Source: a virus
Virus record (IMG/VR): IMGVR_UViG_3300030098_006174
Span: 1-34,777 of that record
Length of the DNA stretch: 34,777 bases
Strand: one strand, 5' to 3'
The stretch's first letter is position 1, and the number at the start of each line of letters is the position of its first letter. Positions 1-34,777 of the stretch are shown here, in pieces. The notes under the pieces are model-generated. The model saw only the letters and a program-made list of their open reading frames with translations, made no database searches and was not told the DNA's origin. Both the position numbers and the translations under genes were made by a program.

Positions 1-2
1 AA

Positions 3-86
3 CTTTTTAAAGTAGATACAGGCTATAAAAAAGGCTATCTTTTTATAAGTAATGAAGGTTTATATTATCCATTAGTTACTATATAA
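3..86 (+). CDS. 3' end of a small phage gene, truncated by the window edge
   Basis: An open frame runs in from the left edge and stops with TAA at 84-86, giving the last 27 residues of a small protein that contains YKKGYLF and ends PLVTI. It is followed at once by a G5/C5 stem-loop, the same gene-terminator layout seen for the small genes at 33365-34706, so it is probably another member of that cassette. No start codon is visible. I do not recognise the family and the function is unknown. Confidence 0.55.
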   Translation, partial: LFKVDTGYKKGYLFISNEGLYYPLVTI

Positions 87-96
87 TTATATTATA

Positions 97-118
97 AAGG
101 GGGTTTAAAAACCCCCTT
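97..118 (+). terminator. G5/C5 stem-loop terminator after the truncated first gene
   Basis: AAGGGGGT (97-104) pairs with ACCCCCTT (111-118) around an A-rich loop and lies just after the stop codon. The tract behind it is U/A mixed rather than pure U, so termination strength is uncertain. The same design follows every small gene of this cassette. Confidence 0.65.
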
Positions 119-127
119 ATATATAAA

Positions 128-158
128 CCCCTTAATAAGAATTAATAATACACAACAA
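128..158 (+). repeat. Leader repeat copy without an adjacent gene
   Basis: It has the order seen at the other copies: C-run, CTTAATAAGAATTAA, then ACACAACA at 150-157. Unlike the copies near 33.6-34.8 kb, no ribosome binding site and ATG follow; the next good gene starts at 365. Positions 160-364 hold no convincing gene; I see only small hairpins there, for example GTCTA/TAGAC around 225-240 and ATCG/CGAT around 300-312. This may be a decayed cassette unit or a non-coding leader. Confidence 0.5.
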
Positions 159-324
159 AAAATTAAGTGTTGAATGGTGTAAAAATACTATTTAATATAG
201 ATTAATATGCGTGAAAAGACAGGTCTATGGATGATTAGACAAGAGAATTGTTAATTATATTAAATGCCTGACGAGGTTATATCAACTTAATAATAGTGAA
301 ATCGGTTGCGATACCAAACTATTG

Positions 325-357
325 CTTAATAAAAGAATTAATAACAACAAGAAAGGG
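325..357 (+). repeat. Leader repeat before the gene at 365
   Basis: CTTAATAAAAGAATTAA is followed by AACAACAAGAAAGGG and then ATG at 365. It matches the cassette leader but has AACAACAA in place of ACACAACAA. The AAAGGG part serves as the ribosome binding site. Confidence 0.55.
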
Positions 358-364
358 TAACACA

Positions 365-571
365 ATGAAAGCAGATAGATATGTAAAATTAAATTCAGTT
401 GGTTGTATGCTTGATTTAAAAACTGGATATGTATTTCCAATATTAACACTACCAGAAGATAATATTGATGATTTTACAAGTGTTCATTTAAAAGATTGTA
501 GTTATGAATGGATAGAATCTTTAAAAGGAATGGACAAAGTATATGTCGGAGTTTGGTTTAAAAATAATTAA
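365..571 (+). CDS. Small uncharacterised phage protein, 68 aa
   Basis: I chose the ATG at 365 because AAAGGG lies eight bases upstream; an in-frame GTG at 296 would start inside the preceding leader. The product is acidic and soluble-looking, with no membrane segment. Its N-terminal part contains GCMLDLKTGYVFPIL, which resembles the hydrophobic-D-x-TG-x-hydrophobic pattern in the protein at 33970 (CFIEVSTGNIYK). I infer a loose relationship among these cassette proteins. The gene is followed immediately by a hairpin at 572-589 and a G-rich/C-rich terminator. Function unknown. Confidence 0.75.
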   Translation: MKADRYVKLNSVGCMLDLKTGYVFPILTLPEDNIDDFTSVHLKDCSYEWIESLKGMDKVYVGVWFKNN

Positions 572-589
572 TCTCCTGTTGTGTGGAGA
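572..589 (+). other. Hairpin displaying TGTTGTGT in its loop
   Basis: TCTCC (572-576) pairs with GGAGA (585-589), exposing an eight-base loop, TGTTGTGT (577-584). The loop is the exact complement of ACACAACA, the core of the leader repeated before the small genes. It begins one base after the stop of the gene at 365-571. A role in RNA-RNA pairing is inference. Confidence 0.45.
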
Positions 590-622
590 GGGGGGGGTAT
601 GATTTTATATTGTATCCCCCTT
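590..622 (+). terminator. G-run/C-run stem-loop terminator
   Basis: G-run 591-597 can pair with CCCCCTT at 616-622 across an 18-base loop. It follows the gene at 365 and the 572-589 hairpin, and resembles the other cassette terminators, though its loop is longer and its U tract weak. Confidence 0.55.
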
Positions 623-666
623 ATAATTACCCTAAAAGATTTAAACAATAAAGAAAGGGAAATAAA

Positions 667-828
667 ATGGAAATAAAAATACCTGTATGTTATATTATTA
701 ATGACAAACATACTGGAGAAGTAGTATATGATTTTGAAGATATGGCTGATTCACTTGAAAATCGTATATCTGATTTATTAGGTAGAAATGTATTAATAAC
801 TATATCAGAAGTAGAAGATGAATATTAA
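667..828 (+). CDS. Small acidic protein, 53 aa
   Basis: ATG at 667 is preceded by AAGAAAGGGAAATAAA, a strong ribosome binding site. The 53-residue product begins MEIKIPVCYI, has an HTGEV...FEDMAD stretch, and ends with an acidic tail (SEVEDEY). No domain or membrane segment is recognised. Upstream is a leader of the AAACAATAAAGAAAGGG type, akin to those before genes at 2401-3356. It is the last gene before a 376-base non-coding interval. Function unknown. Confidence 0.7.
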   Translation: MEIKIPVCYIINDKHTGEVVYDFEDMADSLENRISDLLGRNVLITISEVEDEY

Positions 829-1204
829 ATAACCTATCTTATATTCTTACTTATACCTTCCATATCCTATGTAGTAAGCGTAAGTATCCCTACCCCTGTA
901 AGTATTATATTTACAAGGCTAGGTCTTACGCTTATTATACCCCCCATAGAGCCTACGAGATAGCGTTAATATAAATCAATAGAAATCTATATTTGCCGAG
1001 CCACTTTTATAAAATCTATTTTATATAATTGAAGGGCGTTCTCGGTGTCTAACCTACCCTGTTGCTATTTCAAAACCCCTTTCAGTAACAACTTTTATAT
1101 CTTTATTTCCCTGAAAGTATCGAACCAAACGAAAATAAAGGATTATAAATTAAGAATTATAAATGAACAAAACAAATTTTTTAAACAAAACAGGAGTTAT
1201 AATA
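829..1204. other. Non-coding interval rich in inverted repeats
   Basis: No supported gene lies here. It contains four inverted repeats: a long one at 870-939, AATATA/TATATT at 968-993, CCGAG/CTCGG at 996-1045 enclosing ATAAAA/TTTTAT (1009-1024), and CTTTCAG/CTGAAAG at 1079-1117. Several C-rich tracts stand out from the AT-rich surroundings. It separates the small-gene cassette from the early operon, so a structured RNA, a regulatory leader or a replication element are all possible. Confidence 0.5.
870..939 (+). ncRNA. Long imperfect hairpin, possible structured RNA
   Basis: TAAGCGTAAG (875-884) is the exact reverse complement of CTTACGCTTA (925-934). Wobble and Watson-Crick pairs extend it outwards to about 870/939. 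Inside, CCTACCCCTGTAA pairs with TTACAAGGCTAGG with two mismatches, leaving a short AU-rich loop. There is no tRNA-like T arm and no U tract. Whether it acts as RNA or as a DNA cruciform is unknown. Confidence 0.4.
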
Positions 1205-1369
1205 ATGGAGTTTGAATTAGATAAAGTAGAAGAATACACAACAAGTCAGTTACAGAAATTTCTTGATGAAATAGAAGAATATTGGGTAAAAACCAATGAA
1301 CTACATTCTATGACTGACTTATTGGAAATCAATAGAGAACTTACTTTAAGAGAGTATTTTCAACAATAA
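1205..1369 (+). CDS. Small acidic protein, 54 aa
   Basis: The ATG at 1205 is chosen over the in-frame ATG at 1163 because AGGAG lies nine bases before it. The product starts MEFELDKVEEYTT, is rich in E and L, and is probably helical; no family is recognised. It opens the plus-strand early region. The next gene, an XRE regulator, has its own promoter-like sequence beginning just after this stop codon. Function unknown. Confidence 0.65.
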   Translation: MEFELDKVEEYTTSQLQKFLDEIEEYWVKTNELHSMTDLLEINRELTLREYFQQ

Positions 1370-1370
1370 A

Positions 1371-1411
1371 TGCAAAAAGTATTTGCACAGAAGTTAAGGA
1401 ATGTTTAAATT
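1371..1411 (+). promoter_or_regulatory. Promoter with TGCAAA/TTTGCA operator for the XRE gene
   Basis: TTGCAC (1383-1388), a 17-base spacer and TAAATT (1406-1411) form a plausible promoter 22 bases before the regulator's ATG at 1433. An inverted repeat TGCAAA (1371-1376) N5 TTTGCA (1382-1387) overlaps the -35. The same half-sites recur at 28648-28661 between the scaffold and terL genes. The position suggests autoregulation; binding by the downstream protein is inference. Confidence 0.5.
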
Positions 1412-1432
1412 AAGTCAATTATAGGAGAGATT

Positions 1433-1657
1433 ATGAATAATATTAAAGAAATAGTAAAAGAAAAGGGTTTGCAGATGTCTTGGATTGCTGAAAAGATTAA
1501 CGTACACCCTAGCCACCTGTCTATGTGGATTGCAGAAGATAGATACCCTAGTCAAGAAAGATTGGTTAGATTAGCTAGGCTTCTTAAAGTTAAAGTAAAG
1601 GATTTATATCCTAATGTTAAAACTAGATATACCTATATCTTAAACGAAGAAAAATAG
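1433..1657 (+). CDS. Small XRE/Cro-type helix-turn-helix regulator, 74 aa
   Basis: A single HTH domain fills the protein: the scanning helix is near residues 14-21 (SWIAEKIN), the recognition helix near 25-33 (HPSHLSMWI), then RYPSQERLVRLARLLKVKVKDLY as the usual closing helices of XRE-family repressors. TAGGAGAG precedes the ATG. It has its own promoter and overlapping palindrome, the typical arrangement of an autoregulated phage switch gene. Its C-terminal LARLLKVKVKDLY resembles IARLLNVEIFDLF in the sigma4-containing protein at 5989, so the two HTH domains may be related. No cI-like dimerisation domain or peptidase is present. Confidence 0.8.
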   Translation: MNNIKEIVKEKGLQMSWIAEKINVHPSHLSMWIAEDRYPSQERLVRLARLLKVKVKDLYPNVKTRYTYILNEEK

Positions 1658-1669
1658 AAAGGAATAATA

Positions 1670-1906
1670 ATGTCAAAACAAAATTCAGAAAAGAGGTTAA
1701 GAGATTATATGAATAATCCAGAGTTTGCCGAATTTCAAAGTATATTAGATAGTGAATTTGAAAAAGCACAAAAGCTAGATGTAAATAAGGCTTTTGATGA
1801 AACTCTTAAAGTTGTAAGAGAGTTTGCTAGACAATTAGATGATGATGATTGTTATAAATATACTCAGAAAATGAAAAAATGGTTCAATAAAGAGTGGGGG
1901 ATATAA
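1670..1906 (+). CDS. Hypothetical acidic protein, 78 aa
   Basis: The ATG at 1670 follows AGAAAGGAATAATA. The 78-residue product is charged and probably all-helical, with a DDDD run near residue 58 and a basic/aromatic C-terminus (KKWFNKEWG). I recognise no family. It lies 12 bases after the XRE gene and just before a membrane microprotein, within a run of overlapping or closely spaced genes that is probably one transcript. Function unknown. Confidence 0.7.
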   Translation: MSKQNSEKRLRDYMNNPEFAEFQSILDSEFEKAQKLDVNKAFDETLKVVREFARQLDDDDCYKYTQKMKKWFNKEWGI

Positions 1907-1908
1907 TT

Positions 1909-2028
1909 ATGAGTGATGAATTGTATAGCCTATTATATATTGTTGAATTGTTCGCTGGAATATCGTTCAAATGTTTCGTTATAGTGTTTATGTATTTATA
2001 TATAAGGAGAATGAAATGGGTAAAGTAA
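1909..2028 (+). CDS. Predicted single-pass membrane microprotein, 39 aa
   Basis: ATG at 1909 lies two bases after the previous stop; GGGGG at 1896-1900 can serve as its ribosome binding site. The product begins MSDELYSLL, then has one continuous hydrophobic stretch of about 20 residues (roughly 6-32, including ISFKCFVIVFMYLYI), and ends RRMKWVK, so a cytoplasmic positive end is likely. It overlaps the next gene by 13 bases. Phage membrane microproteins of this size often inhibit or modify host envelope functions, but nothing here specifies a role. Confidence 0.55.
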   Translation: MSDELYSLLYIVELFAGISFKCFVIVFMYLYIRRMKWVK

Positions 2029-2231
2029 AAGAATATTACCAAGAACAAATAGATAATGATGATTATTATTTTGAGCCAGATGTTGAGTATGCTATGACAT
2101 ATGCAGGTAAATATGGAAAGTTTATACCTCGACTTATAAACTGGTTTAATAAAAAGTATGCAGACCCTAGAAAGTTCAGGACTAAATACTTCCAGTATAT
2201 TAAAGCAGAAAAAGAGGAGTGTCCATTTTAA
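2016..2231 (+). CDS. Hypothetical protein, 71 aa
   Basis: The ATG at 2016 is chosen because AAGGAG lies six bases upstream; the in-frame ATG at 1971 would lie inside the membrane microprotein gene. The product is acidic at its N-terminus (NDDYYFEPD) and basic and aromatic in its second half (NWFNKKYADPRKF). No domain is recognised. Its stop overlaps the ATG of the next gene by one base, indicating translational coupling. Confidence 0.7.
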   Translation: MGKVKEYYQEQIDNDDYYFEPDVEYAMTYAGKYGKFIPRLINWFNKKYADPRKFRTKYFQYIKAEKEECPF

Positions 2232-2410
2232 TGAAGAATTATAATTTAGAACAGATACATCCTCTATTAAGGGAGTGCAAAGATTTTTTCGATAGACTGG
2301 CTCTTTCCTATAAAATAGAAGGAGCAGGAGTACCAGATAAATTGAAAAATGTAAGAGAAAAAGTAAATAAACAAATAAAACAAATAGAAGGGGAAGTGAA
2401 ATGGAAATAA
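2231..2410 (+). CDS. Small basic hypothetical protein, 59 aa
   Basis: ATG at 2231 overlaps the preceding TAA by one base, with AGAGGAG about 11 bases upstream. The product begins MKNYNLEQIHPLL, is probably helical, and is basic toward its C-terminus (NKQIKQIEGEVKWK). The DNA encoding that C-terminus also contains AAACAAATAGAAGGGG, the recurring leader before downstream genes, so coding and leader functions overlap. Function unknown. Confidence 0.65.
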   Translation: MKNYNLEQIHPLLRECKDFFDRLALSYKIEGAGVPDKLKNVREKVNKQIKQIEGEVKWK

Positions 2411-2643
2411 GTCAAGCAAATAAGTTTATGAAAAAAACTGAAAATAGAACTTTGTGGATTCAAGAAGCATGTGGAGTTTTTGATGAACCACATAAAACAA
2501 AGTATGAAAAGGGGTTGCTATATGTACATTGGGACAAAGATGATGATTGTGTTGATGTATATGATGTTAGAAATATATGTGGAGAATGTGAGTATGAAGA
2601 AACATTGGAGTTTTTTAACAAAATAGAAGGGGGGGGGAAATGA
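2401..2643 (+). CDS. Hypothetical protein, 80 aa
   Basis: ATG at 2401 follows GAAGGGGAAGTGAA and overlaps the previous gene by 10 bases. The 80-residue product has LYVHWDKDDD and a Cys pair near its C-terminal third (ICGECEY) that could bind metal, but only one CxxC is present. It ends KIEGGGK, encoded by an A-rich tract plus a run of eight G bases that also serves as the ribosome binding site of the next gene. Function unknown. Confidence 0.65.
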   Translation: MEISQANKFMKKTENRTLWIQEACGVFDEPHKTKYEKGLLYVHWDKDDDCVDVYDVRNICGECEYEETLEFFNKIEGGGK

Positions 2644-3017
2644 GTAATAAAAATCAATTTATAAGGATAGATGGCTTTCATTGTTTTAAAATAGACGAGA
2701 TTATTGGATTTAAATCAATAGGTGGCGACAATGGAGAACATGATAAAATTTGCAATGGGGATTATGATTCATATATAAAATTTTATTTTAAAAATGGAAC
2801 AAACATCCTTGTGTCGTTTGGAGATGATGAAGGTTGTAATAAATGGAGAGATGCGTATATTACTTATTTAGAAGAAATATTCTCACCTTATCATCAAAAG
2901 GATACTGATAGATTAAATCAAATTATCCGAGAACAAAATCCTGAAGATTATAAGTATTTGGAAGAAGATTATACTAAGGAAGACTGGGCTAAAGACCAAG
3001 CAGACCCAAAAGATTAA
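2640..3017 (+). CDS. Hypothetical protein, 125 aa
   Basis: ATG at 2640 overlaps the preceding stop by 4 bases behind a G-run. The first 85 residues look like a small beta-rich fold with alternating hydrophobic residues (FHCFKIDEIIGF, IKFYFKNGTNILVSF), followed by a helix (CNKWRDAYITYLEEIF) and a highly charged C-terminal tail. The layout recalls small beta-sandwich single-domain phage proteins, but I cannot assign a family. It is the largest gene in this stretch of the early region. Confidence 0.7.
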   Translation: MSNKNQFIRIDGFHCFKIDEIIGFKSIGGDNGEHDKICNGDYDSYIKFYFKNGTNILVSFGDDEGCNKWRDAYITYLEEIFSPYHQKDTDRLNQIIREQNPEDYKYLEEDYTKEDWAKDQADPKD

Positions 3018-3047
3018 CAATAATAAAACAAATAGAAAGGGGCAATA

Positions 3048-3356
3048 ATGTCTAAGAAAGGTATAAGAAAGGGTACACAATACCATATAGTTATTCAAGA
3101 TTCAAAAGAAAATATAGATGATTTAAAATCTAAAATGAATGAAATATGTCTTGAAGAACATAGAAGTTTAAATCAGCAAATAAATTACTGGTTAAGAAAG
3201 TGTATAAAAGAACATGAAATAGAAAGGGAAGAATGTAGTAATAAGAAGTATACCCTTCCTGGACACGATAAAGTAATGGAAGCATTAGATAATCTTACTA
3301 AAGACGATAAAGGCAATGATTTTTTAAATATAATAAAACAAAGAAAGGGGCAGTAA
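3048..3356 (+). CDS. Arc-like ribbon-helix-helix protein, 102 aa
   Basis: Residues 10-20 form a candidate beta strand (TQYHIVIQDS), followed by a helix through LKSKMNEICLEEH and then RSLNQQINYWLRKCIKEH. The SLNQQIN...LRK pattern is typical of the Arc/MetJ ribbon-helix-helix fold, which binds DNA as a dimer. The remaining 45 residues are charged and unassigned. The leader AAACAAATAGAAAGGGG lies just upstream. The stop shares one base with the start of the annealing-protein gene. It could be a repressor of early genes; this is inference. Confidence 0.6.
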   Translation: MSKKGIRKGTQYHIVIQDSKENIDDLKSKMNEICLEEHRSLNQQINYWLRKCIKEHEIEREECSNKKYTLPGHDKVMEALDNLTKDDKGNDFLNIIKQRKGQ

Positions 3357-3796
3357 TGTCTAATAAAAAACTAACCTATGGCGATATATGGAAGAAGTTA
3401 AGAGCCATAGATACAAAGCCAATACAATATAAAAAGAGTGGCTTGGACTATATAGGATGGGCTGATGCTTGGGCTTGTTTAATGGATACATATCCTGAAG
3501 CTACTTATGATTTTCCAAATCCTACTTTTTATTTTGATGGAGAAGATAAAAAGACTTGCGAAGTGCATTGTAAGGTTACGATAGGTGATTTATCAAGGGA
3601 GTTTTCCTTACCTGTCATGACATCAATGATGCCTATGAAATCTATAATAAACCCTACATCAAGAGATATAAATGATGCTAAAGCTAGATGTTTAGTTAAG
3701 GTTTTAGGAATGTTTGGACTAGGTCTTCATTTATGGGAAAAGAAAAGTGCTACTCCTACTAAAGTAGAGATGCACGAGGAAGGGATAGGGTTTTAA
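3356..3796 (+). CDS. Sak3/DUF1071-type single-strand annealing protein
   Basis: The 146-residue protein has the family hallmarks as I know them: an N-terminal LDYIGWADAWACL followed by YPEATY, a central beta region with PVMTSMMPMKSI, and the closing block RDINDAKARCLVKVLGMFGLGLH. DUF1071 (Sak3) proteins belong to the Rad52-like superfamily of phage single-strand annealing proteins, which anneal complementary strands during recombination and replication. The SSB-like protein just downstream fits, as phage annealing proteins often pair with their own SSB. Length is short but complete for the family. No exonuclease partner of the Exo/RecE type is next to it. Confidence 0.8.
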   Translation: MSNKKLTYGDIWKKLRAIDTKPIQYKKSGLDYIGWADAWACLMDTYPEATYDFPNPTFYFDGEDKKTCEVHCKVTIGDLSREFSLPVMTSMMPMKSIINPTSRDINDAKARCLVKVLGMFGLGLHLWEKKSATPTKVEMHEEGIGF

Positions 3797-3797
3797 T

Positions 3798-3863
3798 ATG
3801 GAACTAATCGGAGCAATAGGACTGCTTGTTATAGTTGTTTTTATAAGTGGAATATTTTTTTAA
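3798..3863 (+). CDS. Predicted membrane microprotein, 21 aa
   Basis: An ATG two bases after the annealing gene's stop, preceded by GGGATAGGG, opens a 21-codon frame: MELIGAIGLL followed by VIVVFISGIFF. It is nearly all hydrophobic, enough for one membrane span. Its position inside a co-directional gene run with a usable ribosome binding site favours real translation, but 21 codons may be chance. Confidence 0.35.
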   Translation: MELIGAIGLLVIVVFISGIFF

Positions 3864-3889
3864 TTAATAAACTAGGAGAAGTAAATCGT

Positions 3890-4135
3890 ATGGAATATGA
3901 CAACACAAACACAGGAGTTTTGTTTAGAAACGAAACTGCTAATGAAGAAAACAAACAGCCTTATATGACTGGTAAGCTGAATGTTAAAGGTGAAGACTTT
4001 CAAATCGCTGGATGGATGAAGGAGTCTAAAAATGGTAAGAAGTTTTTGAGCTTAAAGGTTCAAAAGCCAAGACCACAAGAAGTTAAAGCTACTAATAATA
4101 GCAATACTTCAACAACGGATGATATACCTTTCTAA
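3890..4135 (+). CDS. SSB-like single-stranded DNA-binding protein, 81 aa
   Basis: The product has a short beta-rich core (GKLNVKGEDFQIAGWMKES, then KKFLSLKVQ), a Ser/Thr/Asn-rich linker and a C-terminal DDIPF. That acidic-hydrophobic tip is the hallmark of bacterial SSB tails, which dock replication and repair partners. The core resembles small DUF736-like phage proteins rather than a full-length OB-fold SSB. AGGAG precedes the ATG. Placement just after the annealing protein supports a role in recombination and replication. The tip would let it interact with host SSB partners; this is inference. Confidence 0.65.
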   Translation: MEYDNTNTGVLFRNETANEENKQPYMTGKLNVKGEDFQIAGWMKESKNGKKFLSLKVQKPRPQEVKATNNSNTSTTDDIPF

Positions 4136-4154
4136 AAGGTAGGTGAGGAAACAA

Positions 4155-4202
4155 ACATGGGTGGGGGTAAACCCGATAGCCACACACTTCTCCTGCCCAT
4201 GT
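4155..4202 (+). promoter_or_regulatory. Stem-loop in an 81-base intergenic gap, with optional 15-codon ORF
   Basis: ACATGGG (4155-4161) pairs exactly with CCCATGT (4196-4202), and GGGTAAACCC lies inside. The same stretch can be read as a 15-codon frame from ATG 4157 (MGGGKPDSHTLLLPM) behind GGTGAGGA. The CTTCTCCT on the 3' side could pair with purine-rich ribosome binding sites. There is no U tract, so it is not an ordinary terminator. It may be a translational or processing element before the gene at 4217. Confidence 0.4.
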
Positions 4203-4216
4203 AAACTGGAGATAAT

Positions 4217-4378
4217 ATGAATTGTAAAAAATGTGATGTAAAATTAACTAAAGAAACTAGAAGAAAATCCTATGTTGGAGTTTATAGAAGTAATATATGC
4301 AGGATTTGTTATAATAAAAAGATTGCTGTCTATAATAAGAAAAGACAAAAAGCATTAAAGGAAGCGAGGTGGTTTTGA
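4217..4378 (+). CDS. Zinc-finger-like microprotein, 53 aa
   Basis: ATG at 4217 follows CTGGAGATAAT. Two Cys pairs, CKKC near the N-terminus and CRIC near residue 31, are separated by a basic segment, a four-Cys arrangement expected to bind one zinc ion. The C-terminal half is strongly basic (KKIAVYNKKRQKALKEARW), so nucleic-acid binding is likely. It overlaps the next gene by 10 bases. Similar small HNH-less Cys4 proteins are common near phage replication genes; the exact role is unknown. Confidence 0.65.
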   Translation: MNCKKCDVKLTKETRRKSYVGVYRSNICRICYNKKIAVYNKKRQKALKEARWF

Positions 4379-4872
4379 AAAATCCTATGTTTATAGAGGT
4401 TAAGGTTAGAGTTAATGGTGAGGAAAAGTGGGCTGATTTTAGAAAGTTATTTGATTATATGATTAATGAATATAGCAAGGTTAAATATGACGGAAAGAAG
4501 ATTGACCCATATCCAGATAGAGTCAATAAGTTTTATGATAATCTTCCAAAAGAATTAATAGATATGTGGAGCAAGGCGTATCCTAACGTAGATATTAAAG
4601 GGGAATGTGAGAAAAGCCGAGTATGGTTATTATCTAATACTAATAAAGCAAAGAAAGATTTTAAGAATTTTACAAATAGATGGCTTGGAAAGGCTTGTCA
4701 AAATGGTGGCTCTATACCAGTTGTTATGGAACATAAGGTTGAGAAAAGAATACAAGAACACAAGAGATATGTTCAACAAGCTACAGAAAATCCTGCAACA
4801 GAAGAAGAAAAGCAGGAGATTTTATCAGAGATATTAGCAAATTTATCTAAAAAGAAAAGGATAAGCAAATGA
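4369..4872 (+). CDS. Probable replication-associated protein (loader/primosomal type), 167 aa
   Basis: The GTG at 4369 is chosen because AAAGGAAG lies about six bases upstream; an in-frame ATG at 4387 is possible. The central block, WSKAYPNVDIKGECEK then SRVWLLSNTNKAKKDF and FTNRWL, matches a segment I recognise in many phage replication proteins: W-x3-YP-x-(V/I)-D ... E ... W(L)-x-(N/S)-x-(K) ... (F)-x3-WL. It sits C-terminal in phage O/DnaD-like initiator or helicase-loader proteins. Here it occurs without the usual DNA-binding winged helix. A basic tail follows. I infer a role in recruiting the host helicase; confidence is moderate. Confidence 0.5.
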   Translation: MVLKNPMFIEVKVRVNGEEKWADFRKLFDYMINEYSKVKYDGKKIDPYPDRVNKFYDNLPKELIDMWSKAYPNVDIKGECEKSRVWLLSNTNKAKKDFKNFTNRWLGKACQNGGSIPVVMEHKVEKRIQEHKRYVQQATENPATEEEKQEILSEILANLSKKKRISK

Positions 4873-5153
4873 AAATAAATAGACATGAAAAGTTGGTATT
4901 ATATACATTAAAATGGATTGATAAATGTATAAATTTAAACCTGCTTCCAGGGGATTGCTTATCGCATGAAGGTCAGGCAATTAAAGTTAAGTTTAATAAA
5001 AGGAAAGTTGAAAAAGCTTTAAAAAACTTTAATCCTTCTAATGAAGAAATGTTGGTGATGTTCTTTTTAATGGTAGATGAGGGTATTGTGAATGAAAGTG
5101 CATGTAATAATTTTATAGAGAATTGCTACCCATCGTTTTTAGATAGAAATTAA
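4869..5153 (+). CDS. Hypothetical protein, 94 aa
   Basis: ATG overlaps the previous stop by four bases (ATGA), indicating coupling. The product looks all-helical: HEKLVLYTLKWIDKCINL, VEKALKNF, then EEMLVMFFLMVDEGIV. The last segment is hydrophobic but interrupted by acidic residues, so it is more likely a buried helix than a membrane span. No family is recognised. Its place directly after the replication-associated protein hints at a linked function. Confidence 0.65.
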   Translation: MKINRHEKLVLYTLKWIDKCINLNLLPGDCLSHEGQAIKVKFNKRKVEKALKNFNPSNEEMLVMFFLMVDEGIVNESACNNFIENCYPSFLDRN

Positions 5154-5169
5154 TGAAAAGGATAAACAA

Positions 5170-5364
5170 ATGAGTGATATAGAGATACTAAGAGCTGAAG
5201 TTTTTAAACTGACTGCTATAAATAAAATACTGGAAGATAAAATAATGGTTGCTACTGAGGGCTTAGAAGCCTTAAGTTTTGGAGGCGAACAAACAGGTAT
5301 CGCTAATAAAACCTTAGAAGCAATTAAACAATTAGATTTACCACAGGATAGTCCAGAAGAATAG
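5170..5364 (+). CDS. Short coiled-coil protein, 64 aa
   Basis: ATG follows AAAAGGATAAACAA. Residues 3-30 (IEILRAEVFKLTAINKILEDKI) have the heptad pattern of a coiled coil, then EGLEALSFGGEQ and a second helix. Small coiled-coil proteins of this type are frequent in phage early regions and their role is usually unknown. It is the last gene before a strong intrinsic terminator at 5436-5460. Confidence 0.65.
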   Translation: MSDIEILRAEVFKLTAINKILEDKIMVATEGLEALSFGGEQTGIANKTLEAIKQLDLPQDSPEE

Positions 5365-5407
5365 GTCGGACTATTTTTCAAAAAGGCACAAAACATAAAC
5401 TATTTTG

Positions 5408-5416
5408 TGGTATAAT
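5408..5416 (+). promoter_or_regulatory. Extended -10 promoter element TGGTATAAT
   Basis: TGG directly before a perfect TATAAT (5411-5416) is a textbook extended -10. There is no good -35 at 17 bases, which extended -10 promoters tolerate. A start site would fall near 5423, only a few bases before the terminator at 5436, so any transcript would be about 35 bases unless it reads through. Confidence 0.4.
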
Positions 5417-5435
5417 TAGGGGGTTGGTTTGTTTT

Positions 5436-5460
5436 GAGGTAACATTTCTACCTTTTTTTT
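5436..5460 (+). terminator. Intrinsic terminator ending the first early operon
   Basis: AGGTA (5437-5441) pairs with TACCT (5449-5453) around a seven-base loop, extended by G-U at 5436/5454, and is followed by an unbroken run of eight T. A wider GGGGG (5419-5423)/CCCCC (about 5465-5469) pairing encloses it. It lies 72 bases after the coiled-coil gene. Confidence 0.75.
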
Positions 5461-5500
5461 CCTTCCCCCAATATTTTAAAACTCATCAAGGACACTAAAA

Positions 5501-5704
5501 ATGACTGACAGACAATATGTAAGAGCAGTCCTAAGGGATATGCTAAACTACTACTACGAGAATCTTTGGAAACAATCAAAATATGCAGGAGAAATAATCA
5601 CACCTAGAATGATAGGCACTTTAACAACAAGATATTTAGAATTAGGGGGAAAGTTGACAAGTGAACCGAATGAGGTTGATTGGACAGAAATACAAAAAGT
5701 GTGA
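5501..5704 (+). CDS. Hypothetical protein, 67 aa
   Basis: ATG follows CAAGGACACTAAAA. The product begins MTDRQYVRAVLRDML and contains YYYENLWKQSKYAG and RMIGTLTTRYLELGG, consistent with a small helical, basic protein; no family recognised. It is the first gene of the run 5501-7570 after the terminator, which includes the XRE-sigma4 protein and two nucleases. It overlaps the next gene by about 35 bases. Confidence 0.65.
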   Translation: MTDRQYVRAVLRDMLNYYYENLWKQSKYAGEIITPRMIGTLTTRYLELGGKLTSEPNEVDWTEIQKV

Positions 5705-5873
5705 ATGTTGTAGTAAGTATGAATATGCTTACTTTTTTAAATGGTATTCAATAGTAACAGATGAATATCTGTGCACAATTTGTTTTAAATGTGCTAAGAG
5801 AGAATTGTTTGGAACTAAGTATAAATATAATAGGAATTACGAACCATGGCTGAAAAAAATAGAAAAAGAATAA
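5670..5873 (+). CDS. Cys-rich zinc-ribbon-like protein, 67 aa
   Basis: I take the ATG at 5670; a GTG at 5661 in the same frame is also possible, and neither has a strong ribosome binding site. Cysteines occur as CECC near residue 12 and CTICFKC near residues 37-43, enough for a zinc ribbon, and the rest is basic and aromatic (KWYSIV, KYKYNRNYEPW). It overlaps both neighbours. It probably binds nucleic acid or a protein partner; the specific role is unknown. Confidence 0.6.
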   Translation: MRLIGQKYKKCECCSKYEYAYFFKWYSIVTDEYLCTICFKCAKRELFGTKYKYNRNYEPWLKKIEKE

Positions 5874-5992
5874 TAAGATGTTCCCAATGTGGTTCATTGT
5901 TGGACAAAAAAGCTAGAATGAATAAGATATTTAGTGATGCTGATTTAGCTCTGGATAGATTTTATAATAGAATGAGGAAGAAGGGAAAATGA
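5846..5992 (+). CDS. Small basic zinc-binding protein, 48 aa
   Basis: ATG at 5846 overlaps the previous gene by 28 bases. The product starts MAEKNRKRIIRCSQCGSLLD, giving one CxxC knuckle followed by a basic helix (FYNRMRKKGK). A single CxxC needs a second ligand pair from a dimer or partner. Its stop overlaps the ATG of the XRE-sigma4 gene in ATGA, so the two are likely translationally coupled. An accessory of that regulator is possible but unproven. Confidence 0.55.
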   Translation: MAEKNRKRIIRCSQCGSLLDKKARMNKIFSDADLALDRFYNRMRKKGK

Positions 5993-6666
5993 TTAGAACA
6001 GAGATAAGATTTAAAAATTCAGTATTTATTAAGGCTTTAGAAGAAAGTAAATATAATTCAATATCCGAATTTTCAAGGGTATCTGGAATAGGGTATAGTA
6101 GGCTTATAGAATATGCCAATTTAAGATACTCATTTAAAAATCCTGAAGAACAGGTTAAAATTGCAAGATTGTTAAATGTTGAGATATTTGATTTATTTGA
6201 ACAATACGATGAAGTTATCCATAAAAATAAAGGAATGGTTCGTAAATTAACAACAGATATTCCTATTGACAAGGTGCTATCGTTGTCTTCAGATAAAATG
6301 TTGCAAATAGAATCGGATTATAATACTGATAATATTGACGATGAAATATCAATTCAAAAAGAAGTTAAAGACGCACTAGACACATTAAAGGAACGTGAAA
6401 AAGATGTTATAAAAATGCACTTTGGCATAGGAGGTGAAACTCCTCTTGCTTTAAGCGAAATAGCAGAAAGGTTTAAGTTGACAAAAGAAAGAACTAGACA
6501 AATATTAGCAAAGGGTATTAGGCGACTTAGGCATAGGAGTAGAAATGCAAAACTCAAGCCTTTTGCAATAATATCTCCAACAGCAGAAAACAATTCAGGT
6601 TACTGTAGAAAGTATGCAAGAGAACTTGAATCAGAGAGAAAAAAACACGATAAGGAGAATAGATGA
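5989..6666 (+). CDS. XRE-like HTH fused to sigma-70 region 4, putative transcription regulator
   Basis: Residues about 20-70 form an XRE-like HTH (NSISEFSRVSGIGYSRLIEY, then EEQVKIARLLNVEIFDLF). A linker of about 50 residues leads to a clear sigma region 4 at about 126-183: DALDTLKEREKDVIKMHFG, then TPLALSEIAERFKLTKERTR and QILAKGIRRLRH, close to the RpoD C-terminal block. Region 2, needed for -10 recognition and melting, is absent, so it cannot be a complete sigma factor. Sigma4 binds -35 DNA and the RNA polymerase beta flap, so this protein could retarget host polymerase. A basic tail of about 40 residues follows. It lies mid-genome among middle genes, where a switch to late genes would be made. 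Confidence 0.8.
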   Translation: MIRTEIRFKNSVFIKALEESKYNSISEFSRVSGIGYSRLIEYANLRYSFKNPEEQVKIARLLNVEIFDLFEQYDEVIHKNKGMVRKLTTDIPIDKVLSLSSDKMLQIESDYNTDNIDDEISIQKEVKDALDTLKEREKDVIKMHFGIGGETPLALSEIAERFKLTKERTRQILAKGIRRLRHRSRNAKLKPFAIISPTAENNSGYCRKYARELESERKKHDKENR

Positions 6667-6824
6667 ATTGTTGGCATTGTAATAGCGAGGTTATATGGGG
6701 AGGCGACCATGATTATGAGGATTATGGCTTAGAAGGAGAAGGTATAGTAACAAATTTAAGCTGTTCTAAGTGCGAAGCAACATATTTAATATATCTAGGA
6801 GAAGAAGATGACACATCCAAGTAA
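6663..6824 (+). CDS. Zinc-ribbon protein, 53 aa
   Basis: ATG overlaps the XRE-sigma4 stop (ATGA). CWHC near residue 3 and CSKC near residue 34 form a four-Cys zinc ribbon, separated by an acidic segment (GGDHDYEDYGLEGEG). The tail ends YLGEEDDTSK and is acidic, unlike the basic zinc proteins upstream, suggesting protein rather than DNA binding. It overlaps the resolvase gene by 17 bases. Confidence 0.65.
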   Translation: MNCWHCNSEVIWGGDHDYEDYGLEGEGIVTNLSCSKCEATYLIYLGEEDDTSK

Positions 6825-7137
6825 GAGAAAAGGCAATACCCATGAAAGAGAAGTTGTAAATATAGCTCATAGCTATGGTATTGATGGTGAAAGAGCTTAT
6901 GGCTCTAATGGTAGGTCTTTAGGTTTACATGAAGAAGTTGATGTATTACTTGAAGGCGACCTTAGAATACAGGCTAAAAGGCGTAAAAAGATAGCAGAAT
7001 GGCTAAAACCTACTGAGGTTGTAGATGCAGTAGTGGTAAGGGAAGATAGGGGCGAAAACTACATAATTTTAAGATACAATGAATTTTGTGATGATTATAA
7101 GAAATTTTTAGAATGGAAGGAGAAAAATAATGGCTGA
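6808..7137 (+). CDS. Holliday junction resolvase, Hjc-like PD-(D/E)XK fold, 109 aa
   Basis: The N-terminal KRKGNTHEREVVNIA supplies the family's catalytic Glu helix, followed by RAYGSNGRS, then EVDVLL with the catalytic Asp and IQAKRR with the (E/Q)xK motif. This order is that of archaeal Hjc-type and phage Holliday junction resolvases, nucleases that cut four-way junctions. Length (109) is right for a single-domain enzyme. It probably resolves recombination intermediates made with the Sak3-type annealing protein before packaging. GGAGAAGAAG precedes the ATG. Confidence 0.75.
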   Translation: MTHPSKRKGNTHEREVVNIAHSYGIDGERAYGSNGRSLGLHEEVDVLLEGDLRIQAKRRKKIAEWLKPTEVVDAVVVREDRGENYIILRYNEFCDDYKKFLEWKEKNNG

Positions 7138-7570
7138 TACTTTTAATGAAGATTTACCTTATGGCGAGGAAGCTGAAAAAGCTGTTTTAAAAAGAATGAA
7201 GAAAAAATATGCACTTAGTCATAAAGTTGAGGGTAATTTCAAATATTATGATTTATTTTGTCCTGAAAAAAATATATCTGTTGAAGTTAAAAGAGATGAA
7301 CCCTCTAATGAGAGTGGTAATTGTTTTGTTGAATATAAATGCAATGGTTATGATTCTGGAATAAATACTAGCAGAGCCAATTATTGGGCTATATGTGATG
7401 GATTTGATTGTATTTGGATTAATAAAGATACATTAAAAACTATATCCGAAAGACATGGGAAAAAATGGGATGATACTCCTGAAGGCAGCCATTGTCCTAT
7501 CAAAGGATATTTAGTTCCAAAAAACTGCATTTTAGAGTACGCTGAACTTGTTACCAAACTTCCTTTATAA
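7130..7570 (+). CDS. PD-(D/E)XK superfamily nuclease-like protein, 146 aa
   Basis: The motif layout is YYDLFCP (candidate catalytic Asp), then ISVEVKRDE, giving the ExK pair, followed by CFVEYKCNG and a helix starting SRANYWAI. This order fits PD-(D/E)XK nucleases. An upstream glutamate in GEEAEKAVLKRM could complete the site. It overlaps the Hjc-like gene by eight bases, so two nucleases are made in tandem. It might degrade host DNA or act in recombination. The gene ends six bases from the stop of the convergent tail gene. Confidence 0.6.
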   Translation: MADTFNEDLPYGEEAEKAVLKRMKKKYALSHKVEGNFKYYDLFCPEKNISVEVKRDEPSNESGNCFVEYKCNGYDSGINTSRANYWAICDGFDCIWINKDTLKTISERHGKKWDDTPEGSHCPIKGYLVPKNCILEYAELVTKLPL

Positions 7571-7576
7571 GTATAT

Positions 7577-8779
7577 CTACCAAGTTTCAATAATTTTTAC
7601 AGATATATCGTAGACAGAATTGGCTACTTGAGAAATTCTTAATGATTTCTGGTCAAACCTTGCGATGCAAAATTGGTCTGGATTATTATTAGTATTATCA
7701 GGTTGGAATATAAAAGATAATGCACCTCCTAAAGTTTTCTGCCACACCAACGACATAAATGAATTATCACTATCAATAGTATAATTAAACATAGTCTTAT
7801 TAGCATCTAAATCAGCATCATCATATCCTGTACTTGTTTCTAAATGTGTTGTTTGCATATAGTTTGATGCAAATAAATCCTTATCTGATATGTATCTAAA
7901 TTTAAGATTCCAAACTCTTCTTCCGTTTCTTCTATATCCACCTTGACTGAATTGAGAATCATCATCACCTGAACCAACTGTTCCAACTTGAAATGGAGCA
8001 TATTTATTTCCATCCTCATCAACCCACCATGGAGAGCCTTGGTATCTTATATTTGTAAGTGTAGAACCACCTTTAGTTGTTACTGTGTCATATCCATCAT
8101 ATTCAACATCCATAGTCAACTTTAAGTCAGGAGAATGAGGCATATCATAATATATTCCTGTTGATAATCCTCCAATAGCAAAGCCATCAAATTCAAATTG
8201 AGGGTCAGTATCGTGATTGCTAACAACTAGTCTTGAATAACATATATTGTTATTATCTGGAGCAAAATGTGCGGCAGTTGATGCAATCCCAATGATAGTG
8301 AATCCATTTTCATGACTTGAAGGGCTAGAATTAACAATCATTGTTTCAGCTCCAGTTACGGTTGTAGCAGTCCAAGTTGAATCTATTAATGTTTGATTTT
8401 TCATTTCAGGAATCATTCTATCAACTTTTCCTTCAGAATTATGATTTAGAATAGCCCAATATCTACCAATATTATCCCCCTCTAATCCTGCCCCACTACA
8501 AGGAACATCCATAATAAAATAAGAGGGGTCAAGTCCAGTAAAACCCATGTTTTTTTGTTTAGATGGTTCTAATGTAAATATATCAGGATGGGTTATATAT
8601 GAAGTCCACATATCACCAAAAGCAGTTGTAACTCCATATCCATTACCATCACCATTACCCTCATTCATGTCTGTATAGTAAGTATTGTTATAATGTGATA
8701 TGAAATCAAAGTTTGTTGCTTTTAAATATTGTATATGGTCTACATAAAATCTTGGTGTTCCTACATTTTGATATGCCAT
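7577..8779 (-). CDS. Structural protein, probably tail-associated, 400 aa
   Basis: This is the last gene of the minus-strand structural run, directly after two tail proteins. The product begins MAYQNVGTPRFYVD, is rich in Asn, Asp, Ser, Tyr and Trp, and has no signal peptide or membrane segment, as expected of a beta-rich virion protein. It contains GYRRNGRRVWNLKF and ends with SVYDISVKIIETW. Proteins with this position are often tail-tip or fibre-associated; I cannot assign the family. The ATG is preceded by AGGAAAAAATACTA and overlaps the upstream gene's stop. Confidence 0.65.
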   Translation of the reverse strand: MAYQNVGTPRFYVDHIQYLKATNFDFISHYNNTYYTDMNEGNGDGNGYGVTTAFGDMWTSYITHPDIFTLEPSKQKNMGFTGLDPSYFIMDVPCSGAGLEGDNIGRYWAILNHNSEGKVDRMIPEMKNQTLIDSTWTATTVTGAETMIVNSSPSSHENGFTIIGIASTAAHFAPDNNNICYSRLVVSNHDTDPQFEFDGFAIGGLSTGIYYDMPHSPDLKLTMDVEYDGYDTVTTKGGSTLTNIRYQGSPWWVDEDGNKYAPFQVGTVGSGDDDSQFSQGGYRRNGRRVWNLKFRYISDKDLFASNYMQTTHLETSTGYDDADLDANKTMFNYTIDSDNSFMSLVWQKTLGGALSFIFQPDNTNNNPDQFCIARFDQKSLRISQVANSVYDISVKIIETW

Positions 8780-9603
8780 TAGTATTTTTTCCTTTCTACT
8801 TCAATTCTTTCCTCTGGTGAACGCTTAGCTTTTATTTGTGAAACAATCGTTTCTGCTCTCTCTTTAGATTGTAAAATTCTTTTTTCAATAGGTCTATCCC
8901 CTACTTCTATAGACCTATCTACTTGTTGTGTTTCAGATACTCTATTTAGGACTGTATTAATCTTTTTTTCAAATGTCTTGCTTTTGCTTTGAACTTTCGT
9001 TTTATATAAAGGTATAGAGTTTGCATTTGGAACTTTACCAGAAAGATACACTCTTTCTTTTGGATGGTAATTATAATAACCTGTATAACCATCTTTAAAT
9101 GGAGTACTTGTGTATAGACCTACGACTGTATCATCATCTATATAACTCCTTTTTAATCTCTGCTTAGTAAAGCCAGATGATGGCTGAATGACCAATGTAT
9201 CATCTTCAAGCTTTGTATCACTTCTGCCTATTAATTGGTCTTTATCAATATTAGTTATTGTTGCTTTAAATCTACTACCATTAAAACAATAAATCTTACA
9301 ACTTGTAATCTCAAAATCTCCAGAGGTTCTAAAAAGAAGCCCATCGTCTAGTAGTCTTCTCATGTTTATATTTCTAATTCTTATAGTGTTTTTATTTAAT
9401 TTAATGCTATATCCTTCAGGTAAATTATTATGTATGCCTATAAGCCCTCTATACTTCATTACGATAATTCTTACAACCCCCTGAGTTTTCAATATTACAT
9501 CATTATCTATAATATCTAAACTTGCACTCGTTGGAGATTCAACAAGGCTATTAAATATAAGATTGTTTAATTTTATTAATTTTTGTCTTTTTGTAAAATT
9601 CAT
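8779..9603 (-). CDS. Structural/tail-associated protein with basic C-terminal helices, 274 aa
   Basis: Residues 1-200 look beta-rich (TQGVVRIIVMKYRGLIGIHNN, KNTIRIRNINMRRLL). Residues about 200-274 are strongly charged and probably helical, including VQSKSKTFEKKINTVLNRV and RILQSKERAETIVSQIKAK. It sits between the large tip protein and the last structural gene and shares one base with the latter. A tail assembly or tip role is inferred from position; no family is recognised. Confidence 0.6.
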   Translation of the reverse strand: MNFTKRQKLIKLNNLIFNSLVESPTSASLDIIDNDVILKTQGVVRIIVMKYRGLIGIHNNLPEGYSIKLNKNTIRIRNINMRRLLDDGLLFRTSGDFEITSCKIYCFNGSRFKATITNIDKDQLIGRSDTKLEDDTLVIQPSSGFTKQRLKRSYIDDDTVVGLYTSTPFKDGYTGYYNYHPKERVYLSGKVPNANSIPLYKTKVQSKSKTFEKKINTVLNRVSETQQVDRSIEVGDRPIEKRILQSKERAETIVSQIKAKRSPEERIEVERKKY

Positions 9604-9604
9604 A

Positions 9605-12600
9605 TTATTGGTCTAATATTAAGTTAACTAATGCGATAATATCAACAACATTTATAGTTCCGTCAGCGTTTAAATCTGCAGCTGCAAGACTTCCCTCTGT
9701 TAATGTTGTAGTCCCTAATACATGGTTTACCAATGAAACTATATCAACAATATTTAAAAGGCTATCATCATTAATATCTCCACCTGTTATATCACTTGTG
9801 TTAGGAATTACGCCCCCTATAAGTGAAATCAAATCTTCATCTGTTATATACCCATTACCAGTTAAATCAGAAACTCGTCTTTGTTCTGCTGTGAAATATT
9901 TTTCAAACCCAAGCAAGAAGTCCTCAAGTATATTATAATTATCTATAGAAATATCAGCAGAGCTGTTTGCATCTAAATCAGTAACATCTTCTCCAACTCC
10001 AAAGAGTCTTTGTATACTTCCCATTTGGCAGGTAAATGGTTTAGATAAGCTGTGTAATTGAATAACTTTAACTTGAATATCTTTTTCTCTTTTAGAAATA
10101 GACTCTATAAGAAAATAGGGATATATCTCTTGCATATTCCTCAAGACTACTCCGCTTGTATAATCTTCCCCATACGCCTTATGACCATCTATTAGTTCAT
10201 CAAAATTAACAATATCTCCAACTTCTAACATGCAATATTTTAAAGGCAACCTTAAATCAAACCTTGTATGCTGATTGCAATGCCATAAATACAAGAAATT
10301 TCTTAATTGTTCTGCTGCATTTTTGTCTGTTATATATTTACTTTCAAACTCCAAAACTTTGTCTTCTCTTTCAATTCCTAAAGATTCATAGCTATAACCA
10401 TCAAACCCTTCATCCAGTCTTGACGGATGGTCGCCATTCCCAAAACAATCATATCCATCTATATAGCCTGTTTGTCTTGTGTATTCATCACTTGCGTAGT
10501 CATATTTATATTTAACATTAACAAGGGTATTTATTTCTGAAATTGGAGTTCTTGAAAAACTATAAGATATAATATCTTTGTTTTTTATAGTCATATTAAC
10601 ATCTGATAAGCCATAACTACTATTAAGTGCTACAAACCCAAATTTAGAATTATTGTTAAATTTTGGGATAATGTTACTTGATTTAGACATTTCTTGAAAT
10701 AAAGCTTTGGCATCCATTTCTTCTTTAACACTAAAAGAAAAACCAGGAGTGCTTGGAATAATTTGACTTCTAGCTTTTGCTATGCTATCATAATCCATAT
10801 TATCTATAACATTCAATTCTTTTTCTAAAATATGAAAGATAATATCAGTAGGTCTAGTTATAGGGTCATGAGAACTGCTTAAGCTATTTCCAGTATATTT
10901 AAAAAACTGATTATTATTTTCAACTGTTAAATTTACCCTTCCCTCAACAGACATATAAAAGTCTGATTCTAATGCTTTTTCAAATTGAGTATAGTGCACG
11001 ATTGAAGCATTGTAAATATTCATGTCAAATACAGCAACTTCATCATCTAGCTGGTCTGATACATTCTCGTTGTCAACTCTTAAAGACAAGTTTAAAGCAT
11101 TGTAATTATCAGTTGTATGAAATTGAGGAATCCTTAAATCTAAGAAAGAATTTTCTCCACCTGGAAATAAGTTGCCATCTTGTCCATTATCACCTGGAGC
11201 TGTGCTGAATGTGATATTTCCAAGAGATATGCACTCTGATAAAGTTTTACTAACTAATTCATTCCTACTTTGGTCTAAAGTTTGCCAGTCAAATTCAGCG
11301 TCATCCTCTACTTCAGAATTTTTAGTATCAACAGCTCCAATAGCAGCTATAAATTTAGCTGTTCCTATGTTTGAGGTTGCCTCTGTGTCAAAATTTATTT
11401 CAAATTTACCTTGAAAAAATGAATCTGTTTTTATTTCATTTTCAATCTCTAGCTCTCTTAATGGAAAAGCCAAGTTAAGTCTTTGGTCTAATATAGGATT
11501 AACCCCATCTTCTGTATAAAAATCTGGATGTCCGTCATGTAAAGTTATAGTATCTCTGTCAAGCACTTGAGCTTGTGATATAACAAAGTCTTGTCCTGTA
11601 TATCTTACATTTGTGTTTCCATCCCCCTTTTGAACTTTATGCTTACATGGTATTATTGTTCCTTTTGGAATTGATAATTTTGTATTTAAAGGTATTGTTA
11701 CCTCTGGGAAAAAATCATCATTCTCAGGATTGTCAGCGGGGTCATCATTTAATTGTCCTAAATCGCCTCCAGTCTGTGAAATAGAATTTCCTTTTATCCA
11801 TATAGCCCAAGACTTATTGGTATCTGTATACATTTCATCTTCTTTAACAGAAAATCCATCTATCGAGTGTAAAGCCCATCCTCCGAAATATTCTTTATCT
11901 GAGGTTATATTAGAGAAACCATGAACATCTAATTCATGTTCGCCTATTGTCCTTCCATTCCAAGCAGTTCTGTATATAAGTCTGCATTGCCAGGAATATT
12001 GTCCAGGATGACCCTTCCAAACCAAATCTATAGGGGCATATTGAGCATCAAGAGAATCGTTAAAAAGAGCCGATGCAGGACTGTCATCTGTTGGAAAAAT
12101 ATCATAATATATAGCATTTTCTTGGGGGTCATAACCATCAGCTCCTGGCGGATAAGTGCCATCATCCCCTGTTGTATTACAATAACCCCCAACTCCAAAA
12201 CCATCTGGCATAGCATCCGTTAATTGACTAACACAAAAAAATGAAGCTCCCAGCCCAGGTTCTTCCCCTTCAGGTTTTCTAAATTCTTGAGCTAATGTGA
12301 ATCTATAAAAAGTTGCTTGAGGGTATTTTACACTTTGAAAATCTGTATTTGTTGCCCATGTAGACCCTGATTGAAGAATTTCATATCCAGGGGTATTTCT
12401 AGGTTGATTTCCTAAAAAGTTAATAGGGTCAGTCATAATACTACCTGCTGAATCTTCTACAGCCCAATATTCTGAAGCATCTCCATCAGGTGTTTCAATT
12501 TTAGACCCCCATCCACTTATATGATTAGGGCATATATTTACAAATGAATTCATTCTATTCCCGTATGGGTCTTGAGGGTTACTTTCAAATATATTAAGAG

Positions 12601-14050
12601 CTATAGCTTCTTCGTATGTATATCCATATAAGTTAATTAATCGAGTTACCATTTTAGCTTTTGCCATGTTTAAAACTCTGGATGCGTTAGGCATTTCTAT
12701 GTATACAACATTAGGTTCTTCAATAGATAAATCAATTCCAGCGTTAAGAACATTCATGTTCCTTGTTAACCAACTATGAACTTCATATTGATAATAACCT
12801 GGGTAAAATTCATCGTTTTCCAATCTATTAAATACTCCATGAACCCAAGGGGCTTCCCTGTGAGGTTGAAACCAAGGGATAATAGTGTAATCTCCAATAA
12901 TATCCAATTCACTAGAATCAGGGTCTGGAATTTGAGCATAAGAAGGAGGCGAATAAGGGTCTATCTCTTGAGCATTAGGAACAGTATAAATATCTTGCAT
13001 TAGTGCTAAGTTATTATCAACAGCAAGCTGAGGATTCAATATAGAAGCTTCAAGATTGTAAATTATATTTTCTCCAGAGTCATCTAAGCTGTATCCTATT
13101 TCAGGATTAGACATGTTTACTAAAGACATTGGTGTTCTTAATTTAACACATTGAAGTTCATTAAAAGCAGGAGGATTAAGAGGAAAAACACCTTGAAATA
13201 CTCTAGGTATTTCTATTTTTCCTGGGTCAGAAAGTAAATACTGTGTAGTGTTTCCCCATTGCCAATCCTCAACATCTTCAACATCCCCTATAACAGAATT
13301 ATTAAATTCTTCAAGAACATTATAGTAATCTCCATTATAAATATATAAAGGATTAGTCCCTGTGGAAATTCCATCATTGATTTCATCTCCCCCTATAAAT
13401 GTATTTAAAACTATATTTCTATCGCTATCAATAACATCATCTGCTATAACGAAATTTTTTATTTCAGAATCTGCATCAGAGTTATCTGTCAATATTAATG
13501 TCGGAGCTTTTTCAACATAACCATAAACCATTGGAATAGAAGCATTAATATCCTTTGTTCTATATGCTCTATTTTTTGATACTACTTTAGCATAAGGAAC
13601 TTTTTTATCTAATTTATCTAAAGTTCTATCCTCTACAACCATTGCAACTTTACTTGAATCATGACTTAGACTTTTAACAGTACCTGCGTATACCAACAGA
13701 GAATCTTCTAAAGTGTAAGTTGCAGAAGTATAATATATTGAAACTTCTTTATTTATAATGTCTTTGTCAATTATATAATCAGTAAAAGACATCCCATCTT
13801 TAAAATCAGGATTTCTAAATGTTATGTTGACATTTGAGGTTTTAAAATGCCTATTGTTTATATCAATAGATTCTCTTATGTTGGAAATTCTTAAATCGCA
13901 ATCTTTCTGATTATCAGAATCTACTTTGTCTTCTTGGAAGGCTGCTATATGTGGAGATATTCCATCTATAACAACTAATGGGTATAATGAAGTGAAATTA
14001 TAACCAGAGTCTATTACATCGAGCTTAAATCTATCAGGTAGCTCTATCAT
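9605..14050 (-). CDS. Large tail tip/hub protein with C-terminal dockerin-like repeats, 1481 aa
   Basis: It follows the tape measure gene directly, where tail tip or central hub proteins are encoded. The N-terminal 170 residues have a hub-like beta pattern (RHFKTSNVNITFRNPDF, EDSLLVYAGTVKSL). Residues about 1150-1350 resemble the conserved core of phage tip proteins, including LEVGDIVNF and VVLRNMQEIYPYF. The last 120 residues carry three clear 12-residue calcium loops of dockerin type: DLTGNGYITDED, DINDDSLLNIVD (followed by IVSLVNHVLG) and DLNADGTINVVD (followed by IIALVNLIL), plus a degenerate one before them. Dockerins bind cohesins or act as stabilising calcium modules. A tail protein with this ending is unusual. 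Confidence 0.8.
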   Translation of the reverse strand: MIELPDRFKLDVIDSGYNFTSLYPLVVIDGISPHIAAFQEDKVDSDNQKDCDLRISNIRESIDINNRHFKTSNVNITFRNPDFKDGMSFTDYIIDKDIINKEVSIYYTSATYTLEDSLLVYAGTVKSLSHDSSKVAMVVEDRTLDKLDKKVPYAKVVSKNRAYRTKDINASIPMVYGYVEKAPTLILTDNSDADSEIKNFVIADDVIDSDRNIVLNTFIGGDEINDGISTGTNPLYIYNGDYYNVLEEFNNSVIGDVEDVEDWQWGNTTQYLLSDPGKIEIPRVFQGVFPLNPPAFNELQCVKLRTPMSLVNMSNPEIGYSLDDSGENIIYNLEASILNPQLAVDNNLALMQDIYTVPNAQEIDPYSPPSYAQIPDPDSSELDIIGDYTIIPWFQPHREAPWVHGVFNRLENDEFYPGYYQYEVHSWLTRNMNVLNAGIDLSIEEPNVVYIEMPNASRVLNMAKAKMVTRLINLYGYTYEEAIALNIFESNPQDPYGNRMNSFVNICPNHISGWGSKIETPDGDASEYWAVEDSAGSIMTDPINFLGNQPRNTPGYEILQSGSTWATNTDFQSVKYPQATFYRFTLAQEFRKPEGEEPGLGASFFCVSQLTDAMPDGFGVGGYCNTTGDDGTYPPGADGYDPQENAIYYDIFPTDDSPASALFNDSLDAQYAPIDLVWKGHPGQYSWQCRLIYRTAWNGRTIGEHELDVHGFSNITSDKEYFGGWALHSIDGFSVKEDEMYTDTNKSWAIWIKGNSISQTGGDLGQLNDDPADNPENDDFFPEVTIPLNTKLSIPKGTIIPCKHKVQKGDGNTNVRYTGQDFVISQAQVLDRDTITLHDGHPDFYTEDGVNPILDQRLNLAFPLRELEIENEIKTDSFFQGKFEINFDTEATSNIGTAKFIAAIGAVDTKNSEVEDDAEFDWQTLDQSRNELVSKTLSECISLGNITFSTAPGDNGQDGNLFPGGENSFLDLRIPQFHTTDNYNALNLSLRVDNENVSDQLDDEVAVFDMNIYNASIVHYTQFEKALESDFYMSVEGRVNLTVENNNQFFKYTGNSLSSSHDPITRPTDIIFHILEKELNVIDNMDYDSIAKARSQIIPSTPGFSFSVKEEMDAKALFQEMSKSSNIIPKFNNNSKFGFVALNSSYGLSDVNMTIKNKDIISYSFSRTPISEINTLVNVKYKYDYASDEYTRQTGYIDGYDCFGNGDHPSRLDEGFDGYSYESLGIEREDKVLEFESKYITDKNAAEQLRNFLYLWHCNQHTRFDLRLPLKYCMLEVGDIVNFDELIDGHKAYGEDYTSGVVLRNMQEIYPYFLIESISKREKDIQVKVIQLHSLSKPFTCQMGSIQRLFGVGEDVTDLDANSSADISIDNYNILEDFLLGFEKYFTAEQRRVSDLTGNGYITDEDLISLIGGVIPNTSDITGGDINDDSLLNIVDIVSLVNHVLGTTTLTEGSLAAADLNADGTINVVDIIALVNLILDQ

Positions 14051-16119
14051 TAACTAATTCCTATATCTTCTCCTCTACGGAGAGCTTCTTTAATTTTTGG
14101 GATAGCTTCATCAACAATAAAGTCTTCAGATAAGACATTACCTTCAAATACAATATTTACATTGCTGCTTCCACCACCTTGATTAATTCTATTTAATGTT
14201 TCTATACCAACAGATTCAACACCTTGTCTACTTACAACAAACTCACCTGCTTCAGCTTCTATCATAGTTCCACCTTGAGAATGTCTTCTGCCTCCAATAA
14301 GTCCACCTTGTTCCATCCTAGGAGGTTTTTGAGATGCTATCATCGCAATTTGTGCAGCCCCTAACGCTTTAAAGAAAGGAATCCAACCAGCTCCAAATAT
14401 ACCTGTTTGTGCCTGTGCTTTCATTATAGCCGCAGCAGTATCCTGAACAACACTAGCTATATTCAATGCTTGTTCCATTCTAAAGGCTGCAACTCTTATT
14501 TTGTTAGCTTTTGCTCTTTCAGCCGCTTTCTTTTTTTCAGCTCTATCTCTTATTTTTTCTTCTTCTTTAGCCTGTTGAAATGCACTTAGCTTTTGGAATC
14601 TTCTACTCTTTTTAAGAGTATTTATATCATGATTCATCACTTTGTCTATGGCTGCTATTCTCTTATTTGCAGAAGCTTCAGCCATTCCTGCAATTTGCCC
14701 AAAAACATTTGCAACCTCTTGTGCCATTTGCTGATAACTATCTATAGTTTCTGTTGTAATCTGTGTTTCTAATACATGCTGTTGTCTTAACAAGTCAAAG
14801 TATCGAGTCCTTTCTTTTGCTGTTAAGCCTATAGCATCTGCTTTCTTAGCTTCTAATTCTGCTAATTCAAACTCAACCCCTATAAGTTGCAATGAAGCCC
14901 CACTAACCCCTTGCAAAGTTGCTTGATATAATCTAAAAGCTTTTTCATTAGCAATAACATCTGCCATTGTATCATCAGCAGCCCCTCCAAGGTCTTCTAA
15001 TGATTTTTTAGTAGCATCTATTTCTTTTTGAAGGTCGCTAAGGTCATCTCCAAATATATTAGTATGCCTAGATAGAAGCTCTACAGCAGCGACAGCAGCT
15101 AACATAACTAGAAGCATAACCTTATTTGCTTTTATAAATGCTAAGGTAGCTTTAGATGCAGCTGTAACTGCTCCTGAGAAAACAACATAGGTAGTCGCAA
15201 CTGCTGCTACAGCTGTTCCATAAGCTCTCATTCTTTCAGAGTCTAAATGTTCAGATAAAAATATTACAGAATTAGCTAAAAGTCTAACAACAGGCTCTAA
15301 AGCTTCCCCTAATTCAACTCTCATATTAGCAGCAGAAGCCTCCATAGCCTCTATTTTTTGTTGAGTGCTTATATATTCATCACCCAATTCATCAACCATT
15401 TGCTTTGATATTCTTAAAACTTCTTGGTTGAAAGCTTCTTTCTTTTGTGCATCTGTTAAAGAATTAGCAGATAAATCTAATTTATCAGCATATCTATCAT
15501 AAGCATCTTGAGATTTTACTACAATTCCCAAATTATCTAACATGAGTTTTGATTGTCTTCCCATACCAGTAACAAGAGATTCTATCGATTTTACTGTATC
15601 TACGCCTAAAGCTTGTCCTAATCTTTGTGCTGTATCAAATAATTGTGCCATTTCATCATCAGATTTAACAACGCCAAGCATTACAGCATTATTTGATTGC
15701 TTCATCAACTCAAAATTATTAACAGTATTATTAGTTGCTGCTTTAAGCTTATCTAAAGATTCAGCACTTCCTCCAATAGAACGGGAAAGACTGTCAAATC
15801 CTCTGGCAACACCTTCTGTTTTAGCAAATTCTTTGGTTAAATCTATAAGCCCTTTTGTTATAAGACCCATAGCAAATGAGGCTAGAAGCATTTTAGACCT
15901 GAGTGTAGCAAATGAATTTGATTGAAGACGATTGGTTGTTGTTGTAAACATGCCAGTCTTATTGTATGCCATTCCAGCTTTTGTTGCTTGTTTTTGAGCT
16001 GTAACAAAGGCTTTTTGCCCTTTAGTAAGCTTTACATTGGCTAGATGGAGGTCTTCAAGGGTTTTTTTAAGTGCTCCTGCACCTTTAGCACTAAATTGTA
16101 TGGTTAATTTTTCAGCCAT
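14050..16119 (-). CDS. Tape measure protein, 689 aa
   Basis: Features of the family are present: MAEKLTIQFSAKGAGALKKTL start, long helical regions, hydrophobic segments around residues 75-100 and 300-345 (AVAAVATTYVVFSGAVTAAS, MLLVMLAAVAAVELL), and a Lys/Glu/Ala coiled-coil stretch near 500-560. The C-terminus has GGLIGGRRHSQGG and AEAGEFVVSR, typical of phage tape measures. It sets tail length; by the usual proportionality 689 residues suggests a tail near 100 nm (inference). It sits between the chaperone genes and the tip protein, the standard order, and shares its terminal base with both neighbours. Confidence 0.9.
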   Translation of the reverse strand: MAEKLTIQFSAKGAGALKKTLEDLHLANVKLTKGQKAFVTAQKQATKAGMAYNKTGMFTTTTNRLQSNSFATLRSKMLLASFAMGLITKGLIDLTKEFAKTEGVARGFDSLSRSIGGSAESLDKLKAATNNTVNNFELMKQSNNAVMLGVVKSDDEMAQLFDTAQRLGQALGVDTVKSIESLVTGMGRQSKLMLDNLGIVVKSQDAYDRYADKLDLSANSLTDAQKKEAFNQEVLRISKQMVDELGDEYISTQQKIEAMEASAANMRVELGEALEPVVRLLANSVIFLSEHLDSERMRAYGTAVAAVATTYVVFSGAVTAASKATLAFIKANKVMLLVMLAAVAAVELLSRHTNIFGDDLSDLQKEIDATKKSLEDLGGAADDTMADVIANEKAFRLYQATLQGVSGASLQLIGVEFELAELEAKKADAIGLTAKERTRYFDLLRQQHVLETQITTETIDSYQQMAQEVANVFGQIAGMAEASANKRIAAIDKVMNHDINTLKKSRRFQKLSAFQQAKEEEKIRDRAEKKKAAERAKANKIRVAAFRMEQALNIASVVQDTAAAIMKAQAQTGIFGAGWIPFFKALGAAQIAMIASQKPPRMEQGGLIGGRRHSQGGTMIEAEAGEFVVSRQGVESVGIETLNRINQGGGSSNVNIVFEGNVLSEDFIVDEAIPKIKEALRRGEDIGIS

Positions 16120-16583
16120 TATTTATCCTTAGCTTTCTTTATTTCTCTTGATTCTAGTTTAGCTAGGTACTTTCTTATTAAAAATGCTTTTTCAACCCAA
16201 AGGCAGGGTTGGTTATTATAGCCTCCTTCATAGGGAGGAACATTAAACTTTTCACAGTATAAATACCTTTGCACATCTTTCTGTATATCTTTGTCAAATA
16301 AAATATTTCTACATGCAAAAAAAGACATCTGACTTACTACAGACTCAGATATATCAAAACTTTTATCATTTACCTCATTAAATTCTTTTGTTTCCTCTAT
16401 AATCAGGTCTATAACTTTAAAGACATCCTCATCAGACTTAAATTCCCAAGTTTCCCTTTTTCCATCTATCATTACGGGAAGTTGGGCTTTATAAGGATAA
16501 GCTTCGTAAGAACAGCCTCCACAACCATCATTTAAAACATTAAATGCTATTTGGAGGCTTTGCCTTCCCCCAGATTCATACAC
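16119..16583 (-). CDS. Tail assembly chaperone extension (gpT-like), read by -1 frameshift
   Basis: This frame overlaps the end of the upstream chaperone gene by 37 bases and is in the -1 frame relative to it. The in-frame start is only a GTG with no ribosome binding site, so it is best read as the second half of a gpGT-type fusion, as in lambda and many siphophages. The product contains a Cys cluster (GCGGCSYEAYPYKAQLPV) and is otherwise helical with a basic end. The tape measure gene follows directly, the standard position for this pair. Confidence 0.75.
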   Translation of the reverse strand: MYESGGRQSLQIAFNVLNDGCGGCSYEAYPYKAQLPVMIDGKRETWEFKSDEDVFKVIDLIIEETKEFNEVNDKSFDISESVVSQMSFFACRNILFDKDIQKDVQRYLYCEKFNVPPYEGGYNNQPCLWVEKAFLIRKYLAKLESREIKKAKDK

Positions 16584-16825
16584 TCCGATTGAATTTTAGT
16601 AAATATCTCTGACTTATCTTGAAAGCTTAAAGTCTTTATAAATTTATCAGAAGTATCACCATCAACTCCAATCCTTATAAACTTAGTCATAGTTGAGTGC
16701 ATCATAGAAACCTTTAGGTTATCGCCCTCACCTTCCCAAGTTACTGAATCTAAAAGTTCATCTCTTTCGTCTATGGATAACTCTTTTAGTTGTACTTCTT
16801 TACCTGATTCTAATTTAACTTTCAT
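16547..16825 (-). CDS. Tail assembly chaperone (gpG-like), 92 aa
   Basis: The product begins MKVKLESGKEVQLKELS, the typical opening of small siphophage tail chaperones, followed by a helical acidic domain (SIDERDELLDSV). It lies between the tail tube and the tape measure and ends inside the overlapping -1 frame. gpG-type proteins coat the tape measure during tail assembly, and a minority of ribosomes shift frame to make the longer gpGT. The ribosome binding site AGAAGGGGCAAG lies upstream. Confidence 0.8.
   Translation of the reverse strand: MKVKLESGKEVQLKELSIDERDELLDSVTWEGEGDNLKVSMMHSTMTKFIRIGVDGDTSDKFIKTLSFQDKSEIFTKIQSECMNLGEGKASK
16565..16571 (-). other. Candidate -1 frameshift site GGGGGAA
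   Basis: In the 37-base overlap the minus strand reads CTG GGG GAA GGC in the gpG-like frame. The GGG codon can re-pair perfectly one base back, but GAA onto GGA mismatches at the second base, so it is not a canonical X XXY YYZ heptamer. It is the only run in the window between the upstream -1-frame stop and the zero-frame stop that looks slippery. Confidence 0.5.
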
Positions 16826-16852
16826 ACTACTTGCCCCTTCTTAGTTTATATA

Positions 16853-17851
16853 TTAATCACTTAAATCTATTTCCAATAACGCATCTGTGCCATCATCAAC
16901 AGCTTTAATCGAAACATCAAGCATCATTATATCACCTTCTGAATATGCTACATTTGTTAATACACCATTAGCTGTATCTACACCAAAATTACCATCATTT
17001 GCAATAATAAATGCGTTTTCTGCTATTGCAGCAGTTTGAGTGTCAAATGAGTTTACAAAACCTTTAGTTTCCGCATCGTATTTAACTTGACAGTCATGAG
17101 TTACCGAACATTCTGCCCCTCTAGCTACAGCCTGATAACCTGTTGATGATATACCTGTAAATACAGCAGGATAATCAATCGTTGTAGTAAAGCTATTCAA
17201 CATTGCATCCTTATTATATATCTTTGTTACTGAAGCAGAACCTAAAGTTGTAGTAGTGGTATTTGCATAAGCAGTTATTGTAGGATTTGCAGTAGAAGCA
17301 AGGTCAGGCGTTTTGCCTGTTTGCAGGGTAGCAGACCATTTATATCTTCCACCCTCTGTTCCAGCATCAGCCGAAATTGAAAAGTTAGTAACCACACAAC
17401 CGAAAAGTTCCAATCCTGTTTGATTACTAACATCTGATGGTTGCAAAACTACAGTCAAAGATGATGCGTTATTTGTTACTGCAGCTCCATATAATTGAGA
17501 TACTATTTTATGTCCAGCTGCAATAGTTTGGTTTGTATCATCTGCTTGTGCAGCCCCACAAATATTAGCTACAAGTAATCTATGACCTACGTCATCGTGC
17601 AGCGTACCTGAAAGCGATAACTCTACTACTCTCATCTTATTATCTTGAAAAAAATCTTCATCCTTCAGAGTATGTCCAACACCACTTCTAACATCCATTG
17701 CCTGCGTAATATTAAGTGATGGAAATGATATTGAGTCTACATCTAATTGATACATCGTTGTTCCTATCCCTGTTGCCCCTGCATTGGTTGCATCCGATAC
17801 GACTGCTGCCTTCCATTCTTTAGGGGAAAATGTATGTGCCGATGTTGCCAT
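16853..17851 (-). CDS. Major tail (tube) protein, 332 aa
   Basis: A beta-rich, Thr/Ser/Ala-rich protein, beginning MATSAHTFSPKEWKAAVV, with MYQLDVDSISFPSLNITQ and VELSLSGTLHD typical of tube proteins. It lies immediately upstream of the tail chaperones and tape measure, the invariant position of the tail tube gene in siphophages. The length suits a tube subunit with an extra surface domain, probably the GATGIG and NTTTTTLGSASVT regions. No signal peptide. It shares a base with the upstream small gene. Confidence 0.8.
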   Translation of the reverse strand: MATSAHTFSPKEWKAAVVSDATNAGATGIGTTMYQLDVDSISFPSLNITQAMDVRSGVGHTLKDEDFFQDNKMRVVELSLSGTLHDDVGHRLLVANICGAAQADDTNQTIAAGHKIVSQLYGAAVTNNASSLTVVLQPSDVSNQTGLELFGCVVTNFSISADAGTEGGRYKWSATLQTGKTPDLASTANPTITAYANTTTTTLGSASVTKIYNKDAMLNSFTTTIDYPAVFTGISSTGYQAVARGAECSVTHDCQVKYDAETKGFVNSFDTQTAAIAENAFIIANDGNFGVDTANGVLTNVAYSEGDIMMLDVSIKAVDDGTDALLEIDLSD

Positions 17852-18048
17852 TATTTACTTCCTCCTTCTTTCTTTTCCTTTGGTTTTGATGCTGACCCCA
17901 CAACATCTATATTGTCTTCTATTAATTTAGGTACTGAACTAACCTCTATTGATTTCCCTGCGTTTAAATCATCCCAATTTGCCTTGGTGCATCCGCAAGA
18001 TTTCCAATTATTTGGTAGCACAACTCCTCTTTTAAGCTTTATTTTCAT
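17851..18048 (-). CDS. Small structural-region protein, 65 aa
   Basis: It begins MKIKLKRGVVLPNNWKSCG and ends with a Lys-rich tail (SKPKEKKEGGSK). Small proteins with a charged tail sit between the tail terminator and tube genes in many siphophages without an assigned role. AAAGGAGATAAA precedes the ATG. CGC near residue 18 could bind metal but is isolated. Function unknown. Confidence 0.6.
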   Translation of the reverse strand: MKIKLKRGVVLPNNWKSCGCTKANWDDLNAGKSIEVSSVPKLIEDNIDVVGSASKPKEKKEGGSK

Positions 18049-18058
18049 TTTATCTCCT

Positions 18059-18511
18059 TTAACCTACATTACCTAAATGTTGGCATTTATATTCCCATAA
18101 TACCACATAAACGCCCGATTCTTCATCTGCATTTAGTTCTGTAGATTCAAATCTGCAGTTAAATGCATTGCTATTATCTGCGTCTGAACCTTTATCTAAA
18201 GTCATCGCAACATTATCATGTATTAATGCTTCTATTCTTGAAACTTGTCTTAAGATATGGTCTAAAGCAGTTTCATTAACATTAGCCTCATTAAATATAA
18301 ATCTTACCTGTACGGAAAATTCTCTTGTTTCAGAGCTAGCATTGTACTCAGATAAAACACTACCAGTAGGTGTAAGTTGAATAGCTTGATTTACACCTGC
18401 GGGTATAGAATTACCTTTATAAACAGGTAGAGCACCTTTAAATTCAGACTCAAGGATGCTCTCCAACTTATCTAAAATATTCTTAAAATTGTTTGTAAAA
18501 GTTACTGCCAT
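18059..18511 (-). CDS. Tail completion/terminator-like protein, 150 aa
   Basis: The protein lies between the head-tail connector and the tail tube, where tail terminator proteins (gpU class) are encoded. It begins MAVTFTNNFKNILDKLESIL, has an amphipathic N-terminal helix, and then beta strands with REFSVQVRFIF and GVYVVLWEYKCQHL, an alpha/beta pattern fitting the terminator fold. Size (150) suits. Assignment rests mostly on order and pattern. Confidence 0.6.
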   Translation of the reverse strand: MAVTFTNNFKNILDKLESILESEFKGALPVYKGNSIPAGVNQAIQLTPTGSVLSEYNASSETREFSVQVRFIFNEANVNETALDHILRQVSRIEALIHDNVAMTLDKGSDADNSNAFNCRFESTELNADEESGVYVVLWEYKCQHLGNVG

Positions 18512-18533
18512 TTTTTAAAATTTCCAAATTTGA

Positions 18534-19523
18534 TTAAGTGTTGTATCCTAGCTTCTTTTTTCCTTTACCAATACCTATTCCGCCTCTAGTCATTCTAACA
18601 GAGTTTATAGTAGAATTATCTACTTCCTCTTGCCATCCTGCTACCTCAATTTCCCATTCATTGTTTGCTGTTGCAACACTATCATCAGCACTTCCGCCAA
18701 ATCTTATTTGAAGCCCTCCTGCTAGAGGTTGATAATCCCCATTAATCTTTTCTGCAGTTACAACTTGATTGTTTTTTAGGTCATCTGAATCTTTTGTCCA
18801 TACAGAATAAGTTGCTGTACCTAATTCTCCACCCCCAATAATCTTAACTTTTAATAAATCCCAAGAGCCTGACCATCTGCCTCTTGTATCTACAGGTCTT
18901 ATGCTTCCTGATGTATAAGTAACATCTCTTACGACACCTTTTGATGAGTCCCCTGTTGTCTGCCATGATAGTGCTGCTCCTCCTTTATTTAAAGCATCTA
19001 TATTTCCCATTGCATCTTCCATCAACGCTGTTGCGACTTCTGATGTTGGGTCATGACTCCTGATTAGGAATGTTGCTGCTATCAAAGCAGTTGTTCTAAC
19101 TATAATATAATCATAGTTACCTTCTTTGTCTTTTAATTGTTCTTTAGGCAGGTTTGGGTCAAGTTTAGCATCTAGGTAACGACTTGCATTAGCTGTAATT
19201 CTTGTAATTAATGCAGAAAATTCTTCTCCTGCTTCCATTAGTTTGTCATTTGGGTCGCTTGCTGAATAATAATAAGTTATATCTTCAGCCGAATTATAAA
19301 ACCATTCTCCTTCAACATTTAAATCAGTATGTGCAGATTGAGCTGCTCCTAAATCCTCACCATCAGCAAATAGTTGAGTTGTTAAGCCACTATTATGTGC
19401 AGCATATTTATTTGTTGTTACTTCTTTCCACCCATATAAAGCTCTTTTATTATCAAATGAATCTACCTGAGGAAATACATCCTTTAATTGTCTATGCGTA
19501 CAATATGTTGGTGCTGTTGCCAT
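18534..19523 (-). CDS. Head-tail connector/adaptor protein (gp6-like) with C-terminal extension, 329 aa
   Basis: The start MATAPTYCTHRQLKDVFPQV matches the YCTRxDLxxxFP opening of phage head-tail adaptors. The all-helical core near residues 95-170 includes LITRITANASRYLDAKLD and RTTALIAATFLI. From about 200 on there is a beta-rich extra domain (LLKVKIIGGG ... YSVWTKD) not usual in the family and possibly exposed on the neck. It ends GKGKKKLGYNT. The arrangement, adaptor then tail terminator then tube, supports the call. Confidence 0.65.
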   Translation of the reverse strand: MATAPTYCTHRQLKDVFPQVDSFDNKRALYGWKEVTTNKYAAHNSGLTTQLFADGEDLGAAQSAHTDLNVEGEWFYNSAEDITYYYSASDPNDKLMEAGEEFSALITRITANASRYLDAKLDPNLPKEQLKDKEGNYDYIIVRTTALIAATFLIRSHDPTSEVATALMEDAMGNIDALNKGGAALSWQTTGDSSKGVVRDVTYTSGSIRPVDTRGRWSGSWDLLKVKIIGGGELGTATYSVWTKDSDDLKNNQVVTAEKINGDYQPLAGGLQIRFGGSADDSVATANNEWEIEVAGWQEEVDNSTINSVRMTRGGIGIGKGKKKLGYNT

Positions 19524-19598
19524 CTATCTTTTCCTCGCTTTCTTGACCTTGCTTTTTTTCTTAGTTTTTTTATATTTCTTTGATTTCTTATAAGGCAT
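19524..19598 (-). CDS. Very basic micropeptide, 24 aa
   Basis: ATG at 19598 (minus) follows TAGGAGTAATT, a good ribosome binding site. The product begins MPYKKSKKYKKTKKKS and about 17 of its 24 residues are Lys or Arg. It sits inside the structural run between a large virion protein and the connector, with a stop directly before the connector ATG. A DNA-binding, protamine-like peptide packed with the genome or a neck charge plug is possible; this is speculative. Confidence 0.5.
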   Translation of the reverse strand: MPYKKSKKYKKTKKKSKVKKARKR

Positions 19599-19606
19599 AA
19601 TTACTC

Positions 19607-21154
19607 CTAATTATAAGCTAATACTTTAACTGATGTATTTAACTTAGGGTTAACAGACCTTGCCCCTATAGACTGAATTGTATTCTTTCCTGATGCTGTG
19701 CTAGAATTAACTCCTCCTGCATGTGCAGACTTATGTATTAAGTTTACTACAAACTCTGCATCTGGTAATGCTGTAAAGTTTATTTCACCTGTTTCATAAT
19801 TAACTCTACCACTTCCAAATCCTAATAAATTACCCATACCATCATCATACATAAAAGCAGCTTTATTAGGTCTTGCATCATAAGTTGTTTTATCATAAAT
19901 AGTATCATCTGGAAGTTTAGCAGCAACCGCAGCTTCAACATTCGCAATGGCAGGTATTCTACCAACACCAAAAGGAGTTGTTCCTGCTCCTGGAGCAGCT
20001 AATAATATAGCAGAACCTGAAAGATGCGAACCTGATGTAAATCTTATATCTCCATTAACAATAGAAACTGTTACTTTCTTTTCAAATAAATTTCCTGCTG
20101 TATAGAATTGAGCATCTAAGGCATCCTGCACCTTAGCTATGATGCCATTAGAACCACCAAATCTAACATTTGATGAATCTGTCGTGAAAGCAAGATTTAC
20201 AAATGTAGAACCACCATCAACAGTAATATTAAATTGATATGTTGTTGAAGCAGCTAAACCTGAATTTGTATTAGAACTAACCCCAGACATTCCTAATTCT
20301 TGATAGCCTGCACTATAAAATTTAATAGCTATAGAACCAGGCTGTATTCCGTCTGAAATTGCATCTCCTGTTCTTCCATATCCAAAGAAGTTTTTTGCTC
20401 TAAAATTGCCATTCTCGTTTGTCTGAGCTACAGAATATTTATCAAAATCATTATACATATTAAAAAATGGTAATCTAATAGCTACATCGTCTGCATGTGT
20501 TGCTGCGGTAGAACCAAACATACCTCTTTTAATTGTGCAGGTACTATTAGCTAAGTCAGCACCTGTTCCAACAGCAGTAACTTCGCATATTTCATTTTCT
20601 ATCCTAATTAAATCACCTACTTTAAAGTATTTTGAATGACCATTCTCTAAATTTAAAGTTGTATGTGTAGCATCAGAACCCATTGTAGCTGATGTAGCAT
20701 GGTCTAAATCTGCTCCACTATCAACATACATATTTGAATCAGGAGCAGTATTTGAAATCTCTGTAGCGTTAGCCGCAGAAGCATCTGTGTTATAGCCTAT
20801 AAGTCTTCCATGTGGCAAATAAAAGAAATCTCCTGCAGGTAAAATCATTGTAGCATATCTATCAACAGTTGCACCGCCTCCAGTATCTACTGAATTACCA
20901 TCATCAACATTGGAATTATTTTTCCATTCTTGATATTTAAACTGTATCTCTGCTGGAACATCACCTTCATTATAAACACAAAAGGCTTTTATAGAAGGAA
21001 CTGTTGCAGTCCCTTTCGTATCACTAACAGATAATATGTTTATAAAGCCATCTGTATTATCAACTTCTTGAGAATTTTCAAAGACTTGATTATAAGCCTT
21101 ATTCTTTCTAAAGATTTTTCCATCTAATCCTAAATTTACACTTACATTTGCCAT
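19607..21154 (-). CDS. Structural protein, probably virion surface, 515 aa
   Basis: The product begins MANVSVNLGLDGKIFRKNKA and is Gly/Ser/Thr/Asp/Asn-rich with repeated beta strands (VCEVTAVGT-like and GGSTFVNLAFT patterns) and no membrane segment. It lies between a fibre-like gene and the head-tail connector in the structural operon, so it is probably a virion protein of the head surface or tail. Ser-rich loops and a lack of catalytic motifs argue against an enzyme. Family not recognised. Confidence 0.6.
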   Translation of the reverse strand: MANVSVNLGLDGKIFRKNKAYNQVFENSQEVDNTDGFINILSVSDTKGTATVPSIKAFCVYNEGDVPAEIQFKYQEWKNNSNVDDGNSVDTGGGATVDRYATMILPAGDFFYLPHGRLIGYNTDASAANATEISNTAPDSNMYVDSGADLDHATSATMGSDATHTTLNLENGHSKYFKVGDLIRIENEICEVTAVGTGADLANSTCTIKRGMFGSTAATHADDVAIRLPFFNMYNDFDKYSVAQTNENGNFRAKNFFGYGRTGDAISDGIQPGSIAIKFYSAGYQELGMSGVSSNTNSGLAASTTYQFNITVDGGSTFVNLAFTTDSSNVRFGGSNGIIAKVQDALDAQFYTAGNLFEKKVTVSIVNGDIRFTSGSHLSGSAILLAAPGAGTTPFGVGRIPAIANVEAAVAAKLPDDTIYDKTTYDARPNKAAFMYDDGMGNLLGFGSGRVNYETGEINFTALPDAEFVVNLIHKSAHAGGVNSSTASGKNTIQSIGARSVNPKLNTSVKVLAYN

Positions 21155-21165
21155 CGCTACTCCTT

Positions 21166-21981
21166 TTACCTTAAATGATATTTTACACTTAGTTGGATAG
21201 ACACATCATCTGTACTTCCAACATTTTCTACAAACGCAACAATAACTTTTCCACTATTAACATTTGCAGTATTAATTGTTAATGTCCCATTAGAAGCCCT
21301 ATCATCTCCAATAGTTATAGGACTTAAACTATCTGAGGCTGAACCTGTCTGAGCTAATACTGCCCCACTTGATAAATCTCCTGCTGTAGAACCCGAACCT
21401 GTAACTAAAGAATAAGACATTAAATGAATATTAGCAGTAGTAGAACCATCTGCTGTCATAATATAGCTTATCTGGTCTAATGTTATATTAGATTGAAGTA
21501 GCCAAATGACAGGAGAATAATATCTAGCTGCAGATGCAACAGTTAAAGAAGTAACAGGGTTAGCTCCACTTCCACCCCAAGCCCCACCATTTATAGCTCC
21601 AGTTCCCCATACAGCACTATCATACATAATAGGCGTAGATAATAAAGCATAATGATTCCCAGCAGCAGAGCTTATATCAAATTGCCCAAATGTTTTAAAC
21701 TGAGTATTTGCAGTATGCTGTCCTATTCCAAGCTTAACTAAATCATTAGTAGAGTCAACTGAAACTAAAGCATTTCCATCAGCATCATAAATTACTGTAT
21801 TTGTTGTTGAGTCAGCACTTGGCTGAACCTTAGCATTTCTATTAGATAGGTATAATGATGAAGCATCACCATCCCCACACTTTATCTGCTTAATTGTTGT
21901 AGATAACCCACTATTTGAGTTATCTGTATGTAAGATGTCTTTATAAACATCTTTTATAGACCTTCCTGTAAATGAAGCCAT
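21166..21981 (-). CDS. Fibre- or head-decoration-like structural protein, 271 aa
   Basis: The N-terminal half has GRSIKDVYKDILHTDNSNS and an NTVIYDADGNALVSV repeat-like segment; the second half is a Gly/Ser/Ala-rich beta region (GTGAINGGAWGGSG, SYSLVTGSGS). Such modules are common in phage appendage proteins. It shares one base with the upstream microprotein. Receptor binding cannot be shown from the sequence; the structural role is inferred from composition and position. Confidence 0.6.
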   Translation of the reverse strand: MASFTGRSIKDVYKDILHTDNSNSGLSTTIKQIKCGDGDASSLYLSNRNAKVQPSADSTTNTVIYDADGNALVSVDSTNDLVKLGIGQHTANTQFKTFGQFDISSAAGNHYALLSTPIMYDSAVWGTGAINGGAWGGSGANPVTSLTVASAARYYSPVIWLLQSNITLDQISYIMTADGSTTANIHLMSYSLVTGSGSTAGDLSSGAVLAQTGSASDSLSPITIGDDRASNGTLTINTANVNSGKVIVAFVENVGSTDDVSIQLSVKYHLR

Positions 21982-22121
21982 TATTTATCCTTTTCTTTCT
22001 CCTTAGGCTTTTCTTGTTTAGCCTTTAAAAATTTTATAACACCTACACATTCTATATATGCTTGTTTATAAGCCTCTGCTCTATTTTCTAATTCTTGTAT
22101 TTCTTTTTCTATATTTTCCAT
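21981..22121 (-). CDS. Small charged coiled-coil protein, 46 aa
   Basis: ATG follows AAGGGGCAAATAAC. The product begins MENIEKEIQELENRAEAYK, a heptad-patterned helix, and ends with alternating Lys/Glu (KEKEKDK). It lies between two appendage genes and shares one base with the downstream gene. A chaperone for a fibre protein is one possible role. Function unknown. Confidence 0.6.
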   Translation of the reverse strand: MENIEKEIQELENRAEAYKQAYIECVGVIKFLKAKQEKPKEKEKDK

Positions 22122-22139
22122 GTTATTTGCCCCTTATTA

Positions 22140-23525
22140 TTAACTTGTTATGTCCCACTTGAAAACCATAATTATATTAGTGTCATTTGAAGCTGAAGGG
22201 GTATTTATAAAAATATTATAAATCCTACCCTTAGTCAAAGGTGAATAGTCGCTTCCAACACTAGGACTTGTCATTGATAATTCTTGATATACATCATCTG
22301 CTATATCTACAGCTGTATCTTGTCTGAAAATATTAGAACCTGGTATTTCTGTTGCATCTGAAGATTCAAAAACTCGCATATTTATATTTCCATCTTGAGC
22401 AATTTCACTTCTAAAGCCAATTTTTTGTATAGTCCCATTGTAGGGAGCTAAAAAAGACAAATACTCATTTCTCCCCGATGTAAGTGTTTGCTCTATAATA
22501 TAGCCATTCATAGGTAAATATACACCCGTTGCAGCTGCATAATATGCTATAAACTTTGTTTCATAATGATATTTACCTATACCAATTATATCTGTTCCTG
22601 CATCATCTGTAAAAGCTAATTCATTTGGAGTTGCTGTATCTACCCATATTTGACCATATCCTGCAGAGTCAGCTACTGCATCTGCACTTTCTTTAATCTT
22701 TAAAGGAACTTCAGTTAGTGTTTCTGCATCTTTAAAGCACCAAATATCGGTATCATCTTTGCTTATATATATATCATCGCCATCACCATATACTTTGTCA
22801 GCATCAGCATCATTAAGATGGACAGCTGCATTATCTTTTAAATAAACACCATCTACATTTAATTTCATAAACTGAGTTCCAGCATCCTTCAAAAAAACAT
22901 CACCGCCATCTGCATCTAAAACTATATCTCCCGCTACATTAAGCTCAAAGTCATTAGGAATAACGAGCTGAGCATCTCCAGAATTTTCAATATATAAGTT
23001 TAAAGTTTTGCTATCATCCTGACTCGTCATATCAAATTGCGTTCTGTTATTAACATTCTCAAATGCTATAAATTGAAATTTAGTTCCTGTGCTATCTATA
23101 AATTGAACAGTCCTACTATTTCCAGAACCATTTGTTTGAAAAGCAAGTTGATTCCCGTTTAAAGCTTTAAAACTCCAATTCAATCCATCCCCTCTAAGCT
23201 CTAAGGCTTCAGTAGCTGGGTCAGCAGCTCCTCCAGAAAACCTCCAATAAACAGGAAGAGTTGTCCCTGGCTTACATACAAAATCAAAATATTGATTAAT
23301 AGTTTCTATCCTGTGAGATGAAAGATTTCCATTTAAAAATAAATCTCCATCAATTCTAAATTCACCATCGGATAACTGTAAGCAAGTATTTTTATCCCCT
23401 ATTTTAATAGGTTTTAAATGCTCATCTAAAAACTCATCATCCCTTAAAGAAACATTATTCTTCTCTAAGGGCTGATAAGCTATAGATTTTACTTGTGTTA
23501 GATTTGGTCTTCTACTTCTAGGCAT
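22140..23525 (-). CDS. Putative tail fibre / receptor-binding protein, 461 aa
   Basis: Residues about 55-250 are beta-rich with repeated short motifs (GDLFLNGNL, GDIVLDADGGDVFLKDAG, LKDNAAVHLNDADAD). Near residue 290 is GYGQIWVDTATPNELAFT, a linker type I recognise in many environmental phage fibre proteins. The C-terminal third (TKFIAYYAAATGVYLPMNGY onwards) looks like a separate beta-sandwich domain, likely the binding tip. No chaperone domain or enzyme motif is visible. It shares one base with a membrane protein gene. Confidence 0.7.
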   Translation of the reverse strand: MPRSRRPNLTQVKSIAYQPLEKNNVSLRDDEFLDEHLKPIKIGDKNTCLQLSDGEFRIDGDLFLNGNLSSHRIETINQYFDFVCKPGTTLPVYWRFSGGAADPATEALELRGDGLNWSFKALNGNQLAFQTNGSGNSRTVQFIDSTGTKFQFIAFENVNNRTQFDMTSQDDSKTLNLYIENSGDAQLVIPNDFELNVAGDIVLDADGGDVFLKDAGTQFMKLNVDGVYLKDNAAVHLNDADADKVYGDGDDIYISKDDTDIWCFKDAETLTEVPLKIKESADAVADSAGYGQIWVDTATPNELAFTDDAGTDIIGIGKYHYETKFIAYYAAATGVYLPMNGYIIEQTLTSGRNEYLSFLAPYNGTIQKIGFRSEIAQDGNINMRVFESSDATEIPGSNIFRQDTAVDIADDVYQELSMTSPSVGSDYSPLTKGRIYNIFINTPSASNDTNIIMVFKWDITS

Positions 23526-23803
23526 TATTTATCGCTTCTAAGTCCTTCCACGAAACCCTCTACACCTGCTTCTACTGTGTTAGATAATAAATCAATAAAA
23601 TAAGGTTCTACTGTTTTATTCCATAAACCTTTAGTCCATTTCCATTTTCCAAGTCCAAGAGTCATAACAGTTCCTGCCCAGTATGCTCCTGTTTTAACCC
23701 ATGAATATAACTCATCATTAGGTATTCTTTTAAGTAACCATAGTGCAATCGCTGATGCACCACCGCCTGCGAATAAAGTAACATTATTTGTGAAAAAATC
23801 CAT
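23525..23803 (-). CDS. Small membrane protein, possible holin-like, 92 aa
   Basis: The product begins MDFFTNNVTLFAGGGASAIA with a hydrophobic stretch at about 8-24 and a second around 41-56 (YWAGTVMTLGLGKWKW), followed by an amphipathic C-terminal half (YFIDLLSNTVEAGVEGF). Two short membrane segments with a cytoplasmic tail fit a small holin. It lies next to the fibre and DUF2589-like genes and a few kb from the endolysin, so it could be a third lysis-region membrane protein. AGGAGGTAGAT precedes the ATG. Confidence 0.5.
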   Translation of the reverse strand: MDFFTNNVTLFAGGGASAIALWLLKRIPNDELYSWVKTGAYWAGTVMTLGLGKWKWTKGLWNKTVEPYFIDLLSNTVEAGVEGFVEGLRSDK

Positions 23804-23812
23804 ATCTACCTC

Positions 23813-24289
23813 CTAAGGTATTTGCTTAATTAAATTATTATTTAAACGAACCAACCCTTCAGGTGGGTCAGTTCCCTCAAAGGTTATCTTCAGGCTGGCA
23901 TATTGATTTCTTTTAGGCAAGATAGATGCTCCTAAGTCAGCATTGATTGCTCCAGCATCTTCTTTGCAAAATATTCCACCACCCAATCTCGATTTCCTTT
24001 TCCCAAATGAACCCATCTTAACTTTAAGTTCCATTGAAAGCTCTTTTATTTTAATAGAACTCTGTGGAGCTAAAGTAGCAAGGGGCACATTAACAGTCTG
24101 TTGTTCTCCATTATTTCCTGGAATTTTAATATCCATACATAATGGTTTTCCTTCTTTGTCAAAAAACTTTCCTAAAGCTTCTATATGTTGATTTTCAGCT
24201 AAAGCTTGTGCTTGAACCACCGCATCATATAGACCCTTAGTTAGTTGGTCAAGAAAAGAGCCCTTTTTATAATTACTGTCCTGAGCCAT
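23813..24289 (-). CDS. DUF2589-like protein, second of a tandem pair, 158 aa
   Basis: It shares a block with the upstream paralogue: NVPLATLAPQSSIKIKELSMELKVKM here against DVPLLSIINIPSLCIDEIDINFEMEV there, written in pieces because the match is only partial. The N-terminal DQLTKGLYDAVVQAQALAEN parallels ENLIAAPLLAASEGQKSLAS. The tail ends VRLNNNLIKQIP, matching the PEGL-x-(K/R)-(V/L) end of DUF2589. It overlaps the paralogue by 17 bases. DUF2589 has no known function and such pairs are usually reported in bacterial genomes. Confidence 0.65.
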   Translation of the reverse strand: MAQDSNYKKGSFLDQLTKGLYDAVVQAQALAENQHIEALGKFFDKEGKPLCMDIKIPGNNGEQQTVNVPLATLAPQSSIKIKELSMELKVKMGSFGKRKSRLGGGIFCKEDAGAINADLGASILPKRNQYASLKITFEGTDPPEGLVRLNNNLIKQIP

Positions 24290-24824
24290 CAGATGCTCCT
24301 GATGTTTTTCCTTTTCCTATCGAACTATTCATCATATCTAAAACTTTCATTAAACCTTCAGGCTTTTCCTGCTTGCCTTTAACAGCAACAGTATATTTAG
24401 CAGATGTATCTGATTTTCTGCTATTCTCAGAGTGATGAGATACTTTTCCTTCAAAAGATGCTTTCCAACATCCAAATCCAACAGATGCACTTGCAGTAGC
24501 ACTTGAATCTGTAGAAGATTTACTTGCAGTTTGAGTTGAAACTTCCATCTCGAAGTTAATATCAATCTCATCTATACATAGTGAAGGTATATTAATTATA
24601 GACAATAAAGGAACATCAAGTTCAACTTTTTCTGTTCCATCAGCATAATTAAATGTTACTGATTTTGTGTTTCCATCTTTATCCATACCAACTTCTGTTA
24701 TAAATTGAGCTGTAGTTGATGCTAAAGACTTTTGACCTTCTGATGCTGCCAATAATGGTGCAGCAATAAGGTTTTCCATTGGTAAACCAGTAAACTGATT
24801 TGCTATACTATTAGTATCTGCCAT
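24273..24824 (-). CDS. DUF2589 family protein, first of a tandem pair, 183 aa
   Basis: It has the family's opening (NQFTGLPMENLIAAPLLAA), the ATAQFI/TTAQFITEVG segment and the central PLLSIINIPSLCIDEIDINF block, then a Ser-rich low-complexity linker (STDSSATASAS) and a short final helix ending PEGLMKVLDMMNSS. DUF2589 proteins are uncharacterised and are usually small soluble proteins of bacteria; presence in a phage lysis region is unexpected. The Ser-rich middle may be flexible. A TAGGAATGG ribosome binding site precedes the ATG. Confidence 0.75.
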   Translation of the reverse strand: MADTNSIANQFTGLPMENLIAAPLLAASEGQKSLASTTAQFITEVGMDKDGNTKSVTFNYADGTEKVELDVPLLSIINIPSLCIDEIDINFEMEVSTQTASKSSTDSSATASASVGFGCWKASFEGKVSHHSENSRKSDTSAKYTVAVKGKQEKPEGLMKVLDMMNSSIGKGKTSGASDGSGQ

Positions 24825-24826
24825 TC

Positions 24827-25009
24827 CTACTCCTTGTTTTCTATTTTATCTAATCTTTCTAAAATCTTACTATAATCTTCTTTAGTAAAAATAGGAGGAT
24901 GCGAATTACTTTTAAGGTCTGCAACCTCTTTTTCTAAATCTTCTATATATCTACCATACTTCATGACAGCTCTACCTAAAGATAATAATTTTAATTCTAA
25001 TTCTTCCAT
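24827..25009 (-). CDS. Small coiled-coil protein, 60 aa
   Basis: The product is two heptad helices, MEELELKLLSLGRAVMKYGR and FTKEDYSKILERLDKIEN, joined by a short loop. It shares one base with the XhlA-like gene upstream and lies just before the DUF2589 pair. The role is unknown; association with the membrane proteins beside it is possible. Confidence 0.6.
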   Translation of the reverse strand: MEELELKLLSLGRAVMKYGRYIEDLEKEVADLKSNSHPPIFTKEDYSKILERLDKIENKE

Positions 25010-25245
25010 TATTTAAAATCGCTTATTTTAAACCAGCCTAGAACAGATATTGCAATAGCCACTATAGTGCCGCCAATGCCCTTTATTCGAGAGATTGTAA
25101 CTTCGTTCTCCCTAACCCTTCCATTTAATTTTCTAAGCCATTTTTCGTTCTTTTCAACTATCACCTTAACTCTTTCTATATCACCTTTTATTTCAGTTAA
25201 AGCTACAGTAACAAAGTTTCTGTGTTCTTCAATTTTTTTACTCAT
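25009..25245 (-). CDS. XhlA-like lysis accessory membrane protein, 78 aa
   Basis: It has an N-terminal charged helical region (IEEHRNFVTVALTEIKGDIE), a central basic part and one C-terminal membrane segment near residues 55-74 (GIGGTIVAIAISVLGWFKI). This layout is that of the haemolysin XhlA family, which works with a holin and endolysin to open the membrane in phage lysis cassettes. It overlaps the next membrane protein gene by eight bases. Confidence 0.65.
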   Translation of the reverse strand: MSKKIEEHRNFVTVALTEIKGDIERVKVIVEKNEKWLRKLNGRVRENEVTISRIKGIGGTIVAIAISVLGWFKISDFK

Positions 25246-25528
25246 CTAGCATCCTTAAAAATTTATCCTTTAGTCCATTACCAGATAACCTGGCTATTAT
25301 TTCAACTAAGGCTCTTTGACTCTTTTCTAATCCTTTTTGGTCTATCTGCATTTTCTTTTGTTGGTCAATAAGCTTTATTATAATGCCCTCAACCCTATTA
25401 AAAGATTCCCTTAATTCTTTTTGAAGCTCATCTTGTATAAAACGATTTTGCTTCCATATAAAAAACCCAAAGCTTATAGCTACAGCTATTGGGACTCCAA
25501 AAGTTTCTAAAATATTTAAAAAATCCAT
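25238..25528 (-). CDS. BhlA/UviB-like holin candidate, 96 aa
   Basis: One N-terminal membrane segment (residues about 8-25, GVPIAVAISFGFFIW) is followed by a long charged helical cytoplasmic tail (KQNRFIQDELQKELRESFN and onward), which is the architecture of BhlA/UviB bacteriocin- and phage-associated holins. It lies between the XhlA-like protein and the phosphoesterase, near the endolysin. A two-component holin system with the neighbouring XhlA-like protein is likely. Confidence 0.6.
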   Translation of the reverse strand: MDFLNILETFGVPIAVAISFGFFIWKQNRFIQDELQKELRESFNRVEGIIIKLIDQQKKMQIDQKGLEKSQRALVEIIARLSGNGLKDKFLRMLDE

Positions 25529-26311
25529 TCACCCCTCTATATAATTGCCCCAAACAGTAGTTCTTCCATTTATTATTTCAACTACTTCTACTTTAAAATC
25601 TCCATTATCAAAAAAATCTACTATAGCAAAGGCATGATTCCAATTATGCAAATTACCTCTAAGCCATTTATTTTTAGAAGATTTCATATTCTTTAAGCAA
25701 CCCATGCTCCAAGCACTTTGAGTTCCTCCTAAGCCAGTTTCCGTAAATCTTTGCAAGTCATGCGTATGTCCATACATTATATTCTCTTTATATGCTGCTA
25801 AATGTTTTTTAGCATGATGTATAGGGACATAATCTCCATGAGTAAAATTCAGCTTTCCTATCTTTAACTTATCATCAGATATATATTCCCAATATTCATA
25901 GCCTCTTTCTTCTAACTTTAAAGCTTTTTCAGTCATATATTCTGGAAGGTAGGGATGTCTACTGACAAATTCATCTAACCATAATTCATGGTTTCCCTGT
26001 ATAAAATATCTTTCTTTGCACCCTGCATTATCCAAAGCCTTATCTATAATATCCATGCCTTTATTTACTGCTTTTATTTCTTTATTTAGCATTGGAATTA
26101 AAACCTCTAAAGGTGGCTTTTCTTTATTTTTCCAATAGTGCCTACTGAACAATTCCCATTCCCCAGTATCTCCTAAATCTATATAAGCATCGGGCTTTAC
26201 AAACTCTATAGCTTGGCAAACAACGCTGATAGCTTTTTTATCATGTAGGGGGAAATGTTTGTCAGGCGTTACAACGACTCGTTTTATTACTCCGTAATCG
26301 TTTTTACGCAT
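25529..26311 (-). CDS. Calcineurin-like metallophosphoesterase, 260 aa
   Basis: All family motifs are present: D17-x-H19 (TPDKHF), GD at 47-48 (LGDTGE), GNHE at 106-109, HGD at 158-160 and GHTH at 181-184. These bind two metal ions and hydrolyse phosphoesters. The protein is soluble and its substrate cannot be told; phage members include protein phosphatases and nucleic-acid processing enzymes. It sits unusually between the endolysin and the holin genes on the late strand, so it is probably made late. Confidence 0.85.
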   Translation of the reverse strand: MRKNDYGVIKRVVVTPDKHFPLHDKKAISVVCQAIEFVKPDAYIDLGDTGEWELFSRHYWKNKEKPPLEVLIPMLNKEIKAVNKGMDIIDKALDNAGCKERYFIQGNHELWLDEFVSRHPYLPEYMTEKALKLEERGYEYWEYISDDKLKIGKLNFTHGDYVPIHHAKKHLAAYKENIMYGHTHDLQRFTETGLGGTQSAWSMGCLKNMKSSKNKWLRGNLHNWNHAFAIVDFFDNGDFKVEVVEIINGRTTVWGNYIEG

Positions 26312-26362
26312 ATATTTCCTTAAAAATTATTGAGATAATTTAGTATAAAAATTTGAAATATC

Positions 26363-26773
26363 CTAATCGGAGGATGCTGAGGAGAAAGCTTCACTTATCT
26401 CTTCTGCACGATTAGGAGTTTGCCTTGCCCATAAAGAGTCAAGACACTCTATTGCAGCTTCTTGATATTGCTCTGTTTCTAAATAGTATATTGTTTTTTT
26501 GAATTTAGAGAAACCTGCCAACCCTAACTGATAACACATATTTATAACAGCGTTTTTTACAACTTCAGGGCTATTCTCAAACCATTCAAATTTATTGCTT
26601 ATATCTAACTGAAGCTTTGCTAATTTTTCTGTAAGAATTATATCACAAATATCTTTACTTAAATATAAATCCTTAACAGCGAATCCATAACCTATAGTAT
26701 CATAACCTTCTGTACATTGATAAACAGTAGGTCTAAAACCTTCATGTTTTTTAATCTGTTCTATCAGACTCAT
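26363..26773 (-). CDS. GH24 endolysin (T4-type lysozyme), 136 aa
   Basis: The N-terminal block HEGFRPTVYQCTEGYDTIGYG gives the lysozyme catalytic pattern: E11, residue 20 and T26 are at the same positions as in T4 lysozyme, but residue 20 is Cys rather than Asp. Cys at this position is known to be tolerated in T4 lysozyme and occurs naturally in other family members, so activity is likely. It cleaves peptidoglycan. There is no signal or SAR segment, so export needs a holin, matching the membrane proteins downstream. The usual C-terminal RR motif is replaced by TPNRAEEISEAF. Confidence 0.85.
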   Translation of the reverse strand: MSLIEQIKKHEGFRPTVYQCTEGYDTIGYGFAVKDLYLSKDICDIILTEKLAKLQLDISNKFEWFENSPEVVKNAVINMCYQLGLAGFSKFKKTIYYLETEQYQEAAIECLDSLWARQTPNRAEEISEAFSSASSD

Positions 26774-26954
26774 CTGCTATAACTTTATTTTCAACAGCTA
26801 TATTTCTTTTACCAAATATTTTATCGTAATTCTTCTTATATTTTTCATCGCAAATATCAATTCTAAGCCAATCGCCTTTACCTGAACCTGTTAAATCACC
26901 TTTTTTGCGGATAACTCTATTTTGACCTGTTACTGTATTAGGATTCTCAGTCAT
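26751..26954 (-). CDS. Small hypothetical protein, 67 aa
   Basis: The product begins MTENPNTVTGQNRVIRKKGD and ends KVIADESDRTD. It overlaps the endolysin gene by 23 bases and shares a base with the upstream microprotein. Its middle is basic and aromatic (WLRIDICDEKYKKNYDKIFG). Nothing identifies a family. Its place between capsid and endolysin suggests a late structural or regulatory role. Confidence 0.6.
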   Translation of the reverse strand: MTENPNTVTGQNRVIRKKGDLTGSGKGDWLRIDICDEKYKKNYDKIFGKRNIAVENKVIADESDRTD

Positions 26955-27121
26955 TATTTCTTAGAGCTTTTTTTAGCAGGAGCTTTGTATGGAGTAGCGT
27001 CATTATAATCTTGACATCTATACCATCCTTGTGTTTCTAACTGCTTAATAATATCAGGAGATTCTTCTTTTACTCCTTTTATAAATCCTTGAGTTGGGTG
27101 TTTCATATAATTATAAGCCAT
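26954..27121 (-). CDS. Small basic protein, 55 aa, after the capsid
   Basis: ATG at 27121 (minus) follows TTGGAGAAAAT. The product begins MAYNYMKHPTQGFIKGVKEE, contains GWYRCQDYND, and ends with a Lys/Ser/Ala tail (YKAPAKKSSKK). The basic tail suggests contact with DNA or the capsid interior. It follows the capsid gene after a strong terminator-like hairpin, so it may be expressed at lower level than the capsid. Confidence 0.65.
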   Translation of the reverse strand: MAYNYMKHPTQGFIKGVKEESPDIIKQLETQGWYRCQDYNDATPYKAPAKKSSKK

Positions 27122-27136
27122 ATTTTCTCCAATTTA

Positions 27137-27164
27137 ATAAAGGGGGCGGTTAAGCCCCCTTTAT
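27137..27164 (-). terminator. Strong hairpin downstream of the capsid gene
   Basis: On the minus strand ATAAAGGGGGC pairs exactly with GCCCCCTTTAT over 11 bp around a six-base loop, 20 bases after the capsid stop. It is followed by TAAATT rather than a pure U run, so it may be a partial terminator or a 3' stabiliser that raises capsid mRNA relative to downstream genes. Confidence 0.65.
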
Positions 27165-27183
27165 ATTATTAACTAACTACTTA

Positions 27184-28047
27184 TTACGGATTAACTAAGT
27201 TTAATCCCATTAAGTGTCCTGATTCATCTATTAGTTTAGCACCATAAATCATATCAGCAACTACTTTAGTTCCTAAGTATTCTACATCATATTGAGCTTG
27301 CACTCTAACATCTTGCTGTGCAGCAAATACACAAGCATCAGAACGATAAACAGCACCTACTTTAGTACCATCTGTTCCTGATGAAGATATAGAACGAGAA
27401 TAGAACACATCCATGCCATAAATTAAACCAACAGCACCTGTTCTAAGACCGCTTCCTTCTCCAACAGCATCTTGTCTGATGAAGTATTGTGCAATACCAC
27501 CACTTGGATTAAGCATATCAGATAATATGTTGTTATTAACAGCCATTGAGCAATCATTAGGGTCTATATCCATAGAATATAAATTATTTAATATTGCCTC
27601 TAAATCATCTGCTTGAACTCTATTATCTGCAGTCAAATCTTGACCTGTTTGGAAGCCATCAAGCTCTGCCCATAAATCATCTTCAACTGTTCTTGCTAAA
27701 GATTCACCAAACATTCTTGTATATTTTGAAATTAATTCAGAATTTGATTGAATTAAAGCCATATCTTCAAAAATATTAGCAAGATATTTATGTTTATCAA
27801 TAGATAAAGAAACTTTACCTTCAGTTCCTGAAGCAGAAAAAGTTACTGCTGTTGAAACTGACTTAGTTTCTGTTCCATCCATTGCAATTTTAGGAATGTG
27901 TACAGTATCGCCTGCACCTTTTACTAATGCTGAATAATCATCTACAGAACCTCTTAGCTTTAATTTAGCTTCGAAATATTTATAAATAGGTTCAGCCCAT
28001 AACTCAGGTATAAAATTAGCACCTGTGGTTGTATCTAAATAAGCCAT
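27184..28047 (-). CDS. Major capsid protein, HK97-type, 287 aa
   Basis: It begins MAYLDTTTGANFIPELWAEP, has the N-arm, an E-loop-like HIPKIAMDG region, and a P-domain helix with NSELISKYTRMFGESLARTV, then an A-domain part (ILNNLYSMDIDPND, GAVGLIYGMDVFYSRS). This is the pattern of short HK97-fold capsids without a separate protease domain. It follows the scaffold gene directly, with AGGAGAAATAAGAA before the ATG. It builds the head shell. Confidence 0.85.
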   Translation of the reverse strand: MAYLDTTTGANFIPELWAEPIYKYFEAKLKLRGSVDDYSALVKGAGDTVHIPKIAMDGTETKSVSTAVTFSASGTEGKVSLSIDKHKYLANIFEDMALIQSNSELISKYTRMFGESLARTVEDDLWAELDGFQTGQDLTADNRVQADDLEAILNNLYSMDIDPNDCSMAVNNNILSDMLNPSGGIAQYFIRQDAVGEGSGLRTGAVGLIYGMDVFYSRSISSSGTDGTKVGAVYRSDACVFAAQQDVRVQAQYDVEYLGTKVVADMIYGAKLIDESGHLMGLNLVNP

Positions 28048-28060
28048 TTCTTATTTCTCC

Positions 28061-28612
28061 TTATTGAGTTTTTACATTAGCTTTGCTTCTTGATATTGCA
28101 TCTTTGACTATATCATCCCAACTTTCTCTAAGTTCAGATTGAGATAATTTAGTCCAATCTTTTGGAGGACTTTTGTAGTCTTTCCTAGAATGTCCCGCAA
28201 CTTCAGGAGCATTAGCCTTTGTATTATTAATTTTATTAGTAACATATTCGAGAGTATCTAAATCTAATCCAGATAATTTCTCTCTTTCATCTTCAGGATG
28301 GCTCTCTAGTAGAGATGCTCTTTTAGTTTCCTCATACTTAGCCCACTTCTCAGCATTAGAAGTTAAACTTTCGACCTTAGAAGAAGCCTGTTCGTATAAG
28401 GTTTTAAATTCTTCTTTTTCTTTAAGTTTACTTTCTTCTGCTTTAGCAAGACTTTTTTCTAATTTTGCTAAACGAGCTTCAGCATCCTGAGCTCTTTTCC
28501 TATACTTTTTGCTTTCAGCAATATACTGCTCATTAGAGCTATCTTGAGTAGTTTCTGTAGCAGTATTTTCACTAACTGTTTCTTCTACCGCTGGTGTTTT
28601 ATCTTCGGACAT
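28061..28612 (-). CDS. Scaffold protein, 183 aa
   Basis: A highly charged, helical protein: an acidic N-terminus (SEDKTPAVEETVSENTATET), a central Glu/Lys/Ala coiled coil (ARLAKLEKSLAKAEESKL) and a basic C-terminus (KDAISRSKANVKTQ). Composition, size and position immediately before the capsid gene match GP20-type scaffolds, which guide procapsid assembly and then leave. AAGGAGGACAG precedes the ATG. It is the first gene of the minus-strand late run. Confidence 0.75.
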   Translation of the reverse strand: MSEDKTPAVEETVSENTATETTQDSSNEQYIAESKKYRKRAQDAEARLAKLEKSLAKAEESKLKEKEEFKTLYEQASSKVESLTSNAEKWAKYEETKRASLLESHPEDEREKLSGLDLDTLEYVTNKINNTKANAPEVAGHSRKDYKSPPKDWTKLSQSELRESWDDIVKDAISRSKANVKTQ

Positions 28613-28640
28613 ACTGTCCTCCTTTTTATATTAAAAAAAC

Positions 28641-28711
28641 TATAATATGCAAATTTTTGCATATTTTAAGTATATAACTTAAATTAAAGTTAGAAATTTT
28701 GCAAATTTTTG
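28641..28711. promoter_or_regulatory. Divergent promoter/operator region between scaffold and terL
   Basis: An inverted repeat TGCAAA TT TTTGCA (28648-28661) has TTGCAT on both strands. On the plus strand TTGCAT (28657-28662), 17 bases and TAAATT (28680-28685) point to terL. On the minus strand TTGCAT, 16 bases and TATAAA point to the scaffold. GCAAATTTTTG occurs twice, at 28649 and 28701, 52 bp apart, and TAACTT N6 AAGTTA lies at 28675-28692. The second GCAAATTTTTG overlaps the terL start. Confidence 0.55.
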
Positions 28712-30022
28712 AATAACTCGCAATTAGATTATAAGAAAAAGTGGTTTGAATATATGGGCTATAAGCCTCATTATGGACAAACCAAATTGCATTATCCAAC
28801 TAAGGATACTGCAAGGTTTTTTGTCATGGTATGTGGAAGAAGATTCGGAAAAACTACAGCCTCAGCAATGGAAGCAACTTATTACGCTTCACAGCCAGAT
28901 AAAAAAATATGGCTGGTAGGCTTATCCTATGATAAAGCAGACTTAATGTTTAGAGAAGTATGGAAAAATATGGTTGTTGGTCGTGCTAATGACATAGAAA
29001 GAGCTTCTGAAAAAGAAAGAATTATAAAATTTAAATGGGGCACTACAGTAGAAGCTAAATCAGCAGACAATCCAGATTCACTTGTTGGTGAGGGATTGGA
29101 TTTGCTTGTAATAGATGAGGCAGCTAAGGTAAAAAGGCGTATATGGGATATGTACTTATCCCCAACACTTTCCGACAGAAAAGGGAAGGCGATATTCATT
29201 ACGACACCAGAGGGTTTCAACTATGTTTACGATTTATTTCTCTTAGGTAAAGAAGATGATTTATGGGAATCTCATCAAGCCCCTTCGTGGGACAACCATT
29301 TTGCCTTCCCTGACGGAAAAAAAGATGCTTTTATTCTCGAAAGAAAGAGAAATATGGCAAAAGAAGTGTTTGAACAAGAATATGGAGCTAAATTCACTTC
29401 TTTCTCAGGTCGTGTTTACCCGTTTGATAGGGAACTTGATGTAGGACATTTTCCCTATGACCCTATGCTTCCTACTTTTTGCTCCATAGATTTTGGTTAT
29501 CGTATGCCTGCTGTTGGGTGGTTTCAGACATACAGAATTGGTGGATTATGGCATATAAATATGATAGATGAGATATTGCATAAGACTAATATCAAAACTG
29601 ACGAATTAGCCTTAAAAATTAAGGCAAAACCTTATAATGTTATCAGATATTATGGCGACCCTGCAGGAAAGCAAGTTTCAGGGCAATCAGGGATGGGTGA
29701 TATAGAAATATTTAGAAGAAAGGGTATAATTATACATACTAAACGAGATAAAGTATCAAGAAGTATATCATCTGGCGTTTCACACCTTAGAGGGTTCATA
29801 GAAAACGCACAAAACCAAAGATTTTTACATATACATGATAAATGTGTAGGGATGATGGAAGATTTAGAGAATTATCGTTATCCTGAAGCAAAAGAAGGAC
29901 AAGATTTAAAGCCAGACCCGCTAAAAGATGGTTATCATGACCATGGATGCGATATGCTTAGATATTTTTTTATAAACCAATTTCCAATTAAAAACAGAGA
30001 ATTTAAAGTGAGGACAAGATGA
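28709..30022 (+). CDS. terL: Terminase large subunit, 437 aa
   Basis: The ATPase domain has Walker A at 42-50 (CGRRFGKTT) and Walker B at 132-137 (LLVIDE). The nuclease domain has catalytic Asp at 261 (SIDFGY), D316 (YGDPAG) and the C-terminal HDHGCDMLRY with D411/D415. It packages DNA into the procapsid through the portal and cuts concatemers. The start is uncertain: TTG at 28709 is the first possible codon after a stop at 28691 and has no ribosome binding site; the next in-frame ATG is 28754. It overlaps the portal gene by four bases. Confidence 0.92.
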   Translation: MNNSQLDYKKKWFEYMGYKPHYGQTKLHYPTKDTARFFVMVCGRRFGKTTASAMEATYYASQPDKKIWLVGLSYDKADLMFREVWKNMVVGRANDIERASEKERIIKFKWGTTVEAKSADNPDSLVGEGLDLLVIDEAAKVKRRIWDMYLSPTLSDRKGKAIFITTPEGFNYVYDLFLLGKEDDLWESHQAPSWDNHFAFPDGKKDAFILERKRNMAKEVFEQEYGAKFTSFSGRVYPFDRELDVGHFPYDPMLPTFCSIDFGYRMPAVGWFQTYRIGGLWHINMIDEILHKTNIKTDELALKIKAKPYNVIRYYGDPAGKQVSGQSGMGDIEIFRRKGIIIHTKRDKVSRSISSGVSHLRGFIENAQNQRFLHIHDKCVGMMEDLENYRYPEAKEGQDLKPDPLKDGYHDHGCDMLRYFFINQFPIKNREFKVRTR

Positions 30023-31356
30023 TAAACATGACAGTAGAAGATATAATAAAACAATCAGTTAAAGATGCAAAGCAATTAAATCAAAAAAATCGAAGGGATT
30101 GGGTTAGAAAAATGCTTGATTACTACGGAGGAAATGGAACTAACCAATACATAGAAGATTATTTCAGTTCTTCTGCGTTTCAAGAGATTCCTTGTTATAA
30201 TGCAAACTTCACAAGAAGATTTGTTAATAAAATGAGTAGAATTTATACAGTAGGGGCAAATAGAAATGTAAATAATCAATATAATCAATTAACAATCAAA
30301 AAAGATGCCAGAATGAAGCATGTTGAGAGAATGACACGACTTATGGGTACAGTTGCAACTCAAGTTATCTATAAAGAGATTAACGGGATGCCTTATTTTG
30401 ATTATAGACCTGTTTATTACTTTGATGTACACCTAAAAGACCCATTTACACCTTCTGCAATCATGTATCCACTATTAATGCAACCAGATGATGTAAGTTT
30501 TTCTGAAAATCTTGAATGGGCATACTGGGATGAGTCAATTTATGCACATTATGACTCAGATGGCAATATAATTGATGAATATGAGCACGGATATGGTGTT
30601 TTACCATTTTTATTCACTCATAGAGAAGAACAAATAGACGAATTTTTTGTAGACGGAGCAAATGACATCGTGGATTGCAATGAACAAGTAAATATAGCAA
30701 TGACAGAGATGCAGCTTGGTTTAAGATTCCAAATGTTCGGTCAGCCTTATATGACAGGGGTTGATAGTGATAAAAGGATAGAAAGAGCAGGTTCTGACCA
30801 AATAATTGACCTCCCAGAGGGTGCGGTATTCGATATTGTATCCCCAAGTGGTAACATTGAGTCAGTAATTGAGAATATTAAGTTCCAAGTTGACTTAGTT
30901 GCTCAAAATAATCACTTATATGTCCAATTTGCACAAGATGGAGGCGAAACTCCTAGTGGAATAGCACTAAAAATCAAAGATTTAGAGAGATTTGAAGATT
31001 ATCAAGACGATTTAGAGCTTTGGAGGATGTATGAGCACGAATTATACTATATTGAGAGAGAAATCGCTGCTTATAACAATATCAACCTTCCTGAGAAGCT
31101 AAGATTGGACTTTAATGAGCCTGAATATCCAAAAACTGTTCAAGACCAAATAGCATTAGATGAACATCGTCTAAAACACCATATGGTTGACGAACCTGAC
31201 CTATTAATGGAGTATAATAAGGATTTAAGTCGTAAAGAAGCCGAAAAAATCGTTGAAAAGAATAAAAAAGCGATGGAAGACCCTCATTATGCTGATATGG
31301 AGGCACATTCAGACAATGACCTTGAAATTATAGAAGAAAACGATGTTCAAGACTAA
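30019..31356 (+). CDS. Portal protein, 445 aa
   Basis: It begins MINMTVEDIIKQSVKDAKQL, with a helical start, a wing/stem region containing NANFTRRFVNKMSRIY, and the conserved portal segment GETPSGIALKIKDLERF, where the PSG turn and following long helix are typical. The C-terminal part is charged and helical. It forms the dodecamer through which DNA enters the head. It follows terL with a 4-base overlap and precedes the morphogenesis protein, the usual order. Confidence 0.85.
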   Translation: MINMTVEDIIKQSVKDAKQLNQKNRRDWVRKMLDYYGGNGTNQYIEDYFSSSAFQEIPCYNANFTRRFVNKMSRIYTVGANRNVNNQYNQLTIKKDARMKHVERMTRLMGTVATQVIYKEINGMPYFDYRPVYYFDVHLKDPFTPSAIMYPLLMQPDDVSFSENLEWAYWDESIYAHYDSDGNIIDEYEHGYGVLPFLFTHREEQIDEFFVDGANDIVDCNEQVNIAMTEMQLGLRFQMFGQPYMTGVDSDKRIERAGSDQIIDLPEGAVFDIVSPSGNIESVIENIKFQVDLVAQNNHLYVQFAQDGGETPSGIALKIKDLERFEDYQDDLELWRMYEHELYYIEREIAAYNNINLPEKLRLDFNEPEYPKTVQDQIALDEHRLKHHMVDEPDLLMEYNKDLSRKEAEKIVEKNKKAMEDPHYADMEAHSDNDLEIIEENDVQD

Positions 31357-31849
31357 ATTTATAACAACATATAGTTTTGCGAAGCTAAATAGGAGTGTTA
31401 ATAAGATAATTCGTGAGGCTGTTGATGATGTTGGTCAAGCTGCGGAAAAAATAATGAAAGGTAATATAGATGATGAGAATTATCCTCCTTTAAGACCATT
31501 TACAAAGAAAATGAGGAAAAAAGGCATAGGTTGGGGCGGTAAAAAGGTAAAATCAACAGATAGCACAGTTCCATTAAGACAAACAGATTCTCTTTATAAT
31601 AGCTTAACATATATTAAAAAAGACCAAACGATTAAGATGAACGCTTATGGAAAGATGCACCATAAAGGATTTAAGGGCAAATCTGGATTCTCAGTACCTC
31701 CAAGACCTTTCATGGACTTAGAATCAGGCAAAAAAGGATTTTTCTTTAATAAACCTGATAAAATGTTGCCTGCAACTAAAACTGTAGGTGTAGCAGTTAC
31801 AGAAAAAAGAATTATGAGAAAACTACAAAAGGCATTTAAGACAAAATGA
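31343..31849 (+). CDS. Virion morphogenesis / neck protein (gpG-of-Mu or gp10-like), 168 aa
   Basis: It begins MFKTKFITTYSFAKLNRSVN and has a helix with KIIREAVDDVGQAAEKIMKG, then PLRPFTKKMRKKG, PLRQTDSLYNSLTY and VPPRPFMDL. The PLRxTGxLxxS and PxRPFM pattern is typical of phage virion morphogenesis and gp10-like proteins at the head-tail junction. It overlaps the portal gene by 14 bases. The basic stretch (KKMRKKGIGWGGKKVK) may contact DNA. Confidence 0.7.
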   Translation: MFKTKFITTYSFAKLNRSVNKIIREAVDDVGQAAEKIMKGNIDDENYPPLRPFTKKMRKKGIGWGGKKVKSTDSTVPLRQTDSLYNSLTYIKKDQTIKMNAYGKMHHKGFKGKSGFSVPPRPFMDLESGKKGFFFNKPDKMLPATKTVGVAVTEKRIMRKLQKAFKTK

Positions 31850-31953
31850 TAGAATTTGAAGGATATGAAGATATTATGATACCAGAAGAAGTTTATCTAG
31901 CTATATGCGATGAACTTAAATGTGATTCTATAGATTTTATGGGAATTACTTAG
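31846..31953 (+). CDS. Acidic microprotein, 35 aa
   Basis: ATG overlaps the previous stop (ATGA). The product begins MIEFEGYEDIMIPEEVYLAI and ends CDSIDFMGIT. It is acidic with no recognised domain. Its stop lies past the convergent terS stop, so the two genes overlap by eight bases. Translational coupling suggests it is real; function unknown. Confidence 0.5.
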   Translation: MIEFEGYEDIMIPEEVYLAICDELKCDSIDFMGIT

Positions 31954-32596
31954 CTTTTGCGGATAATTCTGCTTGAATTACTTTATTTTGCCACTCTTTG
32001 CGTTGTCCAGGCGTTGGTCTTCTCCCTTTTAGCGGCTCTACTCCTACTTTCTCTGCTCTTTTACGCCACTTATACCATTCTCTTTGCTTTGCGTTATATT
32101 CTTCTTTATTTTTTACTTCTTTTATCTTTTTATTTTCTTTCATACTTCTAAGCCTTTGGTCTTCCATGTTTCTAGGAGGTAAATCAACTTCTTCAAATTC
32201 AACATCAGCCGCCGCCTGAATAACCTCATCATCAACAACATCAGCACTATCTACCTTATTTAAAAACATCTCATAAGGACTTATAGATACATTAACAATA
32301 TTTTTAATAAGCTTACCACTATGCTCTAAAACCAACCTCCCAGCCTGAACATTCCCCTCCTGTGCCTCTCTAACCATAGAATCTAATACAGAAGGCAACT
32401 TAGAATCAAACTCATTCATGTAATGATTATAAATAGCTAAATGAAACTCAGGGTCTTCACGCCAAGTCTTAACAGCCTTATACGAAACACCTACCTTAGC
32501 TGCCACTTCTTTGATAGAAATGCCATGATTAAAGGCAAATAATTGAATCGCCGCCTCTTTATGTGGGTTTTTCTTCTTTTTAGCTAATTCTGGCAT
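31946..32596 (-). CDS. terS: Terminase small subunit, phBC6A51-like, 216 aa
   Basis: The N-terminal 60 residues hold an HTH typical of small terminases (HKEAAIQLFAFNHGISIKEV, then AAKVGVSYKAVKTWREDPEF). A helical core with VREAQEGNVQAGRLVLEHSG follows, matching the phBC6A51-type terminase pattern. The C-terminal 70 residues are strongly basic (KKIKEVKNKEEYNAKQREWY) and may bind DNA or TerL. It recognises the pac/cos site. It is convergent with terL rather than in front of it, which is unusual. No clear ribosome binding site precedes the ATG. Confidence 0.75.
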   Translation of the reverse strand: MPELAKKKKNPHKEAAIQLFAFNHGISIKEVAAKVGVSYKAVKTWREDPEFHLAIYNHYMNEFDSKLPSVLDSMVREAQEGNVQAGRLVLEHSGKLIKNIVNVSISPYEMFLNKVDSADVVDDEVIQAAADVEFEEVDLPPRNMEDQRLRSMKENKKIKEVKNKEEYNAKQREWYKWRKRAEKVGVEPLKGRRPTPGQRKEWQNKVIQAELSAKAK

Positions 32597-32600
32597 ATTA

Positions 32601-32622
32601 TAACTTACAAAACTTAAAGTTA
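32601..32622. promoter_or_regulatory. Inverted repeat before terS
   Basis: TAACTT (32601-32606) and AAGTTA (32617-32622) form an inverted repeat with a 10-base spacer five bases before the terS start. The same arms with a 6-base spacer lie before terL at 28675-28692. On the minus strand TTGACA also lies here, but no -10 is at the right distance, and TATAAT touches the ATG. Confidence 0.35.
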
Positions 32623-32685
32623 TTTGTCAAAGTTCTTTGGAAATTCTTTTTAAAAGTTGTTTTTTGCATTTTGTGTGGAATGGTA

Positions 32686-33010
32686 TCTACCCTCTCGATA
32701 AAAGAACCATACCCTCTGCACCCCCTTATTAACAACTTATCCACACCCCCTATGCCATGTTGATAACTTGTGGACAACTCTGCACTATGTGGATAACTAA
32801 AAATAATTTAAATAATACTTGCATATTAAAATAATTGGTTGTATGAAACTAAAATTCAATCATATTAAAGTTATATAGATTAGGTTGTGGTCTAAAGTAC
32901 CCGTATTTAAGCCTAGAATAGCCCTTAATCGATAGATTATCCAAACTTAATACAAACATATACAAGCTATCGAGATAGTGCCTAGATTTAAGTTTCACGT
33001 AGAGGGTAAA
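32686..33010. other. Candidate replication origin with DnaA-box cluster
   Basis: Within 60 bases there are a perfect DnaA box TTATCCACA at 32737-32745, its reverse complement TGTGGATAA at 32788-32796, and two near-matches, TGTGGACAA at 32769-32777 and TGTTGATAA at 32758-32766. AT-rich DNA begins straight after at 32797, as for an unwinding element. TACCCTCT occurs at 32688 and 32710 and inverted at 33001-33008. TCGATAG/CTATCGA (32929/32967) adds an inverted repeat. This argues for DnaA-dependent initiation; no initiator gene of the phage itself is next to it. Confidence 0.65.
32799..32829 (+). repeat. Direct repeat copy 1 with promoter
   Basis: AAAAATAATTTAAATAATA followed by CTTGCATATTAA; a near-identical copy lies at 33074-33106, 275 bases on, with one extra A, one extra T and C to G before TTGCAT. 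TTGCAT at 32819-32824, 17 bases, and TATGAA at 32842-32847 form a promoter-like unit pointing right. Confidence 0.5.
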
Positions 33011-33062
33011 TAAAACCTCCTCTATTAATTGCTGAAAGCAAAAAAAATTTTTAAGGTTTTAT
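33010..33062. repeat. Perfect 9-bp inverted repeat ATAAAACCT/AGGTTTTAT
   Basis: ATAAAACCT (33010-33018) pairs exactly with AGGTTTTAT (33054-33062); the loop holds a smaller TTGC/GCAA hairpin with a TGAAA loop and an A8T5 tract. It lies between the origin candidate and the right-hand promoter. It could be a terminator of rightward transcripts or a DNA structure; the direction is unclear. Confidence 0.35.
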
Positions 33063-33073
33063 AGACGGGAGAG

Positions 33074-33124
33074 AAAAATAATTTAAAATAATAGTTGCAT
33101 ATTTAATTCACTTAATCGTAAAAT
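33074..33124 (+). promoter_or_regulatory. Direct repeat copy 2 with promoter for the small-gene cassette
   Basis: Second copy of the AT-rich repeat (33074-33106), ending in TTGCAT (33095-33100). With an 18-base spacer it is followed by TAAAAT (33119-33124), five of six matches to the -10 consensus, so it is the best promoter-like site in the region. A start near 33131 would give a leader of about 230 bases before the first cassette gene at 33365. Confidence 0.5.
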
Positions 33125-33267
33125 AGGGGGTAGTTGATTTATTGCTTTTTGAGATGTGGCTGTTTTTTGGTTTAAGTGCCTACGTTGGTGTAACGGAGAT
33201 TTAAGTATCGAAGTGTTTATCACGGAGAGTAACCTAACCTTTTCTTAGATAGAAAATAACTTTTTTT

Positions 33268-33359
33268 GTTGTTGTGTTTACAGCAACAAACCCCCCTTAA
33301 TTGTGGGGGTTTAGTTGTTACAAAAGATTTGATTTTAACAAACACAACAAACAAAGGGG
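33268..33359 (+). promoter_or_regulatory. Leader with alternative hairpins before the gene at 33365
   Basis: CAACAAACCCCC (about 33284-33295) pairs with GGGGGTTTAGTTG (33305-33317) with one bulge. Upstream TTGTTG (33269-33274) can pair with CAACAA (33284-33289) instead, so the two hairpins exclude each other. TTGTTGTGTTT (33269-33279) is also the exact complement of AAACACAACAA (33340-33350), just before the AAAGGGG ribosome binding site. This resembles an attenuator or translational switch. Confidence 0.45.
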
Positions 33360-33364
33360 ATAAC

Positions 33365-33532
33365 ATGGAAGCAAAAAGAATACTAACAAGAGAATATTAC
33401 AACCATAAAGCAAACTGGTGGAAGGTTGTAAGATATTATCAATTAATAATACTACATATATTCGGAGCATCTGCAGTATTAACAACACTTATTGCAGTTG
33501 TAAATGTAATTAAATATTTTCTAGGCTTTTAA
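33365..33532 (+). CDS. Small membrane protein, 55 aa
   Basis: ATG at 33365 follows AAAGGGGATAAC; the same frame reads upstream through the leader, but the ATG has the only good site. A basic N-terminal half (MEAKRILTREYYNHKANWWK) is followed by one membrane segment at about 28-52 (LHIFGASAVLTTLIAVVNVI). It is the first gene of the right-hand cassette and is followed by a G7/C7 terminator. Function unknown. Confidence 0.65.
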   Translation: MEAKRILTREYYNHKANWWKVVRYYQLIILHIFGASAVLTTLIAVVNVIKYFLGF

Positions 33533-33539
33533 TTTATTA

Positions 33540-33563
33540 GGGGGGGTTGAAATAAACCCCCCC
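33540..33563 (+). terminator. G7/C7 stem-loop terminator
   Basis: GGGGGGGTT (33540-33548) pairs with AACCCCCCC (33555-33563) over 9 bp around a six-base loop, eight bases after the preceding stop. The tail ATTTATAA is U/A mixed. Confidence 0.7.
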
Positions 33564-33571
33564 ATTTATAA

Positions 33572-33604
33572 CCCCTTAAAAGAATTAACAAACACAACAA
33601 GGAG
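33572..33604 (+). repeat. Leader repeat before the gene at 33611
   Basis: CCCCTTAAAAGAATTAAC, then AAACACAACAA (33590-33600), overlapping the AAGGAG ribosome binding site. Unlike the copies at 33929 and 34384, the C-tract here has one mismatch against the AGGAG and so pairs over only four bases. Confidence 0.6.
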
Positions 33605-33610
33605 AAGAAA

Positions 33611-33883
33611 ATGAAATATGTAACTATGACAGATAAGTTTCTAAGTGGTTGGGGTGAATCAGATAATAAAATAAATAAACTTGTTTTTATATGTGATGAT
33701 ATAAAACAGGCTAAAATTGTTTGTGATAATGCTGAACATAGAACAGACCAAAAACATATAAATATATGTTCTAATTATCCCTATCATTTATTTAATAATA
33801 AAAGATATTACACTCAAATTAAAACTAAAGAAGACTATTCTGCTTGGTATGAAGAAAACTTCTTTAATCCATCTTATAAATAA
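33611..33883 (+). CDS. Conserved small phage-type protein, 90 aa
   Basis: The opening MKYVTMTDKFLSGWG, then NKLVFICDDIKQAKIVCDNA and HINICSNYPY, are familiar from a widespread family of small uncharacterised proteins in phages and metagenomes; I know no function for it. The centre looks like a small alpha/beta domain. AAGGAG lies before the ATG. It is a single-gene unit between two terminators. Confidence 0.75.
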   Translation: MKYVTMTDKFLSGWGESDNKINKLVFICDDIKQAKIVCDNAEHRTDQKHINICSNYPYHLFNNKRYYTQIKTKEDYSAWYEENFFNPSYK

Positions 33884-33896
33884 TACTTCATTTAAT

Positions 33897-33925
33897 AGGG
33901 GTTAATAATATAATTAACCCCTTTT
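33897..33925 (+). terminator. Stem-loop terminator with T4 tail
   Basis: AGGGGTTAAT (33897-33906) pairs with ATTAACCCCT (33913-33922) over 10 bp around AATATA, and TTTT (33922-33925) ends it. This is one of the cleaner terminators of the cassette. Confidence 0.75.
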
Positions 33926-33928
33926 AAA

Positions 33929-33963
33929 CCTCCTTAAAAGAATTTAAATAACACAACAAGGAG
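33929..33963 (+). repeat. Leader repeat with anti-SD tract before the gene at 33970
   Basis: CCTCCTT (33929-33935), AAAAGAATTTAAATA, ACACAACA (33951-33958), then AAGGAG (33958-33963). CTCCTT and AAGGAG are exact complements, so the leader can hide its own ribosome binding site. CCTCCTT also equals the anti-SD sequence of 16S rRNA. Confidence 0.6.
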
Positions 33964-33969
33964 AAAACA

Positions 33970-34341
33970 ATGAATAAAGCACTAAATGACTTTTTAAATA
34001 TATTTGATGATGAAATAAAATTTAATAACAATTATAAAAATTGTTTAGATGATTTTATAAATGTATTAAAACAGAATCAAATGAAATATTATAAAGAGTT
34101 AGATTATAAATTATATATTGATAACCCTGAAAAAATATCTATAAAAACAGGATTAAAATATGATAAAATTATAATTAGTAACAGGGTATTATGTTTTATT
34201 GAAGTATCAACAGGAAACATATATAAACCTGCTAATTGGTCAACCCCTTACAAAAAAGGGAAACAACCTGTTAGAGCCTCATTATTTAATAAAAACAGCT
34301 ATATAAATGCTGATATAAATGGAGGGTGGTTATATAAATAA
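33970..34341 (+). CDS. Conserved uncharacterised phage protein, 123 aa
   Basis: The C-terminal half, VLCFIEVSTGNIYKPANW then KQPVRASLFN, matches a common phage pattern (V-x-CF-(V/I)-x-x-x-TG-D-(I/V)-x-K-(A/P)-A-x-W, then RG/RA-x-(I/L)-F). I know of no assigned function. The N-terminal 65 residues are helical and charged (NKALNDFLNIFDDEIKFNNN). It is one unit of the cassette, bounded by terminators. Confidence 0.75.
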   Translation: MNKALNDFLNIFDDEIKFNNNYKNCLDDFINVLKQNQMKYYKELDYKLYIDNPEKISIKTGLKYDKIIISNRVLCFIEVSTGNIYKPANWSTPYKKGKQPVRASLFNKNSYINADINGGWLYK

Positions 34342-34356
34342 TAATATTCATTATAT

Positions 34357-34380
34357 AAGGGGGGTTATATAATCCCCCTT
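34357..34380 (+). terminator. G-run/C-run stem-loop terminator
   Basis: AAGGGGG (34357-34363) pairs with CCCCCTT (34374-34380); the G-U and inner A-U pairs extend it to about 10 bp around a tiny loop. No U run follows; it runs into the leader repeat. Confidence 0.65.
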
Positions 34381-34383
34381 AAA

Positions 34384-34420
34384 CCTCCTTAAAAAGAATT
34401 TAACACAACAAACAAAGGAG
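34384..34420 (+). repeat. Leader repeat with anti-SD tract before the gene at 34428
   Basis: CCTCCTT (34384-34390), AAAAAGAATTTAAC, ACACAACAA (34403-34411), AACAAAGGAG with AAGGAG at 34415-34420, then ATG at 34428. A run of over 20 bases here is identical to the copy at the right edge. Confidence 0.6.
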
Positions 34421-34427
34421 AAATAAA

Positions 34428-34706
34428 ATGCAAAATAAAGATAAATTCGTAAATGATGTAAATGAATTATATGATATAATGGGATTATATTTAAGGGATT
34501 GCCCTTATGATACATTTACAAAAAGAATGATTTGTATTGATTATACCAAAAAATTTGGTATTGAAGATATAAAAGGCTTTATTAAATGGTGTAAAGATAA
34601 TAATGATATAGATGATATTGAATATACATTATATCACGATTTTGGGGGTATTAAAGATGAGGGTATGCTACCAAGAACATCAGGCTATGCAAAATATAAT
34701 GTATAA
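34428..34706 (+). CDS. Hypothetical protein, 92 aa
   Basis: The product begins MQNKDKFVNDVNELYDIMGL and contains a Cys-aromatic middle (LRDCPYDTFTKRMICIDYTK) and an acidic C-terminal part (DNNDIDDIEYTLYHDFGGIK). It appears to be mainly helical and soluble. No family is recognised. It lies alone between terminators, like its neighbours. Function unknown. Confidence 0.7.
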   Translation: MQNKDKFVNDVNELYDIMGLYLRDCPYDTFTKRMICIDYTKKFGIEDIKGFIKWCKDNNDIDDIEYTLYHDFGGIKDEGMLPRTSGYAKYNV

Positions 34707-34713
34707 TATATAT

Positions 34714-34734
34714 GGGGGTGGTAACACCCCCTTT
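34714..34734 (+). terminator. GNRA-capped G5/C5 terminator
   Basis: GGGGGTG (34714-34720) pairs exactly with CACCCCC (34725-34731) around GTAA, a GNRA-type tetraloop, and TTTT follows. The stem and loop make this the most stable terminator of the set. Confidence 0.8.
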
Positions 34735-34739
34735 TATAT

Positions 34740-34775
34740 CTCCTTAAAAAGAATTTAACACAACATAAAAAGGGG
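34740..34775 (+). repeat. Leader repeat at the right edge
   Basis: CTCCTT (34740-34745), AAAAAGAATTTAAC, ACACAACA (34758-34765), then AAGGGG (34770-34775); the window ends two bases later, before any start codon. The downstream gene is outside the window. CTCCTT pairs with AAGGGG with one G-U. Confidence 0.55.
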
Positions 34776-34777
34776 AT

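What the first reader, a model, noticed from the sequence alone, without database searches (positions are those of the whole stretch)
9608..9980. Dockerin-like calcium repeats at the C-terminus of a phage tail tip protein
The last 120 residues hold DLTGNGYITDED, DINDDSLLNIVD and DLNADGTINVVD, each a 12-residue D-x-N/T-x-D/N loop followed by a hydrophobic helix, plus a degenerate fourth. This is the type I dockerin pattern. On a virion tip it could bind a host surface cohesin-like or S-layer protein, or act as a calcium-dependent latch. I cannot tell which.
Basis: partly seen in the sequence, partly recalled or inferred. Interest (0 to 1): 0.75.

Follow-up and report, generated by a model that had tools for sequence, protein, structure and literature searches.

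The report
Phage tail tip carrying host-type dockerin
The tail-tip protein of this uncultured marine phage ends in a calcium-binding 'dockerin' plug of the kind that ocean bacteria of the phylum Neomarinimicrobiota put on the ends of their own secreted proteins, and nearly all its viral relatives do the same, so these phages probably grip their hosts by imitating the bacteria's own protein-docking system.

Summary
The 1,481-residue protein at 9605-14050 (-) ends in a real type I dockerin (PF00404, 36.1 bits, cut-off 22.9; AlphaFold model matches solved dockerins at 0.8 A), preceded by a half-module with one more EF-type loop. The protein is the central tail hub: a full-length relative folds like phage T5 pb3 (Z about 17). 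The dockerin is fixed in this family: 59 of 60 C-termini, nearly all from other uncultured viral contigs, carry it. It is of host type. A degenerate DNA pattern for its repeat, scanned over about 85,000 prokaryote species, hit 22 places, 21 of them in Neomarinimicrobiota/FCB genomes. When 20 kb of phage DNA was compared with 245 Neomarinimicrobiota genomes, 18 of the 27 best hits fell in the dockerin. Those bacteria carry dozens of C-terminal dockerins, plus small cohesin proteins with lipoprotein or type IX surface-attachment signals. Hub homologues in three prophage-like regions of the same phylum stop where the dockerin begins. Best explanation: the dockerin binds a host surface cohesin, with calcium, as an adsorption device. 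Binding itself is inferred. S-layer binding has no support; an internal virion joint is not excluded. I found no published description.

The parts
9605..14050 (-). Central tail hub / tail tip protein, 1,481 aa, directly downstream of the tape measure gene
   Evidence: ORF; full-length relative folds like T5 pb3 and lambda gpJ; synteny
10031..14050 (-). Hub body, residues 1-1340 (with a large insertion against shorter relatives)
   Evidence: Homology with L061 and L062 and 68 viral loci; dockerin-less prophage homologues end at the position of window residue ~1336
9806..9979 (-). First, degenerate module (residues 1358-1415): one EF-type loop DLTGNGYITDED plus a lost loop; kept as a half module in window-like relatives
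   Evidence: Alignment A4; AF2 pLDDT about 73-81; Foldseek top match is a double-dockerin, 8x39/8x3a
9611..9781 (-). Canonical type I dockerin (residues 1424-1480), two Ca-binding loop-helix repeats at the extreme C-terminus
   Evidence: PF00404 36.1 bits; AF2 pLDDT 86-94; 1ohz_B TM 0.91, 0.8 A
9743..9778 (-). Calcium loop 1, DINDDSLLNIVD
   Evidence: Sequence; ligand pattern as in solved dockerins (PMC8063739)
9641..9676 (-). Calcium loop 2, DLNADGTINVVD
   Evidence: Sequence; D columns of both loops invariant in 29 full-length relatives
14050..16119 (-). Tail tape measure protein, upstream neighbour
   Evidence: PHROG 3779, E 2.2e-12
8779..9603 (-). Conserved gene after the hub, 274 aa, function unknown; no cohesin signal
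   Evidence: Same order in L061 and L062; hhalign against host cohesins negative
7577..8779 (-). Conserved gene, 400 aa, function unknown, possibly a further tail protein (position only); no cohesin signal
   Evidence: Same order in L061 and L062; hhalign negative

Best explanation
The C-terminus of the tail hub is a host-type dockerin that works as an adsorption device. By analogy with T5 pb3 the hub should be a trimer closing the tail tube, so three dockerins would sit at the distal end, folded and held by two calcium ions each. They bind a cohesin displayed on the cell surface of a Neomarinimicrobiota host. The best candidates are the ~250-aa protein with signal peptide, cohesin and T9SS sorting domain, and the ~180-aa lipoprotein cohesin. 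The host presumably uses such cohesins to hold its own secreted proteins, which end in the same C-terminal dockerin. The phage dockerin uses that socket as a primary or co-receptor, and the pull on the hub could help open the tube. Shown: dockerin identity and predicted fold, hub fold, conservation across the phage family, host-type sequence, presence of cohesins with surface-attachment signals in candidate hosts. Inferred: trimer, calcium occupancy, host identity, cohesin binding, adsorption role, any trigger role.
For: Dockerin profile and fold. Hub fold, Z about 17 to T5 pb3 over 477 residues, with the same model's last 56 residues matching dockerins at Z 9.4-9.8. 59 of 60 family C-termini carry Dockerin_1. 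Of 81 viral loci picked only for a host-type dockerin repeat, 63 match tail-tip proteins. The repeat pattern over ~85,000 species gives 22 hits, 21 in Neomarinimicrobiota/FCB. 18 of 27 best DNA hits of 20 kb of phage to 245 Neomarinimicrobiota genomes lie in 9608-9980, 1.9% of the query. Dockerin-rich genomes: 56 and 46 domains in 1.6-1.7 Mb. Cohesins: 9 of 9 genomes; lipoprotein cohesin in 61 of 149; T9SS cohesin in 39 of 245, including all nine dockerin-pattern genomes. Same C-terminal geometry in phage and host. Three prophage-like hubs of the same phylum lack the dockerin, in genomes with 0-2 dockerins.
Against: No binding data and no complex model. Host is inferred from dockerin similarity plus distant hub homologues; no CRISPR spacer or host-integrated dockerin-tipped prophage was found. 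Dockerin-less hub homologues sit in GC-rich Neomarinimicrobiota MAGs, not in the low-GC marine clade proposed as host. In T5 receptor binding is done by a separate protein on the central fibre, so a hub C-terminus could instead hold another tail protein. Some dockerin-bearing genomes of the phylum lack a detectable T9SS-type cohesin. Cohesin-dockerin specificity can be narrow.
Confidence: 0.6

Rival explanations
1. Internal joint: the dockerin binds a cohesin-like fold in another virion protein (for example a receptor-binding or fibre protein encoded nearby), so it is an assembly adaptor rather than a receptor binder.
For: In T5 the hub C-terminus joins the next fibre protein (PMC10038345). 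Two conserved genes follow the hub in three genomes. The dockerin is nearly universal in the family, as a structural joint would be.
Against: Neither downstream family resembles host cohesins by profile comparison, and no Cohesin match in the window proteins scanned, though with three-sequence profiles the test is weak. An internal joint does not explain why the dockerin is host-type at protein and DNA level.
Confidence: 0.2
2. Calcium-dependent latch: the EF-type modules fold against the hub and release it on a change in calcium, without a cohesin partner.
For: Complete calcium ligand sets; an extra half module next to the hub in window-like relatives.
Against: Sea water calcium is high and constant (general knowledge). 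The exact host-type helix residues would not need to be kept for a latch.
Confidence: 0.1
3. Anchor to something other than the infected cell: the dockerin attaches virions to shed cohesin scaffolds, vesicles or particles, raising encounter rate rather than acting as receptor binder.
For: Several large host proteins also carry cohesin matches, so cohesins may be on secreted scaffolds as well as on cells.
Against: The position on the hub itself, at the tube opening, suits a step tied to ejection better than general stickiness.
Confidence: 0.08
4. Artefact: a host gene end fused to a phage gene by misassembly, or a chance calcium-loop look-alike.
For: Single uncultured contig; metagenome assembly.
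Against: Same architecture in about 60 other viral contigs; curated profile and fold matches.
Confidence: 0.01

Closest known systems
Type I dockerin of clostridial cellulosomal enzymes (C. thermocellum xylanase Y, PDB 1OHZ/2CCL)
   Same: Two duplicated calcium loop-helix repeats of ~57 residues at the C-terminus; TM 0.86-0.91, rmsd 0.8 A
   Different: On a phage tail hub, not on an enzyme; helix-start recognition positions are V/I-V and V-N rather than the Ser-Thr and Lys-Arg of C. thermocellum (the latter partly from memory; S45/T46 named in the 2CCL title)
Double-dockerin module of C. thermocellum Clo1313_0689 (PDB 8X39, 8X3A)
   Same: Two dockerin-like modules in tandem; best sequence and fold match to the window C-terminus
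   Different: In the phage the first module is degenerate (one usable loop)
Siphophage central tail hub: T5 pb3, lambda gpJ
   Same: Fold of the hub over 477 residues, Z 17.1 to 7zqp_b; gene follows the tape measure
   Different: T5 pb3 ends in two FNIII domains that start the central fibre (PMC10038345); here the end is a dockerin
Proteins auto-named 'Dockerin type 1' in phage assemblies (BFVD A0A8S5M688, A0A8S5NQH0, A0A8S5UCJ3)
   Same: Dockerin fold in phage-encoded proteins
   Different: Proteins of 211-400 residues from myovirus/siphovirus assemblies, not shown to be tail hubs; no functional description found
Unnamed BFVD viral proteins such as A0A516MGL7 (830 aa) and A0A516M0J5 (1,374 aa)
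   Same: Dockerin-like domain matching at 0.6-0.7 A, 41-48% identity; sizes fit this tip family
   Different: Deposited without name or analysis; membership in the tip family not checked

Membership tests
Type I dockerin (PF00404) | Curated profile match above the gathering score | tested here: met
   36.1 bits on the C-terminal 148 aa, 29.1 on the whole protein, cut-off 22.9
Type I dockerin (PF00404) | Two calcium loops with ligands at loop positions 1, 3, 5 and 12 | tested here: met
   DINDDSLLNIVD and DLNADGTINVVD; D columns invariant in 29 relatives. Calcium occupancy not testable
Type I dockerin (PF00404) | Dockerin fold | tested here: met
   AF2 pLDDT 86-94, 1ohz_B TM 0.91 and rmsd 0.8 A
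Type I dockerin (PF00404) | Binds a cohesin | not testable with these tools
   No binding experiment or complex prediction available
Siphophage central tail hub (T5 pb3 / lambda gpJ class) | Hub fold | tested here: met
   L129 relative, pLDDT 80.5; T5 pb3 E 1e-19 and Z 16-17; lambda gpJ Z 14-15. The window protein itself is too long to fold here; it aligns with L129 at about 24%
Siphophage central tail hub (T5 pb3 / lambda gpJ class) | Gene order: tape measure, then hub | tested here: met
   TMP at 14050-16119 abuts the hub at 9605-14050; similar order in prophage-like L189-L191
Siphophage central tail hub (T5 pb3 / lambda gpJ class) | Trimer closing the tube | not testable with these tools
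   Single-chain models only
Cellulosome | Cohesin scaffoldin with carbohydrate-active enzymes and CBM | not tested
   Host cohesins seen are small surface-signal proteins or parts of large proteins; no cellulase or CBM search was made. Not filed as a cellulosome
Receptor-binding protein | Demonstrated binding to a host receptor | not testable with these tools
   Inferred from position, host-type sequence and host cohesins only

The most novel reading that the evidence does not exclude
A widespread group of marine siphophages, with at least one unrelated T4-like phage, infects Neomarinimicrobiota by plugging host-type dockerins into cohesins on the cell surface: a calcium-dependent dockerin-cohesin pair used for phage receptor recognition, with surface cohesins as the receptor class.
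Probability: 0.5. Interest if true: 0.85.

Novelty: new variant of a known kind. Interest (0 to 1): 0.72.

Why it matters
If true, it names a testable receptor class (surface cohesins) for phages of a largely uncultured, abundant ocean phylum. It gives a sequence marker that assigns many orphan viral contigs to a host group, and it adds dockerin-cohesin pairing, so far known mainly from enzyme assembly, to the ways phages hold their hosts. It also suggests that Neomarinimicrobiota use a widespread non-cellulosomal dockerin-cohesin system to keep secreted proteins on the cell.

Tried and rejected
Chance match: rejected. Misassembly: rejected. Single-sequence scans of viral contigs with the C-terminus or body alone found nothing; DNA patterns and then an alignment were needed. 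GenBank phages: two weak dockerin hits, no match to the body or to a consensus dockerin. Phage-encoded cohesin in the two downstream genes: no signal. PHROGs had nothing for the hub, and a sequence profile of the hub region found no PDB relative; only the fold search placed it. Control for the hub profile: 0 of 396 Actinomycetota genomes against 4 of 245 Neomarinimicrobiota, a modest difference from one control phylum. DNA comparison with the host phylum gave no convincing CRISPR-spacer-like match; its best hits were the dockerin itself. The one Acidimicrobiaceae-labelled pattern hit (L019) is on a contig whose genome has only that one dockerin, so it is probably misbinned. Literature searches found no description of a dockerin on a tail hub or of a cohesin as phage receptor; the library holds open-licence papers only. 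One paper fetched by a guessed DOI was irrelevant.

Full report
OBSERVATION. The window is an IMG/VR virus record of 34,777 bases, GC 0.33, with terminase, capsid, neck, tape measure and endolysin genes. The ORF at 9605-14050 on the - strand encodes 1,481 residues. Its last 120 residues hold three EF-type loops, each followed by a hydrophobic helix; shuffles of the same residues average 0.0024 such matches and never reach three. Pfam Dockerin_1 matches residues 1424-1478 well above its cut-off. AlphaFold gives pLDDT 86-94 there, and the model matches C. thermocellum dockerin 1ohz_B at TM 0.91 and 0.8 A; the top match overall is a double-dockerin. The first module is degenerate, with one usable loop.

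WHAT THE PROTEIN IS. The gene follows the tape measure gene directly. A full-length relative (L129, 1,129 aa) was folded from an alignment of 29 members including the window, pLDDT 80.5. Its body matches T5 pb3 (Foldseek E 1e-19; VIA Z 17.1, 477 residues, 3.6 A) and lambda gpJ, while residues 1074-1129 match solved dockerins at Z 9.4-9.8. In T5 the C-terminus of this hub starts the central fibre (PMC10038345); here the dockerin takes that place.

A FAMILY TRAIT. Two other contigs (G001, G002) carry homologous hubs (34% identity over the full length for G001, 36-40% over matched parts for both), also ending in dockerins, with the same two genes downstream. An alignment search found 68 viral loci. 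Of 60 C-termini scanned, counting the window and L061, 59 match Dockerin_1; the exception, L147, stops inside the hub. In the reverse direction, 81 loci selected only by a host-type dockerin repeat gave 63 with tail-tip matches. A few of those 63 are short proteins that may match through dockerin sequence alone, and some contigs overlap the first set.

HOST-TYPE SEQUENCE. A degenerate DNA pattern for the repeat hit 22 places in the genome collection: 19 titled Neomarinimicrobiota, two 'FCB group', one Acidimicrobiaceae; the last is probably misbinned. In those bacteria the dockerin is usually the very end of a long protein. In 19 of 24 host proteins found by profile, the last loop begins 21-25 residues from the end, and 22-26 in 49 of 57 phage proteins. 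As an unselected test, 19.9 kb of phage DNA was compared with 245 Neomarinimicrobiota genomes: 10 of 12 hits at E<=1e-5 and 18 of 27 at E<=1e-4 overlap 9608-9980, which is 1.9% of the query. Hits in related genomes are not independent, so the binomial figure is too optimistic.

HOST COHESINS. PF00963 was found in 9 of 9 of the dockerin-pattern genomes, 7 over cut-off, against 1 of 14 controls over cut-off. Two small proteins look like surface sockets. One is a lipoprotein of ~180 aa, in 61 of 149 genomes; all 20 extracted copies show a lipobox-like cysteine after a hydrophobic leader, and one representative scores 31.8 bits. The other is a ~250-aa protein with signal peptide, cohesin and T9SS type A sorting domain, in 39 of 245 genomes including all nine dockerin-pattern ones. 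PF00404 is over cut-off in 36 of 61 genomes, up to 56 domains in a 1.6 Mb genome.

A NATURAL CONTROL. The hub profile without dockerin hit 4 of 245 Neomarinimicrobiota genomes. The three examined (G112, G120, G087) lie in tail-gene clusters that look like prophages, and their hubs end at the position of window residue ~1336 with no dockerin. The four genomes hold 0, 1, 2 and 0 dockerins. This shows the dockerin to be a separable C-terminal module and fits, in a small sample, with its use where the host has a rich dockerin system. MAG contamination is possible.

MECHANISM. Three hub subunits would present three dockerins at the distal end of the tail. With calcium they bind surface cohesins that the host uses for its own secreted proteins. 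The shown steps are identity, predicted fold, position, conservation and host-type sequence. The inferred steps are trimer, binding, receptor role and host. The main rival is an internal joint to another tail protein: the two downstream families show no cohesin signal, but the test is weak.

NOVELTY. Dockerins, hubs and cohesins are all known. Proteins auto-named 'Dockerin type 1' exist in phage assemblies, and unnamed viral proteins with this domain and of similar size are in structure libraries. I found no paper that describes a dockerin on a tail hub or a cohesin as a phage receptor. I rate it a new variant of a known kind.

Noticed in passing
L063-L065 (G003, IMGVR_UViG_3300020477_001475, 108 kb): A T4-like phage contig (clamp, clamp loader, polymerase-like genes) has four proteins with host-type dockerins, two with a lamin-tail-like N-terminus: a second, apparently unrelated phage lineage with the same module.
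   Followed up: partly
L210, L251: Viral-labelled contigs encode thioredoxin-like proteins with a dockerin followed by a T9SS-like C-terminal sorting sequence, either host contamination or phage-carried secreted proteins.
   Followed up: no
L262, L232, L241, also L234, L240, L265: Proteins on viral contigs with a dockerin and, in some, a shared C-terminal tail (LEENYPQLNT.ERL), L262 after a trypsin-like segment; role unknown.
   Followed up: no
L002:2652-3749: Viral contig encodes a glycoside-hydrolase-like protein ending in a dockerin; a reverse-transcriptase-like gene lies two ORFs upstream, as in diversity-generating elements.
   Followed up: no
window 5989-6666 (+): Protein with an HTH-like N-terminus fused to a sigma-70 region 4 domain, close in motif to primary sigma factors; possible host transcription take-over.
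   Followed up: partly
L043 (G008): A host protein carrying both a cohesin-type domain and a C-terminal dockerin, suggesting chained assembly in Neomarinimicrobiota.
   Followed up: no
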